Source of the DNA: Jiangella endophytica | GTDB lineage: Bacteria; Actinomycetota; Actinomycetes; Jiangellales; Jiangellaceae | Assembly (NCBI RefSeq): GCF_003427025.1 | Contig: NZ_QVAI01000011.1 | Location: 186,001-250,000, forward strand | Direction: 5' to 3' | DNA length: 64,000 bases | In this document: positions 1-64,000 of the stretch, piece by piece | Layout: each line of letters begins with the position of its first letter | How positions within the stretch are numbered: the stretch's first letter is position 1 | The notes under the pieces: model-generated | Told to the model about the DNA's origin: nothing | Seen by the model: the letters and a program-made list of their open reading frames with translations, nothing else | The model's database searches: none | Position numbers and translations under genes: made by a program

Positions 1-688
1 CCGGCTCGGTCTCCAGCAGCACCCGGGCCGCGCGCAGCCGCAACTGCGCGCGGTAGCGGCGGTACGACGTGCCGAACTCGCGGCGGAAGTCGCGCTGCAA
101 CGTCGTCACGCTGGTGTGCAGCCGCGCCGCCCACTCCTCCAGCCGGGTGTCGTCGCCGGGGTCGTGCGCCAGCGCCCGCGCGACCGTCGCGGCGAGGCCG
201 GCGCCGGCCACGGGCCGCCCGGGCAGCTCGTCCGCCGACGCGCCGAGGCCGGCGAGGATCCGCGCCCGCGCCGCCAGCGCCCGTTCCTCGTCGTGGCCGG
301 GCCGGGCGATCATCCGCAGCGACCGGCCCGCCTCCGCGTCGACGGCGACGGCACCGGCCCGCAGGTCGCCCAGCGCCGGCGGCACCTCGCGCAGGCACAC
401 CCGGTAGACCAGCTCGCCGCCAGTGACGCGCACCTCGTGGCTCACGGCCCGCTGCACCCAGAACGCCTCCCCCTCGCCGACGAACCGCACGCTCAGCCCA
501 TGCCGCGCCGTCAGCACGCCGCCGGGCGCCCAGTACAGCTGGTGCAGGAAGTCCTGCCGCCGCTCGCCGAACTCCAGGACGCCGGACGACCGGTACTTGA
601 GCAGGTAGATGCCGCCCGGGCTGCCGATGCCGTAGCCGTACTCCTCACACCACAGCGGATCGCCCCCGAACCGCTCCGTCAGCGACAC
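1..688 (-). CDS. AraC-family transcriptional regulator (partial, 3' end off the window)
   Basis: Read on the minus strand from a GTG at 688, with AGAGG 7 nt upstream, there are 229 codons without a stop up to the window edge. The C-terminal end of the protein is therefore missing. The N-terminal half looks like the ligand-binding cupin region of AraC regulators. The visible C-terminal part contains EEWAARLHTSVTTLQRDFR and then FGTSYRRYR, the usual signature of the AraC DNA-binding helices. The gene is divergent from an iron-siderophore lipoprotein gene and 55 bp from it. By analogy with PchR/YbtA-type regulators it probably senses a ferric siderophore and controls that module; this is inferred from context only. 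Confidence 0.8.
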   Translation of the reverse strand, partial: MSLTERFGGDPLWCEEYGYGIGSPGGIYLLKYRSSGVLEFGERRQDFLHQLYWAPGGVLTARHGLSVRFVGEGEAFWVQRAVSHEVRVTGGELVYRVCLREVPPALGDLRAGAVAVDAEAGRSLRMIARPGHDEERALAARARILAGLGASADELPGRPVAGAGLAATVARALAHDPGDDTRLEEWAARLHTSVTTLQRDFRREFGTSYRRYRAQLRLRAARVLLETEP

Positions 689-724
689 AAGTTGACCTCT
701 CGTCGACAGTTCCACCTCGTCCGG

Positions 725-743
725 TAAGGCTAGCCTCACCTGC
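725..743. promoter_or_regulatory. Putative iron box (DtxR/IdeR/DmdR-type operator)
   Basis: The 19 bp matches the actinobacterial iron-box consensus TTAGGTTAGGCTAACCTAA at 13 positions, with both GG and CC half-site cores kept. It ends one base before the ATG of the siderophore-binding lipoprotein gene. The segment TAGCCT at 731-736 is also a plausible -10 element for a leaderless transcript, so repressor and RNA polymerase would compete for the same bases. Iron repression is inferred from the motif and from the genes it precedes. Confidence 0.7.
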
Positions 744-1739
744 ATGCGTACTCTGCTCCTCCCCCTCGTTCTCGTTCTCGCCCTGGTCGCGGCCTGCGGC
801 GACGACGACGGCGGCAGCGCGAGCTCCGCGTCGCCGGAGTCCGGCGACATCCGCACGTTCGCCGCCGACAACGGCGACATCGACATCCCCGCCGACCCGC
901 AGCGCGTCGTCGCCACCGGATACGCCGTCCCCGCGCTGATCGAGGCCGACGCGGCGCTGGTCGGCGTCTCGTCGTGGGAGCGCGGGCTGGCCATGATGAC
1001 CGACGAGGACCGGGCGACGTACGAGGAGCTGCCACGGGTCGCCGGCGAGGCGGCGGCGGAGACGGACTACGAGGCGATCGCCGAGCTGCGGCCGGACCTC
1101 ATCGTGCTCGGCATCCCGCAGCCGGTCATGGGCGACATCGACCTCGACTACCTGGAGTCGATCGCCCCTGTCGTCGCGATCGGCCCGACCGTGCCGGACG
1201 CCTGGCGCCAGCTGTCCGAGCGGCAGACCGACGCGGCCGACCGGCTGGAGGACTTCGAGGCGGGCCGGTCGGCCTACGAGGAGCGCGCCGCGGAGCTGGC
1301 CGCGAAGTACGAGGACGCGCTCGCCGGCCTGGAGTTCGGGCACGTCGGCGGCTACGGCGTCGCCGAGGACGGCACGTTCCAGCGCGAGTTCTCGCGGTCG
1401 TGGGGCACGAACATCGCCGAGGACGTCGGCGTCACGTACTACGGCGAGGTGGCCGAAGCGGGCGGCGGAGGGCGGGACGTGTCGGAGTACCCGGCGCTGG
1501 AGCAGATCACCGACAGCCTCGGCGAGGCCGACGCGATCACCTACACCGTCCAGCCGGACGGCACGCCGAACCCGTCGGTGCAGGCGGTCCTCGACTCCGG
1601 GCTGTGGCAGAACCTGCCGGCGGTGCAGGCCGGGCGCGCGTTCCCGATCCGCTACACCGAGGCGTCCACCTACCCGTCGGCGATGTTCACGCTCGACGCG
1701 CTGGACGAAGCCCTCGCGCCGCTGCTGGCGGCCCGATGA
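744..1739 (+). CDS. Iron-siderophore ABC transporter substrate-binding lipoprotein
   Basis: The 331-residue protein starts with a lipoprotein signal ending in LVAAC (Cys18), so it should be anchored to the outer face of the membrane. The body fits the FepB/FecB-type periplasmic-binding family: DIPADPQRVVATGY near residue 50, an IAELRPDLIVLG segment, and VQAVLDSGLWQNLPAVQAGR near the C-terminus. It would capture ferric siderophore for an ABC permease that is not in this window. There is no Shine-Dalgarno sequence before the ATG; an iron box directly abuts it, which suggests a leaderless, iron-repressed transcript. The stop overlaps the start of the next gene by 4 nt. Confidence 0.9.
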   Translation: MRTLLLPLVLVLALVAACGDDDGGSASSASPESGDIRTFAADNGDIDIPADPQRVVATGYAVPALIEADAALVGVSSWERGLAMMTDEDRATYEELPRVAGEAAAETDYEAIAELRPDLIVLGIPQPVMGDIDLDYLESIAPVVAIGPTVPDAWRQLSERQTDAADRLEDFEAGRSAYEERAAELAAKYEDALAGLEFGHVGGYGVAEDGTFQREFSRSWGTNIAEDVGVTYYGEVAEAGGGGRDVSEYPALEQITDSLGEADAITYTVQPDGTPNPSVQAVLDSGLWQNLPAVQAGRAFPIRYTEASTYPSAMFTLDALDEALAPLLAAR

Positions 1740-2560
1740 GCGCCGACATCGACCGCAGCGACCCGGGCCCCAAGGTCGCCGCCCACCACCGCTCCGGCAG
1801 CGGGGTCACGCGGATCCCGTACCCGATCGGCGTCCGCAGCGTCGCCGTCCGCCGCCGCGAGCAGGTGACGCCGCGGATGCTGCGCCTGACGCTCGGCGGT
1901 CCGGGCCTGGCCGGTCTGCACACCTACCACGCCGACGACCACGTCAAGATCGTCTTCCCGGACGACGACGGCGTCCTGCGCGCGCCGGTGCCCAACGACC
2001 GCCAGCTGCTGGACTGGCCGCGACCGCTGCCGCCGACCCGCGACTACACGATCCGCCGCTACGACCCGGACGGTCTGGAGGTGGACCTCGACGTCGTCCT
2101 GCACGACGGCGGCCTGGCGTCGTCCTGGGCGGCGGGCGCGCGGGTCGGCGAGGAGGTGACGATCGCCGGGCCGCCGGGCGGGAAGGCGTTCCCCTACACC
2201 TACGACCACTACGTCCTGGCCGTCGACGCGACCGGGCTACCGGCCGTCGCGCGCTGGCTGGAGTCCGCGCCGGCCGGCGTCAGCGCCGACGTCGTGGTCG
2301 AGACCGGCGAACCGGCCGAGCACGACTATCCGGTCCCTCACGGTGAGCGGGTGACGGTGCATCCGCTGGTCCGCGCCACGACGGGCTCGGCGCTCGCCGC
2401 GACCGTCGACGCGTTGCCGCGGCGCCTCGGGCGGACGTTCCTGTTCGCCGCGGGCGAGGCGGGCGACGTCAAGCCACTGCGGAGCTCGCGGCGCGGCGAG
2501 GTCGACGCCCTGGTGACCGGGTACTGGAAACGCGGCGTCGCCGGGCACGACGACGACTAG
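1736..2560 (+). CDS. Siderophore-interacting protein (FAD-dependent ferric-siderophore reductase)
   Basis: The 274-residue protein starts at an ATG overlapping the upstream TGA (ATGA), so it is probably translationally coupled to the binding lipoprotein. It has the SIP-family layout: an FAD-binding barrel with TRDYTIRRYD near residue 100, and a C-terminal NAD(P)H domain ending in DALVTGYWKRG, typical of the ViuB/YqjH group. These cytoplasmic flavoproteins reduce and release iron from imported siderophores. The 3' end overlaps the stop codon of the convergent lipoprotein gene. Linker sequences such as SRRGEVD differ from better-known members, but the family assignment is firm. Confidence 0.9.
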   Translation: MSADIDRSDPGPKVAAHHRSGSGVTRIPYPIGVRSVAVRRREQVTPRMLRLTLGGPGLAGLHTYHADDHVKIVFPDDDGVLRAPVPNDRQLLDWPRPLPPTRDYTIRRYDPDGLEVDLDVVLHDGGLASSWAAGARVGEEVTIAGPPGGKAFPYTYDHYVLAVDATGLPAVARWLESAPAGVSADVVVETGEPAEHDYPVPHGERVTVHPLVRATTGSALAATVDALPRRLGRTFLFAAGEAGDVKPLRSSRRGEVDALVTGYWKRGVAGHDDD

Positions 2561-3081
2561 GACTCGTCGCCGGACTCCTTGATCGGCTCACCGGCCGGCG
2601 AGACGACGTACCAGACCTCGCCGACGTCCTCACCGGTGACGTCGCCCGGAGCCTGGTCCTGGGCGTAGGTGTAGAGCGGCCAGCCGTTCAGCGTGAGCTG
2701 CGGCTTGCCGTCGACGCCGGTGATGGTGCCGACCTCGCCGGTGACCCCCTGAACCGCCGGGGTGGCCGACGCGGCGGGGACGGCCGGCCAGGCGGCCGCA
2801 CACTGGTCGGTGCACGTGGACGTGCCGGCACCTTGCGTGTCGTTGGTGTAGACGTACACCGTCATGCCCTTGCCGTCGACCACGATCTCGCCCAGACTCG
2901 ACGACGCCGCGGCCAGCTCGAGCGAGGCCGGCGCGACCGGCGCGGACGGCGCCTCCGACGATCCGGACGACGACGTGGGCGCCGCGGGCGCGGCGGTGTT
3001 CCCGTCTCCGCCGCTGTCCGAGCAGCCGGCCAGTGCGAGCACGAGCCCGGTGCCGAGGACGGCCACAGTGCTGATCCTCAT
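2557..3081 (-). CDS. Secreted-repeat lipoprotein (COG4315/PF03640 type)
   Basis: The 174-residue start at 3081 was chosen because AGGGGGA lies 8-9 nt upstream and the product begins with a lipoprotein signal MRISTVAVLGTGL ending LAGC (Cys20). A Ser/Thr/Ala/Pro-rich linker follows. Then come two copies of the secreted repeat of unknown function: GEIVVDGKGMTVYVYTND...CTDQCAAAWP, and LNGWPLYTYAQD..PGDVTGEDVGEVWYVV. These lipoproteins are common in actinobacteria; the biochemical role is unknown and a cell-surface or redox-related role is sometimes suggested. The gene converges on the SIP gene, with overlapping stop codons. Confidence 0.85.
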   Translation of the reverse strand: MRISTVAVLGTGLVLALAGCSDSGGDGNTAAPAAPTSSSGSSEAPSAPVAPASLELAAASSSLGEIVVDGKGMTVYVYTNDTQGAGTSTCTDQCAAAWPAVPAASATPAVQGVTGEVGTITGVDGKPQLTLNGWPLYTYAQDQAPGDVTGEDVGEVWYVVSPAGEPIKESGDES

Positions 3082-3183
3082 GATGACGTTCCCCCTGCCT
3101 GCCGCGAGTTCGCGGCCCACGACAGGTCATACGGAGGACGCGCGCCGCGGGATGGGCCGGTCCGCCCGCACTAGCCTGGGCGG

Positions 3184-4623
3184 GTGACGACGCAGCCACC
3201 GATCCCGGACCCGGCGCTGGTGGTGCTGGTGGGCGCCTCCGGCGCGGGCAAGTCCGAGTGGGCGCGGGCCCGCTACCGCGCGCAGGAGATCGTGTCCTCC
3301 GACGACCTGCGCGGCGTGGCCGGCAGCGGCCGGCACGACCTCGACGCGACGGACGACGCGTTCGCGCTGCTCGACCGCATCGTCGCCGCGCGCGCCGGCC
3401 GCGGGCTCACCGTCGTCGTCGACACACTGGGCCTGGAGGCCGACCGCCGCCGCGGCTATCTCGCCGTCGCCCGCGAGGCCGGGCTGCCCGCCGTCGCCGT
3501 CCGGTTCGACACGCCCGCCGAGCTGTGCCGCACCCGCAACGCCGCCCGCGACCGGCCGGTCCCCGCCCCGGCGCTGGCCGGCCAGCTGCGCCGAGCGGGC
3601 CAGGTCGCGGCGGAGCTGGACGGCGAGGGCTGGGACCTGGTCGTCACCATCCGGGCCGACACCCCGGAGACCGCCGCCGCACCGCCCGCGCCCGCCGCCG
3701 TGCCGGCGACGGGCGACCGCCAGGTGATCCTGCAGGTCTCCCGCTTCCCCTGGGGCGACGACCCGTCCGGCTGGCTCACGGAGGTCGCGCTGGCCGCCGA
3801 CGAGGCGGGCTTCGCCGGGCTGGCGCTGATGGATCACCTCATCCAGATCCCGCAGGTCGGACGCGCGTGGGACCCGATCCCCGACTCGTTCACGACGCTG
3901 GGCATGCTGGCCGGCCTCGGCGCCGGGCTGCGGCTCGGCCCGCTGTGCACGCCGGTGACGTTCCGGCCCGGAGGCGTCATCGCGAAGGCCGTCGCGACGC
4001 TGGACGTGCTGAGCGGCGGCCGGGCGTTCGTCGGCATCGGCGCCGGCTGGTTCGGCCGCGAGCACGAGGTGCACGGGCTGGCGTTCCCGCCGCCGAAGGA
4101 ACGGCTGGACGAGCTGGAGCGCGCCATCGAGATCATGCGAGCGCTGTGGGCGTCGGGCACGAAGGCGTATTCCGGGACCCGGGTCGCGCTGCCGGAGACG
4201 ACGTCCTACCCGCGCCCGACCGGCCGGCCGGAGATCGTCGTCGGCGGGTCCGGCGACCGGTCGCTGCGCATCGCCGCGGCCCTCGGCGACGCCTGCAACC
4301 TGCGCACCGACGACGGCTTCGACGAGCGGCTGGCGGTGTTCGAGAAGCACCGCGACCGCACCGGCCGCGACGTCGCCGTCACCGTCCTCGACCTGCCGAT
4401 CGTCGGCAGCGACCGCGACGACGTCTGGCGGCGGGTCGAGCGGTCCCGCGGCAACGCGCCGGCGGCGGCGTACGCCCGCAAGCACCACGCCGCCACGGCC
4501 GACCGGACGGCGCGGCGCTACCGCGAGCTGTTCGACCGCGGCGTCCGCACGATCTTCGTCGCCGTGCAGGACCTCGCCTCGCCCGACGACGTCCGCGCGC
4601 TGGCCCCGATCGCCACTCCCTGA
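3184..4623 (+). CDS. Fusion of P-loop kinase domain with LLM-class (F420/FMN) oxidoreductase
   Basis: Residues 1-165 form a small P-loop NTPase of the AAA_33/polynucleotide-kinase-like type, with Walker A GASGAGKS at 17-24 and VVVDTLGL as the probable Walker B region. After an Ala/Pro linker, residues from about 178 to 479 form a luciferase-like monooxygenase domain (QVSRFPWGDDP, GFAGLALMDHLIQIPQVGR, GRAFVGIGAGWFGREHEVHGL). Single-domain members of this second family are usually F420- or FMN-dependent oxidoreductases. The 479-residue length fits the two added together. The GTG start has TAGCCT at 3172-3177, 6 nt upstream, and no clear SD, so the mRNA may be leaderless. The substrate and the reason for the fusion are unknown. 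Confidence 0.85.
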   Translation: MTTQPPIPDPALVVLVGASGAGKSEWARARYRAQEIVSSDDLRGVAGSGRHDLDATDDAFALLDRIVAARAGRGLTVVVDTLGLEADRRRGYLAVAREAGLPAVAVRFDTPAELCRTRNAARDRPVPAPALAGQLRRAGQVAAELDGEGWDLVVTIRADTPETAAAPPAPAAVPATGDRQVILQVSRFPWGDDPSGWLTEVALAADEAGFAGLALMDHLIQIPQVGRAWDPIPDSFTTLGMLAGLGAGLRLGPLCTPVTFRPGGVIAKAVATLDVLSGGRAFVGIGAGWFGREHEVHGLAFPPPKERLDELERAIEIMRALWASGTKAYSGTRVALPETTSYPRPTGRPEIVVGGSGDRSLRIAAALGDACNLRTDDGFDERLAVFEKHRDRTGRDVAVTVLDLPIVGSDRDDVWRRVERSRGNAPAAAYARKHHAATADRTARRYRELFDRGVRTIFVAVQDLASPDDVRALAPIATP

Positions 4624-4628
4624 CGCCG

Positions 4629-4763
4629 TCAGCGGAAGTCGCGCTCCAGCCACGACGTCGGCGGCGCGTCCCATGCCAGCAGCACGAGGGCCGCGAGCAG
4701 CGCCAGCAGCACCGCCAGCACCATCCAGTCGTCCCGGTCCCAGGACCGCCGCGGCGGCCTCAC
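4629..4763 (-). CDS. Small single-pass membrane protein (44 aa)
   Basis: A GTG at 4763 overlaps the TGA of the SGNH-hydrolase gene (GTGA), so it is probably made by translational coupling. The 44 residues comprise a basic N-terminus (RPPRRSWDRDDW), one hydrophobic segment of about 20 residues (MVLAVLLALLAALVLLAW) and a short polar tail ending in ERDFR. That is a believable one-pass membrane protein. No family is recognised. It may help anchor or export the upstream lipoprotein, but this is only inferred from the coupling. It ends 5 nt from the stop of the convergent kinase-LLM gene. Confidence 0.6.
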   Translation of the reverse strand: MRPPRRSWDRDDWMVLAVLLALLAALVLLAWDAPPTSWLERDFR

Positions 4764-5533
4764 GACGCCAGCCCCAGCGCGCGCTCGAGCAGGTCGCACC
4801 AGGCCGCGACGCCCGCGTCGGACGGATGCACGCCGTCGGACAGCAGGTCGCCGGTCACCGCCCCGGCCCAGTCGACGACCACCAGGTTCGGATGGCGCTG
4901 CGCGAGGGCGCGCAGCTGGTCGTTGAGCCAGTCCGAGTGGCTCCGGTCGGCCGCCCGCTGGACCGCGTCGCCGCTCCACCGGTCGACGTGGACGGTGAGC
5001 CAGTACACCGGGCGGCCGTCCGCCGCGGCCAGCACCCGCTCGACCTGCCGCCACCAGCCCAGCGGGGCGAAGACGTCGTTCGCACCGCTCACGACGACGA
5101 TGCCGCGGTCCGGGATCAGCGCGGCGTTCTCGTCGATCCAGTCCGCCGCAGGCTCCGTCGGCCGGCCCGGGTGCGCGTTGACGGCGACCGGCAGGCCGTA
5201 CGCCGCACCGGCCCGGACGGCCAGCTCGTACGCCGTCGCCTGCGCGATCGAGTCGCCGACGACCAGCAGCCCGTCGGCGTCGCGGACCCGGCGGAACTGG
5301 CGGGGCGTGCTGATGGACGGTGTGCGGTGCCGCCACTCCCCCAGCGTGCCGGTGCCCGGCACGGTCCGATCCTCGGTGAGCGCGGGTGGCAGCGCGGCTG
5401 CGCTCGGCGGTTGCGCCGCGAGCGGTGATGGCGCGGCCAGCACGGTGACGTCGTCCGGGGCGGCGCAGCCGGCGGCCGCGCCGAGAGCGAGCGCGAGCGT
5501 CAGGGCGCACGCGGGCAGGGTGAACCGGGGCAT
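4760..5533 (-). CDS. SGNH/GDSL-family hydrolase lipoprotein
   Basis: Start at 5533 was chosen because AAAGGG precedes it and it gives a lipoprotein signal ending GAAAGC (Cys23); a longer ORF upstream adds only polar residues. The 257-residue product has the SGNH blocks: VVGDSIAQ (nucleophile Ser), a Gly block in VNAHPGRP, VVVSGANDVF (Asn block) and SDGVHPSDAG (catalytic Asp/His). It should be a cell-surface esterase or acyl hydrolase acting outside the membrane; the substrate is unknown. A promoter-like pair GCAACC-N17-CGTCC at 5716-5743, the same as those before two SigE genes in this window, suggests ECF-sigma control. Confidence 0.85.
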   Translation of the reverse strand: MPRFTLPACALTLALALGAAAGCAAPDDVTVLAAPSPLAAQPPSAAALPPALTEDRTVPGTGTLGEWRHRTPSISTPRQFRRVRDADGLLVVGDSIAQATAYELAVRAGAAYGLPVAVNAHPGRPTEPAADWIDENAALIPDRGIVVVSGANDVFAPLGWWRQVERVLAAADGRPVYWLTVHVDRWSGDAVQRAADRSHSDWLNDQLRALAQRHPNLVVVDWAGAVTGDLLSDGVHPSDAGVAAWCDLLERALGLAS

Positions 5534-5715
5534 GGTGGTGCCCTTTCGCGAGGCGGCGCCGTCCTGGCGCCGTGACAAGGAGTTCTGGTGGCTCTGTCCC
5601 GCGCGGCCGCCGTGCCCGCGGCCGGCGTGCGGGCGGAGCGCTCAGCCCGGCCCGTCGCGCCCGTTCGCCATCGCCGACCCCCCGATCCGCGGGTTCTCCC
5701 CCGCCTCACTCTCAA

Positions 5716-5743
5716 GGACGCTGCGAGCGGACGATTCGGTTGC
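5716..5743 (-). promoter_or_regulatory. Putative ECF-sigma promoter for the SGNH lipoprotein gene
   Basis: On the minus strand GCAACC (5743-5738) is followed after 17 bp by CGTCC (5720-5716). The pair is identical in sequence and spacing to the candidate promoter at 31378-31405, and differs only in the -10 element from the one at 33272-33299; those two lie before SigE-family sigma genes. The leader to the SGNH start would be about 175 nt. Motif only; transcription is not shown. Confidence 0.5.
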
Positions 5744-5772
5744 ATTGGACGAATCCATGACGGAATCTCGAT

Positions 5773-5799
5773 GCAGCGTTCCGGGCACGTGGCGCGTCC
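5773..5799 (+). promoter_or_regulatory. Weak candidate ECF promoter for the first SigE gene
   Basis: GCAGCG at 5773-5778, then 16 bp, then CGTCC at 5795-5799, lying 31 nt before the GTG of the sigma gene at 5831. It resembles the GCAACC-N17-CGTCC pair seen elsewhere in the window, but has two changes in the -35 and one less base of spacing, so autoregulation is only suggested. Confidence 0.3.
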
Positions 5800-5830
5800 T
5801 CGGCTGTGACGGCCCACGACGGGAGGCAGG

Positions 5831-6328
5831 GTGGATTCGCAGATCGATGACGAGTTCCGGCGCTTCGTGGCCGGACGGTCGCTGGCGCTGCTGCGCACCG
5901 CGTACGCGCTGTGCGGCGACCGGCACACGGCCGAGGACCTCGTGCAGGGCGCGCTGGCCAAGCTGTACCGCCGCTGGCGCAAGGTCGACGACCCCGAGGG
6001 GTACGTCCGCCGGATCCTCTACAACGACCAGATCAGCCGGTGGCGCCGGCGGCTGGTCCTGCACGAGGACCCGGTCGACGTCGTGCCGGAGAACGCGGCG
6101 CCCGATCTCGCCGGCGCCGTCGGCGACCGCGTGGACGTCCTGCAGCTGCTGCGACAGCTGCCGCCGCGGCAACGGGCCGTGCTGGTGCTGCGCTACTACG
6201 AGGACCTGTCCGAACGCGAGATCGCCGCGGTGCTCGGGTGCTCGACCGGGACGGTCCGCAGCCAGGCGCACCGGGCCCTCGCCCGGCTGCGGGGCCTCGC
6301 CCTCGAACCGACCCTGGACGGAGCCTGA
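5831..6328 (+). CDS. SigE-family ECF RNA polymerase sigma factor
   Basis: The 165-residue protein starts at GTG after a strong GGGAGG. Region 2 contains LLRTAYALCGDRHTAEDLVQGAL and VRRILYNDQISRWRR; region 4 contains LPPRQRAVLVLRYYEDLSEREIA and GCSTGTVRSQAHRALARLR. The pattern fits the actinobacterial SigE-family ECF group, of which two more members lie at 30814 and 32707. The gene ends 2 nt before a membrane-protein gene whose N-terminus resembles those of the partners of the other two sigma factors, so the pair probably forms a sigma/anti-sigma unit. Confidence 0.93.
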   Translation: MDSQIDDEFRRFVAGRSLALLRTAYALCGDRHTAEDLVQGALAKLYRRWRKVDDPEGYVRRILYNDQISRWRRRLVLHEDPVDVVPENAAPDLAGAVGDRVDVLQLLRQLPPRQRAVLVLRYYEDLSEREIAAVLGCSTGTVRSQAHRALARLRGLALEPTLDGA

Positions 6329-6330
6329 CC

Positions 6331-7653
6331 ATGAACGTCGATGACCTGCTCAAGACCACCGTCGACGACGCGGTCCGGGACGTGCCGCCCGGCTTCGCCG
6401 ACGGCGCCATCCGGCGTGGACGTCGTGCCCGGCGCCTGGCCCGTGCCGCCGCCGGCGGTGGCGCGGCGCTCGTGGTGGCGGCCGCCGCGGTGGCCGCCGT
6501 CGTCGTGCCGAGCTCCTTGCGCGACAGTGCCGAGCCGCCGGCGGTCGACCGGCCGCCGGCCGAGGAGCCGGCGCCGGGGATGCCGGACGTCGTGCTCGAC
6601 CTCGGCGCCCTCGGTCGTGGTCCGGAGCCGGCAGTGCCCTGGTACGAGCCGGCCGGCATCCTGCATTTCGGCACGGAGCAGTCACCGCACGTCATCGAGT
6701 CCGACTACCCGGCGCTGCGTCGGGTGGACGGTGGCTTCGTGGTGTGGGACGAGCTCAGCCTCGACCAGCCGGAGCGGTCGCTCGTGTTCGTCCCGGGGAG
6801 CGGCGGCCACACCGTGGAGATCGCCGGCGGCCCGATCTCGCTCCCGGTGGTCTCGCCCGACGGCACCCGGGTCGCCTGGGCGGTCAGCAACGGAGACCGG
6901 GACACCGACACCAGCACCCTGCTCGTCGCCGACGCCACCACGGGTGAGGTGCAGGAGGAACTGCCCGGCGTGCCGGGCCCGAGCACCCGGCCGATGGGCT
7001 TCCTCGACGACGACACGATCCTCGTCCAGGCAGGGGCCAACACCGTGTCGGGCCTGCACACCTGGGAGCTGGGCGGAGGGCTCACGCCATACCGGGACGA
7101 GACCGCGGTGGACGCGATGTCACCCGCCGGTGACCTGCTCGCCCTGACGGGAGCCGCCGGCGGCATCGACGTGGTCGACGTGGCCTCGGACGCGACGCTG
7201 TGGACCCTGCGGGACGGCTACCCACTCGCGTTCTCCCCCGACGGCAGCTACCTCGCCGTGGGTACCGAGCCGGTGAGGAACTGGCTGACCCCCGAGGACC
7301 TCGCGACCGCTCGGCCCGGCGACGTCATCGCCAGAGACGAGCACGAGGTCACCGTCACCCAGGACATGCTCGACACCGCGGCGCGCTATCCGGACGGCTG
7401 GGACCACCTCGAGCACCTCGTGGTCCTGGACGCCCGCACGGGCGCGGAGCTGCTGCGGGTCGAGGGCGAGCTGCCCGAACTCTCGGTGGTGTGGGAGTCC
7501 GGCACCAGCGTGGTGTTCAGCGCCTACCAGGACAGCGCGGAGGCGGCACTGGTCCGGTGCACCGTCCGGGCGAGTTGCGAGCTGGCCACCGAGCCGGCCG
7601 TCCTCGACGACGACCCGGATACCTACGACATCCCGTACCGCCTCGGGTTCTAG
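6331..7653 (+). CDS. Membrane-anchored beta-propeller-like protein, probable anti-sigma partner
   Basis: The 440-residue product has a short cytoplasmic N-terminus (VDDLLKTTVDDAVRDVPPGFADG), a basic stretch RRGRRARRLAR, one membrane helix near residues 45-64, and a large extracellular part. That part has recurring WD40/TolB-like strands such as VVSPDGTRVAWAV, AMSPAGDLLALTG and AFSPDGSYLAVG. The N-terminal layout matches the partners of the other two SigE genes (29501 and 31427), so sigma binding inside and sensing outside is a reasonable inference. It lacks the HxxxCxxC zinc motif of ZAS anti-sigma factors. It follows the sigma gene by 2 nt, and its stop overlaps that of the convergent membrane-protein gene by 4 nt. 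Confidence 0.75.
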   Translation: MNVDDLLKTTVDDAVRDVPPGFADGAIRRGRRARRLARAAAGGGAALVVAAAAVAAVVVPSSLRDSAEPPAVDRPPAEEPAPGMPDVVLDLGALGRGPEPAVPWYEPAGILHFGTEQSPHVIESDYPALRRVDGGFVVWDELSLDQPERSLVFVPGSGGHTVEIAGGPISLPVVSPDGTRVAWAVSNGDRDTDTSTLLVADATTGEVQEELPGVPGPSTRPMGFLDDDTILVQAGANTVSGLHTWELGGGLTPYRDETAVDAMSPAGDLLALTGAAGGIDVVDVASDATLWTLRDGYPLAFSPDGSYLAVGTEPVRNWLTPEDLATARPGDVIARDEHEVTVTQDMLDTAARYPDGWDHLEHLVVLDARTGAELLRVEGELPELSVVWESGTSVVFSAYQDSAEAALVRCTVRASCELATEPAVLDDDPDTYDIPYRLGF

Positions 7654-8720
7654 TCGCGCAGGGCGAGGTACTCGGCCCGGGCGGCGAAGATGCCGCGCAT
7701 CTCGGCGGTCACGCCGGCCATGAACTCGTCGCGGTAGGTGGAGTCGGTGAGGATGGAGATGGCGTAGTAGAGCCCGGTGAACGCCGCCATCCCGCCGGCC
7801 ACCCGAAGCAGTGTCTCCGTCAGGTGCACCGGGTGGCCGAACAGGTCGAACGGATAGTCCCACGAGCCGGTCGTGCCCGCCCAGGACTGACCCACCTCCG
7901 GAGTCACCGCGAACAGACCGAACGCGACGAAGAACGCGCCGACGCCCAGGCTGACCACGGACACCTGCATGATCTGGCTCACCACCAGCGTCAGCCCGAC
8001 GTTGATCCGCTGCCGGCGGCTCAGCGGCCGGGAGTCGCCGTTGAGGTCGCCTTCGAGCTGCCGCACCAGCCCGGGCGCCCGGACGGCGAAGAACACCAGC
8101 CCCAGCCCGAACAGGAACCCGATGACGACCAGCGCGAACGCCCGCGGCATGGTGCCGAACATCTGCCACATCTCGGCGTTGACGAACAGCACCAGCGAGA
8201 AGATCAGCAGCAGCGGCAGCGTCCGGACCAGCCGCCCCAGCGACGCGGCCAACTCGTCGGCCATGCGGCTGAGCGCCCAGACCACCGTCGCGATCAGCCC
8301 GTACCCGACCACCAGGTAGACCAGCAGCAGGAACAGCGAGTTGCCGGCGATGATGCCGAAGAACTGCCGCCACTGACCGGAGAAGATCACCGGCAGCAGC
8401 GCCGGCACCAGCACGAACGCCACCAGCTCGGGCCGGCCGACCTCGCGCGGCAACTCCAGGAACCGGCGGCCGCGGATGCGGTTGAGCGCCCCGAACGCGG
8501 CGACCAGGATGGCCAGCCCGCCGAGGGCCGCGGCCACGTTGAGCAGGATCGGCCACTCCAGCTCGGTCGCGGCGAGCATCTCGCCCAGGAACACCAGCGC
8601 GAGCCACGGCGCCGCGCGGGTGAAGATGTCCTCGCTCGCGCTGTAGTCCTCGATGAACAGCGGCAGACCACTGCGCCGGAACCGGCGCTCGTAATCGGCG
8701 AGGTCCTCGCGATGAGCCAC
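7650..8720 (-). CDS. Multi-pass integral membrane protein of unknown function
   Basis: GTG at 8720 is preferred over an upstream in-frame codon because TAGAGT lies 7 nt before it (leaderless pattern) and the longer N-terminus is Arg-rich and unlike coding sequence. The 356-residue protein begins with a soluble segment (AHREDLADYERRFRRSGLPLFIEDYSASEDIFTRA) and then has about eight hydrophobic segments. The last of these (ETLLRVAGGMAAFTGLYYA) precedes a soluble C-terminus. No catalytic motif is visible and no named family is recognised. It is convergent with the propeller protein and divergent from a small DUF6328-like gene. Confidence 0.7.
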   Translation of the reverse strand: MAHREDLADYERRFRRSGLPLFIEDYSASEDIFTRAAPWLALVFLGEMLAATELEWPILLNVAAALGGLAILVAAFGALNRIRGRRFLELPREVGRPELVAFVLVPALLPVIFSGQWRQFFGIIAGNSLFLLLVYLVVGYGLIATVVWALSRMADELAASLGRLVRTLPLLLIFSLVLFVNAEMWQMFGTMPRAFALVVIGFLFGLGLVFFAVRAPGLVRQLEGDLNGDSRPLSRRQRINVGLTLVVSQIMQVSVVSLGVGAFFVAFGLFAVTPEVGQSWAGTTGSWDYPFDLFGHPVHLTETLLRVAGGMAAFTGLYYAISILTDSTYRDEFMAGVTAEMRGIFAARAEYLALRD

Positions 8721-8836
8721 GTGCCGGACTCTAACCGACCACCGGACACGCACCCGTGTCAGCCGGGACGTCCGACAGCCGATGTCTCCCGCTTCGTCCG
8801 GGTACGATCCGGTTCTCGGGCCCACGAGGAGGAGCG

Positions 8837-9313
8837 GTGAGCGAGCAGCGCTACAAGCGGGACGAGGACCAGGCCGACCGCTACGACCGCCACTGGAACG
8901 AACTGCTCCAGGAGTTGCGCATCGCCCAGACCGGTGTGCAGATCCTGTTCGCGTTCCTGCTCACCATCGGTTTCACCACGCCGTTCCGCGAATCCGACGA
9001 GTTCACCCACGACCTGTACGCGGTGACGATCGTGCTCTCCGCGATGTCGACCGCGCTGCTGATCGCGCCCGTGTCGTTCCACCGGATCGTGTTCCGGCGG
9101 CGGGTTCGCGACAGAATGATCCCGATGGCTTCCAAGATGACCGCGGGCGGTCTGCTCTTCCTCATGCTCGCCGTGTGCGGCGGGCTGCTCCTGGCGCTCG
9201 ACGTCGTGCTGGATCGCTGGCTGGCGATCACCGTGAGCGCCGCGGCGCTGCTGTGGTTCGTGACGTTCTGGTACATCATCCCCGGCCGGTTGCGCGCGCG
9301 GAGCGCGTCTTGA
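8837..9313 (+). CDS. DUF6328-like four-helix membrane protein
   Basis: GTG at 8837 follows GAGGAGG at about 5 nt. The 158-residue product has a charged N-terminus (EQRYKRDEDQADRYDRHWNELLQELRIAQTGVQ) and then four hydrophobic helices: ILFAFLLTIGF, VTIVLSAMSTALLIAPV, GLLFLMLAVCGGLLLALDV and ISAAALLWFV-like. The conserved ELLQELRIAQTGVQILFAFLL stretch is characteristic of DUF6328, a common actinobacterial family of unknown function. The stop codon overlaps the TTG start of the Nudix-NYN gene, suggesting coupled translation. Confidence 0.75.
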   Translation: MSEQRYKRDEDQADRYDRHWNELLQELRIAQTGVQILFAFLLTIGFTTPFRESDEFTHDLYAVTIVLSAMSTALLIAPVSFHRIVFRRRVRDRMIPMASKMTAGGLLFLMLAVCGGLLLALDVVLDRWLAITVSAAALLWFVTFWYIIPGRLRARSAS

Positions 9314-10185
9314 CGCTCGTCCATCACCGGCACGACGGCGACGGCTGGGTGGACTGCGCCTGCGGGCAGCGGCACTGGGGCCGGTACGGCGCCGCGGGGC
9401 TGCTGCTGGTCGACGACGAGCGCGGAGTGTTGTTGCAGCACCGGGCGCACTGGAGCCACCACGGCGGCACGTGGGGCGCCCCTGGCGGCGCGCGGGCGTC
9501 GTCGGAGACGGCGCTGGAGGCGGCGCTGCGCGAGAGCGCCGAGGAGGCCGCCGTCCCGCCCGACGCCGTGCGACCCAGCCACGCCTGGGTCGAGGACCAC
9601 GGCCCGTGGTCCTACACGACGATCGTCGCGCGCGCGACGCGGCCGGTCGAGGCGCGGCCGGCCGACCCCGAGAGCCTCGACATCACCTGGATCCCGCTCG
9701 ACGACGTCTCGGCGCTGCCGCTGCTGCCGGCGTTCGGCGCGCTGTGGCCGCGGATCCGCGCCGCCGCGCCGTCCGATCTGGTGCTGGTGGTCGACGCCGC
9801 CAACGTGGTGGGCTCGCGGCCGGACGGCTGGTGGCGCGACCGAGTGGGCGCGACGACGCGGCTGCGCGACCAGCTGGGGCTGCTGGCGCCGGTGCCCGCG
9901 GCGGCGCTGGAGCTGCCGGCGACGCAGTGGTGGCCGCGCATCACGCTGGTGGCGGAGGGCCGGGCCCGCGGGGTCGGGTCGCTCGACGGCGTCACGGTCA
10001 TCGACGCGCCCGGCAGCGGCGACGACGCCGTCACCACCGCTGTCGCGTCGGCCGCCGCCGAGCGGCCGCAGGACCACGTCGTCGTCGTGACGGCCGACCG
10101 GGAGCTACGCGGCCGCGTCGCCGACGCGGGCGGCCGCAGCATCGGCCCTTCCACCCTGTTCGAGATCGTCCACGGCGGGCGCTGA
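9310..10185 (+). CDS. Nudix hydrolase fused to a C-terminal NYN/PIN-like domain
   Basis: The start is a TTG overlapping the upstream TGA (TTGA); it gives 291 residues. The N-terminal half holds a CxCGxxHWG motif (Cys16, Cys18) and a complete Nudix box at residues 60-83 (G-x5-E-x7-RESAEE), so it should hydrolyse a nucleoside diphosphate linked to some group X. From about residue 157 a second domain begins with DLVLVVDAANVVGSRPDGWWRDR and continues with ITLVAEGRA, SGDDAVTTAVASA and VVVVTADRELRGRVADAG. That order of acidic residues is typical of NYN/PIN-like ribonucleases. The combination suggests cleaning of a nucleotide metabolite linked to RNA, but this is inference. Confidence 0.85.
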   Translation: MTLVHHRHDGDGWVDCACGQRHWGRYGAAGLLLVDDERGVLLQHRAHWSHHGGTWGAPGGARASSETALEAALRESAEEAAVPPDAVRPSHAWVEDHGPWSYTTIVARATRPVEARPADPESLDITWIPLDDVSALPLLPAFGALWPRIRAAAPSDLVLVVDAANVVGSRPDGWWRDRVGATTRLRDQLGLLAPVPAAALELPATQWWPRITLVAEGRARGVGSLDGVTVIDAPGSGDDAVTTAVASAAAERPQDHVVVVTADRELRGRVADAGGRSIGPSTLFEIVHGGR

Positions 10186-10201
10186 GCGGCGCAGACACAG
10201 A

Positions 10202-10220
10202 TCTGAAGAGATTCTGAAGA
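10202..10220 (+). promoter_or_regulatory. 11-bp-period direct repeat TCTGAAGA, possible response-regulator site
   Basis: TCTGAAGA occurs at 10202-10209 and again at 10213-10220, exactly one helical turn apart, 68 bp before the start of the lectin-like gene. OmpR/PhoB-type regulators bind such 11-bp direct repeats. This is a motif observation only. Confidence 0.35.
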
Positions 10221-10237
10221 TCGCGAGTCGTTCCCTG

Positions 10238-10267
10238 GGTCGAGGCGGCCGATCGGCCGCCTCGACC
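10238..10267. repeat. Perfect 30-bp palindrome in the leader of the lectin-like gene
   Basis: GGTCGAGGCGGCCGA is followed immediately by its exact reverse complement, so a 15-bp stem with no designed loop (or a 13-bp stem with a GATC turn) can form. It ends 20 nt before the ATG at 10288 and just ahead of the SD AGGAAGGGG. No T-run follows. It could terminate the upstream Nudix transcript, act as an operator, or stabilise the mRNA of the secreted protein. Confidence 0.8.
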
Positions 10268-10287
10268 TCCACAGGAAGGGGAACGAC

Positions 10288-10758
10288 ATGTCCCGGCTAC
10301 GTCCTCACCGACTCACGGCACTCCTCACGGCCATGCTCGGCCTGGCGCTCCTGCACTTCGGCGCCACGCCGGCGACGGCCCAGCCCGACACCGCCGCCTC
10401 TCCGCGGGTGGCCGGCTGCGTCGGCACCTCGTTCGCCGGGACCCTCGGCAACGGGAAGGCGATCTGCAACGGCAACTACCTGGTCCGCATGCAGGGCAAC
10501 GGCGACCTCGTCCTGCGCGTGATCTCCACCGGGCGGGCCTGCTGGACCAGCGGCACGGCGGGCGCCTGGTCGAACGACGCCTCCGCGACCTTCAACAAGA
10601 ACATCTGGGGCCGGCCCTACGTCGACATCGACAAGGCGTCGCAGGGACGCATCGGGCGCGTCGTCGGCGCGCACACAGCCACGACGTTCGGGACCAACGC
10701 CAGCGTCAACAGCCGAGGCGAGTTCTGGATCGGCTATCGGAAGGTCGGTTCCTGCTGA
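10288..10758 (+). CDS. Small secreted protein with bulb-lectin-like motif
   Basis: The 156-residue product has a basic N-terminus, a hydrophobic core and a signal-peptidase site near ATPATA, so it should be exported and soluble. The mature part carries GNYLVRMQGNGDLVLRV. This resembles the QxDxNxVxY strand motif of B-lectin (mannose-binding) domains, although the Asp/Asn positions are altered. Four cysteines (44, 60, 85, 156) could make two disulfides. The ATG has AGGAAGGGG about 8 nt upstream. The leader contains a direct repeat and a perfect palindrome. Function is unknown; carbohydrate binding is a suggestion, not a finding. Confidence 0.7.
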   Translation: MSRLRPHRLTALLTAMLGLALLHFGATPATAQPDTAASPRVAGCVGTSFAGTLGNGKAICNGNYLVRMQGNGDLVLRVISTGRACWTSGTAGAWSNDASATFNKNIWGRPYVDIDKASQGRIGRVVGAHTATTFGTNASVNSRGEFWIGYRKVGSC

Positions 10759-10779
10759 ACCCTCCCGCACCGGCGGCCG

Positions 10780-11646
10780 TCAGGCGGACTTGCGCTTGGC
10801 GGCCGCCTTCTTCGCCGTCTTCTTCGCCGGAGCCGGCGCTTCCTCGGCCTCGGCCTTGCCCGCCGCTCGGTTCTGCTTGGCCTCCTCGACGCTGCGGCGC
10901 AGCGCCTCCATGAGGTCGACGACCTTGCCCTCGGCCGGCGCGGCCTCCGGCGGCGCGACGACCTCGGCGCCCTCGGCCTTGGCCTCGACCACCTTCAGCA
11001 GCGCCTCGCGGTAGTCGTCGTGGTATTCCTCGGGGTCGAAGTCGCCGGAGAGGGTGTCGATGTAGGACTCGGCCATCGCCATCTCCTGCTTGCGGACCTC
11101 GATGTCCTCGCCGAGGAAGTCGAACTCGGGCTTGCGGATCTCGTCGGGCCACAGCATGGTCTGCACGATCAGCGTGCCCTCGAACGAGCGCAGCACCGCC
11201 AGGCGCTCCTTGTTGCGCAGCGCCACCTTGACGACGCCGACCCGGCCGGAGCGCTCCAGGGAGTCGCGCAGCAGCGCGTACGGCTTGGTGTCGCCGGTGG
11301 GCTCGGCGTAGTAGGCGCGGTTCAGCGACGTGGGGTCGATCTGCGAGAACGGCACGAACCCGAGCACCTCGACCGACCGTGAGGACGAGATGGGGAGGTC
11401 CTCGAAGTCCTCGTCGGTGAGCACCACCAGCTGGCCGCCGGGCAGTTCGTAGCCCTTGGCGATGTCGGCGTAGGCGACCTCATGCCCGCCGGCCTCGCAG
11501 ACGCGCTTGTAGCGGACACGCCCCCCGTCGGCGGCGTGCACCTGCCGGAAACTGACGTCCTTCTCCTGCGTGGCCGACACCAGCCGGACCGGGATCGACA
11601 CCAGCCCGAACGAGATCGAGCCCTTCCAGACCGTCTGCACAGGCAT
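10780..11646 (-). CDS. ku: Bacterial Ku protein (non-homologous end joining)
   Basis: The 288-residue start at 11646 (MPVQTVWKGSISFGLVSIPVRL) is the universal Ku N-terminus and has GGAGTGG just upstream. The core contains VRYKRVCEAGGHEV, YELPGGQLVVLTDEDFEDLP and RNKERLAVLRSFEGTLIVQTM. The C-terminus is an Ala/Lys tail (AKKTAKKAAAKRKSA), as in actinobacterial Ku, where basic tails help DNA threading. Ku homodimers bind broken DNA ends and recruit ligase LigD, which is not in this window. The gene is convergent with the lectin-like gene, 21 bp away. Confidence 0.95.
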   Translation of the reverse strand: MPVQTVWKGSISFGLVSIPVRLVSATQEKDVSFRQVHAADGGRVRYKRVCEAGGHEVAYADIAKGYELPGGQLVVLTDEDFEDLPISSSRSVEVLGFVPFSQIDPTSLNRAYYAEPTGDTKPYALLRDSLERSGRVGVVKVALRNKERLAVLRSFEGTLIVQTMLWPDEIRKPEFDFLGEDIEVRKQEMAMAESYIDTLSGDFDPEEYHDDYREALLKVVEAKAEGAEVVAPPEAAPAEGKVVDLMEALRRSVEEAKQNRAAGKAEAEEAPAPAKKTAKKAAAKRKSA

Positions 11647-11760
11647 GTTCCACTCCGTCCGCCGGCACCTCATCCATCGTGCCCGTCCAGCCTAGTGTGG
11701 CTCCTACCGGCCCCGGCGCGCCTCCTGGGTCCGGTCCGGCCCGCGTGTCACTCTCGGAAC

Positions 11761-11970
11761 ATGAGGGCAACACGCAACCTGAACGTCGCGGCGCCCGAAC
11801 TGCTCATCGGGTCCCTCACGGCCTGGTGCGGTGAATGCGACGCGGAGACCGAATTCGACAAGGTCCCGGGCGGACTGGGCGTGGAATTCGCCTGCCGGGA
11901 GTGCTCGGCGGCCGTCTTCAACGGCGACCTGCCGCTCATCGAGTCCATCTTCCAGCCCGTCGCCGTCTGA
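11761..11970 (+). CDS. Small zinc-ribbon protein (69 aa)
   Basis: An ATG at 11761 opens 69 residues with Cys23-x2-Cys26 and Cys45-x2-Cys48 in the context LTAWCGECDAETEF and VEFACRECSAAVF, a likely zinc ribbon. The paired CxxC motifs and balanced composition argue for a real gene. Against it, no SD is visible and no partner gene is adjacent. It is divergent from ku. The cellular role is unknown; such short ribbons often act as protein or nucleic-acid adaptors. Confidence 0.5.
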   Translation: MRATRNLNVAAPELLIGSLTAWCGECDAETEFDKVPGGLGVEFACRECSAAVFNGDLPLIESIFQPVAV

Positions 11971-12063
11971 CGACACCGAGCCGGAGGCGGCGGCCGGGCT
12001 GCTGCCGCGGTGTGTCCACTGGATGAGATTCCCCGACGATTTCGGGGGCCTTGCCCAGGACTG

Positions 12064-12112
12064 TGTTCGCTCTGCGAGGCATGCATGCCTGGTGGAGCGG
12101 GAGCACGCCTAG
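12064..12112. repeat. Dispersed palindromic element, copy A (core AGGCATGCATGCCT)
   Basis: The core at 12077-12090 is a perfect 14-bp palindrome flanked by GGTGGAGCGGGAGCACGCC. Read on the minus strand, the first 31 bases run closely parallel to copy B (26034-26118) and partly to copy C (44551-44617). It lies between the zinc-ribbon gene and the end of the convergent ABC exporter operon. The outer TGATCA arms seen in copy B are not preserved here, so this copy is truncated or decayed. Confidence 0.7.
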
Positions 12113-12216
12113 CGACGTACGCGATCGTTGATGATCACCGCTGTCCACAGGCACCAACGCCGCGTCACACGCCCCGGGACCACGCCCGTGCACCCCGAGG
12201 CGTGCCCAGACTCGCC

Positions 12217-12288
12217 CCGTCCCCCTGATAGCTGCCCGTTCTCGGCCGCGGTCGTGCGCGGCAGGAGAATCGGGCAGCAGGGGGACGG
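12217..12288. repeat. Long hairpin, about 24-bp stem, in a 371-bp gene-free interval
   Basis: The left arm (12217-12243: CCGTCCCCCTG, then ATA, then GCTGCCCGTTCTC) pairs with the right arm (12265-12288). The only imperfections are a 3-nt bulge and one mismatch; the loop is 21 nt. It lies about 54 nt downstream of the ABC exporter operon, so it may act as a terminator or mRNA-protecting structure. The interval 11971-12341 contains this hairpin and repeat copy A; no gene is visible there. Confidence 0.7.
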
Positions 12289-12341
12289 CCAACGGTCGAA
12301 CACCGGCGAACGAGAGCACCGCCCCACGAGAGCCCGTGCGA

Positions 12342-13037
12342 CTACGCCGCTGCCGCGGCGTCCACCACCTGGCCGTCGCGGAGCTCGACCGTGCGGTCGG
12401 CCTGCGCCATCAGGGCGGGGTCGTGCGTGGCGACGATCGCGGTCGTGCCGCGCCGCCGCACGAGGTCGTGGATGAGCTCCATCACCGAGGCGCCGGTCCT
12501 GGTGTCCAGCTGCGCCGTCGGCTCGTCGGCGATCAGCACGCCCGGATCGCCCGCAAGCGCCCGCGCGATGCCGACCCGCTGCTGCTGCCCGCCGGACAGC
12601 TCGTACGGCCGCTGTTCGGCGTGGCCGCCCAGCCCCACCAGCGCCAGCAGGTCGGCGACCCGCGCGGCCCGCGCGACCGGGTCCAGTTCCTGCAGCCGCA
12701 ACGGGATCTCGACGTTCTCGGCGGCGGTGAGGATCGGGATCAGCCCGAACGACTGGAAGACGTAGCCGATCTGGTGCCGCCGCACCGGGACGAGCTCCTT
12801 CTCGCTCATCGCCGACACCTCGAGGTCGCCGACGAACACCTGGCCGCTGGTCGGCCGGTCCAGCGCACCGAGCATGTTCAGCAGGGTGGTCTTCCCCGAC
12901 CCGGACGGCCCCTTCACCACCAGCAGCTCACCGGGGTGTGCTTCGAGGTCGACCGCGCGGACGGCGTGCACCTCACGAGCGCCGCTGCCGAAGACCCGGC
13001 CCACGGCGACCGCGCGGACGGCGTGGTTCTCACTCAC
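12342..13037 (-). CDS. ABC exporter ATPase (MacB/LolD type)
   Basis: The start at 13037 (GTG, GAAGGGG upstream, 8-nt overlap with the preceding gene) gives 231 residues; another in-frame GTG lies at 13055. Motifs are Walker A GPSGSGKTT, a Q-loop in YVFQSFGLIPILTAAENVEIPL, signature LSGGQQQRVGIARAL, Walker B VLIADEPTAQLD and H-loop VATHDPALM. These, with the characteristic FxLIPxLTAxENVxxPL stretch, place it in the MacB/LolD class that energises FtsX-type permeases. It is the last gene of a four-gene minus-strand operon, and two hairpin-type elements lie beyond its end. Confidence 0.93.
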   Translation of the reverse strand: MSENHAVRAVAVGRVFGSGAREVHAVRAVDLEAHPGELLVVKGPSGSGKTTLLNMLGALDRPTSGQVFVGDLEVSAMSEKELVPVRRHQIGYVFQSFGLIPILTAAENVEIPLRLQELDPVARAARVADLLALVGLGGHAEQRPYELSGGQQQRVGIARALAGDPGVLIADEPTAQLDTRTGASVMELIHDLVRRRGTTAIVATHDPALMAQADRTVELRDGQVVDAAAAA

Positions 13038-13950
13038 CGGCGACCCCTTCTCCACGACGTTCCCGTTCGTCCGGCCACACGCCGATGTGGTCCGGTTCCA
13101 GCGCCAGCCGGACGCGGTCCTGCAGCTGCAGCTGCCCCACGAAGTCGTCGGGCAGCTGGAGCCTGCCGGCGCGGTCCAGGACGGCGAACTCCTCGGCGAT
13201 GTGCTGCTCCTGACCGTGCTCGTCGAGCTCGGTGCGCCGCAGGATCTCCGTGGCCGTGCGGCCGTCGCGGATCTGCACCGTCCGCCCGACGTGCCCGGCG
13301 ACGGCCTGATCGTGCGTCACCACCAGGACCGTCACGCCGAACTCGGTGTTCGCGCGGCGGATCGCCTCGAACACGTCGGCCGACGTCGCCTCATCCAGCT
13401 CGCCGGTGGGCTCGTCGGCCAGCAGCACCCGCGGGTCGTTGACCAGCGCGACGGCGATCGCGACACGCTGCTGCTCGCCGCCGGACATCTCGGCGGGGCG
13501 GCGGTCGCGGCAGTGCCCCACGCCCATCGCGTCGAGCAGCAGATCGATCCGCGCCGCGCGGCTCTTCGACCGGGCGATGGCGGCCGGGACGGCGAGGTTC
13601 TCGGCGGCCGTGAGGTACGGCAGCAGATTGCGCGACGCCTGCTGCCAGACGAAACCGACGGTGTGCCGCTGGTACCGGACCCGCTCACGGCCCTTCATCG
13701 TCAGCATGTCGTGCCCGGCGACCTTCGCGACCCCGGCGGTCGGCGTGTCCAGCCCGGACAGGATGTTCAGCAGCGTGGACTTGCCCGACCCGGACGCCCC
13801 GACGACCGCGACCACCTCGCCCGCGTCGATGCGCAGGTTGAGGCCCTGCAACGCCTGCACCTCGACACCCTCGGCGGTGTAGATGCGCACGACGTCCTCG
13901 CACACGATGTCGCGCCGGTCGGTCCGGTCGTCCTGCAGGAGTTCTGTCAC
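13030..13950 (-). CDS. ABC exporter ATPase with C-terminal AbrB-like extension
   Basis: The 306-residue protein starts at a GTG overlapping the upstream TGA (GTGA). The first 230 residues carry Walker A GASGSGKST, signature MSGGEQQRVAIAVAL, Walker B VLLADEPTGELD and H-loop VVTHDQAVAGH. The extra C-terminal part (AVLDRAGRLQLPDDFVGQLQLQ...DHIGVWP) looks like a swapped-hairpin AbrB/SpoVT-type domain, otherwise known from DNA-binding proteins. This extension may mediate dimerisation or regulation of transport. The gene works with the neighbouring ATPase and the two FtsX permeases. One ATPase per permease would give a heteromeric exporter, but the pairing cannot be read from sequence. Confidence 0.9.
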   Translation of the reverse strand: MTELLQDDRTDRRDIVCEDVVRIYTAEGVEVQALQGLNLRIDAGEVVAVVGASGSGKSTLLNILSGLDTPTAGVAKVAGHDMLTMKGRERVRYQRHTVGFVWQQASRNLLPYLTAAENLAVPAAIARSKSRAARIDLLLDAMGVGHCRDRRPAEMSGGEQQRVAIAVALVNDPRVLLADEPTGELDEATSADVFEAIRRANTEFGVTVLVVTHDQAVAGHVGRTVQIRDGRTATEILRRTELDEHGQEQHIAEEFAVLDRAGRLQLPDDFVGQLQLQDRVRLALEPDHIGVWPDERERRGEGVAGE

Positions 13951-16634
13951 GTCTCGTCACCAATCCGTAGCACGCCGGACGGGGCCAGTCGCCGTCCCGT
14001 CAGCACCGACACCACCACCGCCGCTCCGACCACCAGCACGAAGCCCAGCGTCACGAGGCCGAGCAGCCCGAACGGCAGGTGCACCGCCGGTTGCTCTCCG
14101 CCGCCGGTCAGCGACCGGAGGTCGACGCCGGAGAGCACCGCCCACGGCAGCGCCACACCCAGCACCAGCCCGGTCACCAGCGACACCGCCGCCACGGGCG
14201 CGGCTTCCCAGACCACCAGGCCCTCGCCCTGCCGGCCGGACAGTCCCAGCGTGCGCAGTTGCGAGAGCAGCCGGCCGCGGGACGGGGCGCCCACCACCAT
14301 GGTGAGGACGACCGCGGCCGCGCACAACACCCCGGTGAGCGCGATGGCGCCGACGATGGCCCGGGCCGTGCCGTCGGTCACCGGGCCGCGCAGGTCCTCG
14401 ATCGCCGACGCGGGCGTCGTCACCGTCCGCTCCCCCAGCTCCGCGCCGACGGCGGAAGCACTGCCGCCGGAACCGAGGTCGACCAGCGTGATCCGTGGCG
14501 GGATGATCGGCAGGCCGGCGTCCTCGAGCACGCCGCGGTCGACCAGCATCCACTGGCTGCCCGTCGTCAGCCCGGCGATCGGACCGGAGGTTCCGGCGAC
14601 GACGGCGTCCAGCCGCTCGCTCAGCGACAGCGTGCCCGTGACGTCGTCGTCGACGACCCCGTCGGCGACCAGCAGCGGGATCGCGCCGTCCGGCCCCGGT
14701 GTGGTCAGACCGGACGGCAACGGGTCCAGCGCGGTCCCGGCGGCACGCAGCGCGTTGAGGGCGTCGACGTCGACGACGTAGAGCGGGATGCGGTTGTCGA
14801 TGGGACCGACCTTGAACAACGTCGGCCCGGTCGTCACGACGGGCACGACGGCGTCGACACCCGGCAGGTCCGCGACGGCGGCGAGCTCGTCCTCGGACAG
14901 CGGCGGGCCGGCCACCCGGACATCCGCGCCGACCTGCTGCCATGCGGTCTGCTCGATGCCCCGCTCGGTGGTGGACCAGACGACGATCGAGAACGCGGCG
15001 ATCGACATGCCGACGACCAACGCGAGCATCGGGACGAACCCGGCGACGGGGTCGCGGACGGCCCGCGCGGTCCCGAGGTAGGCGACGGTGCCCCGGCGGC
15101 CGCCGAGCACCCGGCCCAGCGTCGCCATCGGCCGCGGGTACAGCCGCATGACCAGCACACTGACGGCCAACGCGAGCAGCAGCGGCGTGGCGGCGGTGAG
15201 CGGGTCGACGCCCGCGCCGCCGGCATCCAGCCCCCGGGCGTTGAGCGCCAGGCAGGCGGCGGCCGCCGCGCCGACGGCCAGCCCCTCGACCAGCTTGCGG
15301 GCCCGCGACGGGCGACCCAGCCCGAGGTCGCGGCGGACGGCGCGCAGCCCCTTCGGGCGCGCGGCCAGCGGCAGCAGCACGGCCGGCGCCAGCCCGACGA
15401 TCAGCGGCAGCACCATCCCGGCGGCCCCGCCGACGCCGTCGACGAACCAGGCGACGAGCACCGTGGCCAGCGCGGCGGCCGGCAGCCCGAGCAGCACGCC
15501 CTCCGTCACCATCAGCAGCCGCAGTTGCAGCGGCGACGCACCCCGGGCGCCGATCAGCGCCAGCGCGGAACGCCGTCGCTCGACCATCAGGCGTGCGGCC
15601 AGCGCCAGCACCGCCAGCGCGACGCCGAACGGGCCGGCCGCCACGATCGCCATGACCGCCTGGGAACTCTCGTGCCGCTCGGCCACCCGGTCCAGGACGT
15701 CGACCGAGCCGGTGGTGAGGATCGGGGCGAACGGATTGCCGTACTGGCCCGTCCCGGCGCCGACCGGCGGCGCGGCGGCGATGAACCGGCTCAGCGCGTC
15801 GCGCAGCGGCACGGTGAAGTCCGCCCGAGCCGACGAGACGTCCACCGGGTACCAGAGCCGGGTCTCGATCGGGGACCCGAGCACGGGTGCGAGCGCCGCC
15901 CAGGACTCCGGGTCGACATACCCGGCGACGGTCAGCACCCGGCCGAGGTCCCAGTCGTCGAAGACCTCGGGCGCCAGCGCGGCGCGGTGGTGCGCCCACG
16001 CCGGCGCGTCGGCATCCAGCGGCTCGTACACGCCGGACAGCCGATACGCGATCCGCAGCATGCTGACCGGCTCGAACGCCGGCGTGACGGTGCCGATCGT
16101 CCAGCCGACGTCCTCGGCCGAGGACCGCTCCACCATGACGTCGACGACCAGCGGCTCGCCGGGCGTGACCGGTCCGGTGACCGGTGCCGGCGGCTCGCCC
16201 TCGACCACGCGGACGGTCTCGGCCCAGTACGGGTCGGCGGTCGGCAGGAGGTTCGTGACGCTGTCGAACGCCCGCACCTCGACCCGCCAGATCGGCGAGG
16301 TGACGACGAACCGGCCCGGCCCGGTGGCCGCGCGAACGGGCTCCGGAGCGCCGTCGCGGACCGCGGCGATCGATCGGTCGAGCGGCCCCCAGAGGTCACC
16401 GTCGTCGCCCATGGGCGGCGGCACCGCGGCCACCGACGTCACGTCACGCAGCACCGGCCGCGTGCCGGCCATCTCCGAGCGCAGGTCGTCGGTGAGCACC
16501 TGCTCGGTCAGCCGCGGCAGCGCCGCGGCCACGAACGCCAGGACGAACACGACGCCGACGACGACCAGCGCCGCGGCGCGGTCGGCGAGGAACTGCCGGC
16601 GGAACAACCGCCCGGTCCCCAGACCCCGGCTCAT
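13947..16634 (-). CDS. FtsX-like ABC permease, 895 aa
   Basis: It starts at an ATG overlapping the stop of the larger permease (ATGA). An N-terminal helix near residues 20-42 (ALVVVGVVFVLAFVAAAL) is followed by a large extracytoplasmic domain to about residue 320. Next come clustered helices such as AVMAIVAAGPFGVALAVLALAARLMVERR, with the FtsX-type ARGASPLQLRLLMVTEGVLLGLP segment. A second external region and a C-terminal FtsX helix set (VLCAAAVVLTMVVG, VAAVSLVTGLVLGVALPWAVL) follow. This is the MacB/ABC3 permease architecture, which exports or extracts lipids, lipoproteins or peptides; the substrate is unknown. Confidence 0.88.
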   Translation of the reverse strand: MSRGLGTGRLFRRQFLADRAAALVVVGVVFVLAFVAAALPRLTEQVLTDDLRSEMAGTRPVLRDVTSVAAVPPPMGDDGDLWGPLDRSIAAVRDGAPEPVRAATGPGRFVVTSPIWRVEVRAFDSVTNLLPTADPYWAETVRVVEGEPPAPVTGPVTPGEPLVVDVMVERSSAEDVGWTIGTVTPAFEPVSMLRIAYRLSGVYEPLDADAPAWAHHRAALAPEVFDDWDLGRVLTVAGYVDPESWAALAPVLGSPIETRLWYPVDVSSARADFTVPLRDALSRFIAAAPPVGAGTGQYGNPFAPILTTGSVDVLDRVAERHESSQAVMAIVAAGPFGVALAVLALAARLMVERRRSALALIGARGASPLQLRLLMVTEGVLLGLPAAALATVLVAWFVDGVGGAAGMVLPLIVGLAPAVLLPLAARPKGLRAVRRDLGLGRPSRARKLVEGLAVGAAAAACLALNARGLDAGGAGVDPLTAATPLLLALAVSVLVMRLYPRPMATLGRVLGGRRGTVAYLGTARAVRDPVAGFVPMLALVVGMSIAAFSIVVWSTTERGIEQTAWQQVGADVRVAGPPLSEDELAAVADLPGVDAVVPVVTTGPTLFKVGPIDNRIPLYVVDVDALNALRAAGTALDPLPSGLTTPGPDGAIPLLVADGVVDDDVTGTLSLSERLDAVVAGTSGPIAGLTTGSQWMLVDRGVLEDAGLPIIPPRITLVDLGSGGSASAVGAELGERTVTTPASAIEDLRGPVTDGTARAIVGAIALTGVLCAAAVVLTMVVGAPSRGRLLSQLRTLGLSGRQGEGLVVWEAAPVAAVSLVTGLVLGVALPWAVLSGVDLRSLTGGGEQPAVHLPFGLLGLVTLGFVLVVGAAVVVSVLTGRRLAPSGVLRIGDET

Positions 16635-19600
16635 CGCCGCTCCTCCCCTGGGACGGCCAGCGCAGCGTCACGGCCCGCGCGCGAGGCGTGCAGCAGCGCC
16701 ACCGCCGCGACCACCGCGCCCAGCACGATCCCGAACAGCGCCAGCGCGCCCAGGCTCGTCCCGCCGACCGGATCCAGCGTCTGCGGCACGCCGGACGTGG
16801 CCGCCCTGGCCAGCACGGCCACGGTCAGGGCCGCGACGACGAGCCCGCCCACCCCGCCCGCCACCATCGCCAGGAGTCCCATCCCGGCCTGCTCGATGCG
16901 CCGCGACCTGGCCTGCTCCGACGGCGCCACTCCGACGACCCGCAGAACGGCCAGCTCGCCGCGCCGCTGCCGCTGCAACGTCGTCGCCGAGGCGATGGCG
17001 CCGATCGCCGTCAGCACGATCGCGGCCCCGGCCACCGACCAGAACGCCGGCACGACGTGCCGGGCGAGGCCGTGGTCCAGCAGCCCGGACCGGACCGTCT
17101 CGCGGTCGGTCAGCTGGGCCGCGGCGGCCAGCCCGGCGTCGCCGACCGCCGCCGCCAGCCCGGCGGCGTCACCGCCGCCGGCGCTCATCCACACCTCGGT
17201 GATGCGCTGCGGACGAGAGGCGACGCGCAGCAGTCCCTCGGTGAGGCTCGGCAGGTCGGCGACAAACGCGACCGGCTCGGCCACACCGGGCACCACCGGC
17301 ACCGACGCCGCCACCAGACCGTCGATCTTGGAGCCGACGACGTGCATGCTGACCGGGTCGCCGACCTGCAGGCCGAAGCGATCCAGCGCCGCCTGCGACG
17401 CGACGACGGGAATCGGCTCGCCCGGGTCACCCTCCGGCATCAGCCGGACGGTCGCGCCGGGAACGGCCAGGAACGAGGCCGACACCGCGGAGACGGCGCC
17501 AGGGGCGATGTCCGGTCCGACGAGACGACTGGCGCGCGGCTGTGGTCCCCACGGCCCGACGTCCCCGAGCGGCACGTCGGTGGTCGCGCCGGATCCGTCG
17601 ACCGCCCGCAGCGCCGTCACGGCCGGCTCGGCCGGGCCGGAGTGCGAGACGGCGAGGTCGGCGGCGACGACGGTCTCGAACCCGGCGGGCAGCTCCGCGA
17701 CGCCGTCCTGGACGACGGCCTGGGCCAACACACCGTCGGCGTCGGCGACCAGCAGGGTCAGCGCGGAGACATCGCTGACGTCCACCTCCAGCCGCTCGGT
17801 GCCGGCCGGCAGCTCGAAGCCGGTGAGCCGCGGCCGTTCCGGCGCGACCTGGTCGGCGACCCGCCCCGCGGGGAACACGTCGTCGCGGCCCTCGACCACG
17901 TCGCGCAGCCCGTAGGCCGGCATCGCCAGCAGCGCGGTGCTCTCGTCGCCGATGCGGGCGCCGGTGGACAGCACGCCGACGGCCTCGCCGGCGCCGTCGA
18001 CCCGCTGGAACGGCTCGGCGGACTCGGCCGGCCGGGTCGGCGTGAGTGGCCCGGCGCGGTCGAAGGTCACCCGCACGTCGGCGCCGGAGCGCACGTCGGC
18101 CAGATCCTCCTGCAGACCGGTCCACGTGGCGGAGTACGACGCCGCGAGCACGCCGGCGCCCGACGTCACCACCACCAGCACGACCACCGACGCGTAGACC
18201 GGCAGCCGGCGGGTCACCTGCCAGGCCGGCAGCAGCAGCCCCAGCCGGCGGCGGCCGGACAACGCCCGCTCGGCCAGCGCCAGCGGGAACGGGACGGCGA
18301 GCAGCGCGAGCGCCGCGCAGGCCAGCAGCGCCAGCGCCGGACCGGGTGTGGCCAGAAGATCAGCACTGCTGCTCTCGGACGCCCCGTCGCCCGCGCCGTA
18401 GCGGCGCAGCTGCCAGATCGCGACGGCGGCGGCGATCAGCGCGACCGCGGCGAAGGTCCAGCCGATCGCCCCGGTGGCGCGGCGGCTGGTGAACGCGACG
18501 GTGTCCTGGACGCGGCGGCGGGCGGTCGCGGCGGCGCCGGCCACCAGCAGCACGAGCGTGCCGACGGCGACGCCGGCAGCGCACCAGGAGGCGATCGCGG
18601 TGTCGACGGCCGGTCCGCCGCCGGCACGCAGCGCGGCCACCGTCGCGGCCGCGCCGAGCGCCGCGGCCGGCACGACCACGGCCACCGACTCCAGCACCGA
18701 CCACCACACCAGTTGACCGGCGGACATCCCGCGCGAGCGCAGCAGCGTCGTCTCGACCTCGCGGACCACGCCGAGCAACCGGGCCACCTGGGCGCCGGTG
18801 ACGATCGCGACGGCCACCAGGACGACCAGAGGCACGGCCGAGACGCTGGTGCCGCGGGCGACGTCGTCGTCCAGGGCGGCCGCGGTGGCGGCGAGGTCGC
18901 CGCTGGCCGCGACGCCGCGGACGCTCACCCGCTCGTCGTCCTCGAGCGCGCCGATCAGACGCGGCAGCGTATCGGCCAGGGCGGCGACCTGCCCCGGCGT
19001 GATGGCGTCGGCCTGCGGCGTGATGCGCCACCGCACCCGCGGCGTCGCCTCGACGGAGGTCAGCGCGTCCTCGGTGACCACGAACGGCCCGTAGGCGGAC
19101 CCGTCGACGCCGGCCACCTCTATCGGCTCGCCGAACCAGAACGGGTCGGCGGGGTCGGCGGGCAGCCAGGTGCCGGTGACCAGGACCCGGGTCTCGCCGA
19201 CGGTGATCTCGTCGCCCGCGGCCAGGCCGAGCGCCTCGGCGGCGGTGGCGTGCAGGGCCGCCTCGGTGCCCGCGCCATCGGCCGGCCAGGCGCCGGCGAC
19301 CAGCTCCGCGTGCTCCTCGAGGCCCTCGTAGACGGTCAGGACGCCGCGGGCGTCCTCGTCGCTGCCGGGCACGGCGAGGGTCTCCTCGCCGCCGGCCAGG
19401 CTGCGGTACACGTCCAGCGGCGCGCCGCCGGACCGCGCGGCGACGACCTCGCGGACCGCGTCGTCCTGGCCGGTCGCGTCGGGGCCGAGCCGGGTGACGG
19501 CCTGCACGGCCGCCTCCGCCGGGGGCGCGTCGCGCAGCGCCTCACGGACGCCGTCCTGGCTGGCCACGACCAGATAGCCGACCAGCCCGGTGGTCACCGC

Positions 19601-19672
19601 CGCCACCACGAACACCCAGGCGGCCACCGTCGCCACGACGGCGGCATGGGCCCGCGCGCGCTTGACCCGCAT
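16631..19672 (-). CDS. FtsX-like ABC permease, 1013 aa
   Basis: First gene of the exporter operon. The 1013-residue product begins MRVKRARAHAAVVATVAAWVF with an N-terminal membrane helix and a long external segment. It has two FtsX-like helix bundles, around residues 270-500 (VPLVVLVAVAIVTGAQVARLLG, LRSRGMSAGQLVWWSVLESVAVVV) and the last 160 residues (AGAAIVLTAIGAIASATTLQRQRRGELAVLRVVGVAPSEQ). The repeated LRxxGxxxxQ element is typical of the FtsX coupling helix. No strong SD is visible before the ATG. It overlaps the smaller permease by 4 nt. The two permeases probably form a heterodimer. Confidence 0.88.
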   Translation of the reverse strand: MRVKRARAHAAVVATVAAWVFVVAAVTTGLVGYLVVASQDGVREALRDAPPAEAAVQAVTRLGPDATGQDDAVREVVAARSGGAPLDVYRSLAGGEETLAVPGSDEDARGVLTVYEGLEEHAELVAGAWPADGAGTEAALHATAAEALGLAAGDEITVGETRVLVTGTWLPADPADPFWFGEPIEVAGVDGSAYGPFVVTEDALTSVEATPRVRWRITPQADAITPGQVAALADTLPRLIGALEDDERVSVRGVAASGDLAATAAALDDDVARGTSVSAVPLVVLVAVAIVTGAQVARLLGVVREVETTLLRSRGMSAGQLVWWSVLESVAVVVPAAALGAAATVAALRAGGGPAVDTAIASWCAAGVAVGTLVLLVAGAAATARRRVQDTVAFTSRRATGAIGWTFAAVALIAAAVAIWQLRRYGAGDGASESSSADLLATPGPALALLACAALALLAVPFPLALAERALSGRRRLGLLLPAWQVTRRLPVYASVVVLVVVTSGAGVLAASYSATWTGLQEDLADVRSGADVRVTFDRAGPLTPTRPAESAEPFQRVDGAGEAVGVLSTGARIGDESTALLAMPAYGLRDVVEGRDDVFPAGRVADQVAPERPRLTGFELPAGTERLEVDVSDVSALTLLVADADGVLAQAVVQDGVAELPAGFETVVAADLAVSHSGPAEPAVTALRAVDGSGATTDVPLGDVGPWGPQPRASRLVGPDIAPGAVSAVSASFLAVPGATVRLMPEGDPGEPIPVVASQAALDRFGLQVGDPVSMHVVGSKIDGLVAASVPVVPGVAEPVAFVADLPSLTEGLLRVASRPQRITEVWMSAGGGDAAGLAAAVGDAGLAAAAQLTDRETVRSGLLDHGLARHVVPAFWSVAGAAIVLTAIGAIASATTLQRQRRGELAVLRVVGVAPSEQARSRRIEQAGMGLLAMVAGGVGGLVVAALTVAVLARAATSGVPQTLDPVGGTSLGALALFGIVLGAVVAAVALLHASRAGRDAALAVPGEERR

Positions 19673-19725
19673 CAGCCGTGCTCACCGGCCTGGCAACCGT
19701 TTCCCCCACGCATGATCGGCACAGA

Positions 19726-20547
19726 CTACCCGGGACGACGCAGGGCATAACAGGCCACCGCGGTCGCTGCGGCCACATTGAGACTATCCACGCCGGCCTC
19801 CATCGGGATGCGCACCCGACGCTCCGCCGCCGCCATCCAGCGCGCGGACAGCCCGTGCCCCTCGCCGCCGACCAGCAGGGCCGTCCGCTCCGCCGGCACG
19901 ACCTCGGCGAGGTCGACGGCGTCGTCGGCCGGCGTGAGCGCCAGCGTCTCGAACCCGGCCGCTGCCAGCGCCGCGGGAGCGTCGTACCACTCCTGCACCC
20001 GCGTGTACGGGACGGAGAACACCGTGCCCATCGAGACCTTGACGGCGCGCCGGTAGAGCGGGTCGGCGCAGCGCGGCCCGAGCAGGACGGCGTCCCAGCC
20101 CAGCGCCGCCGCGCAGCGGAAGATCGCGCCGACGTTGGTGTGGTCGACCAGGTCCTCCAGCACGACCACCCGCCCGGCCCGCTCCAGCACGGACTCCAGC
20201 GGCGGCAGTGGCCGGCGGTGCAGCGACGCCAGCGCGCCGCGGTGCACGTGGAAGCCGGTGACGCCCTCGATGACCGGCTCCGGCGCGACGTAGACGGGGA
20301 CGTCCCCGGCCGCGGCGAGCACGTCGGACAGCCCCTCGACCCAGCGTGGCGCCATGAGGAACGAGCGCGGCCGGTAGCCCGCGGCCAGCGCGCGGCGCAC
20401 CACCTTCTCACCCTCGGCCAGGAACAGCCCGTGCTCGGCCTCCAGCGACGTGCGCAGTTGGACGTCGCGCAGCGAGACGTAGTCGGCCAGCCGGGGGTCG
20501 TCGACACCGGCGATCTCGACCAGCCGCGGCCCCGCGTCGCCCGTCAC
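19726..20547 (-). CDS. SpoU/TrmH-family RNA 2'-O-methyltransferase
   Basis: GTG at 20547 overlaps the stop of the TSUP gene (GTGA); the product is 273 residues. An N-terminal substrate-binding part (DYVSLRDVQLRTSLEAEHGLFLAEGEKVVRRAL) precedes the knotted methyltransferase domain. This domain has motif 1 HTNVGAIFRCAAALGWDAVLL, motif 2 LLVGGEGHGLS and motif 3 IPMEAGVDSLNVAAATAVA. These enzymes methylate ribose 2'-OH in rRNA or tRNA using S-adenosylmethionine. Which RNA is modified cannot be told from sequence. It ends 53 nt before the exporter operon, which is on the same strand. Confidence 0.9.
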   Translation of the reverse strand: MTGDAGPRLVEIAGVDDPRLADYVSLRDVQLRTSLEAEHGLFLAEGEKVVRRALAAGYRPRSFLMAPRWVEGLSDVLAAAGDVPVYVAPEPVIEGVTGFHVHRGALASLHRRPLPPLESVLERAGRVVVLEDLVDHTNVGAIFRCAAALGWDAVLLGPRCADPLYRRAVKVSMGTVFSVPYTRVQEWYDAPAALAAAGFETLALTPADDAVDLAEVVPAERTALLVGGEGHGLSARWMAAAERRVRIPMEAGVDSLNVAAATAVACYALRRPG

Positions 20548-21296
20548 CGCAGCACCAGCACGACGACGGCGACCGAGCCGACCACGACGATGACCACGCG
20601 CAGCACCAGCGGCGACAGCCGCCGGCCCACGCGCGCACCGACCAGCCCGCCGGCCGCGGAGCCGAGCGCGATCAGCCCGGCCACCGCCCAGTCGACGTCG
20701 GCGACCACCATGAACACCAGCCCGGCGACCAGGTTCACCAGCCCGGCCTGCACGTTCTTCACGGCGTTCAGCCGCTGCAGCGAGTCGGACAGCGCCAGGC
20801 CGAGGACGGCGAGCAGCAGCACGCCCTGCGCGGCGCCGAAGTAGCCGCCGTACACCGCGGTCAGCAGCACCAGCAGCCACACCACCGGACCGCCGTGCTC
20901 ACGCCCGGCCGGCCGCTCCTTCAGCCGCCCGGAGATCCACGGCTGCGCCGCCACCAGCACACAGGCGAGGACGATCAGGATCGGCACGATGGCCTCGAAC
21001 GCGCCGGGCGGCAGCGCCAGCAGCAGCACCGCGCCGCCGGCGCCACCGATGATCGCGGCCAGCCCGAACCGGAGCACCCGGTCGCGCTGGCCGCGCAGTT
21101 CCTCGCGATAGCCCCAGGCCCCCATGACGGAGCCCGGGACCAGCCCGACGGTGTTGGACACGTTGGCCACCACAGGCGGGTAGCCCAGCGCCAGCAGCGT
21201 CGGGAACGTGATCATCGTCCCGGAGCCGACGACGACGTTGATCGCACCGGCGGCGAACCCGGCCGAGACGATCGCGACGACGTCGAGCAGGCTCAC
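20544..21296 (-). CDS. TSUP (TauE/SafE) family membrane transporter
   Basis: The 250-residue protein starts at GTG overlapping the SPFH stop (GTGA). It has about eight hydrophobic helices. The N-terminal motif GFAAGAINVVVGSGTMITFPTLLALGYPPVVANVSNTVGLVPG matches the TauE/SafE family, and a half-repeat begins at VYGGYFGAAQGVLLLAVLGL. Family members move sulfite, sulfoacetate or other small organic or sulfur anions across the cytoplasmic membrane. Nothing here identifies the substrate. The gene sits in the ABC ATPase-NfeD-SPFH-TSUP-methylase string. Confidence 0.88.
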   Translation of the reverse strand: MSLLDVVAIVSAGFAAGAINVVVGSGTMITFPTLLALGYPPVVANVSNTVGLVPGSVMGAWGYREELRGQRDRVLRFGLAAIIGGAGGAVLLLALPPGAFEAIVPILIVLACVLVAAQPWISGRLKERPAGREHGGPVVWLLVLLTAVYGGYFGAAQGVLLLAVLGLALSDSLQRLNAVKNVQAGLVNLVAGLVFMVVADVDWAVAGLIALGSAAGGLVGARVGRRLSPLVLRVVIVVVGSVAVVVLVLR

Positions 21297-22567
21297 CCTG
21301 CCGGAGGCGCGGGCGGAGCGGGCGGCGTCGGCGGGGTCGTGGGCGGCTCGTCACCGGGGTCGGTGGTCAGGTCGCGCCCCAGCGCAGGGCCGTCGTCGGC
21401 CGGGCCGCGCTCGTCGTCGCCGGACGCGCCGTCGGACGCGGAGTCCTCGTCGTGCTCGCTGACGTCGACCTCGGCCGGCGGCAGCGGCTTGGTCGGGTCG
21501 GACGCGACCTCGGCCGCCTGCAGCGCCAGCCGGACCTCCTCGGCCGCGGCGGCAGCGGCCGCCTCGCCCTCGGCGGCGGCCGCCCGCGCGGCGGCCTCGA
21601 CCTCTTCGGCGGCGCTGTCGTCGGCCGGGATGGCGCCCGGCGCGAAGCCGGAACCGAACCGGCCGACCGCGTCGCCGAGGCCCTCCAGCGCCTTGCCGAA
21701 CTCGCTGGGCACGATCCAGACCTTGTTGGAGTCGCCCTTCGCGATCTCGGGCATCATCTGCAGGTACTGGTAGGCCAGCAGCTTCTGGTCGGGGTTGCCG
21801 CGGTGGATGGCGTCGAACACGGCGCCGATGGCCTTCGCCTCACCGTCGGCGCGCAGGACCTGCGCCTGCTTGTCGGCCTCGGCACGCAGGATCTGCGCCT
21901 GCTTGTCACCCTCGGCGGTGAGGATGGCGGACTGCTTCTGGCCCTCGGCCGTGAGGATCTGCGACTGCCGCACACCCTCGGCGTTGAGGATCGCCGCACG
22001 CTTGTCGCGGTCGGCGCGCATCTGCTTCTCCATGGAGTCCTGGATGGACGGCGGCGGGTCGATGGCCTTCAGCTCGACCCGGTTCACCCGGATGCCCCAC
22101 TTGCCGGTGGCGTCGTCGAGGACGCCGCGGAGCGCGTTGTTGATCTCCTCGCGGCTGGTCAGCGTGCGCTCGAGGTCCATGCCACCGATGACGTTACGCA
22201 GCGTGGTGACGGTCAGCTGCTCGATGCCCTGGATGTAGTTGGCGATCTCGTAGGTCGCCGCCTTGGGGTCGTTCACCTGGTAGTAGATGACGGTGTCGAT
22301 CGAGACCACCAGGTTGTCCTGGGTGATCACCGGCTGCGGCGGGAACGACACGACCTGCTCGCGCAGGTCCAGCAGCGGCAGCACGCGGTCGATGAACGGC
22401 ACGACCACCGTCAGGCCGGGGTCGAGCGTGCGCTGGTAGCGGCCCAGCCGCTCGACGATGCCGGCCCGTGCCTGAGGCACGATGCGCACCGACTTGGCCA
22501 GCGTCACCAGCACGAAGATGGCCAAGAGGATGACGACGAGGAGAACGAATATCTGACCGGCTTCCAT
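21293..22567 (-). CDS. SPFH/Band-7 (stomatin-like) membrane protein with long acidic tail
   Basis: Start at 22567 has GGAAGG about 7 nt upstream. The 424-residue protein has an N-terminal membrane helix (IFVLLVVILLAIFVLVTLA) and an SPFH domain (VPQARAGIVERLGRYQRTLDPGL, VSIDTVIYYQVNDPKAATYEI). A coiled-coil of repeated AEG/AEADKQAQ units follows at about 205-260, then QYLQMMPEIAKGDSNKVWIVPSEF. The last 100 or so residues are an Ala/Glu/Asp/Pro-rich low-complexity tail. Such proteins oligomerise into membrane scaffolds. The pairing with an NfeD protein just upstream is the classic bacterial stomatin operon. Confidence 0.92.
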   Translation of the reverse strand: MEAGQIFVLLVVILLAIFVLVTLAKSVRIVPQARAGIVERLGRYQRTLDPGLTVVVPFIDRVLPLLDLREQVVSFPPQPVITQDNLVVSIDTVIYYQVNDPKAATYEIANYIQGIEQLTVTTLRNVIGGMDLERTLTSREEINNALRGVLDDATGKWGIRVNRVELKAIDPPPSIQDSMEKQMRADRDKRAAILNAEGVRQSQILTAEGQKQSAILTAEGDKQAQILRAEADKQAQVLRADGEAKAIGAVFDAIHRGNPDQKLLAYQYLQMMPEIAKGDSNKVWIVPSEFGKALEGLGDAVGRFGSGFAPGAIPADDSAAEEVEAAARAAAAEGEAAAAAAAEEVRLALQAAEVASDPTKPLPPAEVDVSEHDEDSASDGASGDDERGPADDGPALGRDLTTDPGDEPPTTPPTPPAPPAPPAG

Positions 22568-22629
22568 GAATTGACCTTCCGAGTTTCCGTGTGGCCGGGC
22601 GAGTCGCGGAAAACCTATCAGTGACGGGT

Positions 22630-23097
22630 CTATCGCGGGTCGGCCTCGAACACGAGCGCCGTGGCCCCCTGGATCTCGATGACGTCGACGTCGCGGCCCG
22701 CCTCGATGACCGAGGTGCCGTCGTAGCTGCGAGCGGTCCAGATCTCGCCGGCCAGTTTGATGAGGCCGCTCTCGGAGTCGACCGTCTCGACGACGACGCC
22801 CTTGCGGCCGACCAGCGCGGCGGCGCCGGTGCGGGTGCTGCCGCTGGTGCGCAGGTGCCGCTTGGCGACCGGCCGGACGAACCCGAGCAGCGCGACGCTG
22901 ACGGCGATGGCGATGACGATCTGCAGCCACAGCGCGTCGATGCCGACGGCCGCCGCGAGCGCACCGGCCAGCGCACCGCCGGCCAGCATGAGGAAGATCA
23001 GGTCGACCGTGGTGGTCTCGACGATGCCGAGCACGAACGCCAGACCGAGCCAGGCGACCCAGTCGTGGTCGCCGAGCCAGTCAAGGAATCCCTGCAT
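22630..23097 (-). CDS. NfeD-like membrane protein
   Basis: The 155-residue protein has an N-terminal membrane region of about three helices (WVAWLGLAFVLGIVETTTVDLIFLMLAGGALAGALAAAVG, LWLQIVIAIAVSVALLGFV). It ends in an OB-fold NfeD domain (GRKGVVVETVDSESGLIKLAGEIWTARS, VIEAGRDVDVIEIQGATALV). This is the short type without the ClpP-like protease domain. It directly precedes the stomatin-like gene, its usual partner. The two are thought to organise membrane microdomains. It begins 9 nt after the ABC ATPase gene. Confidence 0.9.
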   Translation of the reverse strand: MQGFLDWLGDHDWVAWLGLAFVLGIVETTTVDLIFLMLAGGALAGALAAAVGIDALWLQIVIAIAVSVALLGFVRPVAKRHLRTSGSTRTGAAALVGRKGVVVETVDSESGLIKLAGEIWTARSYDGTSVIEAGRDVDVIEIQGATALVFEADPR

Positions 23098-23106
23098 GGT
23101 CTCAGT

Positions 23107-23919
23107 CTATTGCGCGGGGACGGTGTCCCGCTCGCCCAAGACCGCGCGCGCGGACCACCGCCCGTCCTCGTGGCGTACCCGCAGGGGCAGCCCGAACGCG
23201 GTGGTCAGGTGCTGGTCGGTGAGCACGTCGCCCATCGGTCCGGCGGCCACCACCCGGCCGCCGGCCAGCAGCAGCGCGTGGGTGAACCCGGGCGGGATCT
23301 CCTCGACGTGGTGGGTGACGAGCACGGTGGCCGGCGAGGCGGGGTCGGCCGCGATCTCGCCGAGCGTCGCGACCAGCGTCTCGCGGCCGCCGAGGTCGAG
23401 GCCGGCGGTGGGCTCGTCGAGCAGCAGCAGCTCGGGGTCGGCCATCAGCGCGCGGGCCAGCTGGGTGCGCTTGCGCTCGCCCTCGGACAGGGTGCCGAAC
23501 GTACGCTCGGCGAGCTGCCCGATGCCCATGCGCTCGAGCAGCCAGCGGGCCCGCTCGTCGTCGAGGCTCTCGTACGACTCGCGCCACCGGCCGACGACGC
23601 CGTACGCGGCGGTCTGCACGACGTCGAGCACCGACTCCTGCCGCGGGATGCGCTCGGCCAGCGCGGCGCTGGTGATGCCGATGCGCGGCCGCAGCTCGAA
23701 CACGTCGACGGCGCCCATCATCTCGCCGAGCACGGCGGCGTAGCCGCTGGTCGGGTGCATCTGGGCGGCGGCGATCTGCAGCAGGGTGGTCTTGCCCGCG
23801 CCGTTGGGCCCGAGGATGACCCAGCGCTCGCCGTCGGCCACCGCCCAGGTGACCTCGTCGAGCAGGCGGTTGCCCGAGCGCACGAGCGTGACGTCGGCAA
23901 GTTCCAGCACATCGGACAT
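23107..23919 (-). CDS. ABC transporter ATP-binding protein (stand-alone)
   Basis: The 270-residue protein has Walker A GPNGAGKTT, signature LSEGERKRTQLARAL, Walker B LLLLDEPTAGLDLGG and H-loop VLVTHHVEEIPPGFTHALLL. The HHVEEIPPGFTHALLL wording and the motif FELRPRIGITSAALAERIP are typical of a conserved actinobacterial/firmicute group with no permease partner (YlmA-like). The substrate is unknown. It is the first gene of the minus-strand string leading into NfeD and SPFH, and is divergent from the gene at 24021. Confidence 0.9.
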   Translation of the reverse strand: MSDVLELADVTLVRSGNRLLDEVTWAVADGERWVILGPNGAGKTTLLQIAAAQMHPTSGYAAVLGEMMGAVDVFELRPRIGITSAALAERIPRQESVLDVVQTAAYGVVGRWRESYESLDDERARWLLERMGIGQLAERTFGTLSEGERKRTQLARALMADPELLLLDEPTAGLDLGGRETLVATLGEIAADPASPATVLVTHHVEEIPPGFTHALLLAGGRVVAAGPMGDVLTDQHLTTAFGLPLRVRHEDGRWSARAVLGERDTVPAQ

Positions 23920-24020
23920 CGCGTGGACCGGCTCCCTCGGTGACTGCGGACGAAGCCCGTGACGTGCTCGTCCCGGAACCCCCGCCCGACTCTATCGGGC
24001 GGGTCGTAGGCTCTGAGGTC

Positions 24021-24776
24021 ATGGTCACCCTCCCCCGATCCGCCCGCCTCGCCGCGTGGGGCACGGCCTGGCTGCGGAACGAGGCAAGCCTCGACGACGT
24101 CGTCGACCGCGTCCGCGCCGACGACGAGCCGCACGACGCCGTCGACGTCCCCGGCAGCGCCACCTCGACCGGGCTGTCCGAGGCGCTGCGGGCACTGCGC
24201 GGCGCCGGTGTCACGGCGTTCCTCGTCGCGCTGCCCGCACCGGGCGACCCCAGCGGCCTGGGCGGCCCGGCCGACCTCAACGGCTACGCCGTCGACGCCG
24301 GCGAGGCGGTCATCGCCGAGGGCGCCCCGTACGCGATGGTGCCCGACGTCCGCACGTTCGGCCCGCCGGGCGACCAGGGGCACCTGGTCACCTGGATGGT
24401 GCGCGACGCACAGCCGGCGCCGCCGGGTCCGTCGCTGGCCGAGGCCGACCGCGAGCTGACGACCGCGCTGCTGGCCGCCGGGTCGATCCTCACCGACCTC
24501 GACGTGCCGTCGTGGCGGCCCGAGGTCGAGGCGCTGCTCGGCGACATCCGCGCCAACCGCGAGTCCGACCCGCTGCCGCGCGCGTTCCCGCAGCAGGCGC
24601 AGGCCCTGGCGGCGAAGGCGGCCCGGCTGCTCGCCGTCGTCCGGTTCGCGCTCGGCGACGACGGCGGGGCGGTCACCACGGCCGAGGCCACGTCGCGGCG
24701 GGCGGCGCTGACGCCGCTGGAGCGGGCGTCGCGATCGGCCCTGGCCGCCGCGTGCAACGCGCTGGCCGCACGATAG
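24021..24776 (+). CDS. Conserved actinobacterial protein of unknown function
   Basis: ATG at 24021 has TAGGCT 8 nt upstream and no SD, the leaderless pattern. The 251-residue soluble protein begins LPRSARLAAWGTAWLRNEASLDDVVDRV and has conserved-looking blocks FLVALPAPGDPSGLGGPADLNGYAVDAGEAV and WMVRDAQPAP. It ends in an Ala-rich helical region (ALTPLERASRSALAAACNALAAR). I recognise the type as a common hypothetical next to serB in actinobacteria, but know of no activity. It lies 14 nt before serB, so the two are probably co-transcribed. Confidence 0.75.
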   Translation: MVTLPRSARLAAWGTAWLRNEASLDDVVDRVRADDEPHDAVDVPGSATSTGLSEALRALRGAGVTAFLVALPAPGDPSGLGGPADLNGYAVDAGEAVIAEGAPYAMVPDVRTFGPPGDQGHLVTWMVRDAQPAPPGPSLAEADRELTTALLAAGSILTDLDVPSWRPEVEALLGDIRANRESDPLPRAFPQQAQALAAKAARLLAVVRFALGDDGGAVTTAEATSRRAALTPLERASRSALAAACNALAAR

Positions 24777-24790
24777 CGTTGCGGCTTGCG

Positions 24791-26023
24791 ATGAGCCTGC
24801 CACCGGAACCCCCCGCCACCACCCTGCTGGTCACCCTCACCGGGCGCGACCGCCCCGGTCTGACCGCCCGGTTGTTCGCGACGTTGTCCGCGCACGACGT
24901 CGAGGTGCTCGACGTCGAGCAGGTGACCGTCCGCGGCCGCCTGGTGCTGGCAGTGCTGCTGAATCCCTCGGGCGCCGCGCAGTCCGACACCGCGCTGCGC
25001 GGGTCGCTGACCTCGCTCGGCGAGCAGCTCGGCGTCGAGGTCGAACTGGCGCCCGGCCACGGCGACCACCGCCGCCCGCCGGGCCGCGCGCACATCACGG
25101 TCCTCGGCTCCCCGCTGCGGCCCGGCGCGGTCGCGGCACTCACCGACGCCGTCGCGAAGGCCGGCGCGAACATCGACCGCATCGTGCGGCTGGCGTCGTA
25201 CCCGGTCACGTCGATCGAGTTCGAGGTGTCCGGCGCCGACCCCGCCCGGTTGCGGGCCGACGTCGCCGCCGTCGCGCTGGCCGAAGGCGCCGACGTCGCC
25301 GTCCAGCCGTCCGGCCTGCTGCGCCGGGCCAAGCGGCTGGTCGTCATGGACGTCGACTCCACCCTCGTGCAGGGCGAGGTCATCGAGATGCTGGCCGAGA
25401 AGGCCGGCGTGCTCGACCAGGTCGCCTCCGTCACCGCGAGGGCCATGCAGGGCGAGCTGGACTTCGCGGCGTCGCTGCGCGAACGGGTCCGGCTGCTCGC
25501 CGGGCTGCCCGCGTCCGCCGTCGCCGAGGTGCGCGCTGCCGTGCAGTTGACTCCGGGCGCGCGGACTCTGGTGCGCACGCTGAAGCGGCTCGACTACAAG
25601 TGCGCCATCGTCAGCGGCGGGTTCTCGCAGATCACCGACCCGCTGGCCGACGAGCTCGGCATCGACTACTCCGCCGCCAACACGCTCGAGATCGCCGACG
25701 ACGTACTGACGGGCGGGCTGGTCGGGCCCATCCTGGACCGGCCCGGCAAGGCCGCCGCGCTGGCCCGGTTCGCCGCCGTCGAGGGCATCCCGCTGTCGCA
25801 GACCGTGGCGGTCGGCGACGGCGCCAACGACCTCGACATGATCGCCGCTGCCGGACTGGGGGTCGCGTTCAACGCCAAGCCGATCGTCCGCAGCGCCGCC
25901 GACACCGCCGTCAACGTCCCGTACCTCGACGCGATCCTCTACCTGCTCGGCATCAGCCGCGACGACATCGAGGCCGCCGACGCCGCCGACGGCACCCCGA
26001 CCCCCGCGCCACCGCTGCGCTGA
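24791..26023 (+). CDS. serB: Phosphoserine phosphatase with N-terminal ACT domains
   Basis: The 410-residue protein has two ACT-like regions (LLVTLTGRDRPGLTARLFATLSAHDVEVLDVEQ and HITVLGSPLRPGAVAALTDAVAKAGANIDRI). A HAD phosphatase domain follows, with the nucleophile motif MDVDSTLVQGEVIEMLAEKAG (Asp187, Asp189), SGGF and VAVGDGANDLDMIAAAGLG. It makes L-serine from O-phosphoserine, the last step of the phosphorylated serine pathway. The ACT domains suggest feedback by serine. This is the long actinobacterial SerB form (as in SerB2). A palindromic repeat follows the gene. Confidence 0.96.
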   Translation: MSLPPEPPATTLLVTLTGRDRPGLTARLFATLSAHDVEVLDVEQVTVRGRLVLAVLLNPSGAAQSDTALRGSLTSLGEQLGVEVELAPGHGDHRRPPGRAHITVLGSPLRPGAVAALTDAVAKAGANIDRIVRLASYPVTSIEFEVSGADPARLRADVAAVALAEGADVAVQPSGLLRRAKRLVVMDVDSTLVQGEVIEMLAEKAGVLDQVASVTARAMQGELDFAASLRERVRLLAGLPASAVAEVRAAVQLTPGARTLVRTLKRLDYKCAIVSGGFSQITDPLADELGIDYSAANTLEIADDVLTGGLVGPILDRPGKAAALARFAAVEGIPLSQTVAVGDGANDLDMIAAAGLGVAFNAKPIVRSAADTAVNVPYLDAILYLLGISRDDIEAADAADGTPTPAPPLR

Positions 26024-26033
26024 CCCACCCCGA

Positions 26034-26118
26034 GTTGATCACGTTCAGTGGGGGTGCTCCCGCTTCACCAGGCATGCATGCCGCGCGAAGCGGGAGGACG
26101 CCAACTTGACGTGATCAT
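26034..26118. repeat. Dispersed palindromic element, copy B (most complete)
   Basis: Outer arms GTTGATCACGTTCAGT (26034-26049) and ACTTGACGTGATCAT (26104-26118) are near-inverted. Inside them GCTCCCGCTT pairs with AAGCGGGAG around the core GGCATGCATGCC (26071-26082). The whole 85-bp unit fills the gap between convergent serB and the SixA-type gene, a good place for a bidirectional terminator. Related copies are at 12064 and 44551. Confidence 0.8.
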
Positions 26119-26133
26119 TCCCGGCTCGCGGGG

Positions 26134-26643
26134 TCAGCCGCGGGCGACCGTGTAACCGACCAGCCGGACGCCGCCCGGGTCGACCGCGGCCCAGTCGCCG
26201 CCGACGGTGAACACCGCGACCGACGACGTCGGGAAGCCGGCCCGCATGCGCGCGGTGTCCTCGACCGCGGAGTCGCCGTCGTCGAGCGCGTTGGCCAGCA
26301 TGCCGATGCCGGGGTTGTGCCCGACGATCACGGCCGACGCGACCTCCGGCGGCAGCGCCCGGACGATCTCGAGCAGATCACCGGCCGACGCGTAGTAGAC
26401 GTCGTCGGTGACGACGGGATCGGGCGCGCCGGGCAGTTCGGCCGCCAGCAGCTGGTACGTCTGCCGCGTTCGCTTGGCGCTCGACACCACGGCGACCTGC
26501 ACCTGGACGTCCTGAGCGTGCAGCCAGCGGCCGATGACCGGAGCGTCGCGGCGACCCTGGCCGGCGAGCGCGCGGCCGTGGTCGTCGCGGTCGTCCGGGT
26601 GCTCCGCCTTGGCGTGCCGGATGAGCACGAGGGTCCTCGCCAT
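26134..26643 (-). CDS. SixA-type histidine phosphatase
   Basis: The 169-residue protein has the branch-1 histidine phosphatase motif LVLIRHAKAEH (His10 nucleophile), SSAKRTRQTYQLL, and a second catalytic His in VIVGHNPGIGMLANAL. The small size and layout match SixA-like phosphohistidine phosphatases, although many actinobacterial members may dephosphorylate small metabolites. TAGGCT lies 7 nt before the ATG and no SD is visible (leaderless pattern). It is divergent from the deaminase/aldolase gene. Confidence 0.9.
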   Translation of the reverse strand: MARTLVLIRHAKAEHPDDRDDHGRALAGQGRRDAPVIGRWLHAQDVQVQVAVVSSAKRTRQTYQLLAAELPGAPDPVVTDDVYYASAGDLLEIVRALPPEVASAVIVGHNPGIGMLANALDDGDSAVEDTARMRAGFPTSSVAVFTVGGDWAAVDPGGVRLVGYTVARG

Positions 26644-26750
26644 CCACGCAAGCCTAGGGGCTCTAGTACCTTGCGGCAGGATGGGGTCGTCCGTCGATTG
26701 CCCGCGATGGCCCCATGGCCACGATCGTCCCGATCTGGTAAGGATTCGCT

Positions 26751-28043
26751 GTGGAGATCACCGTGCCCGAAGCCGATGCCGCCGTGCCCGACGTCCCGCC
26801 GCCGCCGGCCGCCCCCGACCCGGCGGCCCCGCCGGTCGCCAGCTCGCGGGCCGACCTGCGGCATCGGCTCAACACGGCCACGGCCGGGTTCGAGGCGCCG
26901 CTCGCCGCCATCGACATGGAGGCGTGGGACGTCAACGCCTCCGACCTCGTCCGGCGCGCGGCGGGCAAGCCGATCCGCGTCGCCAGCAAGTCGCTGCGCA
27001 GCCGGGCGTTGCTGCGCGACGTGCTGGGACGCGACGGGTTCCACGGCGTGCTGGCGCTGACGCTGTCCGAGGCGCTGTGGCTCGTGGGCACCGAGCTCAG
27101 CTCCGACGTCGTCGTCGGGTATCCCACCGCCGACCGCCGCGGCCTGGCCCGGCTGGCCGGCGACGAAGAGCTGGCCGCCGGCATCACGCTCATGGTCGAC
27201 GACGTCGCGCAGCTCGACCTCGTCGACGCGGTGGCGCCGTCCGACGGGCGGGTCGACATCCGGGTCTGCCTCGAGCTGGACCTGTCGTGGCGGCCCGTGG
27301 GCGGCCGGCTGCGGGTCGGCGCGAAGCGGTCGCCGCTGCACTCCGTCGACGACATCGTCCGGCTCGCCCACGCGGTGCAGTCGCGGCCGGGGTTCCGGCT
27401 GGTCGGCGTCATGGGTTACGAGTCGCAGATCGCCGGCGTCCAGGACGCCCCGCCCGGACGCGGCTGGCGCGGGCGCATGGTGCGGTCCATGCAGAAACGG
27501 TCGTGGGCCGAGCTGTCCGATCGGCGCGTCGCGGCGGTCGAGGCGGTCCGCAAGCTCGCCGACCTCGAGTTCGTCAACGGCGGCGGCAGCGGTTCGGTCG
27601 AGCGGACCGTGTCGGACGTGTCGATCACCGAGGTGACGGCCGGGTCCGGGCTGCTGGCGCCGCGGCTGTTCGACGGCTACACCAGCTTCTCGCCGCGCCC
27701 GGCGGCGTTCTTCGCGGTACCGGTGGTGCGCCGCCCCGGTCCGGGCATCGTCACCGTCGCGGGCGGCGGCTACATCGCCAGCGGTGCCGCCGGCGACGAC
27801 CGCCTGCCGGTGCCGTGGCTGCCCGAGGGCCTGACGCTGGACAAGGACGAGGGCGCCGGCGAGGCACAGACCCCGCTGCTCGGCTCCCCCGCCGACGACC
27901 TCGCCATCGGCGACCGCGTCTGGTTCCGGCACGCCAAGGCCGGTGAGCTGTCGGAGCGGTTCGACCAGTACTACCTCGTGCGCGGCGAGCGGCTGGTCGA
28001 CACCATCGCCACGTACCGCGGGGACGGCAAGACCTTCCTGTAG
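26751..28043 (+). CDS. PLP-dependent amino acid deaminase/aldolase (alanine-racemase fold)
   Basis: GTG at 26751 follows AAGGA. The 430-residue protein has an N-terminal alanine-racemase-like barrel with a candidate PLP lysine in PIRVASKSLRSR (Lys80), GVMGYESQIAGVQD, FVNGGGSGSVERT and EVTAGSGLLAPRLFDGY. The C-terminal barrel includes ITVAGGGYIASG-like and VWFRHAKAGELSERFDQYYLVRG segments. This is the D-threonine aldolase/D-serine dehydratase-like superfamily. The usual zinc-binding His-x-Cys is not obvious; HAK occurs instead, so metal use is uncertain. It overlaps the next gene by 1 nt. Confidence 0.85.
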   Translation: MEITVPEADAAVPDVPPPPAAPDPAAPPVASSRADLRHRLNTATAGFEAPLAAIDMEAWDVNASDLVRRAAGKPIRVASKSLRSRALLRDVLGRDGFHGVLALTLSEALWLVGTELSSDVVVGYPTADRRGLARLAGDEELAAGITLMVDDVAQLDLVDAVAPSDGRVDIRVCLELDLSWRPVGGRLRVGAKRSPLHSVDDIVRLAHAVQSRPGFRLVGVMGYESQIAGVQDAPPGRGWRGRMVRSMQKRSWAELSDRRVAAVEAVRKLADLEFVNGGGSGSVERTVSDVSITEVTAGSGLLAPRLFDGYTSFSPRPAAFFAVPVVRRPGPGIVTVAGGGYIASGAAGDDRLPVPWLPEGLTLDKDEGAGEAQTPLLGSPADDLAIGDRVWFRHAKAGELSERFDQYYLVRGERLVDTIATYRGDGKTFL

Positions 28044-28642
28044 TGGCCGTTCTCAGTTTCGACGCGCTGGCCGCGCGGGTTCGCGGGCTGGCGCCCCGGG
28101 CCGGGTCGACGACGGTGGTCGCCGTCGACGGCCCGGCCGGTTCCGGCAAGACCACGCTGGCGGCGCGGCTCGCGGCCCGGCTCGACGACGCGCCCGTCGT
28201 GCACATGGACGATCTCTATCCCGGCTGGGACGGGCTCGCGCACGCCGCTGCCGCGGTCGCGTCGGAGGTGCTGCGGCCGCTGGCCGAGGGCCGGCCGGCC
28301 AGGTACCGGCGGTGGGACTGGCACGCGGACCGCTGGGCCGGCCGGGTCGACGTCCCCGCCGCACCGTTCCTCGTCGTCGAGGGGTGCGGCAGCGGTTCCA
28401 CGCCCGGCGCGCCGTACCTCGCGCTGCTGCTGTGGGTCGAGGCGCCGCACGACGTACGCCAGGAGCGCGGCTTCGATCGCGACGGCGACGGCTTCCGGCC
28501 GCACTGGGAGCGCTGGGCCCGTCAGGAGGCCGTCCTGTTCGCGGCCGAGCGCACCCGAGAGCGGGCCGACCTGCGCATCGACACCGCGTCGCCGGTCCCG
28601 CACGACCCGTCGCGCGAGGTCGTCGCTACATCCGGAGTCTGA
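28043..28642 (+). CDS. Uridine-kinase-like P-loop protein
   Basis: GTG at 28043 shares one base with the upstream TAG, so it is coupled. The 199-residue protein has Walker A DGPAGSGKTT, a phosphate-acceptor-like VVHMDDLYPGWDGL, a WDWHADRWAGR segment and VVEGCGSGS. These match the uridine kinase/phosphoribulokinase-like group common in actinobacteria. A nucleoside or sugar kinase activity is likely but the substrate is not determined. The C-terminal lid carries ERWARQEAVLFAAERTRERADLRID. Confidence 0.85.
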   Translation: MAVLSFDALAARVRGLAPRAGSTTVVAVDGPAGSGKTTLAARLAARLDDAPVVHMDDLYPGWDGLAHAAAAVASEVLRPLAEGRPARYRRWDWHADRWAGRVDVPAAPFLVVEGCGSGSTPGAPYLALLLWVEAPHDVRQERGFDRDGDGFRPHWERWARQEAVLFAAERTRERADLRIDTASPVPHDPSREVVATSGV

Positions 28643-28673
28643 GCCGCCGCCCGTTCTCGGTTAGCGTTGGGCC

Positions 28674-29504
28674 GTGCGCGTCGCCGAGCTGACCATCTAC
28701 CCCGTCAAGTCGACCCGTGGGCTGGCGCGGACGGAGGCCGAGGTCGAGCCCTGGGGCCTCGCCGACGACCGCCGCTGGATGGTCGTCGACGACGCCGGCT
28801 ACGTCGTCACCGCGCGGGTCCGGCCGGCGCTGCTGGGCGTCACGGTGACGCCGTTGGAACGCGGCCGCATCCGGCTCGAGGGCCCGCACGCCGCGCCGCT
28901 CGAGGTCGACGCCACGGCGTCACGCGACTACGTGCCGGTGCAGATCTGGAAGAACACCCTCGACGCCGTCCGCCCCGGTGCCGCCGCCGACGCCTGGTTC
29001 GGCAAGCTGCTCGACCAGGACGTCCGCCTCGTCTGGCTCGACGACCCCACGCGGCGGCCGGTCAACCCCGTCTACGGCCTGCCCGCCGACCGCGTCTCCT
29101 TCGCCGACGCGTTCCCGCTGCTGGTGACCACCACCGGGTCGCTCGCCCGCCTCAACGACTGGATCGTCGAGGAGGCGCTGCTGCGCGGCGAGGAGCCGCC
29201 TGACGAGCCGCTGCCGATGCGCCGGTTCCGTCCCAGCGTCGTCGTCGACGGCGCCGACGCGTTCGCCGAGGACACCTGGTGCCGCCTGCGCATCGGCGAC
29301 GTCCCGTTCCGCGCGGTCAAGCTGTGCGACCGCTGCGTCCTCACGACGATCGACCCGGACTCCCAGGCGCGCGGCAAGGAGCCGCTGCGCACCCTGGCCC
29401 GGCACCGCCGCTGGGACGGCAAAGTGTGGTTCGGCATGAACCTCGTCCCCGACGGCGCCGGCCGCATCGCCGTGGGCGACGTCGTCGAGATCACCGCCGG
29501 CTAG
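28674..29504 (+). CDS. MOSC-domain protein
   Basis: GTG at 28674 has TAGCGT 6 nt upstream and no SD (leaderless pattern). The 276-residue product has an N-terminal MOSC beta-barrel (VAELTIYPVKSTRGLARTEAEVEPWGLADDRRWMVVD) and a C-terminal MOSC domain with FRPSVVVDG, RAVKLCDRCVLTTIDPDS and GMNLVPDGAGRIAVGDVVEI. MOSC proteins bind the molybdenum cofactor or transfer sulfur; single-chain forms like YcbX/mARC reduce N-hydroxylated compounds. Cys in KLCDRC is the probable cofactor ligand. The stop codon overlaps that of the convergent anti-sigma-like gene (CTAG). Confidence 0.92.
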   Translation: MRVAELTIYPVKSTRGLARTEAEVEPWGLADDRRWMVVDDAGYVVTARVRPALLGVTVTPLERGRIRLEGPHAAPLEVDATASRDYVPVQIWKNTLDAVRPGAAADAWFGKLLDQDVRLVWLDDPTRRPVNPVYGLPADRVSFADAFPLLVTTTGSLARLNDWIVEEALLRGEEPPDEPLPMRRFRPSVVVDGADAFAEDTWCRLRIGDVPFRAVKLCDRCVLTTIDPDSQARGKEPLRTLARHRRWDGKVWFGMNLVPDGAGRIAVGDVVEITAG

Positions 29505-30817
29505 GACGGATCGGGCAACACCGAGAAGACCGCCTGCATGGTGGCCCGATGCAGCGCGGCCACGTCGCCGGAGACGCCGTCGAGCACCAGGTAGGCCTGC
29601 CCCTGGTTGCCCAGCGCCGTGCCGCCCAGCACGTCGGACGGCGACATCAGCAGCGGCTTGAAGTACTCACGACTGCCCGGCCAGACGTCGCAGGCCAGCA
29701 GATTCGTGCACAGCGCGCCGTAGATCACGCCGGTGTCCCAGACCGCGAGGTTCACGGTGCCGCCGGTGGACGTCCGGTACGACGCGGTGACGGCCTGGGG
29801 AGACTCCACCTTGGCCTGTGGGTCGTTCAGCGGGCCCGGCTCGTGCCGGTCTATCCGCACGCGGGTCAGCGGGCCGAGGGCTCTGGTCAACGCCGCCTCG
29901 ACGTTCGCCCACGACTCGGCGACATAGCCCATGCCGAAGTCACTCCTCAGTTCCGCGAGGTTGCCGCCGACGCTCCCGGTCAGCCGGGCCATCGAGTCCA
30001 GGGCCACGCCCCAGACCGCGTCGCCGATGCGTTCCGCCTCACCGTCGCTGAGCACGTCGCCCGGCCGCGTCGCCGGCTCGGCCTCCGGGGTCTCCCACAC
30101 GACCGTGATGGCCACCCAACTGCCGTCGAGCGCGAGAACCCGGTGCTGGGGGTCCGGCGAGCCGAGCACCCGCACCGTGCCGTAGTGGTCGGGCGATTGT
30201 GTGCAGTCGTCCCAGACCGCCGTCCGGCTGAACGCGGCCACCGGCTCGGTGCACGGCCGGAACGCGCGGGACTGCATGGCCCCGGTCTGCCACCAGACGC
30301 GCAACGTGAACGGCGTCCCGTCACGTTCGACGGAGTACACCAGCCGGTGCCGGCCCACGGCCTGCGCCGGCGCTTCGCCGCCGGCGAACTCCACGTCGTC
30401 CGGCAGCGCATTCTCGACCGCCGCCAGCATGCCCGACGGCATCGTCGGGGTGGCGGACTCCGGGACACCGGCCGACTCCTGCACCTCGACCTCGACCTCG
30501 GCCGCGCCGTCACCGGACGTGCGGCGGGGCTGGGCCAGGAACCGCATGCCCGGCTCCGGGTCGAACGGCGGCAGCTCGTCGTAGCCGGGGGCCGCCGCCT
30601 CGACGCCGGGCGCCCGCAGGTCGACGAACGCGTCGGGCACCACGAGGCCCAGCGTCCCGGCGGCCACGACCGCCACGACGCCCGCGACGATCCGTCGGCG
30701 GCGCCGGCGTGTGCGCAGGGCGCGGCCGCGGGCGATGTCGTCGTCCGGCGAGACGATGCGGTCCGGCTCGTCGAGCACCGCCTGCGCGAACAGGTGCTTC
30801 AGGTCGTCGTCGGTCAT
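29501..30817 (-). CDS. Membrane-anchored probable anti-sigma factor (pair 1)
   Basis: The 438-residue protein starts at ATG overlapping the stop of the sigma gene. A short cytoplasmic N-terminus ([39 protein letters not shown]) precedes one membrane helix near residues 43-62 (VAGVVAVVAAGTLGLVVP). A roughly 370-residue external region without recognised domains follows. The N-terminal plan LKxxFxxxxxxEPxR-(basic) is shared with the protein at 31427, its paralogue. No HxxxCxxC zinc motif is visible. Sigma binding is inferred from gene pairing. It converges on the MOSC gene. Confidence 0.72.
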   Translation of the reverse strand: MTDDDLKHLFAQAVLDEPDRIVSPDDDIARGRALRTRRRRRRIVAGVVAVVAAGTLGLVVPDAFVDLRAPGVEAAAPGYDELPPFDPEPGMRFLAQPRRTSGDGAAEVEVEVQESAGVPESATPTMPSGMLAAVENALPDDVEFAGGEAPAQAVGRHRLVYSVERDGTPFTLRVWWQTGAMQSRAFRPCTEPVAAFSRTAVWDDCTQSPDHYGTVRVLGSPDPQHRVLALDGSWVAITVVWETPEAEPATRPGDVLSDGEAERIGDAVWGVALDSMARLTGSVGGNLAELRSDFGMGYVAESWANVEAALTRALGPLTRVRIDRHEPGPLNDPQAKVESPQAVTASYRTSTGGTVNLAVWDTGVIYGALCTNLLACDVWPGSREYFKPLLMSPSDVLGGTALGNQGQAYLVLDGVSGDVAALHRATMQAVFSVLPDPS

Positions 30818-31338
30818 CGCACCTCCCTGATCGACGCGAGCTGGGCCGGGCCGAGCACGGCGCGCAGCCGCTCCAGGCCGCGCGCCGTCTGGCTCTTGAC
30901 ATTTCCGGTGCTGCAGTCCAGCAGCTCGGCCACCTGCTCCACCGAGAGGTCCTCCCAGAACCGCAGCACCAGCACGGCCCGCTGTTTCGGCGGCACCCCG
31001 GCAAGCGCGGTCATCAGCCGCGTCCGGGTGTCCGGGTCGCCGCCGTCGGCCGGGTCGCCGCCGCCGATCCGGTCCGGCACGGCCGCGACCGCGTACTCAC
31101 GGCGCCACGGGCGGCGGGTGCTGTCGACGTAGGCGTTGAGCATGGTGCGGCGGGCGTACGACGGCGCGTCCTCGCGGCGGCGGACCCGGCGCCAGCTGAG
31201 GTACAGCTTCGTCAGCGTGTCCTGCACGAGATCCTCCGCGGCGTGCCAGTCCCCCGTCAGCAGATAGGCGGTCCGCAGCAGGCCGCGGCGTCGCACCGAC
31301 ACGAACTCCCGGTACGACGCCTCGTCGATCGCCGACAT
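30814..31338 (-). CDS. SigE-family ECF sigma factor (pair 1)
   Basis: The 174-residue protein has region 2 (LLRTAYLLTGDWHAAEDLVQDTLTKLYLSWRRV, RRTMLNAYVDSTRRPWRRE) and region 4 (VPPKQRAVLVLRFWEDLSVEQVAELLDCSTGNVKSQTARGLERLR). It is a close paralogue of the sigma at 32707, sharing long identical runs in both regions. GCAACC-N17-CGTCC at 31378-31405 lies upstream on the same strand, suggesting that it or a sister sigma factor reads its own promoter. The downstream partner overlaps by 4 nt. Confidence 0.94.
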   Translation of the reverse strand: MSAIDEASYREFVSVRRRGLLRTAYLLTGDWHAAEDLVQDTLTKLYLSWRRVRRREDAPSYARRTMLNAYVDSTRRPWRREYAVAAVPDRIGGGDPADGGDPDTRTRLMTALAGVPPKQRAVLVLRFWEDLSVEQVAELLDCSTGNVKSQTARGLERLRAVLGPAQLASIREVR

Positions 31339-31360
31339 GCACCGCCTCCCACCCCCGGGC

Positions 31361-31394
31361 CGCGCCCGTCACCTGTTGGACGGTGACGGGCGCG
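31361..31394. repeat. 13-bp inverted repeat in the leader of sigma pair 1
   Basis: CGCGCCCGTCACC (31361-31373) and its exact complement GGTGACGGGCGCG (31382-31394) flank an 8-nt loop. It lies between the ECF promoter and the sigma start codon, in a position equivalent to the palindrome at 33251-33268 upstream of the paralogous sigma gene. Confidence 0.75.
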
Positions 31395-31405
31395 TTCCAG
31401 GTTGC
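31378..31405 (-). promoter_or_regulatory. Putative ECF promoter of sigma pair 1
   Basis: On the minus strand GCAACC (31405-31400), 17 bp, then CGTCC (31382-31378), 40 nt before the sigma start. The -10 element lies at the loop edge of a 13-bp inverted repeat (31361-31394), so leader folding and initiation may interact. The same pair occurs before the SGNH lipoprotein gene and, with CGTGA, before sigma pair 2. Confidence 0.5.
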
Positions 31406-31426
31406 ACGGAATCGGCGGCAGGTTCG

Positions 31427-32710
31427 TCAGCCGGCCGGGAACGGCGTCCGCACCTGTGCTTCGAGCGCCGAGATGATCTCGCCGAGCGCCCCCATGGCGC
31501 CCGCCAGGCCGGCGGCGGGATCGTCCGACTGCGGCACCTCGTCCGACGTGACCCGCAACCAGAGCTGACCGCGTGGCCCCACCGAGCCGCCACCCTCGTG
31601 GTTCTCACCACCGCCGCCGGCCGGGCCCAGCAGTTCCTGACTACCGGTCGCGATGGCGCACTCCATGATCGCGTCGATGCACATCGTGTCGGTGATCCGC
31701 GGCCGCTGCCAGAACCACACCTCCACCTCGACGCCGTCCGCCGTCACATAGTTCGCCGAGACCGTGCCGACCTGGTGCTCGACGTCCTGCAGGTCGATGG
31801 CCGGGTCGCCGGCGGGGCCGTCCACCGCGGTCAGCGCGGCGCCGACGGCGTCCTCCAGGATCGAGTGCACCTCCGGCCACACGCCGACGATGTCGCCGAG
31901 GTCGGCGCCGCTGGTGAGGTCGTCGGAGTCGAGCTCGGCGGTCGCCGCCAGCACCGCGTCGCGGACGGCCTCGCTCTCGGCCCGGTCGAGGGACGGCCCG
32001 GTCGGCAGGGAACCGGGTTCGGAGCCGTTCGACGACGTCGCCTGCGAGCCCGGCAGCGGGAACGGACGCGTGCTCCACGTCACGATCACGGCCGCGTCGT
32101 CGTTCTGGGCCATGACCACTGACGAGTCGAACTCGAGGTCTCCGGCGGCCTGCCAGACGCCATCGTCGCTGCCCTCCGAGCAGTTCCGCCACTGACTGGA
32201 GGTGCCCTCGAGCGGGCCCGGCTCGCTGCACGGCCGGAACTCCCCCAGGTCGGTGCGTGCCTTCTCCACGGTGACGCCGAACTGGAATCCCGTGCCGCTG
32301 TCGCCGCGCTCCAACTGCACGCCGATGGCGGCACCGACCGACGGAGGACCCTGCAGGCCCGGATCGTCGAGTCCGACGACCTCGACGTCGGCGGGGAGGG
32401 CGGACTCGACGGCGTCCCAGATCACCTGCTTGACCGGGTCGTCGCCGACCGCGGGCGGGTAGTCGCCGCCGTCCGGCGCGCCGTCCGCCGCGACGGAGTC
32501 GTCGCGGTCATCGTCGAAGACCGCCGGGAGGACGGCCGCGCCCAGACCGGCCACCGCGAGCAGCGCCACGCCGCCGGCGACCCGCTGACGGCGCATCCGC
32601 CGCTGCCGGGCACGGCCGCGGGCGACGTCCTCGTCGGGGACCACCGGCCGGAGCGGTTCGCCCGTCAGAGTCGTCCGGAACATGTCCTTGAGAGTGGCCT
32701 CGGTCATCAT
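31427..32710 (-). CDS. Membrane-anchored probable anti-sigma factor (pair 2)
   Basis: The 427-residue protein has the same plan as the one at 29501: cytoplasmic start TEATLKDMFRTTLTGEPLRPVVPDEDVARGRARQRRMRRQ, one helix (VAGGVALLAVAGLGAAVLPAVF) near residues 43-64, and a large acidic external region rich in Asp, Glu, Gly and Ser. External cysteines occur in EFRPCSEPGP, WRNCSEG and MCIDAIMECAI; the FRPC-EP and C-x-x motifs recur in the paralogue (FRPCTEP, WDDCTQ). The two external domains are therefore related although diverged. It overlaps its sigma gene by 4 nt. Confidence 0.72.
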   Translation of the reverse strand: MMTEATLKDMFRTTLTGEPLRPVVPDEDVARGRARQRRMRRQRVAGGVALLAVAGLGAAVLPAVFDDDRDDSVAADGAPDGGDYPPAVGDDPVKQVIWDAVESALPADVEVVGLDDPGLQGPPSVGAAIGVQLERGDSGTGFQFGVTVEKARTDLGEFRPCSEPGPLEGTSSQWRNCSEGSDDGVWQAAGDLEFDSSVVMAQNDDAAVIVTWSTRPFPLPGSQATSSNGSEPGSLPTGPSLDRAESEAVRDAVLAATAELDSDDLTSGADLGDIVGVWPEVHSILEDAVGAALTAVDGPAGDPAIDLQDVEHQVGTVSANYVTADGVEVEVWFWQRPRITDTMCIDAIMECAIATGSQELLGPAGGGGENHEGGGSVGPRGQLWLRVTSDEVPQSDDPAAGLAGAMGALGEIISALEAQVRTPFPAG

Positions 32711-33228
32711 GCGTCCCTCAGTTCGACGAATGCCTCGGAGCCGAGAACGTCTCGTAATCGTTCGAGACCTCGCGCCGTCTGGCTCTTGACGTTGCCGGAA
32801 CTGCAGTTCATGAGGTCGGCCACCTGCTCGATGGAGAGGTCCTCCCAGAACCGCAGCACGAGGGTGGCTCGTTGCCGCGGTGGGACGGAGGCCAGGGCGG
32901 CCAGCAGCCGAGACCTGGTCAGGAGGTCACCCGATTCAGCCGGGTCGCCGACGCCGACGACGTCCGGGATCGCGCCGACCGCCTGCTCTCGACGCCACGG
33001 ACGGCGGGTGCCGTCGATGTGCGCGTTGACGAGGATCCGGCGGGCGTAAGCCAGCACGTCGTCGCGGCGGCGGACCCGCCGCCACGACACGTACAGCTTC
33101 GTCAGTGACTCCTGGACCAGGTCTTCGGCCGAATGCCAGTCGCCCGTCATCAGGAAGGCGGTTCGGAGCAGCGCGCGTCGTCGAGCGCTGACGAACTCCC
33201 TGAAGGACGTCTCGTCCGTGGGTTGCAT
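32707..33228 (-). CDS. SigE-family ECF sigma factor (pair 2)
   Basis: The 173-residue protein carries region 2 (LLRTAFLMTGDWHSAEDLVQESLTKLYVSWRRV, ARRILVNAHIDGTRRPWRRE) and region 4 (VPPRQRATLVLRFWEDLSIEQVADLMNCSSGNVKSQTARGLERLR). It is clearly a duplicate of the sigma at 30814, so the four-gene region arose by tandem duplication of a sigma/anti-sigma pair. A GCAACC-N17-CGTGA pair lies at 33272-33299, and two palindromes occupy the 93-bp leader. Confidence 0.94.
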   Translation of the reverse strand: MQPTDETSFREFVSARRRALLRTAFLMTGDWHSAEDLVQESLTKLYVSWRRVRRRDDVLAYARRILVNAHIDGTRRPWRREQAVGAIPDVVGVGDPAESGDLLTRSRLLAALASVPPRQRATLVLRFWEDLSIEQVADLMNCSSGNVKSQTARGLERLRDVLGSEAFVELRDA

Positions 33229-33250
33229 CTACCGCCTCCACTGCCGTTCC

Positions 33251-33268
33251 GGGTGAGGGCCCTCACCC
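33251..33268. repeat. 18-bp perfect palindrome in the leader of sigma pair 2
   Basis: GGGTGAGGGCCCTCACCC reads identically on both strands and lies between the candidate promoter (33272-33299) and the sigma start at 33228. It may be an operator or a leader hairpin. Confidence 0.7.
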
Positions 33269-33271
33269 TGC

Positions 33272-33299
33272 TCACGGAACGACCGTGGTCCCGGGTTGC
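33272..33299 (-). promoter_or_regulatory. Putative ECF promoter of sigma pair 2, within a 24-bp palindrome
   Basis: On the minus strand GCAACC (33299-33294), 17 bp, CGTGA (33276-33272). The -35 sits inside a perfect inverted repeat CCGGGTTGCAT-ca-ATGCAACCCGG (33291-33314), which could bind a dimeric regulator or end hisG transcription. Spacing and -35 are identical to the other two promoter candidates. Confidence 0.5.
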
Positions 33300-33321
33300 A
33301 TCAATGCAACCCGGACGTCGA

Positions 33322-34173
33322 TCAGATGCGGCAGGCCAGGATCTCGGTGACGAGGATCGCGCGGGCGCCGACCGCCCACAGGTCGTCCATGACGCGCTGC
33401 GCCTCGGTCCGCGGCACCATGGCCCGGACGGCGACCCAGCCCTCGCGGTGCAGCGGCGACACCGTCGGCGACTCCAGGCCGGGAGTGAGCGCGCTGGCCT
33501 CGTCGACGCGGTCGGCGCGGATGTCGTAGTCCATCATCACGTAGCCGCGCGCGACCATGACGCCGTTGAGGCGGCGCAGCAGGAGGTCGATGGCGGCCGC
33601 CCCGTCGCCGTCGGCGCGCCCGATGAGCACGGCCTCGGACCGCAGGATCGGCTCGCCGACGATCTCGAGGCCGGCCTGCCGCAGCGTCGTCCCCGTCTCG
33701 ACGACGTCCGCGATGACGTCGGCGACGCCCAGTTGCACCGCCGTCTCGACGGCGCCGTCCAGCCGCACCACCGACGCGTCGACGCCGCGGTCGGCGAGGT
33801 AGTCGCGCAGCAGCCCCGCGTACGACGTCGCGACCCGCAGCCCGCCGAAGTCGGCGACCTTCTCGGCGGTCCCCGGACGCGCCGCGAAGTGGAACGTCGA
33901 GCCGCCGAAGCCGAGTGCGAGCAGCTCCTGGGCCGACGCACCGGAGTCGAGCAGCAGATCGCGCCCCGTGATCCCGGCGTCGACCGTACCGGCGCCGACG
34001 TAGACGGCGATGTCGCGCGGGCGCAGGTAGAAGAACTCGACGTCGTTGTCGGGGTCGCGCAGCACCAGTTCCCGGCCGCCGTCGGAGCGCTGGCGGTAGC
34101 CGGCCTCGCGCATCATCTCGGCGGCGGGTCCGGACAGTGAGCCCTTGTTGGGCACGGCGATCCGTAGTGTCAT
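33322..34173 (-). CDS. hisG: ATP phosphoribosyltransferase (long form)
   Basis: The 283-residue protein begins LRIAVPNKGSLSGPAAEMMREAGY and has VYVGAGTVDAGITGRDLLLD, FGGSTFHFAARP, the PRPP-binding DVIADVVETGTTLRQAGLEIVG and a C-terminal regulatory domain (PLHREGWVAVRAMVPRTEAQRVMDDLWAVGARAILVTEI). This is the long HisG form that is feedback-inhibited by histidine without HisZ. It catalyses the first step of histidine synthesis, in the cytoplasm. It follows hisE by 12 nt, which carries out the next step. Confidence 0.96.
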   Translation of the reverse strand: MTLRIAVPNKGSLSGPAAEMMREAGYRQRSDGGRELVLRDPDNDVEFFYLRPRDIAVYVGAGTVDAGITGRDLLLDSGASAQELLALGFGGSTFHFAARPGTAEKVADFGGLRVATSYAGLLRDYLADRGVDASVVRLDGAVETAVQLGVADVIADVVETGTTLRQAGLEIVGEPILRSEAVLIGRADGDGAAAIDLLLRRLNGVMVARGYVMMDYDIRADRVDEASALTPGLESPTVSPLHREGWVAVRAMVPRTEAQRVMDDLWAVGARAILVTEILACRI

Positions 34174-34185
34174 CGGACAGGCCTC

Positions 34186-34449
34186 TCAGAGTTTGTCGTA
34201 GACGTCGGCGAGGGTGATGCCGCGGGCGAGCATGAGCACCTGCACGTGGTAGAGCAGCTGCGAGATCTCCTCGGCCGCTCGCTCGGTGCTCTCGTGCTCG
34301 GCCGCCATCCACGCTTCGGCGGCTTCCTCCACGACCTTCTTGCCGACGTGATGGACCCCATGGCGGACCGCCTCGACGGTTCCGGAGCCGGCCTCACCGG
34401 ACTCCACCTTCGCGGACAGCTCGACCCAGAGGTCCTCGAAACTCTTCAC
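34186..34449 (-). CDS. hisE: Phosphoribosyl-ATP pyrophosphatase
   Basis: The GTG at 34449 gives the standard start [15 protein letters not shown] and 87 residues; an in-frame TTG lies three codons earlier. The MazG-like helices with [18 protein letters not shown] and [18 protein letters not shown] are diagnostic: the acidic EExxE and E..D pairs bind magnesium. It releases pyrophosphate from phosphoribosyl-ATP, the second histidine step, next to hisG. No SD is visible before the start. Confidence 0.95.
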
Positions 34450-34621
34450 GTCGCACAAGGGTACGGATACGGTGCCCCTCGCCGCCGCGCTGGTTCACGA
34501 GCCGGACACCGCGCCTGCGTCAGGGACGCGCGCGGGGCCATGTCCGCGGCGCTGCGCGGGCGGCGAGTGCGGTGCTGTCCAGCGCCCGTCCGCTCGCGGG
34601 CGGACCCCGCCCCGAGGGGGT

Positions 34622-34662
34622 GGGTGGCCCACCCTACGGGCGGGCACCGACACCCTCGCCGC
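34622..34662. repeat. Hairpin repeat family 2, copy 1 (probable terminator of the rib operon)
   Basis: GGGTGGCCCACCCTACGGGCGGG followed by CACCGACA is shared, apart from small changes, with 41373-41417. Alternative stems are possible: GGGTGG with CCACCC, or GCCCACCC with GGGCGGGC (one mismatch). It lies 32 nt beyond the end of ribH, so termination is a natural role. The rest of the 244-bp gap to hisE shows no gene. Confidence 0.6.
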
Positions 34663-34693
34663 ACGCCGTCCGGCGCGCTCCTCACAACCGGCG

Positions 34694-35170
34694 CTAGGCG
34701 TAACAGTTGCGCAGCGCGACGACCGTGGCCAGCGCGGCCTGCGTCGCCTCGTAGCCCTTGTCCTCCTTGGATCCCGCCAGGCCGGCACGGGCCAGCGCCT
34801 GCGCCTCGTCGTCGCAGGTCAGGACGCCGAAACCGACCGGCACCCCGGTGTCGACCGCGACCCGAGTCAGGCCGTCGGTCGCGGCCTGGCAGACGTAGTC
34901 GAAGTGCGGCGTCTCGCCCCGCACGACGACACCCAGTGCGACGACGGCCTCGTAGTTGGCTCGGGCCAGCCGCGCCGCCGCCACCGGGAGCTCGAACGAG
35001 CCGGGCACGCGCAGGATCAGCGGATCGTGCACCCCGGCCTCCTCCAGCGCCCGCTGCGCCCCGGCGATCAGCCCGTCCATGATCTGCTGATGCCACAGCG
35101 ACGCGACGACGGCGACCCGGAGGTCGCCCACCTTGCCCACCTGCAGCTCGGGCGCGCCCTGACCACTCAT
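34694..35170 (-). CDS. ribH: 6,7-dimethyl-8-ribityllumazine synthase
   Basis: The 158-residue protein contains [62 protein letters not shown] (catalytic His) and [21 protein letters not shown]. It joins the butanone phosphate made by RibBA to the pyrimidine made by RibD, giving lumazine. It usually forms pentamers or icosahedral shells. The ATG overlaps the ribBA stop (ATGA). Last gene of the riboflavin operon. Confidence 0.97.
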
Positions 35171-36432
35171 CGTCCGGTGTCCTCTCGTTCCGCGGATTCC
35201 TCGGAGCCTGACAGATCACCGAGGTCGTGCCCCATGCGGTCCCGCTTGGTCGTCAGGTACCGCAGGTTCTCGGGATTGACGGCGACCGGCAGCTCGACGC
35301 GTTCGGCCAGCTTGAGGCCGTACCCCTCGACGCCGGTCAGCTTGGCCGGGTTGTTCGTCATCAGCGCGATGGTGCGCACGCCGAGGTCGGCGAGGATCTG
35401 CGCGCCGGTCCCGTAGTCGCGGGCGTCGGCCGGCAGGCCCAGCTCGACGTTGGCGTCGACGGTGTCCAGACCGCCGTCCTGCAGCTCGTACGCCTGCAGC
35501 TTGTGCGCGAGTCCGATGCCCCGGCCCTCGTGCCCGCGCAGGTACACGACCACGCCACGACCGGCGCCGGCGACGAGGTCCAGGGCGGCGCGCAGCTGCG
35601 GGCCGCAGTCGCAGCGCAGCGAGCCGAACGCGTCGCCCGTGAGGCACTCGGAGTGCAGCCTGACGAGGACCGCCTCGTCGCCGGCCGCGTCGGCGTCGAC
35701 GTCGCCCATGACCAGCGCGATGTGCTCACTGCCGTCGAGGACGTCGCGGTAGGCGTGCGCGGTGAACGTGCCGTGGACGGTCGGCAGCCGGGTCGTGGCG
35801 ACCCGCTCGATCTGCCGCTCGGTGCGCCGGCGATACCGGATGAGATCGGCGATCGAGATCATCGCGAGGTCGTGCTCGTCGGCGAACTCGCGCAGCGCCG
35901 GGGCGCGCATCATCGAGCCGTCGTCGTGGACGACCTCGCAGAGGACGCCCGCGGGTGTCAGGCCGGCCAGCCGGGCGAGGTCGATGGCGGCCTCGGTGTG
36001 CCCCGGACGCCGCAGCACGCCGCCCTCCCTGGCTCGGAGCGGGAACACGTGGCCCGGCCGGCTGAGCTCGTACGCCTCGGTCGCGGAGTCGGCCAGCACC
36101 CGCGCCGTGTGGGCACGTTCGGCGGCCGAGATGCCCGTGGTGACACCGTGTCGGGCGTCGACGGAGACGGCGAAGGCGGTGCCCTTGCGGTCCTCGTTCA
36201 CGACGGTCATGGGCGGCAGGTCGAGCCGGTCCAGCTCGGTGCCGAGCATCGGGACGCAGATGACGCCCGAGGTGTACCGGATGGTGAAACCCATCAGCTC
36301 CGGCGTGGCCTTGGAAGCGGCGAAGATCAGGTCGCCCTCGTTCTCGCGGTCCTCGTCGTCGACCACCACCACGGCCTTGCCGGCCGCGATGTCCGCGATC
36401 GCCCGCTCGACGGTGTCCAGCTGCACGGTCAT
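35167..36432 (-). CDS. ribBA: Bifunctional 3,4-dihydroxy-2-butanone-4-phosphate synthase / GTP cyclohydrolase II
   Basis: The 421-residue protein has an N-terminal RibB domain ([60 protein letters not shown]). The C-terminal RibA domain carries the zinc-binding cysteines in [20 protein letters not shown], plus [22 protein letters not shown] and [21 protein letters not shown]. It supplies both precursors of riboflavin. The ATG overlaps the ribE stop, and the ribH start overlaps its own stop. The acidic C-terminal tail ([10 protein letters not shown]) is not part of the catalytic fold. Confidence 0.97.
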
Positions 36433-37067
36433 GCATCCACCTCTGTCGTGTTCTCGGCTGTCACTCCGGGCGCCGCGGCGCCGCCGGCCAGGAGCCGCTC
36501 GACGTACTTGGCGACCACGTCGACCTCGAGGTTCACTCCGTCGCCGGGCTGCCGGCGGCCGAGCGTGGTCAGTTCGAGCGTCGTCGGGATCAGGCTCACC
36601 TCGAACCAGCCGTCGCCGAGCCCGGACACCGTCAGCGACACCCCATCGACGGCGATCGATCCCTTCTCCGCGACGTAGCGCAGCAGGGTGTCGGGCGCCT
36701 CGACGCGGACGACCTCCCAGCGGCTGCCCGGCGTCCGGGAGACCACCGTGCCGACACCGTCGACGTGGCCCTGGACGATGTGGCCGCCGAGACGGTCGCT
36801 CGCCCGCACCGCCCGCTCGAGGTTGACGGCGTCGCCGACGCCGAGCTTCGCCAGCGTGCTGCGGTCGAACGTCTCGCGCATGACGTCGACGGTGAACGTG
36901 TCGCCGTCGACCGCGGTGACGGTCAGGCAGACGCCGTCGACGGCGATCGACGCGCCGTGCACGGCGTCGTCGGCGACCTTCGGTCCGCGGACGGTGAGCC
37001 GCCCGTCGTCCGCGTCGCCCTCGACGGCGATCAGTTCGCCCAGTTCTTCGACGATCCCGGTGAACAT
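36429..37067 (-). CDS. ribE: Riboflavin synthase, alpha chain
   Basis: The 212-residue protein starts [12 protein letters not shown] and has the two similar lumazine-binding halves, each with a [20 protein letters not shown] stretch ([29 protein letters not shown] and [35 protein letters not shown]). [14 protein letters not shown] is also typical. It dismutates two lumazine molecules to riboflavin. The gene starts 4 nt after ribD and overlaps ribBA. Called ribC in some organisms. Confidence 0.96.
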
Positions 37068-37071
37068 TGCC

Positions 37072-38127
37072 TCACGCCTTCCTGTGTTCTCGCGGGGTTG
37101 CGGTGATGCGCAGATCGGGGCCGACCATCCGTACGTCGGCGACGTCGAGCCGGATCGCGGCGTCGATGGTGTCCACGCCGGCGTCGGCCAGCGCGGCTGG
37201 ACCGGAACCGAGCAGCGCGGGCGCGACGTAGCCGACGACGCGGTCGATCAGACCGGCCCGCCAGAACGCGCCGGCCAGCGTCGGCCCGCCCTCGAGCAGG
37301 ACGTATCGCCGGCCGCGCTCGTACAGCTGGTCCAGGAGTTTCCGGAGGTCGACCCGACCGTCGGATGCCGCGCCGACCTCGTCAGCGGTCGCGATCCACG
37401 TCGGCGCCTGATCGTCGCGCACCCGCGCCGTCGCCGGCGTCGTGCCGGCACTGTCGACGACGACGCGCAGTGGTGGCGCCACGGCCGCGCCATCGAGCCG
37501 TGCGGTCAGCCGCGGATCGTCGGCGAGCACGGTCCCCGACCCGACGACGACGGTGTCGACCGCCGCCCGCAGCCGATGGACGTCGGCACGGGCGTCCTCG
37601 CCGGTGATCCACCGGCTCGTCCCGTCGGCTGCCGCGCTGCGCCCATCGAGCGTCGCGGCGAACTTCCAGACGACGAACGGCCGATGAGTGCGGAATGGCG
37701 TGAGCCAGCGGGCGTTGGCGCTGGTCGCCTCGTCCGTCAGCACGCCCACCTCGACGTCGACGCCGGCCGCGCGCAACGTCGCCGCTCCCCCGGCCGCCAC
37801 CGGGTTCGGGTCGGCGACGGCGACCACGACCCGGGCGACCCCGGCCGCGATCAGCGCATCGGTGCACGGCCCGGTGCGTCCGGTGTGGTCGCACGGCTCC
37901 AGCGTGACGACGGCGGTGCCGCCGCGGGCGCGCTCGCCGGCCTGCGTCAGCGCATCGATCTCAGCGTGCGGTCCGCCAGGGCGCTCGTGCCAGCCCTCGC
38001 CCGCCGTCGCACCGGTGGCATCGAGGACGACGCAGCCGACATCGGGGTTGGGCGGCGTGGTGTGGGCACCGTTCATGGACAACTCGATGGCGCGGCGCAT
38101 CGCCGTCAGCTCCACCGGACTCGCCAC
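37072..38127 (-). CDS. ribD: Bifunctional pyrimidine deaminase/reductase
   Basis: The 351-residue protein starts at GTG after GGCGAGGAGGG. The N-terminal deaminase has the zinc motif GPHAEIDAL...TLEPCDHTGRTGPCTDALI; the C-terminal reductase has RPFVVWKFAATLDGRSAAADGTSRWITGEDAR and YVLLEGGPTLAGAFW. It performs the second and third steps of riboflavin synthesis. First gene of ribD-ribE-ribBA-ribH, with an FMN riboswitch 113 nt upstream. A hairpin CTCGCC/GGCGAG (38136-38153) abuts its SD and may serve translational control. Confidence 0.96.
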   Translation of the reverse strand: MASPVELTAMRRAIELSMNGAHTTPPNPDVGCVVLDATGATAGEGWHERPGGPHAEIDALTQAGERARGGTAVVTLEPCDHTGRTGPCTDALIAAGVARVVVAVADPNPVAAGGAATLRAAGVDVEVGVLTDEATSANARWLTPFRTHRPFVVWKFAATLDGRSAAADGTSRWITGEDARADVHRLRAAVDTVVVGSGTVLADDPRLTARLDGAAVAPPLRVVVDSAGTTPATARVRDDQAPTWIATADEVGAASDGRVDLRKLLDQLYERGRRYVLLEGGPTLAGAFWRAGLIDRVVGYVAPALLGSGPAALADAGVDTIDAAIRLDVADVRMVGPDLRITATPREHRKA

Positions 38128-38239
38128 CGGCCCTCCTCGCCTCGTCGGGCGAGCTCCGGGGCGGGCGCGAATGCACCACTGACGACCGGCTCAGCGCTAC
38201 GGCCGCGCACGTAGGCGCGACCAGCCGAGACGGCCGCGC

Positions 38240-38375
38240 GTGCTTCCTCCCATCCGGACTTTAACCGTCGGTCTCGGAATTTCGCCGAGTCAACCGTTCG
38301 TCATCCGCTGGTGCGGAGGGCGACCGGGTCGCGGACTGTCACCGCCGGTTCGGACTTTCACCGACCCCGGAGCAC
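38240..38375 (-). ncRNA. FMN riboswitch (RFN element)
   Basis: On the minus strand the conserved RFN blocks appear in order: GGGGTCGGTGAAAGTCCG, GGCGGTGACAGTCCGCGACCCG, GGTTGACTCGGCGAAATTCC, GACCGACGGTTAAAGTCCGG and ATGGGAGGAAGCA. The closing helix pairs GTGCT (38375-38371) with AGCAC (38244-38240). It precedes ribD, so FMN should repress the riboflavin operon. The following leader contains a hairpin next to the ribD SD and no clear terminator, which favours translational control. Confidence 0.96.
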
Positions 38376-38391
38376 GCTTCGTGTCTCGAAA

Positions 38392-38397
38392 AGCGTA
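38392..38397 (-). promoter_or_regulatory. Candidate -10 element of the riboflavin operon
   Basis: TACGCT on the minus strand lies 17 nt before the first base of the FMN riboswitch, the distance expected if transcription starts just ahead of the aptamer. No convincing -35 is seen, so this remains tentative. Confidence 0.35.
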
Positions 38398-38510
38398 ACT
38401 CTCCCCGCACGAAACGCATTCCCGGCCCTGCCAATTGTCCGCCTTCTCACATCCCAGCCGAGGTCACCGGGGCGAACTCGGCGGCCCGCAACGGGCGGTG
38501 GGTGGCGGAG

Positions 38511-39173
38511 CTAGTGCGCGGCCTTCGCCGCCAGCTCCCGCAGCTCGGTGACGGCGGCGGCGGCATCGTCGGCGCCGTAGACGGCCGACCCGGCGACGAA
38601 CACGTCGGCGCCGGCGTCGGCGCAGCGCTCGATCGTCTCGGCCGACACGCCGCCGTCGACCTGGATCCAGACGTCCAGCCCGGACCGGGAGACCAGCTCG
38701 CGCGCCCGCCGGATCTTCGGCAGGCACACGTCGAGGAACGGCTGCCCGCCGAAGCCGGGTTCGACCGTCATGACCAGCAGCATGTCGATCTCGGGCAGCA
38801 GGTCGGCCCACGGTTCCACGGGCGTCGCCGGACGCAGTCCGACCCCGGCGCGCGCCCCGTGCTTGCGCAGCTCGCGGGCGAGCCGGACCGGCGCGGCGGC
38901 CGCCTCGGCGTGGAACGTGACGTTGTGGGCGCCGGCCTCGGCATAACCGGGCGCCCAGCGGTCCGGCTCGTCGATCATCAGGTGGCAGTCGATCGGCCGG
39001 TCGGTGCGGGCCAGGATCGCCTCGACGACCGGCAGCCCGAGCGTCAGATTGGGGACGAAGTGGTTGTCCATGACGTCGACGTGCACGAGGTCGGCGTCGC
39101 CGAGGCGGGCGATCTCCGACTCGAGGTTGGCGAAGTCGGACGACAGGATGCTCGGCGCGATCTGAATCCCCAC
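38511..39173 (-). CDS. rpe: Ribulose-phosphate 3-epimerase
   Basis: GTG at 39173 gives 220 residues beginning [20 protein letters not shown]. Motifs are [36 protein letters not shown], the catalytic-region [16 protein letters not shown] and [32 protein letters not shown]. It interconverts ribulose- and xylulose-5-phosphate in the pentose phosphate pathway, so it supplies ribulose-5-phosphate for the adjacent riboflavin genes. TAATCT lies 8 nt before the start and no SD is visible. Confidence 0.97.
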
Positions 39174-39187
39174 GAGCGCCCAGATTA

Positions 39188-40723
39188 CTAGTGCGGGCCC
39201 GCGCTCATGGGCGTCCGATGGTGCCGGAGCACGACCAGCGCCTGGACGGCGGCCGCGACCACCATCAGCGCACCGACCACGCTGGTCACCTCGACCGCCC
39301 GCGTGAAGGCCTCCTCGGCGGCCGCCACCAGCGCGGACGCGACCGGCGAGGGCAGCGTCCCGGCGAGGTCCACCGCGCCGCCCAGCGTCTCGCGCGCCTG
39401 CGCCAGCGTGGCGCCGTCGACCCCGCTCACCGCGCCGAGCGACGACCCGTACACGGCGGTCAGCAAGCTGCCCAGCACCGCCGTGCCCATACCGCCGCCG
39501 ACCTCGTACGCCGTCTCCGACACGGCCGCCGCAGCACCGGCCCGGGCCGGGTCGACGGCGCCCATGATGACGTTGTTGGTGATCGTCTGCACCAGACCGA
39601 CACCTCCGCCGACCAGCACGAACGCCACCATCACCAGCCCGGCGCCGAGACCGCGCCCGGCCAGCACCATCAGCGCGAACCCGGCCGCGACGACCAGCAG
39701 CGCGCCGAACAGCAGGTACGGCATCGGCAGCCGGCGCATCAGCGGCACGGCGAGCAGCCCGGTGACGATCGCCAGCGCCAGCCCCGGCACCAGCACCAGT
39801 CCGGACCGCAGCGGCGCCATGCCGAGCACGATCTGCAGGTACTGCGTCATGAAGAACAACGCGCCGATCATCGCGAACGTCGTCAGCAGGTTCGTCACGA
39901 CGGACGCCCGGAACGCCGGCCGCGCGAACAGCTCGAGATCCAGCAGCGGCGTCTCCAGCCGGCGCTGGCGCCGGACGAACGTCACGCCGATCAGCACGCC
40001 GGCCACCAGAGCGGACGCGTACCCGAGCGAGAGCCCGTGCGCGGCCAGCCCCTTGATGCCGTACACCGCCAGCAGCATCGCGACCAGCGACATCCCGGCA
40101 CTGGGCAGGTCGTACCTGCCCGGCGCGGGGTTCTTCGACTCCGGCACCAGGAACGGCGCGAAGATCAGCAGCAGCGCCAGCACCGGCAGCGCGACCAGGA
40201 ACACCGAGCCCCACCAGAAGTGCTCGAGCAGCCAGCCCCCGACGATGGGCCCGAGCGCGGCACCGGCGGAGAACATCGTCGCCCAGATCGCGATCGCCAG
40301 CGTGCGCTGCCGGACGTCGTGGAAGATGTTGCGGATGAGCGACAGCGTCGACGGCATCAGCGTCGCCCCGGCCACGCCGAGGAGGGCCCGCGCCGCGATC
40401 AGCATCTCGGGAGAGGTCGAGTACGCCGCCACCGCGGACGCCAGGCCGAACGCCGTCGCGCCGGCCAGCAGCAGCTTGCGCCTGCCGATCCGGTCGCCCA
40501 GCGTGCCGGCGGTGACGAGCAGCCCGGCGATCATGAAGCCGTACACGTCGACGATCCACAGCAGCTCGGTGCCGGAGGGCGCGAGGTCCTCGCTGAGGTG
40601 CGGGACGGCGAAGCTGAGCACGGTCATGTCGATCGAGATGAGCAGGACCGGCAGCAGCAGCACGACGAGGGCGCCCCATTCGCGCGGCCCCGCCAGCACC
40701 CGCTCCTGCTCCACCATCGTCAT
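39188..40723 (-). CDS. MFS multidrug efflux transporter (DHA2, 14-TM type)
   Basis: The 511-residue protein has the DHA2 hallmarks: [54 protein letters not shown], then [19 protein letters not shown], and [30 protein letters not shown] in the second half. It would export drugs or antiseptics using proton motive force. A GGAGGGG SD precedes the ATG. It is divergent from a TetR gene, with an inverted-repeat operator between them, a classical repressor/efflux arrangement. Confidence 0.94.
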
Positions 40724-40748
40724 CGCGCACCCCTCCGAGGTAAGCTAA

Positions 40749-40762
40749 ACCGTCCAGACGGT
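40749..40762. promoter_or_regulatory. Putative TetR operator between efflux and regulator genes
   Basis: ACCGTC-CA-GACGGT is an inverted repeat with perfect 6-bp arms in the divergent promoter region. TACAGT (40762-40767) is a plausible -10 for the TetR gene and touches the operator edge, and a further ACCGTC half-site occurs at 40771-40776. Such palindromes are typical sites for TetR repressors of MFS pumps. Confidence 0.65.
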
Positions 40763-40795
40763 ACAGTAACACCGTCAGAATCGAGGTTCATCCCC

Positions 40796-41332
40796 GTGCC
40801 ACGCCCCTCTTCTCGCGATCGCATCCTCGACGCGCTGGAGCGCATACTCGTCGAGACGGGCCTGCACGCGGTGACGCTGGAGCACGTGGCCAGCGTCGCC
40901 GGCGTCTCCAAGGGCGGCCTGCTGTACCACTTCCCCACCAAAGAAGCGCTGATCACCGGGCTGGCCCGGCGGCTGGCCGACGCGGTCGAGGACGAGTTCG
41001 ACCAGGCGCTCCGCTCGGACGACGTCGTCGGCTTCTTCCTGCGCACGTCGGTGCCGTCGTCGGAGGACGGCGCGGTCTACTGGTCGCTGCTGGCCGCGCT
41101 GCGCACCAACGACGTCGCCAGCGAAGAGGCCCGCCGCCTGGTGATGTACTGCTTCGTCCGGTGGGCGGAGATCCTGCGTGAGCACATCGACGACCCGGTG
41201 ACGGCCGAGATCGTCCGGCTGGTCGGCGACGGCCTCTACCTGAGCGCGCTGGCCGGGCTGCCGATGCCGGACCCCGCCCTGCTGGACGAGGTACGACGCC
41301 GGCTCACCCGCGAGGCGAACCAGTCTCCTTGA
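40796..41332 (+). CDS. TetR-family transcriptional regulator
   Basis: GTG at 40796 follows GAGG at about 8 nt. The 178-residue protein has a TetR HTH (SRDRILDALERILVETGLHAVTLEHVASVAGVSKGGLLYHFPTKEALITGLARRL). Its C-terminal helical domain contains DGAVYWSLLAALRTNDVASEEARRLVMYCFVRWAEILREHI, resembling TetR_C domains of the QacR-like efflux regulators. It probably represses the divergent MFS pump and itself through the intergenic inverted repeat; ligands are unknown. Confidence 0.93.
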   Translation: MPRPSSRDRILDALERILVETGLHAVTLEHVASVAGVSKGGLLYHFPTKEALITGLARRLADAVEDEFDQALRSDDVVGFFLRTSVPSSEDGAVYWSLLAALRTNDVASEEARRLVMYCFVRWAEILREHIDDPVTAEIVRLVGDGLYLSALAGLPMPDPALLDEVRRRLTREANQSP

Positions 41333-41372
41333 CCTGCGCCGGGCCGGGCCGTAGGCATGACCCGCCCGGCCC

Positions 41373-41417
41373 GGGTGGTGCCCACCCTAAGGGCGGGCAC
41401 CGACAACGTCGCGCCGC
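41373..41417. repeat. Hairpin repeat family 2, copy 2
   Basis: GGGTGGTGCCCACCCTAAGG and the following GCGGGCACCGACA match 34622-34662 closely. GCCCACCC can pair with GGGCGGGC across TAA with one mismatch. It lies between the convergent tetR and pyrG genes, consistent with a terminator function. Confidence 0.6.
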
Positions 41418-41427
41418 GAACGAGCCC

Positions 41428-41486
41428 GGGTGCGTCGCCCCCGTCTCGGCCGCCTTGTGGCAGGCCACGGCCTCGGGAGACGCACC

Positions 41487-41487
<1 letters not shown>
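41428..41487 (-). terminator. Inverted repeat at the end of pyrG
   Basis: GGGTGCGTC (41428-41436) and GACGCACCC (41479-41487) are exact inverted 9-bp arms; the inner GTCTC (41443-41447) and GAGAC (41477-41481) offer an alternative pairing. The structure overlaps the pyrG stop codon at 41487-41489. There is no T-run, as usual for high-GC actinobacterial terminators. Confidence 0.45.
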
Positions 41488-43175
<1,688 letters not shown>

Positions 43176-43384
43176 TCAATCCGTCAACTGGCGGCTCGGC
43201 GACGAAACGCTGAACCTTTGCTCCACGGACCTTCAGCCTAACAGTCCCGGGGCCCTGCTCGGGCCGACTCGCCGCAGCCCGTGTTCGCCGTCACAGAACT
43301 TGATGAGATCTTTCTCCGATCGGGGTGGCTTGCCGATCTTGATCCGGTACGTTTGGCTTCGGCCACTTTCCCCCGTGGTGGCCA

Positions 43385-43418
43385 CCGCCCCCGCCGGACT
43401 CGCGGCTGGCGGGGGCGG
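43385..43418 (-). terminator. Stem-loop after the glycosyltransferase gene
   Basis: CCGCCCCCGCC (43385-43395) and GGCGGGGGCGG (43408-43418) form a perfect 11-bp stem with a 12-nt loop, 13 nt beyond the glycosyltransferase stop on the minus strand. It is a strong candidate end for the SteA-to-glycosyltransferase transcript, ahead of pyrG. Confidence 0.65.
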
Positions 43419-43430
43419 ACCAAACGTGCG

Positions 43431-44522
43431 TCAACGCCCGGCGAGGTCCCGGCACAGGTCGGCGACCAGCCGGGCGTTGTCGTCCTCGTCCGGCCAGGTC
43501 TCGGCCTGCCTGCGTGCCCGAGCGCCCAGATCGGCCCGGGCCCGCTGGTCGTCGAGCAGCTCGCCGACGGCGTCGGCGACGGCGGCCACGTCGCCGACGG
43601 GGACCACCCGCGCGCCGTCACCGACCAGCTCGGGCACGCCGCCGGCCGCCGTCGTCACCACCGGCAGGCCCACCTGCATGGCCTCCTGGATGACCAGTGG
43701 GCGGCCCTCCCAGACGGACGTGAGCACATAGAGGTCCGCGGCGCCCAGCAGGTCGGGGATGTCGGAGCGGCGGCCGAGCAGCCGCACCGGCAGGTCGTCG
43801 GCCTCGATGGCGCGGTTCAGCTCGTCCTCCAGCGGACCGTCGCCGGCCACCACGACCAGCGGCGACGGGGTCCGTTCGCGCCAGCGGGCCGCGGCGGCCA
43901 GCAGGACGTCCAGCCCCTTCTGCTCGGCCAGCCGGTTGACCGCCAGCAGCAGCGGGCGGTCCCCCGCACCGAGCTCGGCCCGGACGGCGTCCGCGTCGCG
44001 CTTGGCGGGCTGCACCCGCGGCGCCGCGACCGGGGCCAGCCGGACGTCCGGCGCGCCGAGCTCACGGGCCCGGGCGACCAGGTCGGACGAGACGCCCAGC
44101 GTGACGTCGGCCCGGCGCGCCGCCAGCCGCTCCAGGCCGGTGATCAGCACCCGCTTCGGGCCTGTCGCGAGGACCGCGTTGTGCCAGGTCGCGAGCAACG
44201 GGACCCGTCCCTCGCGGCGCCTGCCGAGCGCCAGCCCGGACAGCGCCGCCGCCCGGAATCCGTGCGCATGCACCGCGTCGGTGCCGCGGAACGCCCGCCG
44301 CAGCCCCTGGACGGCGGCGAAGTCGGCCGGCGGGTTCGGCGCGCTGCCGATGCGGACCGGCGCGAACCGGGCGCCGGCGGCGGTGAAGTCGAACCGTTCC
44401 TGCGTCTCCGGTGGGCCGGCCACGCCGACCTCGATCCCGAGCCCGCCCAGCCGCTCGACCAGCGACCGGACATGCATGCCGACGCCCCCCGCCGTCATGC
44501 CGACGACGATCGTCAGCCTCAT
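43431..44522 (-). CDS. GT4-type glycosyltransferase
   Basis: The 363-residue protein starts after GGAGGAGAG. The N-terminal Rossmann domain has VVGMTAGGVGMHVRSLVERLGGLGIEV and DAVHAHGFRAAALSGLALG. The C-terminal nucleotide-sugar domain has LLLAVNRLAEQKGLDVLLAAA, VVVAGDGPLEDEL and the GT-B retaining motif SVWEGRPLVIQEAMQVGLPVVTTAAGG (E-x7-E). It is a soluble or membrane-associated retaining transferase using an NDP-sugar. Its position after an MraY-like enzyme and MurJ suggests that it decorates a lipid-linked envelope glycan; the acceptor is unknown. Confidence 0.9.
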   Translation of the reverse strand: MRLTIVVGMTAGGVGMHVRSLVERLGGLGIEVGVAGPPETQERFDFTAAGARFAPVRIGSAPNPPADFAAVQGLRRAFRGTDAVHAHGFRAAALSGLALGRRREGRVPLLATWHNAVLATGPKRVLITGLERLAARRADVTLGVSSDLVARARELGAPDVRLAPVAAPRVQPAKRDADAVRAELGAGDRPLLLAVNRLAEQKGLDVLLAAAARWRERTPSPLVVVAGDGPLEDELNRAIEADDLPVRLLGRRSDIPDLLGAADLYVLTSVWEGRPLVIQEAMQVGLPVVTTAAGGVPELVGDGARVVPVGDVAAVADAVGELLDDQRARADLGARARRQAETWPDEDDNARLVADLCRDLAGR

Positions 44523-44550
44523 CTCTCTCCTCCGTGTGGTCCTTCACCAG

Positions 44551-44617
44551 GCGTGCTCACGCTTGCCCAGGCATGCATGCCTGGTAGAGCGGAAAGAGCC
44601 CAACTTAACGTGATCAT
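44551..44617. repeat. Dispersed palindromic element, copy C
   Basis: The core CCAGGCATGCATGCCTGG (44567-44584) is an 18-bp perfect palindrome, followed by AGAGCGGAAAGAGCCCAACTTAACGTGATCATC, which matches the right half of copy B (26091-26118). It fills the 96-bp gap between murJ and the glycosyltransferase gene, so it may separate or attenuate their transcription. Its left outer arm (GTTGATCACG in copy B) is not present. Confidence 0.75.
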
Positions 44618-44618
44618 C

Positions 44619-46214
44619 TCAGCGGCGGAGCAGGGCCCGCAGGTCGCCGCGGAGGACGGGCCAGGCCAGGGCTGCCGCGACCACCGTCACCGCCAGCGCC
44701 GCCAGCAGCCCGGCCAGCACCAGCTCCAGCGCCGAGCCCGGTCCGAACGCCGACGCCACCGCCCAGCCGGCCGCCGCGCCCGCCCCGGCCGCCACCGCGC
44801 CGACGACGAACGTCCGCGCCACCCCGGCCAGCGCGACCCCGCCGGAGTCGCGGACGATCCCGGCCAGCAGCAGCACGCCGGCCACGCTCAGCCCGGCCGT
44901 GTGCGCCACGCCGAGCGCCGCCGTCGTGCCGTCCTCGCCGACCGACGACGTCAGCGCGACCGCCAGCGCGATGACCACCAGCCAGCCGCCTGCTGTCGCG
45001 GCCGCCGACGTCTTGCCGCGGCCGCGCGCGTAGAGGGCCCGGCCGAGGTGCGCCACCAGCCCGTAGCCGATCAGCCCGGGCGCGAAGGCGACCAGCGCCC
45101 ATGCCATGCGTTCCGGTGGCGCGTCGCCCGCTCCGATCGCGGCGAAGAACCGGGCCACCGGCCAGGCCACCGCGGTCAGCACCGCCGCGCCCAGCAGCGA
45201 CACCAGCACGACGGCCCGAGTCGACCGCGCGAGCACGTCGGCGTACGAGGACCGCGCCGTCTCGGCGTGCTCGGACAGCCGCGGGAACGCCGCCGTGGCG
45301 ATCGGGACGGCCAGCACGGCGTACGGCAGCAGGAACACCATCCAGCTGTTCAGGTACGTCACCGCGCCGCCGGTGCCGCCGTGCTCGTTCGACATCAGAT
45401 ACGACGTCAGGTAGGCCAGCTGCTGCGCGACCAGCGTGACCAGCCCGGCGCCGGCCAGCAGCGCCGCCCGCCGACGAACGCCGTCCGGGAACCGCAGCGT
45501 CGGCCGCAGCCCGGTCACCCGCAGTAGCATCGGCAGCAACGTCGCCAGCGCCAGCGCGAGCACGCCGAGCGTCGTCCCGCCGGCCAGCACCAGTTCGTCA
45601 CCGCGGTCCAGGGTCGACAGGTCGTTCGCGTCGCCGCTGAACACCACGCCGAACGCTACGTACGCGCCGGCCACGACCAGGCTGGACAGCACCGGTGCGA
45701 GCGCCGCCGCCAGGAACCGGCGATGTGCCTGCAGCGTCCCGGCGGTCACGACGGCGATGCCGTACAGCGGGATCTGCGGCAGGAACAGCAACAGCATGGC
45801 GCGTCCGGCGTCGACGCCCTCGGAGCCGCCGGCGCCGCCGAGCATCAGCTCCATCAGCGGCCCGGCGATCAGCACCCCGAGCAGCGCGACCGGCACCAGC
45901 AGCACCAGCGTCCAGCCGAGCAACGCGGACACCGTCCGGCGGACGTGCTCGTGGTCACCCCGGCCGGCCGCGGCGGCCAGCAACGGGACGACGGCGCCGG
46001 CCAGCGCGCCGCCGGCGACGATCTCGAAGACGACGTTGGGGATCGCGTTGGCGGTCGCGTAGACGCTGCCCAGCAGCGTCTCGCCGACCTGCGACTGGAA
46101 GACCAGCTGGCGGCCGAAGCCGACGACCCGGGCCAGCACGCTGACCACGGCGATCAGCGCCGCGCCTCCGGCGATCCCGGCGGCCGCCCCAGCGGCGACC
46201 CGGCGCGCGCTCAC
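44619..46214 (-). CDS. MurJ/MviN-family lipid flippase
   Basis: The 531-residue protein has about 14 helices with MOP-superfamily features: SVLARVVGFGRQLVFQSQVGETLLGSVYATANAIPNVVFEIVAGGALAGAVVPLLAAA at the N-terminus (the MurJ helix 1-2 region), then LLFLPQIPLYGIAVVTAGTLQAHRRFLAAALAPVLSSL and FLLPYAVLAVPIATAAFPRLSEHA. It probably flips a polyprenyl-linked glycan. The main lipid II flippase gene of actinobacteria usually lies elsewhere, near trxB, so this may be a paralogue with another cargo. It starts 4 nt after the MraY-like gene. Confidence 0.85.
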   Translation of the reverse strand: MSARRVAAGAAAGIAGGAALIAVVSVLARVVGFGRQLVFQSQVGETLLGSVYATANAIPNVVFEIVAGGALAGAVVPLLAAAAGRGDHEHVRRTVSALLGWTLVLLVPVALLGVLIAGPLMELMLGGAGGSEGVDAGRAMLLLFLPQIPLYGIAVVTAGTLQAHRRFLAAALAPVLSSLVVAGAYVAFGVVFSGDANDLSTLDRGDELVLAGGTTLGVLALALATLLPMLLRVTGLRPTLRFPDGVRRRAALLAGAGLVTLVAQQLAYLTSYLMSNEHGGTGGAVTYLNSWMVFLLPYAVLAVPIATAAFPRLSEHAETARSSYADVLARSTRAVVLVSLLGAAVLTAVAWPVARFFAAIGAGDAPPERMAWALVAFAPGLIGYGLVAHLGRALYARGRGKTSAAATAGGWLVVIALAVALTSSVGEDGTTAALGVAHTAGLSVAGVLLLAGIVRDSGGVALAGVARTFVVGAVAAGAGAAAGWAVASAFGPGSALELVLAGLLAALAVTVVAAALAWPVLRGDLRALLRR

Positions 46215-46218
46215 CGCG

Positions 46219-47031
46219 TCAGCGCTGGCGGCCGAGGTCGTCGAGCTCGCGCAGCACCGGCGTGCGCTCGATGACCTTGGTGAAGCTGACCTTCTCGCTG
46301 GCCAGGGTCAGCCCGGTGACGACGGCCAGGTGCGCCAGCCGCGCGGCCCGGCCCTCGCGGGCGACCAGCGCCAGCCCGAGCAGCGCGCCCAGCGTGTTGG
46401 CGCCGGCGTCGCCGAGCATGGTCCGCTCGCCGAGGTCGTCGGGCAGCATGGCCAGCGCGGCTCCGACGGCGGCCGCACCCACCGGCGCCGCGGGGCCGCC
46501 CACGACGGCCGGCGCGTGCAGCAGCACGGTCTTGTTGGCCCGGCCCGGCCGCAGGTCGAGCAGGTTCAGCAGGTTGGCGTGCCCGGCGATCGCCGCGCCA
46601 CCGATGGCGGCATCGACGACGTTGTCGCTGACCAGCGCGCCACCCACGACCCCGGCCGCACCGATGACACCGATCTTGACGACGCCGCTGGTCACCTCGC
46701 CGGACTGCAGGGCGCTGAGGTGACCGCGCAGGCCCTTGCTCGCCGTCGTGCCGAACAGGTCGTCGTAGAGCCCGACGGCACCGACGGCGACCGCGGCGGT
46801 CAGCCCGGCGGTGCGGGCCCGCGCCGGCAGCCCCGGCGCGACGGCGATGCCGACGGCGGCACCCGTGGCGACGGCCGGCCCGGCGGCCAGGGTCACCGTC
46901 GAGCCGCGGAAGTTCTTGCGCTCCCAGCGCTCGGCGCCGCCGGGCTTCGCCTCAGCGACCTTGCGTGCCGCCAGCCAGGCGGCCGCGCCCGCGGCGCCGG
47001 CCGCGACCAGCGAACCGACGATGCGCCTCAC
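46219..47031 (-). CDS. MraY-like membrane protein (phospho-sugar transferase family, short)
   Basis: GTG at 47031 overlaps the steB stop (GTGA); the product has 270 residues and several short hydrophobic helices. It shows MraY/WecA-type signatures: GAVGLYDDLFGT, HANLLNLLDLRPGRANKTVLL and MLGDAGANTLGALLGLALV. It is shorter than true MraY (about 360), and the first helices are reduced. The acidic YDD and GDAG motifs remain, so polyprenyl-phosphate sugar transfer is plausible though not certain. Its position between steB and murJ links it to envelope assembly. Confidence 0.8.
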   Translation of the reverse strand: MRRIVGSLVAAGAAGAAAWLAARKVAEAKPGGAERWERKNFRGSTVTLAAGPAVATGAAVGIAVAPGLPARARTAGLTAAVAVGAVGLYDDLFGTTASKGLRGHLSALQSGEVTSGVVKIGVIGAAGVVGGALVSDNVVDAAIGGAAIAGHANLLNLLDLRPGRANKTVLLHAPAVVGGPAAPVGAAAVGAALAMLPDDLGERTMLGDAGANTLGALLGLALVAREGRAARLAHLAVVTGLTLASEKVSFTKVIERTPVLRELDDLGRQR

Positions 47032-48008
47032 GACGAGCTCCCATCGGTCGGCTCGCCGGTGACGGCGGCGCCGGGCTCCTCGGGCACCGGCGGCAGCGCG
47101 CCGTCGGTCTCGCCGACCACGCCGTACTGCCCGGAGCCGCCCCCGGCCTGCTCGCTCAGCGCGAAGACGACGGCCGCGCGGCCGCTGGGCAGGTCGACGG
47201 AGTCGACGGTGGACACGACCTCGGCGAGGTCGCCGTTGTCGCGGATGGTGCGCAGCAGGCCGTCCTCGGCGGTCGAGGCCGGACCGGCCACGACGGTGCC
47301 GGCGTCGGCGGCGTCGATGCTGCCCACGAGCGTGGCCAGGCGGTCCAGCCGGTCGCCCGCGTCGTCGCCGGAGACGTTGCCGGCGACCAGCACCGCGAGC
47401 GACGGCGCCACCGAGGCGTCCTGCTCGAGCGTGATGAGGTCGGACTCCTCGAACGCCGTGACCGTGGCGGTGTCGACGGTCTCGTGCGAGGCGCCGGGCT
47501 CGGTCGGCGGCGCCATCAGCGCGGACGCCAGCACCGCGGCGCCGCGGGCGTACCCGCCGCCCTCGGTCGGCAGTTCGGTGCCGGACGACACGAGGGTGCT
47601 GGCCAGCTCGTCGAGCACCGGCTCGGAGTCGGGGTCGGTCCACGTCGGCTCGATGCGGACCGTGAGGTCGGCCGTCGCGCCCGCCTGGGCCAGAGTCTCG
47701 CGAACGGCGGTGACGGTCTCCTCGTCGGCACCCGGGAGCGCGATGACGCCGACGTACTCGCCCTCGAGCTGGCCGGTGACCAGGCGCGGCGTGACCTCCT
47801 CGAGGAAGGCCTGCTGATATGCGGTGTCGGCCTCGGTGGCCTCGAGCTGCTGGCGCAGCTCGCGGTTCTCGTCGCGCAGCGAAGAGGTCTGCTCGGCCAG
47901 TGTGTCGTCGACGGTGTCGCCGAGCGGGCCAGCGCCGAGCACGATGCCTGCCGCCAGCGCGAAGAAGACGGCGATGATCGAGACCAGGTGGTAGCGAAAG
48001 TCGATCAC
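47028..48008 (-). CDS. steB: SteB/MctB-like envelope protein
   Basis: The 326-residue protein begins IDFRYHLVSIIAVFFALAAGIVLGAGPL, the single N-terminal membrane helix of the SteB (MctB, Rv1698) family. A coiled-coil (LRDENRELRQQLEATEADTAYQQAFLEEV) and an external domain rich in Asp and Ala follow. MctB was described as a copper-related porin in M. tuberculosis; the corynebacterial homologue was later tied, with SteA, to septal envelope integrity. It follows steA by 1 nt. The Ser-rich C-terminus is not conserved in the family. Confidence 0.9.
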   Translation of the reverse strand: MIDFRYHLVSIIAVFFALAAGIVLGAGPLGDTVDDTLAEQTSSLRDENRELRQQLEATEADTAYQQAFLEEVTPRLVTGQLEGEYVGVIALPGADEETVTAVRETLAQAGATADLTVRIEPTWTDPDSEPVLDELASTLVSSGTELPTEGGGYARGAAVLASALMAPPTEPGASHETVDTATVTAFEESDLITLEQDASVAPSLAVLVAGNVSGDDAGDRLDRLATLVGSIDAADAGTVVAGPASTAEDGLLRTIRDNGDLAEVVSTVDSVDLPSGRAAVVFALSEQAGGGSGQYGVVGETDGALPPVPEEPGAAVTGEPTDGSSS

Positions 48009-48009
48009 G

Positions 48010-49188
48010 TCAGAAGAGTCCCTGCACCCAGAAGTAGAAGCGGTCCCACCACGAGCCCACGATGTCGAGGTAGGCCTGGCCGGTCGGGGTCGCGTTCATG
48101 GCGGCGACCACCGCCGTGATGCCGGCGATGATGAGCACGGCCAGCATCCACGTGGGGACGCTGCTGTGGTAGAGCCGGCTCACGCCCTTGGCGTCGACGA
48201 GCTTACTGCCCACCCGCAGCCGGGTGAGGAACGTACTGGCCATCCCGGAACGGCCCTTGTCGAGGAACTCGACCAGGGTGGCGTGCGTGCCGACGGCCAC
48301 GATGAGGCTGGCGCCTTTGTCGTCGGCCAGCAGCATGGCGATGTCCTCGCTGGTGCCGGTGGCCGCGAACGGGACGCCCGACAACCCCATGCGCTCCAGC
48401 CGGCCCAGGCCCGGCGCGCGGCCGTCGCGGTAGGCGTGCACGATGAGCTCGGCGCCGCTGGACAGTGCGTCGTCGGACACGGAGTCCATGTCGCCGACGA
48501 TCAGGTCGGGCTTCTGCCCGACCTCGAGCAGCGCGTCGGCGCCGCCGTCGACGCCGATGAGAATGGGGTCGTACTCGCGGATGTACGGCCGCAGAGTCGC
48601 GAGGTCTTCTTTGTAGTCGTACCCCCGCACGACGATGAGGACGTGCCGGCCCTCGAGGTCGGTGCGGATCTCGGGCACGCCGACGCCGTCGAGGAGCAGC
48701 TCGCGCTCGCGCTTGAGGAACTCCATGGTGTTGGCGGCGAACGCCTCGAGCTGCGCGGACAGGCCCTCGCGGGCCGCGCTCATCAGCTTGGCGAGGCTCT
48801 CCTCGTCGTGCCGGATGCCGACGCCGACGGTGTCGCCGGTGCTGTCGCGGTACAGCGTGGTGCCGTCGACGCGCAGCCGCTCGCCCTCTTTGACGGCGCT
48901 GAACAGATCGGGTCCGACGTCGTCGACCAGCGGGATGCCGGCCCGGACGATGATGTCGGGCCCCAGGTTCGGGTAGCGGCCGCTGACCGACGGGCGGACA
49001 TTGACGACCGCGCCGGCCTGACAGGCGACGAGCGCTTCGGCGGAGACGCGGTCGAGGTCGAGGTGATCGATGACGGCGATCTCGCCCGGTTTGAGGCGTT
49101 TCGTCAAGTTCTTCGTGCGGTGATCGAGGCGCACGACGCCGCTGACCCCGGGCAGGTCATCGGGCTTGCGGCGGCGCAGTGCAGGCAT
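48010..49188 (-). CDS. steA: SteA (thiamin-pyrophosphokinase-like septal envelope protein)
   Basis: Start at 49188 follows GGTGAGG and begins MPALRRRKPDDLPGVSGVVRLDHRTKNLTKRL; the longer upstream ORF is less likely. The 392-residue protein has a central TPK-like domain (LIGVDGGADALLEVGQKPDLIVGDMDSVSDDAL, ATGTSEDIAMLLADDKGASLIVAVG) and a C-terminal membrane helix (WMLAVLIIAGITAVVAAMN). This matches SteA (Rv1697), which works with SteB at the septum. It may bind a nucleotide or lipid-linked substrate; a true kinase role is not shown. Confidence 0.9.
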   Translation of the reverse strand: MPALRRRKPDDLPGVSGVVRLDHRTKNLTKRLKPGEIAVIDHLDLDRVSAEALVACQAGAVVNVRPSVSGRYPNLGPDIIVRAGIPLVDDVGPDLFSAVKEGERLRVDGTTLYRDSTGDTVGVGIRHDEESLAKLMSAAREGLSAQLEAFAANTMEFLKRERELLLDGVGVPEIRTDLEGRHVLIVVRGYDYKEDLATLRPYIREYDPILIGVDGGADALLEVGQKPDLIVGDMDSVSDDALSSGAELIVHAYRDGRAPGLGRLERMGLSGVPFAATGTSEDIAMLLADDKGASLIVAVGTHATLVEFLDKGRSGMASTFLTRLRVGSKLVDAKGVSRLYHSSVPTWMLAVLIIAGITAVVAAMNATPTGQAYLDIVGSWWDRFYFWVQGLF

Positions 49189-49711
49189 CCTCACCAAGCG
49201 AATCCTGCCATGTCCGGACGCGTAACACCGCATCGGTCCGGCGTGTGTTGGCCGATTCTCCCAGCTTCACCCGGGCCGTTCGGCGGTCCCGGCGGGGACC
49301 GGCCGGGCCGGGTGCGGCGGTGCGGAACGGGCGAGCGGACGGCCTCCTGAACCGCTCGCTGGACGACCCTGCGGAAGAGGCGGCGGACGGCGCGGCGGGC
49401 GGCGCGGCAGCCGGTTGCGGCACGCGGCCGCGGCCGCGCATCGGCCCCGCGCACGCCGGCCCCACGTCCTGTGTGCTCCCGCACCGGCGAGCCGCCGCCA
49501 CCGTGGGCGGACCTCCGTTGAAGCAGGCGCACGAGCCCTACCGGGCAGGTCAGCCGGCCACTGCCCGAGCACCAGCGCCGAACACCTGAGCCGGTCGCCT
49601 GAACCGGTCACCTGAGCCGATCACCTGAACCGGCCACCTGAGCCCACTGTCCCGGCCGAAGGCGCCCGGCTCGGGCAGCCGTCTGGCCCGCAACGGCCGG
49701 TCAGGCTGGGG
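49189..49711. other. 523-bp interval without a recognised gene
   Basis: Between sulfatase and steA (both on the minus strand). No ORF here shows a protein-like pattern; the open frames are Arg/Ala/Pro-rich and lack motifs. The interval contains a 13-bp tandem repeat (49583-49645) and a short GC palindrome (GCGGCCGCGGCCGC near 49424). The steA promoter must lie here, but no -35/-10 pair is convincing. Confidence 0.6.
49583..49645. repeat. 13-bp tandem repeat, about 4.8 copies
   Basis: Units CACCTGAGCCGGT, CGCCTGAACCGGT, CACCTGAGCCGAT, CACCTGAACCGGC and CACCTGAGCCC follow head to tail. The G/A difference in CTGAGCC/CTGAACC alternates, giving a 26-bp super-unit. The array is non-coding and lies 67 bp beyond the sulfatase stop. 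It is a variable-number repeat candidate; no function is known. Confidence 0.9.
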
Positions 49712-52066
49712 TCACTGGCGCGCCAGCGCGATCCGGATCTCCGCCTCGTGGTCGACGATGCCGTCACCGGACACGTCGTAGACGACGCGGTCGATGTCGC
49801 CGGTGAACGGGAACGGCGCCGAGTACACCTGGGTGACCGGCGAGCCGGCGTCCGCGCCGACGGCGACACCCGACGCCAGTCCCATGGCGATGGGAATCGT
49901 CACCGGCAGCTCGCCGGAGCCGATCGCGACACCGTCGACGAACAGGGTCGCGGTGCCGGGCGTGCCCTTCCCCTCCGTGGTCCGGGCCTCCCCCGTCGGC
50001 GCGAACTCGAAGCTCAGCGCGTGCCGGCCGGGCGGGACGGTGCCGTCGGAGACGACGTGGAACTCCTGGTCCGCGACGTAGTTGTAGACGTAGTGCAGGC
50101 GCCCGTCGCGCAGGAAGAACGTGAAGCCGCCGTCGACGCCGCCCTGTGAGACCAGCACGCCCTCGGCGCCGTCGTCCGGGACCGTGACCAGCGCCGTGAT
50201 CGTGTGCGCCCGGTTGACCAGCCGTGGCGCCGCCACCGACGGCACCTCCTGCGTCCCCGGCCGGTAGACGTAGCGGGTCCGCGGCGGGGCGATCATCGGC
50301 CGCTCCTCCGCGAGGCGCTGCTGGCCCCGTCCGTCGACCGGCAGGACGTTGTATTTGCCGGCCTCGACGTACCACTGGGCGATCAGCTCGATCAGAACGT
50401 CGCGGTGTTCGGCGGCGAGGTCGTGGTTCTCCGTCGGGTCCTCCGTGACGTGGTACAGCTCCCAGCCGGTCGCGTCGAGTGTGGTCAGCTCCTGGTCCGT
50501 GATCGGGGTGCCGAACGGGCGCCCGGACTCGGCGAACGACGGGCCCGGCCACGGGCAGACAGCACGCCACTCGCCGTGGTGGATCGCGCGGGTCCCGAGC
50601 ATCTCGAAGTACTGGGTGACGTGCCGGGTGGGTGCGTCCGCGTCGTCGAAGGTGGAGGCGAAGCTGACGCCTTCGAGCGGCGCCTGCGTCACGCCGCGGA
50701 GCTGGTCCGGCGGCTCCAGCCCGAGCGCGTCGAGCACCGTCGGGACCAGGTCGATCGCGTGTGCGTACTGGTGGCGCACCTCGCCGTGCGAGGCGATCCC
50801 GCGCGGCCAGTGCACGATGAACGGGTCGCTGACGCCGCCCCGGTAGGTCTCTCGCTTCCAGCGGCGGAACGGCGTGTTGCCGGCCCACGCCCAGCCCCAC
50901 GGGTAGTGGTTGAAGTGCTTCGGCCCGCCGAGCTCGTCGATCGCGGCGAGGTTCTGCTCCAGCGACTCCGGCACGAAGTTGAAGAACTTGTTCTCGTTGA
51001 CCGAGCCGGTCGGCCCGCCCTCCGCGCTGGCCCCGTTGTCCGACAGGACCATGACCAGTGTGTTCTCCAGCTCGCCGAGGTCGTCGAGGAAGTCCAGGAG
51101 CCGCCCGATCTGGTGGTCGGTGTGCGTGAGGTACCCGGCGAACACCTCCATCATCCGGGCATAGAGGCGGCGCTCGTCGTCGCTGCAGTCCTGCCACAGC
51201 TGCACGTCCGGGTCGTGCCGGGACAGTTCCGCGTCGGACGGGAGCAGCCCCAGCTCACGCTGCCGGGCGAACACCCGCTCGCGGTAAGCGTCCCAGCCGT
51301 CGTCGAACACGCCCGCGTACCGGTCGGCCCACTCGCGCGCCACGTGGTGCGGCGCGTGCATGGCGCCGGTGGCGAAGTAGAGGAAGAACGGTTTGTTCGG
51401 CGCGACCTGCTTGGCGTCGGCGATGAACGCGATCGCGGTGTCGGCGAGGTCCTCGGTGAGGTGATAGCCCTGCTCCGGCGTCCGCGGCGGCTCGACGCGG
51501 TGGTTGTCGCGGGTCAGCTCCGGGTAGTACTGGTGGGTGTCACCGCCCATGAAGCCGTAGTAGCGCTCGAAGCCGCGGCCCAGCGGCCAGCGGTCGTACG
51601 GCCCGGCTGCCGACGTCTGGTCGGCCGGGGTCAGGTGCCATTTGCCGACGGCGTAGGTGTTGTAGCCGTGGCCCAGCAGCGTCTCGGACAGGAAGCCGTT
51701 CTCGAACGGGATGTAGCCGTCGTAGCCCGGGAAGCCGGTGGAGATCTCGGTGATGCCGGCCATGTGGTTCGAGTGGTGGTTGCGGCCGGTCAGCACGCAC
51801 GACCGCGTCGGCGAGCACAGCGCCGTCGTGTGCATGTTGGCGTACCGCAGGCCGCCCTCGGCCAGGCGGTCCAGGTTCGGTGTCTCGATCGGACTGCCGT
51901 AGCAGCCCAACTGGCCGAAGCCGGTGTCGTCCAGGATGACGAACAGGACGTTCGGCGCGTCGTCGGCCGCACGCCGCGGCTCCGGCCAGGCCGGCTCGGA
52001 CACGTCGAACGTCCGGCCCACGACGCCCGGGAACGCCCGCCCGGCCGGGTACTCGGTCAGCGGCAT
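49712..52066 (-). CDS. Type I sulfatase with C-terminal lectin-like domain
   Basis: The 784-residue protein has the alkaline-phosphatase-fold sulfatase signatures: NVLFVILDDTGFGQLGCYG (metal Asp46/Asp47), TALCSPTRSCVLTGR with Cys84 in the CxPxR formylglycine motif, and YAVGKWHL and LSDNGAS metal sites. After about residue 540 the chain leaves the catalytic fold. The last 190 residues (VVSDGTVPPGRHALSFEFAPTGEARTT, TATLFVDGVAIGSG) look like a concanavalin/LamG-type domain. No signal peptide is visible, so it is probably cytoplasmic or exported by another route. Maturation needs a formylglycine-generating enzyme, absent here. Last gene of the six-gene membrane operon. Confidence 0.94.
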   Translation of the reverse strand: MPLTEYPAGRAFPGVVGRTFDVSEPAWPEPRRAADDAPNVLFVILDDTGFGQLGCYGSPIETPNLDRLAEGGLRYANMHTTALCSPTRSCVLTGRNHHSNHMAGITEISTGFPGYDGYIPFENGFLSETLLGHGYNTYAVGKWHLTPADQTSAAGPYDRWPLGRGFERYYGFMGGDTHQYYPELTRDNHRVEPPRTPEQGYHLTEDLADTAIAFIADAKQVAPNKPFFLYFATGAMHAPHHVAREWADRYAGVFDDGWDAYRERVFARQRELGLLPSDAELSRHDPDVQLWQDCSDDERRLYARMMEVFAGYLTHTDHQIGRLLDFLDDLGELENTLVMVLSDNGASAEGGPTGSVNENKFFNFVPESLEQNLAAIDELGGPKHFNHYPWGWAWAGNTPFRRWKRETYRGGVSDPFIVHWPRGIASHGEVRHQYAHAIDLVPTVLDALGLEPPDQLRGVTQAPLEGVSFASTFDDADAPTRHVTQYFEMLGTRAIHHGEWRAVCPWPGPSFAESGRPFGTPITDQELTTLDATGWELYHVTEDPTENHDLAAEHRDVLIELIAQWYVEAGKYNVLPVDGRGQQRLAEERPMIAPPRTRYVYRPGTQEVPSVAAPRLVNRAHTITALVTVPDDGAEGVLVSQGGVDGGFTFFLRDGRLHYVYNYVADQEFHVVSDGTVPPGRHALSFEFAPTGEARTTEGKGTPGTATLFVDGVAIGSGELPVTIPIAMGLASGVAVGADAGSPVTQVYSAPFPFTGDIDRVVYDVSGDGIVDHEAEIRIALARQ

Positions 52067-52083
52067 CGCCCGCTCCTCCTCGG

Positions 52084-52482
52084 TCAGACCAGCAGCTTCG
52101 CCTTCTGCGTCGCGAACTCCTCGGCGCTGATCACCCCCTCGTCGCGCAGCCTGGCCAGCTTCGTCAGCTCGTCAGCGGTGCTCGTGCCGTCGCCGTTGCT
52201 GCCGGCCGCGTCGCGGACGTATTCGCGGAACGCCTCGTCGCGGCGCTGGTAGTCGGCCGCCATCCGCTCGGCCATACCGGAGCCGCGCGCGATCAGGTAG
52301 ATCAGCGCACCGAACAGCGGCAGCACCAGGATGAAGATCGTCCACAGCGCCTTCGTCCAGCCGCCCAGGTCCTTGCTGCGGAACACGTCGGTGAGCAGTG
52401 TCACCAGGAGCCAGATCCAGGCGATGAACAGGAAGAACCAGAGCATCGTCAGGAACAGGTTCAGGAGCGGGTAGTCGTCCAT
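52084..52482 (-). CDS. Two-helix membrane protein with C-terminal SHOCT motif
   Basis: The 132-residue protein has hydrophobic segments LFLTMLWFFLFIAWIWLLVTLL and LWTIFILVLPLFGALIYLIARG, which resemble phospholipase-D-N-like (PLDc_N) helices. The C-terminus DELTKLARLRDEGVISAEEFATQKAKLLV is a clear SHOCT domain. These common actinobacterial proteins are thought to help oligomerise or localise membrane complexes. It starts 45 nt after the channel gene and ends 17 nt before the sulfatase gene. Confidence 0.9.
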   Translation of the reverse strand: MDDYPLLNLFLTMLWFFLFIAWIWLLVTLLTDVFRSKDLGGWTKALWTIFILVLPLFGALIYLIARGSGMAERMAADYQRRDEAFREYVRDAAGSNGDGTSTADELTKLARLRDEGVISAEEFATQKAKLLV

Positions 52483-52527
52483 GGTCCACCTCCGGAGGCA
52501 GAATCCCGCTTCGCGGCGCCGGCTTCC

Positions 52528-53067
52528 TCACCCCGGGCGGGTGATCCCGGGCGGTTCGGCGTCCCCGCGGTCCTGACCGGCGCGCACGACACTCATCCGG
52601 TGCGCGATCTGCGACGACGCGACGGCGAACAGCGCGCCGATCACGACCAGGTCGAAGACGATCTGCACCATCGCCGCGATCCGCGCCTCCTGCCCGGCGG
52701 CGTGCACGTCGCCGTAGCCGACGGTGCCCAGCGTCACGATGGCGAAGTAGAGCGCGTCGGTGCGGGTCTCCAGGCCGGCGAACTGGTCCGGGTCGTTGCG
52801 TTCCATCAGGTAGTACGCGAGCGCGAAGAACACCACGACGACGTACAACACGGTCAGCAGGCCGGACACCCGGGCCTTGGCCTGGTCGAGGTGGGCGGCG
52901 AACCGGCGGACCTCGTGCAGCGTCAGCCAGATCAGCCCGGCGACCCCGGCCACGAAGGCCGTGGCACCGACGATCTCCGGCGGGGCGTCCGGCGGACCCA
53001 GCGGCAGCGTGTAGTAGACCAGGATCGTGCAGGCCAGCGTGCCGACGCTGCGCAGGATGTTCCTCAT
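52528..53067 (-). CDS. Two-pore-helix potassium channel-like protein
   Basis: The 179-residue protein has four hydrophobic helices and the pore segment DALYFAIVTLGTVGYGDVHAAGQEARIAAMVQIVFDLVVIGALFAVA, with selectivity filter TVGYGD. The four-helix form with a single filter assembles as a tetramer. The ATG overlaps the RDD stop (ATGA). The C-terminal tail is short and basic/acidic (MSVVRAGQDRGDAEPPG). No ligand-binding (RCK) domain is present. It is probably an ungated or voltage-insensitive K+ channel. Confidence 0.9.
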   Translation of the reverse strand: MRNILRSVGTLACTILVYYTLPLGPPDAPPEIVGATAFVAGVAGLIWLTLHEVRRFAAHLDQAKARVSGLLTVLYVVVVFFALAYYLMERNDPDQFAGLETRTDALYFAIVTLGTVGYGDVHAAGQEARIAAMVQIVFDLVVIGALFAVASSQIAHRMSVVRAGQDRGDAEPPGITRPG

Positions 53068-53498
53068 CGCGCGACCTCTCTCACCGGCGGGTCGTGGACC
53101 ATCGTCGTCCTCGCGACCAGGTCGTGGACGGCGCGGGAGTCGCGGCTGAACAGCGTCCACAGCACCCCGATCGGGAACACGACGACGACCAGAGCGCGGA
53201 CGAGCGCCCGGGGGACGCCGGGCAGCCCTCCCCCGGGCGCGAGCACGCGCAGCCCGAGCACCAACTGGCCCGGCGTGCGGCCGATCAAGGCCCAACCGGT
53301 GGTCAGATAGGCGACGACCAGCACCGAATGCCCAGCTCCGAAGGCCCATCCGGGGAACGACGGGAGCGCGAACGGCGGCCCCTCCAGCGTGTACCGGATC
53401 CCGCTGAGTGTCACCCCCACCAGCGCCGTCGCCGCCGCCACCACAGCGACGTCGACCAGTGCGGCGGCAACCCGGGACACCAGACCCGCTCCGCTCAC
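53064..53498 (-). CDS. RDD-family membrane protein
   Basis: The 144-residue protein starts at GTG overlapping the upstream stop (GTGA). Three helices and the RDD layout are visible: VSRVAAALVDVAVVAAATALVG (Arg-Asp within helix 1), TTGWALIGRTPGQLVLGLRVL and RALVRALVVVVFPIGVLWTLFSRDSRAVHDLVARTTMV. The conserved RD and Arg-Ala-Val-His-Asp at the end are typical. The function of RDD proteins is mostly unknown; some affect Na+/H+ or K+ handling, which fits the adjacent potassium channel. Confidence 0.92.
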   Translation of the reverse strand: MSGAGLVSRVAAALVDVAVVAAATALVGVTLSGIRYTLEGPPFALPSFPGWAFGAGHSVLVVAYLTTGWALIGRTPGQLVLGLRVLAPGGGLPGVPRALVRALVVVVFPIGVLWTLFSRDSRAVHDLVARTTMVHDPPVREVAR

Positions 53499-54628
53499 GG
53501 CGGCGCTCGCCCCGGCCCTTCGAGTCCGCCCTCGTCATCGGCCGACGTGCCGGTGTCCGGCGCACCGGTCGGCTCCTCCGTGGCCCGCTCAGCCTCGGCC
53601 GGCCCTTCACCGGCCGGCGGGCCGGCAACGGCCCCACCAGCGGCCGGCTCGTCCCCGGACCTCGCGTCCTCGTCCGCCAGGCCCGCGTCCCGCCCACCAG
53701 CCGCCGGGCCACCCCCGCCGTCCGCAGGCGGCGCACCGTTCGCCGGCCCAGCAGTCACCTCGCGAGGCCGGTCGGCCGGCGTCCGAACGGTGTCGCGAGG
53801 CGCCCGGCGCAGGACGACGCGGTCGACGAAGCCGTTGATCACCCGGTCGGCGTCGGCGCTGCGCGCCCGCACCGCGTCGACCGTCTCGGCGGCCATGCCG
53901 GCGCTGGACTCCCGCACGATCCGGCCCAGGTCGATGTCGTCGAGCACCCGCTCGACCAGCTCCGGCACCCGCAACCGCGTCACGACGGCGTCCAGATCCA
54001 CGCGTTGCACCACCTCGTCGACGTCCACGCGGCTCACGGCGGTGTCGAGGTCGACCCGGCCCACGATCGCGTCGACGTCCACCCGCCGGACGATCCCGTT
54101 CACGTCGACCTCGTCGAGGACCGCGTCGACGTCCGTCTCCTCGACGACGCGGGCCACCGAGCGCCGCCACGCCGTCCGGAGCAGCAGCGCCGCCTCACCC
54201 TCGTTCCGGCGCTGCTGCTCGCGGCCGACGCCGGCCAGACGGTCGATCCGTCCCGCCAGCCCCGTCCGGCCGGCGACGAACGCGCCGGCGCGGACCGTCA
54301 CCGATGCCGCGGCCTCCATCGGCATCGCCACGCCCGCCGCGACGTCCAGCACGCGGCGACTGGTCAGCGCGGCCAAGCCGAGCGCCGCCTCCCCCAGCCG
54401 GCCGGCCGCCGCCCACGCGATCGCCCCGGTCTCCCCGCGACCGGCCGGTGGTGGCGGCGGGCCCACGCGACCGTCAGCCGTCCAGTCCCGCGCCCGCGGC
54501 GGCTTGACCAGGTCCGTCAGCCCGCGGACGGCCAGTCCGGCGCCGCCCGCCAGCACACGTCCGGCCCGTCCGGCCGCCCGTACCGGCGCCGGTCGCCGCC
54601 GCACGCCGTCCGTCTCGTCCGTGCCCAT
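53495..54628 (-). CDS. Nonapeptide-repeat protein with Ala/Pro/Gly-rich C-terminus
   Basis: The 377-residue protein starts at ATG after GAGGTGG. Residues 1-150 are Ala/Gly-rich with possible short helices. Residues from about 167 to 236 are a tandem array of about eight units of nine residues of the pattern VDVDAVVxR: VDAVLDE, VDVNGIVRR, VDVDAIVGR, VDLDTAVSR, VDVDEVVQR, VDLDAVVTR, LRVPELVER and a final DDIDLGRIV. The last 120 residues are disordered-looking (GGGGPAAGGRDAGLADED). The alternating Val/Asp pattern suggests a regular beta or helical solenoid. No function is known. It overlaps the RDD gene by 4 nt, so the two act together. Confidence 0.8.
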   Translation of the reverse strand: MGTDETDGVRRRPAPVRAAGRAGRVLAGGAGLAVRGLTDLVKPPRARDWTADGRVGPPPPPAGRGETGAIAWAAAGRLGEAALGLAALTSRRVLDVAAGVAMPMEAAASVTVRAGAFVAGRTGLAGRIDRLAGVGREQQRRNEGEAALLLRTAWRRSVARVVEETDVDAVLDEVDVNGIVRRVDVDAIVGRVDLDTAVSRVDVDEVVQRVDLDAVVTRLRVPELVERVLDDIDLGRIVRESSAGMAAETVDAVRARSADADRVINGFVDRVVLRRAPRDTVRTPADRPREVTAGPANGAPPADGGGGPAAGGRDAGLADEDARSGDEPAAGGAVAGPPAGEGPAEAERATEEPTGAPDTGTSADDEGGLEGPGRAPP

Positions 54629-54643
54629 CGCGCCACCTCACCC

Positions 54644-56659
54644 TCACGGCAAGGCTCCCGCGGGCACGTCCGGCCGGTCCTCACCCGCCTCAGGTGATCC
54701 GGCCCGCAGGCTCAGGTCGACGTAGAGGTAGCCGAGCACCAGCGCGACGAACGGGATGGTCACCACATAGACCAGCGCGGTGATGACGTTGATGACGTTG
54801 AACGAGCCGTCGGACACCAGCAGCAGGACGATCCCGACCAGCGGTCCGGTGATCGCACCCAGCCCCACGACGAGCGCTCCGACCGCCGTCGCGCGCCACC
54901 ACTGGCCGCGGACCACCTCGCGGCTGCGATGGAACGCCGTGCCGGCGCGGTGGTCCTCCATCATGACCGCCTGGACGGCGAACCCGTTGCGGACCGCGTA
55001 GATCAGCGCGAGCGGCGCCGTTACGACGAACAGCAGCAGCGCCCAGACGATGACCACCAGCCGCGCCGCCACCAACGCCAGCGGCCGCAGCTTCGCGCGC
55101 ACCGCGCGGTACGCCGACAGCACGGTCACCCGTTCCCCGGCGTCGAGGTCGCGCAGCGCCTCGGCCGTCGCCGCGACCACGCAGAAGTACGCGAGCAGCG
55201 AGATGGCGCCGCCCATCAGCACCACGATGAACACCGTCGCCGCGTTCTGGTCGCCGTCGGTGTCGACCAGCGACGTCAGCTCGCCCGCTTCGACCAGCAC
55301 CCACTGCAGTCCGGCCGCGATCAGCATGACCGGGATGTAGACCAGCCCGATCCCGATGAACAGCAACGGATGCCGCGCGTACATACGCCGTGCGGCGACG
55401 ATGATGCGCCCCCAGCTGCGCCGCTGCATGACGGGGTACGGGTCGCCGGGTCCCCAGCGGGTGCGGCTGGCGACGGCGGCGATGGCCGCGACGAGGACGG
55501 CCAGGCCCAGCAGGACGGCCGGTGGGTTGCGCACCAGCTGACGCAGCAGGTTCGACCCGGTCGCGACGACGCCGCAGAACGCGTCGGTGGCGCTCGGCCC
55601 CAGCGACGCGCCGAGTGGGACGGTCGCACTGGTGTCGCGCCAGCTCGTCTCGGACCAGCGGATCGGCGCGGTCCACTGGCTCTTCATGTTCGGGCCGGTG
55701 GGACCGTTGTAGAAGGACTCCTGCCGCTCGCCCCAGTGGCCCTGGAACCCCAGCCACGGGTACTCGGACACGTAGTCGTCGGTAGGGATCACGTCGGTGC
55801 GGGTGCGCAGCTGGGTGTGCGGCCCGGTGGTGTCGTCGCAGCCGACACCGGTCGCGGAGCTGGCGCCGAGGTAGAGCGCCGGGGTGAAGAAGTTCGCGTG
55901 CGACCCCTCCGCCGGATAGACGACCGGGTGTGTGCCGTCGACGATCTCCAGCTTGTCGTCGCCCCAGCCGGCCCGCTCGGCGCCGGAGTGCTGGCTGTAG
56001 CCGATGCTCGTAGGGTCGACGTCCAGTGCGGCCTCGGCGTCTGGGGCGTCGAAGACGAGCTGAATCATCTCCCAGTCGCCCTCATGCAGGTTGTTGAAGT
56101 CGTTGAAGACGTAGAAGAACCAGTACTGGACGGCGGTCTGCTCGGGCCGGGCGGCGTCCTCGACGACGCGGCCGTAGACCGTCGGGACGGTGCCGCGGCT
56201 GATCGCGCGCCCCCACTGCTCGTAGCCGCAGCCGGGGTTCAGCGGGTCGCCGGGGAAGTCGAGGTGGTAGTCCAGCAGCCCGGCGCCGAGGTCGTCGGCG
56301 CTCGGTGCGATCTCGACCAGGTCGTTCGTGGTCCACGGCCCGCGCAGCGCGACCCCGTCGTTGTCCATCAGCACGTCGACGTCGGTCGGCGGATACGGCT
56401 CACCGTTGCCGCACGGCTCCAGCTGCTCGCGGACCCGCACGACGGGCGCGTAGCGCTGGACGAGTTCCTCCTCCGCGGGCTCCTGCATCCGAACGGCCGA
56501 ACGCGGGCCGTCCGCGAGCGGGACGGCGTCGACGGGGATCGCCGTCGACGCCGCGCTGGTCGAGACCGTCGTGGGCGTCGTCGCGGCCTCGGCCTGCGCC
56601 TGGGCCGCCGGGACCGTCGTCGCGGCGACGGCTACGAGGGCGAGCAGCGCCGGGACCAT
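54644..56659 (-). CDS. Vps62-like domain fused to a multi-TM membrane domain
   Basis: ATG at 56659 has TAGGGT 7 nt upstream (leaderless), and begins MVPALLALVAVAATTVPAAQAQA, a signal peptide. A GTG 9 nt earlier is in frame but close to the -10. Residues 55-370 look like the eukaryote-related Vps62 domain (YFFYVFNDFNNLHEGDWEMIQLVF, HPVVYPAEGSHANFF). The C-terminal 300 residues have about six helices (LLGLAVLVAAIAAVA, LLFIGIGLVYIPVMLI, AATVFIVVLMGGAISLLAYFC, LVVIVWALLLFVVTAPLALIYAV, VGALVVGLGAITGPLVGIVLL). No enzyme motif is seen. First gene of the operon that runs to the sulfatase. Confidence 0.82.
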   Translation of the reverse strand: MVPALLALVAVAATTVPAAQAQAEAATTPTTVSTSAASTAIPVDAVPLADGPRSAVRMQEPAEEELVQRYAPVVRVREQLEPCGNGEPYPPTDVDVLMDNDGVALRGPWTTNDLVEIAPSADDLGAGLLDYHLDFPGDPLNPGCGYEQWGRAISRGTVPTVYGRVVEDAARPEQTAVQYWFFYVFNDFNNLHEGDWEMIQLVFDAPDAEAALDVDPTSIGYSQHSGAERAGWGDDKLEIVDGTHPVVYPAEGSHANFFTPALYLGASSATGVGCDDTTGPHTQLRTRTDVIPTDDYVSEYPWLGFQGHWGERQESFYNGPTGPNMKSQWTAPIRWSETSWRDTSATVPLGASLGPSATDAFCGVVATGSNLLRQLVRNPPAVLLGLAVLVAAIAAVASRTRWGPGDPYPVMQRRSWGRIIVAARRMYARHPLLFIGIGLVYIPVMLIAAGLQWVLVEAGELTSLVDTDGDQNAATVFIVVLMGGAISLLAYFCVVAATAEALRDLDAGERVTVLSAYRAVRAKLRPLALVAARLVVIVWALLLFVVTAPLALIYAVRNGFAVQAVMMEDHRAGTAFHRSREVVRGQWWRATAVGALVVGLGAITGPLVGIVLLLVSDGSFNVINVITALVYVVTIPFVALVLGYLYVDLSLRAGSPEAGEDRPDVPAGALP

Positions 56660-56701
56660 GGCGCTCACCCTAGCCTCGCGCCGGGCCCGCGGGCAGGAGG
56701 T

Positions 56702-58444
56702 TCAGCGACCCCGTTTCGAGCTCGCCGCGGTCTCGAGCAGCTCCTCGGCGTGCGCCCGCGCCGAGGCCGATCCTTCGAGGCCGGCGAGCATGCGCGACAG
56801 CTCGCTCACACGGCCGGTGTCGTCGAGCGTCTCGACGCCGCTGCTGGTGACGCGGCCGTCGTCGGACTTGACGACCTTGAGGTGCTGGTCGGCGAACGCC
56901 GCGACCTGCGGCAGGTGCGTCACGACGAGGACCTGTGCGTGCTGGGCGAGCATGGCCAGCCGGCGGCCGACCTCGACCGCCGCCTTGCCGCCGACCCCCG
57001 CGTCGACCTCGTCGAACACGAACGTCGGGACCGGGTCGGCGCCGGCGAACACGACCTCGATGGCCAGCATGAGCCGCGACAGCTCGCCGCCGGACGCACC
57101 CTTGTCGAGCGGCCGCGGCTGGGCGCCGTTGTGGCCGGTGAACAGGATCTCGACGTCGTCGACGCCGGTCGGGCCGAAGCCGTCGCGGGGGCGGACCTCG
57201 ACGACGATGCGGGCGTGCGGCATGGCGAGCGCGGTGAGCTCGACGCTGACGTCGTCGGCGAACCGGGCGGCGGACTCGGTGCGCGCCTTGGTGATGGTGG
57301 CGGCGAGGTCGCCCAGCTCGGCCGTCAGCGACTCCCGCTCCTGCCCGAGCGCCGACACCCGGTCATCGTCGCCGTCGAGCTCGAGCAACCGGCGTGACCC
57401 GGCCTCGGCCCAGGCCAGCACCTCGTCGAGGGTCTCGCCGTACTTGCGGGTCAGCGCGGTGAGCGCGGCGCGGCGCGACTGGACACCGGCCAGCCGCTCG
57501 GGGTCGGTGTCGACGCCGGCGCCGTACGAGGCGAGGTCGGCGGCGACGTCGCCGACCAGGTAGGCGGCCTCGGCGAGCCGGTCGGCCAGGCCGGCCAGTT
57601 CGGGGTCGTGGTCGCGTTCGGGGTCGAGTGCCTGGCGGGCCTGGGCCAGCAGGCTGAGCACGTCGGGCGCGTCCGGGACGGCTTCGTCGCCGGACAGCCC
57701 CTGGTGCGCGGTGACGGCGGCGGTGCGCAGGGCGTCGGCGTGCGCGAGCCGGCCCTCCTCGGCGCGCAGGGCGTCGTCCTCGCCGGGCTGTGGGTCGACG
57801 GACTCGACCTCACCGAGCCCGAGCCGGAGCAGGTCGGCCTCCTGGGCGCGCTCGCGGGCCTTCGTCGTGACCTCGTCCAGCTCGGCCTCGACGGCGCGGA
57901 GCCTGGCGTAGCGGATGGCGTAGTCGGCCAGTGGCTCGGCGACCGACGCCCCGGCATAGCGGTCGAGGGCCGCGAGCTGCCGCGATGTCCTGAGGAGGCG
58001 CTGCTGGTCGCTCTGCCCGTGCACCGCGACGAGCCCGTCGGCCAGCTCGCCGAGCAGGCTCACCGGGGCGCTGTGCCCGCCGACGTGCGCGCGGGACCGG
58101 CCCTCGGCCATGACGGTGCGGCTGAGCAGCAGTTCGACGCGTTCTTTCTTGTTCCTGCCCTTGCCGGTGCTGCCGGCCGGCTCGAGTTCGGCGCCCGCCT
58201 CAGCGGCCCGCTCGGCGACCGTTCCGCCGGCGTCGATGGTGACGCGGCCCTCGACCAGCGCTCGACGGGTGCCGGTGCGGACGGCGCCGCCGTCGGCGCG
58301 ACCGCCCATGAGCAGGTTGAGGCCGGTCAGCACCATGGTCTTGCCGGCGCCGGTCTCGCCCGTGACGACGGTGAGCCCGGGCCCCAGCTCGAGTTGGGCG
58401 TCGTCGATGACGCCGAGTCCACGGATACGGATTTCCTCAAGCAC
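56702..58444 (-). CDS. recN: DNA repair protein RecN
   Basis: The 580-residue protein starts at GTG; TAGGCT lies 8 nt upstream (leaderless-type). Walker A is VVTGETGAGKTMVLTGL at residues 25-41, with a long coiled-coil middle (ALRAEEGRLAHADAL, QSRRAALTALTRKYGETLDEVL). C-terminal signatures are RLMLAIEVVFAGADPVPTFVFDEVDAGVGGKAAVEVGRRLAMLAQHAQVLVVTHLPQVAAFADQH. RecN is an SMC-like ATPase acting at double-strand breaks. In M. tuberculosis recN is followed directly by steA; here a six-gene operon intervenes. Confidence 0.97.
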   Translation of the reverse strand: MLEEIRIRGLGVIDDAQLELGPGLTVVTGETGAGKTMVLTGLNLLMGGRADGGAVRTGTRRALVEGRVTIDAGGTVAERAAEAGAELEPAGSTGKGRNKKERVELLLSRTVMAEGRSRAHVGGHSAPVSLLGELADGLVAVHGQSDQQRLLRTSRQLAALDRYAGASVAEPLADYAIRYARLRAVEAELDEVTTKARERAQEADLLRLGLGEVESVDPQPGEDDALRAEEGRLAHADALRTAAVTAHQGLSGDEAVPDAPDVLSLLAQARQALDPERDHDPELAGLADRLAEAAYLVGDVAADLASYGAGVDTDPERLAGVQSRRAALTALTRKYGETLDEVLAWAEAGSRRLLELDGDDDRVSALGQERESLTAELGDLAATITKARTESAARFADDVSVELTALAMPHARIVVEVRPRDGFGPTGVDDVEILFTGHNGAQPRPLDKGASGGELSRLMLAIEVVFAGADPVPTFVFDEVDAGVGGKAAVEVGRRLAMLAQHAQVLVVTHLPQVAAFADQHLKVVKSDDGRVTSSGVETLDDTGRVSELSRMLAGLEGSASARAHAEELLETAASSKRGR

Positions 58445-58680
58445 GGGACCTCAGCCTACCGTCGCGCTGCCGCCGAACGCGGGAGCGACTTGTCGGTGGA
58501 TGCGTGGTTGATCCGGGGCGCCGGCCGGGCGGAAACGCGTCGGACGACCACGGACACGCCGCCCCAGAGCAGACTCGAACCGTCGACCCCCAGCCCGCGC
58601 ATCAGGAACGCTGCGGGCCGGCCCGGGCCTCGGCCTCGGCGTCGGTGCGGGCGCCGGCGCGGCCGGGCGGTCGCGGCGGG

Positions 58681-59586
58681 TCATGAACGCGGGCCTCGCC
58701 AGCCCTCGACCGGGAGGGCGAACTTGGCGACCAGCCGGTCGGTGAACGGAGCGGTGTGCAGCCGCGCCAGCCGGACCGGCTGCGACCCGCGGCAGACCTC
58801 GACCCGGGCGCCGGGCGGCACCTCGACCGCGCGACGTCCGTCGCACCAGAGGACCGCGCCGCGGGTGCGGTGCTGCACCGTCACCGCCATGACGGACGTC
58901 GGCGCGACCACGAGCGGGCGGGCGAACAAGGCGTGCGCGCTGATCGGGACCATCAGCAGCGCCTCGACCTCCGGCCACACCACCGGGCCCCCGGCGCTGA
59001 ACGCGTACGCCGTCGACCCCGTCGGGGTGGCCATGACGACGCCGTCGCAGCCCCAGCGTGAGAGCGCCCGGCCGTCGATCTCGGCGACGAGGTCGAGCAT
59101 GCGTTCGCGGCTGGCCTTCTCGACGCTGACCTCGTTGAGCGCCCAGCCGGCCGCGGTCTGCGTGCCGTCGTGCCGCACGAGGACGTCGATGGTCATGCGC
59201 TCCTCGACGGTGTAGTTGCGCTTGACGATGTGGTCGACGGTGAATCCGAGGTCGTCGACCTCGGACTCGGCGAGGAAGCCGACGTGGCCGAGGTTGACCC
59301 CGAGGATGGGCGTGCTGGTGGTGCGGGCGACCTCGGCGCCGCGCAGGATCGTCCCGTCGCCGCCGATGACCACGACCAGCTCGCAGTCGTCAGCGGCATT
59401 CGGATCGCCCTCGGCGACGACCGCGGCGACCCGGCTGTCGGACTCGGGGATGTCGATGTCGTGACGCTCGTCGGCCATGACGCGCACGGCGACGCCGGCC
59501 GCGCTGAGCTTGTCGATCACCTTGGCGGCGACCTGTCGGGCCTCCTCGCGTCCGGTGTGGGTGACGAGCAGCACCGTGCGGGTCAT
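58681..59586 (-). CDS. nadK: NAD kinase
   Basis: The 301-residue protein has VLLVTHTGREEARQVAAKVID, the GGDGTILRGAEVA motif, LGVNLGHVGFLAE, VGWALNEV-like, GDGVVMATPTGSTAYAFSAGGPVVWP (catalytic Asp and TGSTAY) and LHARPLVVAP-like FARPLVVAP. It phosphorylates NAD to NADP in the cytoplasm. It is also called ppnK. The ATG overlaps the tlyA stop. A 236-bp gap separates it from recN, with no gene seen there. Confidence 0.97.
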   Translation of the reverse strand: MTRTVLLVTHTGREEARQVAAKVIDKLSAAGVAVRVMADERHDIDIPESDSRVAAVVAEGDPNAADDCELVVVIGGDGTILRGAEVARTTSTPILGVNLGHVGFLAESEVDDLGFTVDHIVKRNYTVEERMTIDVLVRHDGTQTAAGWALNEVSVEKASRERMLDLVAEIDGRALSRWGCDGVVMATPTGSTAYAFSAGGPVVWPEVEALLMVPISAHALFARPLVVAPTSVMAVTVQHRTRGAVLWCDGRRAVEVPPGARVEVCRGSQPVRLARLHTAPFTDRLVAKFALPVEGWRGPRS

Positions 59587-60425
59587 TGCGGCCCTTCCTC
59601 TACTGCGCGCTGGACGTCTTCCTTGCGGACTTCGGGAGCGCCGGCCCGCATCCAGAGGAAGTACTCGACGTTGCCGGACGGGCCGGGCAGCGGACTGGCG
59701 GTGACGCCGTTGACGCCGAGGCCCAGGTCGCCGGCCGCCCGTGCGACGTCGGCCACGGCCTCTGCCCGCAGCGCCGGATCGCGCACGACGCCGCCCTTGC
59801 CGACGCGGTCCTTCCCGACCTCGAACTGCGGCTTCACCATGAGCGCGAAGTCGGCGTCGGGCCGGCTGACCGCGACCAGCGGGCCGAGCACCAGTCGCAG
59901 AGAGATGAACGACAGGTCGCCCACCACGACGGCGACCGGCTCCCCCACGATGTCCGCCGACAGGTCGCGGACGTTCGTGCGGTCGTGCACCTCGACCCGC
60001 GCGTCCGACCGAAGCGACCACGCCAACTGCCCATACCCGACGTCGACCGCCACGACGGACGCCGCCCCGCGCCGCAACAGCACGTCGGTGAAGCCGCCGG
60101 TCGACGCGCCGGCATCGAGGCAACGCTTACCGGCGACCGTCAGCCCGGCCGGCTCGAACGCGTCGAGCGCGCCGGCCAGCTTGTGCCCGCCGCGCGAGAC
60201 GTACTCGTCGCCCTCGACCGGGTCGGTCACCAGCACCGCATCGGCAGGGTCGACGGCCGTCGCCGTCTTCGTCGCGACCCGTCCACTCACCATCACCCGG
60301 CCGTCGCCGACCAGCGTGGCGGCGTGCTCACGCGAGCGGGCCAGGCCACGGCGCACCAGCTCCGCATCGAGGCGTCGTCGAGGTGGCACCGGGCGGTCAG
60401 CCTTCGCCGTCGCCGGGACCGGCAT
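59583..60425 (-). CDS. tlyA: rRNA 2'-O-methyltransferase TlyA
   Basis: Start at 60425 (PVPATAKADRPVPPRRRLDAELVRRGLARSREHA) gives 280 residues, the usual length. Residues from about 20 to 85 form an S4 RNA-binding domain (RLDAELVRRGLARSREHAATLVGDGRVMV). The rest is an FtsJ-like methyltransferase with SAM site CLDAGASTGGFTDVLLRRGA and SFISLRLVLG, KPQFEVGKDRVGKGGVV. TlyA methylates 16S and 23S rRNA at cytidines that affect capreomycin binding in mycobacteria. The N-terminus overlaps the small upstream gene by 29 nt. Confidence 0.95.
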   Translation of the reverse strand: MPVPATAKADRPVPPRRRLDAELVRRGLARSREHAATLVGDGRVMVSGRVATKTATAVDPADAVLVTDPVEGDEYVSRGGHKLAGALDAFEPAGLTVAGKRCLDAGASTGGFTDVLLRRGAASVVAVDVGYGQLAWSLRSDARVEVHDRTNVRDLSADIVGEPVAVVVGDLSFISLRLVLGPLVAVSRPDADFALMVKPQFEVGKDRVGKGGVVRDPALRAEAVADVARAAGDLGLGVNGVTASPLPGPSGNVEYFLWMRAGAPEVRKEDVQRAVEEGPQ

Positions 60426-60741
60426 AGCCCGCAGCCCCGCCAGAACCCGAGCCCGCGCCGTCACCAGCGGTCCCCCCGTAGGGCGTCGGCCGACCGGGTG
60501 AAGCGGACTCACCGTGGTCGTCGCCGGCCGCCGCGTCGTGCTCGGCAGCCGACAGCGCGTCGGAGTCGTCCTCCGGCAACGCGTCGGGCTCGCCGGCCAG
60601 GCGGTCCAGCAGCACCTGATGGACCCGCTCGACCATCGGGGCGTGCTCGTGCACCGGCAGCCCCTCGAGCGACTCGAGCGTGCGCACCGCCTCGTCGACC
60701 TGGGCGTCGCCGCTTCCGCCGTCGTCCATCAGTTCCCGCAT
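60397..60741 (-). CDS. Small conserved gene between HAD phosphatase and tlyA (114 aa)
   Basis: ATG at 60741 has TAGCGT 7 nt upstream (leaderless pattern). The 114-residue acidic protein has a conserved core QVDEAVRTLESLEGLPVHEHAPMVERVHQVLLDRLAGEPD; this is followed by a Gly/Asp-rich tail. The same position in M. tuberculosis holds a small hypothetical gene (Rv1693). A core resembling EGLPVxEHxxxxExVHxxL is common in actinobacteria, of unknown function. The tail overlaps the tlyA start. Confidence 0.7.
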   Translation of the reverse strand: MRELMDDGGSGDAQVDEAVRTLESLEGLPVHEHAPMVERVHQVLLDRLAGEPDALPEDDSDALSAAEHDAAAGDDHGESASPGRPTPYGGTAGDGAGSGSGGAAGYAGPGDGEG

Positions 60742-60751
60742 GACGGTAACG

Positions 60752-61951
60752 CTAGTACGGCCGCGTGGACGGGCGGGTGATTCGAGCGGCATCGAGCGCA
60801 GCCCGGACCGACACAGGATCGACGGAGCTCCCGCTGCCTTCCCCGGCGGCGTCGGCAGCGGCCCAGACCGCGCCGCACACGGCCCGCAGCGCGTCCAGGC
60901 CGCCGTCGCCCGCACCGTCCGCACCCGCACCGCCGTTGCCCGCACCGCCCGCACCCGCACCCGCGCTGAACTCGTCTGCGCCGTCTCCGCCCCGGCCCGC
61001 CCCTTCGACGCCGACTTCGCCCACGGCAGACCCGTGCGTGCCGGGACCGCCCGAGCGGGAACCGTCCGCCGGGACCCGAGCGAGCCGCAGTTCGCCGCCC
61101 TCGACGACCGCATGCCAGTCGCCCACCTTCGCCTCGCCCGCACGGACCGACAACGCGTCGGCCGGCTGCGCCAGCGCGCGCAGGTCGTGTCCGACGTAGG
61201 TTGGGCGCAGCCGCGGCGGCGCCTGCACGAGGTCGATCGGATCGGTGACGCCCGTGAGCACCAGCAGGCTGTCCGCGCCGGCGGCATTGGCCCCTTCGAC
61301 GTCGGTGTCGAGGCGGTCGCCGACCACCAGCGGTCGCGTCGCCTGGGAACGCAGCATCGCCTCACGATGCATCGGCGGCTCCGGCTTGCCCGCGACGACC
61401 GGTTCGCGCCCCGTGGCCGTCCGGATCGCGTCGACCAACGTGCCGTTGCCCGGGGCCCGGCCGCGGTCGGTCGGGACGACGGGGTCGGTGTTGGTGGCGA
61501 CCCATGGGAGTCCGGACGCCACGGCATAGGTGCCTTCGGCGAGCATCGGCCAGCCGACCTTCGGCGAGAAGCCCTGCACGACCGCGACCGGTCCGTCGTC
61601 GGCGCCGGAGACCGGGACGAGGTCCTGCTCGCGCAACGCGACCTCGAGCCCTTCGCCGCCGACCACCAGCACCTTCGAACCACTCGGCAGTTGCTCGGCC
61701 AGCAGCCGGGCGGCGGCCTGCGCCGACGTGACGACCTCGTCGGGCCGAGCGTCGACACCGATCTCGGTGAGGTGCACCGCGACCCGCTCCGGTGGGCGGG
61801 AGGCGTTGTTGGTGACGAACGCCAGCCGCATGCCGGCCGCACGAGCCTGCCGCAACGCCTCGGGCGCGTGCGGCACCGGGTGGGCGCCGATGTAGACGAC
61901 ACCGTCGAGGTCGAGCAGGGCGACGTCGTAGGTCTGGGTCAAGGGCTGCAC
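60752..61951 (-). CDS. HAD-IIA family phosphatase with Gly-rich C-terminal insertion
   Basis: The start was set at GTG 61951, 9 nt after GGGAGG; the in-frame ATG at 61960 touches the SD. The 399-residue protein has nucleophile motif ALLDLDGVVYIGAHPVPHAPEALRQARAAGMRLAFVTNNASRP, an HAD-II cap, and PLVVGDRLDTDVEGANAAGADSLLVLTGV. After about residue 310 comes a low-complexity GAGAGGAGNGGAGADGAGDGG stretch, then a C-terminal helical segment LDALRAVCGAVWAAADAA. Its family includes Rv1692 glycerol-3-phosphate phosphatase. The insertion is unusual in the family. Confidence 0.9.
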   Translation of the reverse strand: MQPLTQTYDVALLDLDGVVYIGAHPVPHAPEALRQARAAGMRLAFVTNNASRPPERVAVHLTEIGVDARPDEVVTSAQAAARLLAEQLPSGSKVLVVGGEGLEVALREQDLVPVSGADDGPVAVVQGFSPKVGWPMLAEGTYAVASGLPWVATNTDPVVPTDRGRAPGNGTLVDAIRTATGREPVVAGKPEPPMHREAMLRSQATRPLVVGDRLDTDVEGANAAGADSLLVLTGVTDPIDLVQAPPRLRPTYVGHDLRALAQPADALSVRAGEAKVGDWHAVVEGGELRLARVPADGSRSGGPGTHGSAVGEVGVEGAGRGGDGADEFSAGAGAGGAGNGGAGADGAGDGGLDALRAVCGAVWAAADAAGEGSGSSVDPVSVRAALDAARITRPSTRPY

Positions 61952-62026
61952 GACACCCATCCTCCCAGCCGGTTCACCCGGCGGGCGCAGCCGGGCAGCC
62001 GGACCAGCCCGCGTACCATCCGCTAG

Positions 62027-63268
62027 ATGACCTCCGCCGGGCCGCCACCGCCGCTGCGGCTGTCGCCGTTCCGCGCGACGACCTACGCACCCGGCACCGA
62101 CCTGGCTGCGGTGGTGTGCCCGCCGTACGACGTGATCGGTGACCGTGCGCTCGCGGAGTTCGAGGCGCACGACCCGCACAACATCGTCCACCTGACGCTC
62201 CCCCGCGCCCTGCCCGGTGACGGCGACCGCTACGCCCGGGCCGCGCAGACGCTGCGGGAGTGGCGCGAGGCCGGCGTGCTTCGCCGCGACCCGGCTCCGG
62301 CGTTGTACGTCTACGAACACGTGACCTCCGGTGGCGCTGCGATCGGCCTGGTAGGTGGCATCGGCCTCGACGGCCCCGTTCTTCCACACGAGAACACCTT
62401 TCCCGGCCCGGTGGCCGACCGTGCCGCGCTGATGAACGCGACCCGGATGCAGCTCGAGCCGATCCTGCTGACGTATGACGGCGGCGGCGCGGCCAGCGAG
62501 GTCGTCGACCACACGGCCGGCACGGTGCCGCACCTGGAGTTCACGGTCGCCGGTGAGACACACCGGCTCTGGCGCGTGGATCATCCCCCCGAGCTCGACG
62601 CCGTGGCCGCCGACCTGGCCGGCCGCACCGCGCTGATCGCCGACGGACACCATCGGTTCGCCGCCTACCGGGCCGTGCACGCGGCCGACCCCGCACCAGC
62701 CGGCACCGACCACGGCCTGGCCCTGCTGGTCGACGCCGCTCGGCATCCGCTGGAGCTGCGCGGCATCCACCGCAGCGTCGCAGGCCTATCCCTCGACGAT
62801 GCGGCGGCCGCCGCTGCCAAGGCGTTCGACGTCGTCGCGCTCGCTGCCGATGACGACCCCACCGCCGCACTCGAGGCCGAGCGTGGCACTGCGTTCGTCA
62901 TCGGTGACGGGCGGCGGCAGGCGCTGCTGCGCGCACCGCGCGCGTCGGTGGTCGCCGACGCGCTGCCGGCCGAGCGGCCCGACGGCTGGGGCACGCTGGA
63001 CGCGGCAGTGCTGGTGGACGTGCTGCTGGCCTACCTGTGGGACGTCGACGACGCCGACCTGCGTGTGACGTACCACCACGACGGCCGCGACGCGCTTCGC
63101 GCAGCTGCACGCGACGCGGGGCTCGCTGTGCTGGTGCGACCGCCCGCACTGGCGGACGTGCTGGCTCTGGCGTCTCGTGGCGAGCGGATGCCGCGCAAGT
63201 CGACGTCCTTCGGGCCGAAGCCGTGGACGGGGCTACTGATGCGCGACCTCGCCCCCGATCAGCACTAG
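62027..63268 (+). CDS. DUF1015-family protein
   Basis: ATG at 62027 has TACCAT 7 nt upstream and no SD (leaderless). The 413-residue protein begins LRLSPFRATTYAPGTDLAAVVCPPYDVIGDRALAEFEAHDPHNIVHLTLPR, the signature of DUF1015. It also has LPHENTFPGPVADRAALMNATRMQLEPILLTYDG and LIADGHHRFAAYRAV. Many actinobacterial members lie near this HAD phosphatase. No enzyme activity is established. Its 3' end overlaps the convergent SSB gene by 36 nt. Confidence 0.94.
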   Translation: MTSAGPPPPLRLSPFRATTYAPGTDLAAVVCPPYDVIGDRALAEFEAHDPHNIVHLTLPRALPGDGDRYARAAQTLREWREAGVLRRDPAPALYVYEHVTSGGAAIGLVGGIGLDGPVLPHENTFPGPVADRAALMNATRMQLEPILLTYDGGGAASEVVDHTAGTVPHLEFTVAGETHRLWRVDHPPELDAVAADLAGRTALIADGHHRFAAYRAVHAADPAPAGTDHGLALLVDAARHPLELRGIHRSVAGLSLDDAAAAAAKAFDVVALAADDDPTAALEAERGTAFVIGDGRRQALLRAPRASVVADALPAERPDGWGTLDAAVLVDVLLAYLWDVDDADLRVTYHHDGRDALRAAARDAGLAVLVRPPALADVLALASRGERMPRKSTSFGPKPWTGLLMRDLAPDQH

Positions 63269-63703
63269 GCGCCTTTCGGGCGGTGGTTCCGGCTGCGGCG
63301 GTGCCGCCGCGACGGGCGCTTTCGCCGCGCGCTTCTTCGGTGTCGGTGGCGGCTCGCGGATCAGGAGGCTGGCCGTCTCGATCTCGATCTCGAAGGTGCT
63401 CTGACCAGGGCCGGCGCCCGAGCGCCAGAACCGGCGGCGGAGAGCCCCAGTGATCTCGACGGTGTCGCCCTGGTCGAGGACGCGCAGGCTACGTCGCTGC
63501 GCGGGCCCCCACGCGGTGCAGGTGACGGTGTCGACCCGGCGGGGAGCCGGAACGCCGGCCGGCGGCCGTGGTCGCTGGACGACCAGACGGGTCGTCACGA
63601 TCTCATCACCGCTGGGCAGCATGACCGCCTCAGGTTCGACGGACAGTCTGCCGATGAGCCGGACCTCGTTGGAATGCTCGACCGGCTTCGTTGTCGCTCT
63701 CAT
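63233..63703 (-). CDS. Single-stranded DNA-binding protein paralogue without acidic tip
   Basis: The 156-residue protein starts after GAAGGAGCAGC. The OB-fold core has NEVRLIGRLSVEPEAVMLPSGDEIVTTRLVVQRP, RVDTVTCTAWG and GDTVEITGALRRRFWRSGAGPGQSTFEIEIETASLLI. The C-terminus is Pro/Lys/Ala-rich and ends GGEVAHQ instead of the acidic DDIPF-type tip that recruits repair partners. The length and missing tip recall the SsbB paralogue of Streptomyces. It probably serves a special DNA-binding role such as sporulation or competence rather than general replication; inference only. Confidence 0.88.
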   Translation of the reverse strand: MRATTKPVEHSNEVRLIGRLSVEPEAVMLPSGDEIVTTRLVVQRPRPPAGVPAPRRVDTVTCTAWGPAQRRSLRVLDQGDTVEITGALRRRFWRSGAGPGQSTFEIEIETASLLIREPPPTPKKRAAKAPVAAAPPQPEPPPERRLVLIGGEVAHQ

Positions 63704-64000
63704 CGTGCTGCTCCTTCGGCTGATGGGGGAATCGGGATCTGCCTCAAGGGTGGGTGGGGCAGAGGGGTGTGTGCAGCCGTGGAATGCCGAATTGTGGATG
63801 AGCGACGGAAGTGGTTAGGGCTGTGGACGGGGACGAGCGGGACCGTCTCGCGACGGGATGCCGGGGCAGGTCGCCGCCGTCCGGACCGGATTCTCCTCAG
63901 ATGGTCGGCGCCGGGTGAGTGGCTCGCGGTGCGGGCGCACAGAGGCCAGCGGTGCCCCGATCCGGCGGGACCGTACGCGGTAGGCGTGCGGGCCTTGAAC
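63704..64000. other. Terminal 297-bp stretch with no supported gene
   Basis: Contains the SD and upstream region of the SSB gene on the minus strand. No coding region is visible on either strand that gives a plausible protein with a start, and the right window edge cuts any longer gene. No repeat or RNA gene is seen. Confidence 0.6.

Follow-up and report, generated by a model that had tools for sequence, protein, structure and literature searches.

A kinase domain of the type found in bacterial RNA repair and a luciferase-like (LLM) oxidoreductase domain are joined in one open reading frame of Jiangella endophytica, and the fusion is real and conserved, not an accident of assembly. We hold it to be an even chance that the product is a genuine two-activity enzyme of Actinomycetota, which arose once and in which both halves are competent, the acceptor of the kinase has changed and the LLM redox step belongs to the same pathway. 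In the window (the whole 64,000-nucleotide stretch of DNA analysed here), the fusion gene occupies positions 3184-4623 of the forward strand, stop codon included, with a GTG start and a product of 479 residues. A -10-like box, TAGCCT (3172-3177, forward strand), lies 6 nt upstream of the start codon; TAGCCT or TAACCT recurs at the same spacing in nine of the ten genus sequences compared (L010 lacks it), which suggests a probable leaderless promoter and transcript for the fusion gene. Around it lie a Lipoprotein_15 lipoprotein-type gene (2557-3120) and a GDSL-type lipase gene (4760-5578), both on the other strand, and a gene for a sigma-70-type factor (5831-6328). An earlier note on this DNA had proposed a P-loop kinase and an LLM domain within one 479-residue chain, with a Walker A motif at residues 17-24. 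Pfam places AAA_33 at residues 12-137 (E = 3.9e-22) and Bac_luciferase at residues 198-456 (E = 2e-38), both above their curated cut-offs, and the motif GASGAGKS stands at residues 17-24 (3232-3255, forward strand), so both proposals hold. The accompanying view that the families are known and the function of their fusion undescribed agrees with these assignments and with the open-licence papers searched, among which, judged from listings, no description of the fusion was evident; the combination is uncharacterised so far.

The same domain order, whose distribution the earlier note had proposed to check, was found in one open frame at all 80 of the best named-genome loci, taken from at least 539 relative-encoding stretches; contig ends truncate two of these loci (L106, L107), and two (L108, L109) have a frame break inside the gene. 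Among these 80 best loci the closest named relatives of the window protein are from Jiangella species (72-91% identity), and the other hosts include Nocardioides, Terrabacter, Pedococcus, Janibacter, Knoellia, Pseudonocardia, Microlunatus and others, together with a Nitriliruptorales MAG and Acidimicrobiales MAGs. Eleven of the 12 genus genomes, its own included, carry the fusion, ten of them at full length; in G002 a contig end leaves just the first 135 fusion residues, and G003 has LLM-type matches only. Across 393 genomes of the class, matches at E of about 1e-97 or better were confined to the genus and to G372, G222, G286, G067, G341, G078, G101, G029, G133 and G028, with the match in G341 covering the LLM part of a gene cut by the contig end and G067 holding both parts within one frame, a long linker between them. 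At least nine of 396 phylum genomes (its own included) matched at E = 1e-60 or better, a lower bound given that G618 carries a kinase and an LLM domain yet is absent from that list. The fusion is uncommon in the sampled genomes but widespread across Actinomycetota. One copy in G681 (L042:1408-2733) covers positions 1-197 of the LLM profile and resumes at 282-310, about 85 LLM residues being gone from a frame that stays open; the gap (profile positions 198-281) may be a deletion or an assembly error. A plasmid collection gave no matches at E = 1e-40, and a phage collection gave a single record with the fusion, MT836289.1 (L213; 9162-10628, 60% identity), labelled 'Bacteriophage sp.' and UNVERIFIED. 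Judged by eye, the remaining frames of this record look bacterial (response regulator, histidine kinase, peptidases), and phage carriage was set aside because the record is probably a mislabelled bacterial contig.

The N-terminal half belongs specifically to the Pnkp type of bacterial RNA-repair kinase, its fold being read from a predicted model. Residues 6-158 (3199-3657, forward strand), a Pnkp-type P-loop kinase domain by profile matches and AlphaFold2 model, match positions 4-157 of NCBIfam TIGR04075 (bacterial polynucleotide kinase-phosphatase) with 99.8 bits on the protein and 101 in the genome search, below a cut-off of 750 that covers all three modules; compared with bacterial Pnkp (PDB 4gp6, 4mde), the fusion is without the phosphatase and ligase modules. 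The best solved sequence match is the Clostridium thermocellum enzyme, CthPnkp (E = 6.5e-19, and 7.9e-35 by profile). The model of the kinase half (48-row alignment, mean pLDDT 94.1, pTM 0.89) likewise has the CthPnkp kinase as its top fold match (Z = 24.9, rmsd 1.4 Å, 159 residues aligned), with mammalian PNKP (Z = 17.1), archaeal O-phosphoseryl-tRNA kinase and T4 PNK (both 15.9) and gluconate kinase (13.0) lower in the ranking. The P-loop GxxGxGKS/T, the equivalents of Asp38 and Arg41 and the first lid arginines of the Pnkp type are all present; Asp38, Arg41 and the lid arginines are residues that we take to be functional in the Pnkp kinase. Asp40 and Arg43 (within 3301-3312, forward strand) align with Asp38 and Arg41, and the equivalence of Asp40 follows from the 4mde chain, which has Asn at this position of the profile alignment, presumably a mutated Asp38 with a catalytic role.

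Conservation was counted over 108 fusion rows, which include repeats of one locus (L001, L128 and L131; L002 and L071; others) and represent 97 distinct frames. Loss of the kinase catalytic residues in all relatives, the outcome that in the earlier note would have marked a non-catalytic remnant, was not what we found: Lys23, Asp40, Arg43, Arg70 and Asp80 are invariant across 107 rows, the one other row having a gap there, position 24 is occupied by Ser (101 rows) or Thr (6 rows), and Arg89, Arg118 and Arg122 are present in 108 of 108 rows, with Asn119 in 107. Within the lid segment (residues 118-124: Arg118, Asn119, Arg122 and Arg124; 3535-3555, forward strand), Arg124, the second lid arginine, is kept in 88 of the 108 fusion rows and lost in 20, and is present in 45 of 45 Pnkp rows (47 minus the fusion fragments L013 and L109). 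The fusion departs further from Pnkp at residues 80-84 (3421-3435, forward strand), which read exactly DTLGL in 74 of 108 rows and as variants in the rest, whereas the Pnkp rows have DATNV (33), DATSV (9), DATNL (2) or DAANV (1). At position 53 the fusion rows have Leu (91) far more often than Gln (11), the residue of 44 of 45 Pnkp rows; at position 49, 100 of the 108 have Gly where all 45 Pnkp rows have Asp. The window protein itself has DTLGL and Leu53, and so departs from Pnkp with its DATN(V) segment and Gln51. We take the DATNV segment and Gln51 of Pnkp to line the acceptor site; since both are mostly replaced, the acceptor of the fusion kinase probably differs from that of Pnkp.

An alternative interpretation places the fusion in RNA repair: its kinase half would have remained a genuine 5'-OH polynucleotide kinase, and its LLM half would act on RNA ends, modifying or reducing something there. 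The top match in both fold and sequence is Pnkp, Asp40, Arg43, Arg118 and Arg122 are kept, and an independent neighbourhood points the same way: at 16 of 44 Pnkp loci, Hen1-Pnkp is preceded on its own strand, at a distance of about 50 bases to 2.5 kb, by a different LLM gene (L124:3838-4881; L123, L138, L140, L143-L148, L150, L155-L157, L165 and L166). We nevertheless consider this reading unlikely because the DATNV segment and Gln53 are mostly replaced, because five fusion genomes (G002, G007, G011, G028 and G029) are without Pnkp at E = 1e-150, because the own genome already has a separate complete Pnkp elsewhere, with Hen1 adjoining, and because the Hen1-side LLMs are of another subfamily and occur in 10 of 11 loci of family f19 (L149, the eleventh, shows just fragments), 6 of 12 of family f17 and 0 of 21 elsewhere (among which L141 has no more than about 400 bases upstream). 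The idea that the Hen1-side LLM is a sister of the fusion LLM was abandoned on the tree, in which the two fall in different subfamilies; an LLM of the own genome (L174) groups with the Hen1-side LLMs, and the fusion LLMs stand apart. It is possible, on circumstantial grounds, that the Hen1-side LLM is a redox partner of RNA repair, and the LLM-Hen1-Pnkp neighbourhood may reflect one or two synteny events. A related and speculative proposal, which we rate as rather unlikely, is that the Pnkp-derived kinase and the LLM half share a nucleic-acid- or nucleotide-derived molecule, with an F420- or FMN-dependent redox step in the handling of RNA ends or of nucleotide damage in Actinomycetota; if it were true, the LLM-Hen1-Pnkp neighbourhood would show the link a second time, independently. 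The fusion-kinase profile finds two kinases only in the own genome, the fusion and Pnkp. In other genomes Pnkp is apparently split over two frames, as overlapping halves in G004 (C4:1305241-1307777) and with the kinase part apparently in a frame apart from the remainder in G098 (C1:1553989-1556474).

The two domains are joined by a flexible linker (about residues 159-178; 3658-3717, forward strand) that varies in length from 18 to 73 residues (median 23) among the 97 distinct fusion frames and is rich in Ala and Pro. In a model of the whole chain (24 rows, mean pLDDT 82.7, pTM 0.72), the blocks at residues 161-180 have pLDDT of 33-49. Comparing the window gene with eight genus members by simple Nei-Gojobori counts on GC-rich DNA, dN/dS was 0.13-0.30 for the kinase, 0.16-0.36 for the LLM domain and 0.58-2.90 for the linker, the last over about 20 codons; against the more distant L021 and L022, values were 0.36-0.53 and 0.42-0.58 for kinase and LLM. 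Both domains are under purifying selection and the linker is nearly neutral. The earlier note had proposed to test whether both active sites face a common tunnel; with a linker that is variable in length, Ala/Pro-rich, nearly neutral and of low pLDDT, a fixed tunnel or rigid channel between the sites appears unlikely. Of its interpretation, the two competent-looking domains of known families stand, the kinase being sharpened to the Pnkp type; the two activities may act on one substrate, as the note suggested, but a common tunnel looks improbable.

The kinase domain could instead have lost catalysis and regulate the LLM half, through dimerisation or by sensing nucleotides. Its model aligns along the entire CthPnkp kinase (residues 2-160 on 0-159), a domain that forms a homodimer through its ends, and Arg124 is incompletely kept. 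We judge this quite unlikely, however, because the P-loop Lys, Asp40, Arg43, Asp80, Arg118 and Arg122 show no or almost no variation, and because the kinase matches the LLM half in its low dN/dS, which would be unexpected for a dead scaffold. Both halves of the fusion are apparently catalytically competent.

The C-terminal half (residues 179-479; 3718-4620, forward strand) is predicted to be an LLM TIM barrel. It scores 133 bits against PF00296 (gathering cut-off 27.9), and its part of the whole-chain model aligns with LLM structures over 256-299 residues (Z = 25-29). The best NCBIfam match is TIGR03560 (F420_Rv1855c; E = 2.8e-52) at 177.8 bits, below the cut-off of 231.4; TIGR03560 LLMs have in common with the fusion the Asp-His motif, Arg261, Lys268, Trp289 and Glu293, but the fusion LLMs occupy their own side of the tree and have marker residues of their own. 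Shared between the fusion and its stand-alone LLM relatives are Asp217-His218, Gln221, Arg261, Lys268, Trp289, Glu293 and Asn372, and typical of the fusion are Pro223, Gln224, Trp229, Ala271, Gly325, Tyr342, Arg344 and Arg445. Both sets meet in the DHLIQIPQVGRAW loop (residues 217-229; 3832-3870, forward strand), in which Asp217 and His218 are common to other LLMs and Pro223, Gln224 and Trp229 are fusion-typical; residues 219-232 have pLDDT below 50 in the whole-chain model. By single-sequence search the best PDB match is the pyrimidine monooxygenase RutA (E = 9.9e-16), whose GW...E segment aligns with the fusion LLM, with an identity of about 20% in the structural alignment. The LLM cofactor may be F420 or FMN. 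CofD (F420 synthesis) was above the cut-off in 27 of 28 fusion-bearing genomes (including G002 and G341, both contig-cut), the miss being G133, which is 82% complete, and in 28 of 29 when G003, without the fusion, is counted; because CofD was also above the cut-off in 162 of 197 class genomes, its presence beside the fusion says little on the cofactor. A defence role was considered and rejected, the indication being a single weak match of the LLM half to the PADLOC 'oxidoreductase' model (E = 9.3e-07).

The segment Trp289 to Glu293 (4048-4062, forward strand) bears on a further alternative, that the kinase makes a phosphosugar or phosphoalcohol that the LLM half then oxidises, in the manner of a kinase paired with F420-dependent glucose-6-phosphate dehydrogenase. 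Where the GxGE segment of FGD2 (9fp4) and of a bacterial F420 glucose-6-phosphate dehydrogenase (9hav) has its Glu, the fusion has Trp289, a residue found in 106 of 108 fusion rows and also in 29 of the 30 stand-alone ones. This Glu is presumably catalytic in FGD-type F420 dehydrogenases, and Trp in its place argues against such an activity. FGD1, FGD2 and Adf have an LLM fold like that of the fusion (Z of about 27-28), so that the LLM half does match structures of such dehydrogenases, and gluconate kinases are among the fold matches of the kinase half. F420 sugar-phosphate dehydrogenases are described as LLM-type and as acting on phosphorylated substrates (PMC6279831), which also fits. We regard the sequence of phosphorylation and oxidation as very unlikely all the same, because of the Trp, because the NCBIfam F420_G6P_family score is 78.6 against a cut-off of 210.4, and because the kinase model is far nearer CthPnkp than gluconate kinase (Z of 24.9 and 13.0, respectively). 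By the features tested, the fusion protein lies outside Pnkp, TIGR03560 and the FGD family.

If the fusion is the two-activity enzyme that we favour, its Pnkp-type kinase would move the gamma phosphate of an NTP onto a hydroxyl, with Asp40 as the general base and with Lys23 and Mg holding the phosphates. The mostly replaced DATNV segment and Gln at position 53 suggest that the acceptor would not be an ordinary RNA 5' end but probably some smaller hydroxy compound, nucleoside-like or otherwise. The LLM barrel would carry out a reduction or a monooxygenation with F420H2 or FMNH2, as opposed to an FGD-type sugar-phosphate dehydrogenation, either on the compound handled by the kinase or within the same pathway, and the tether would hold the two activities together in a one-to-one amount rather than build a fixed tunnel. 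A fusion kept for so long hints at two activities in one pathway, and the partners come from RNA repair on one side and from a large, mostly uncharacterised LLM family of Actinomycetota on the other. Identifying its substrate would tell what an LLM clade does and show re-use of the polynucleotide kinase fold or, alternatively, reveal redox chemistry in the handling of RNA ends.

The history of the fusion was read from two quick trees that are unrooted and carry SH-aLRT support only. In the maximum-likelihood tree of LLM domains (82 in all: 36 from the 108 fusion rows, 33 from stand-alone LLMs and 13 from the 16 Hen1-side rows; L025, which is contig-cut, the second fragment of L108, L126 as a copy of L014, L177, the side matches in L120, L099 and L088, and the Hen1-side L140, L145 and L147 were left out), the 36 fusion rows form one side of a branch with SH-aLRT 100, and none of the 46 stand-alone or Hen1-side rows falls inside it. 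The tree of 79 kinase domains (without L013, the L109 fragment and L130, a copy of L127) separates 35 fusion rows from 44 Pnkp kinases, again with SH-aLRT 100. Long branches were flagged for L175 with L176 in one tree and for several fusion kinases in the other. With unrooted trees and these long branches, a single origin of the fusion is apparently the simplest reading, short of proof.

Gene neighbourhoods, which the earlier note had proposed to gather, were collected for the best 80 loci but gave no shared pathway: in flanks of up to 10 kb, gene clustering found no conserved operon or pathway partner across these loci. The largest neighbour cluster, an acyl-CoA dehydrogenase mostly on the opposite strand, reached 21 of the 80 loci, by a crude gene caller that clustered the fusion itself together in only 71 of 80. 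Pfam assigned representatives of ten clusters to acyl-CoA dehydrogenase, galactokinase, a LysR-type regulator, peptide deformylase, SpoU methylase, a PadR regulator, a short-chain dehydrogenase and DUF2252, with two of the ten lacking a Pfam match and perhaps being false frames; we read these neighbours as local synteny and discarded them as a guide to a pathway. That the two halves have unrelated activities and their fusion is functionally meaningless would suit the flexible linker and this lack of a recurring operon partner at the best 80 loci, but is highly improbable given that no non-fusion LLM row lies inside the fusion side of the tree and that the fusion-kinase profile leaves a gap across 346 phylum genomes, its nine best matches (at least 184 bits) all having an LLM domain in-frame and the eleven next loci fetched (at most 141 bits) having one in no case. 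Pnkp-type kinase domains also occur in short frames, namely L211 (G656:C14:86558-86986, 269 aa) and L212 (G569:C236:4295-4744, 186 aa), neither frame with an LLM match, and in a 346-aa frame of G076 (C2:80324-80779); by their sequences, these three are possible stand-alone kinases.
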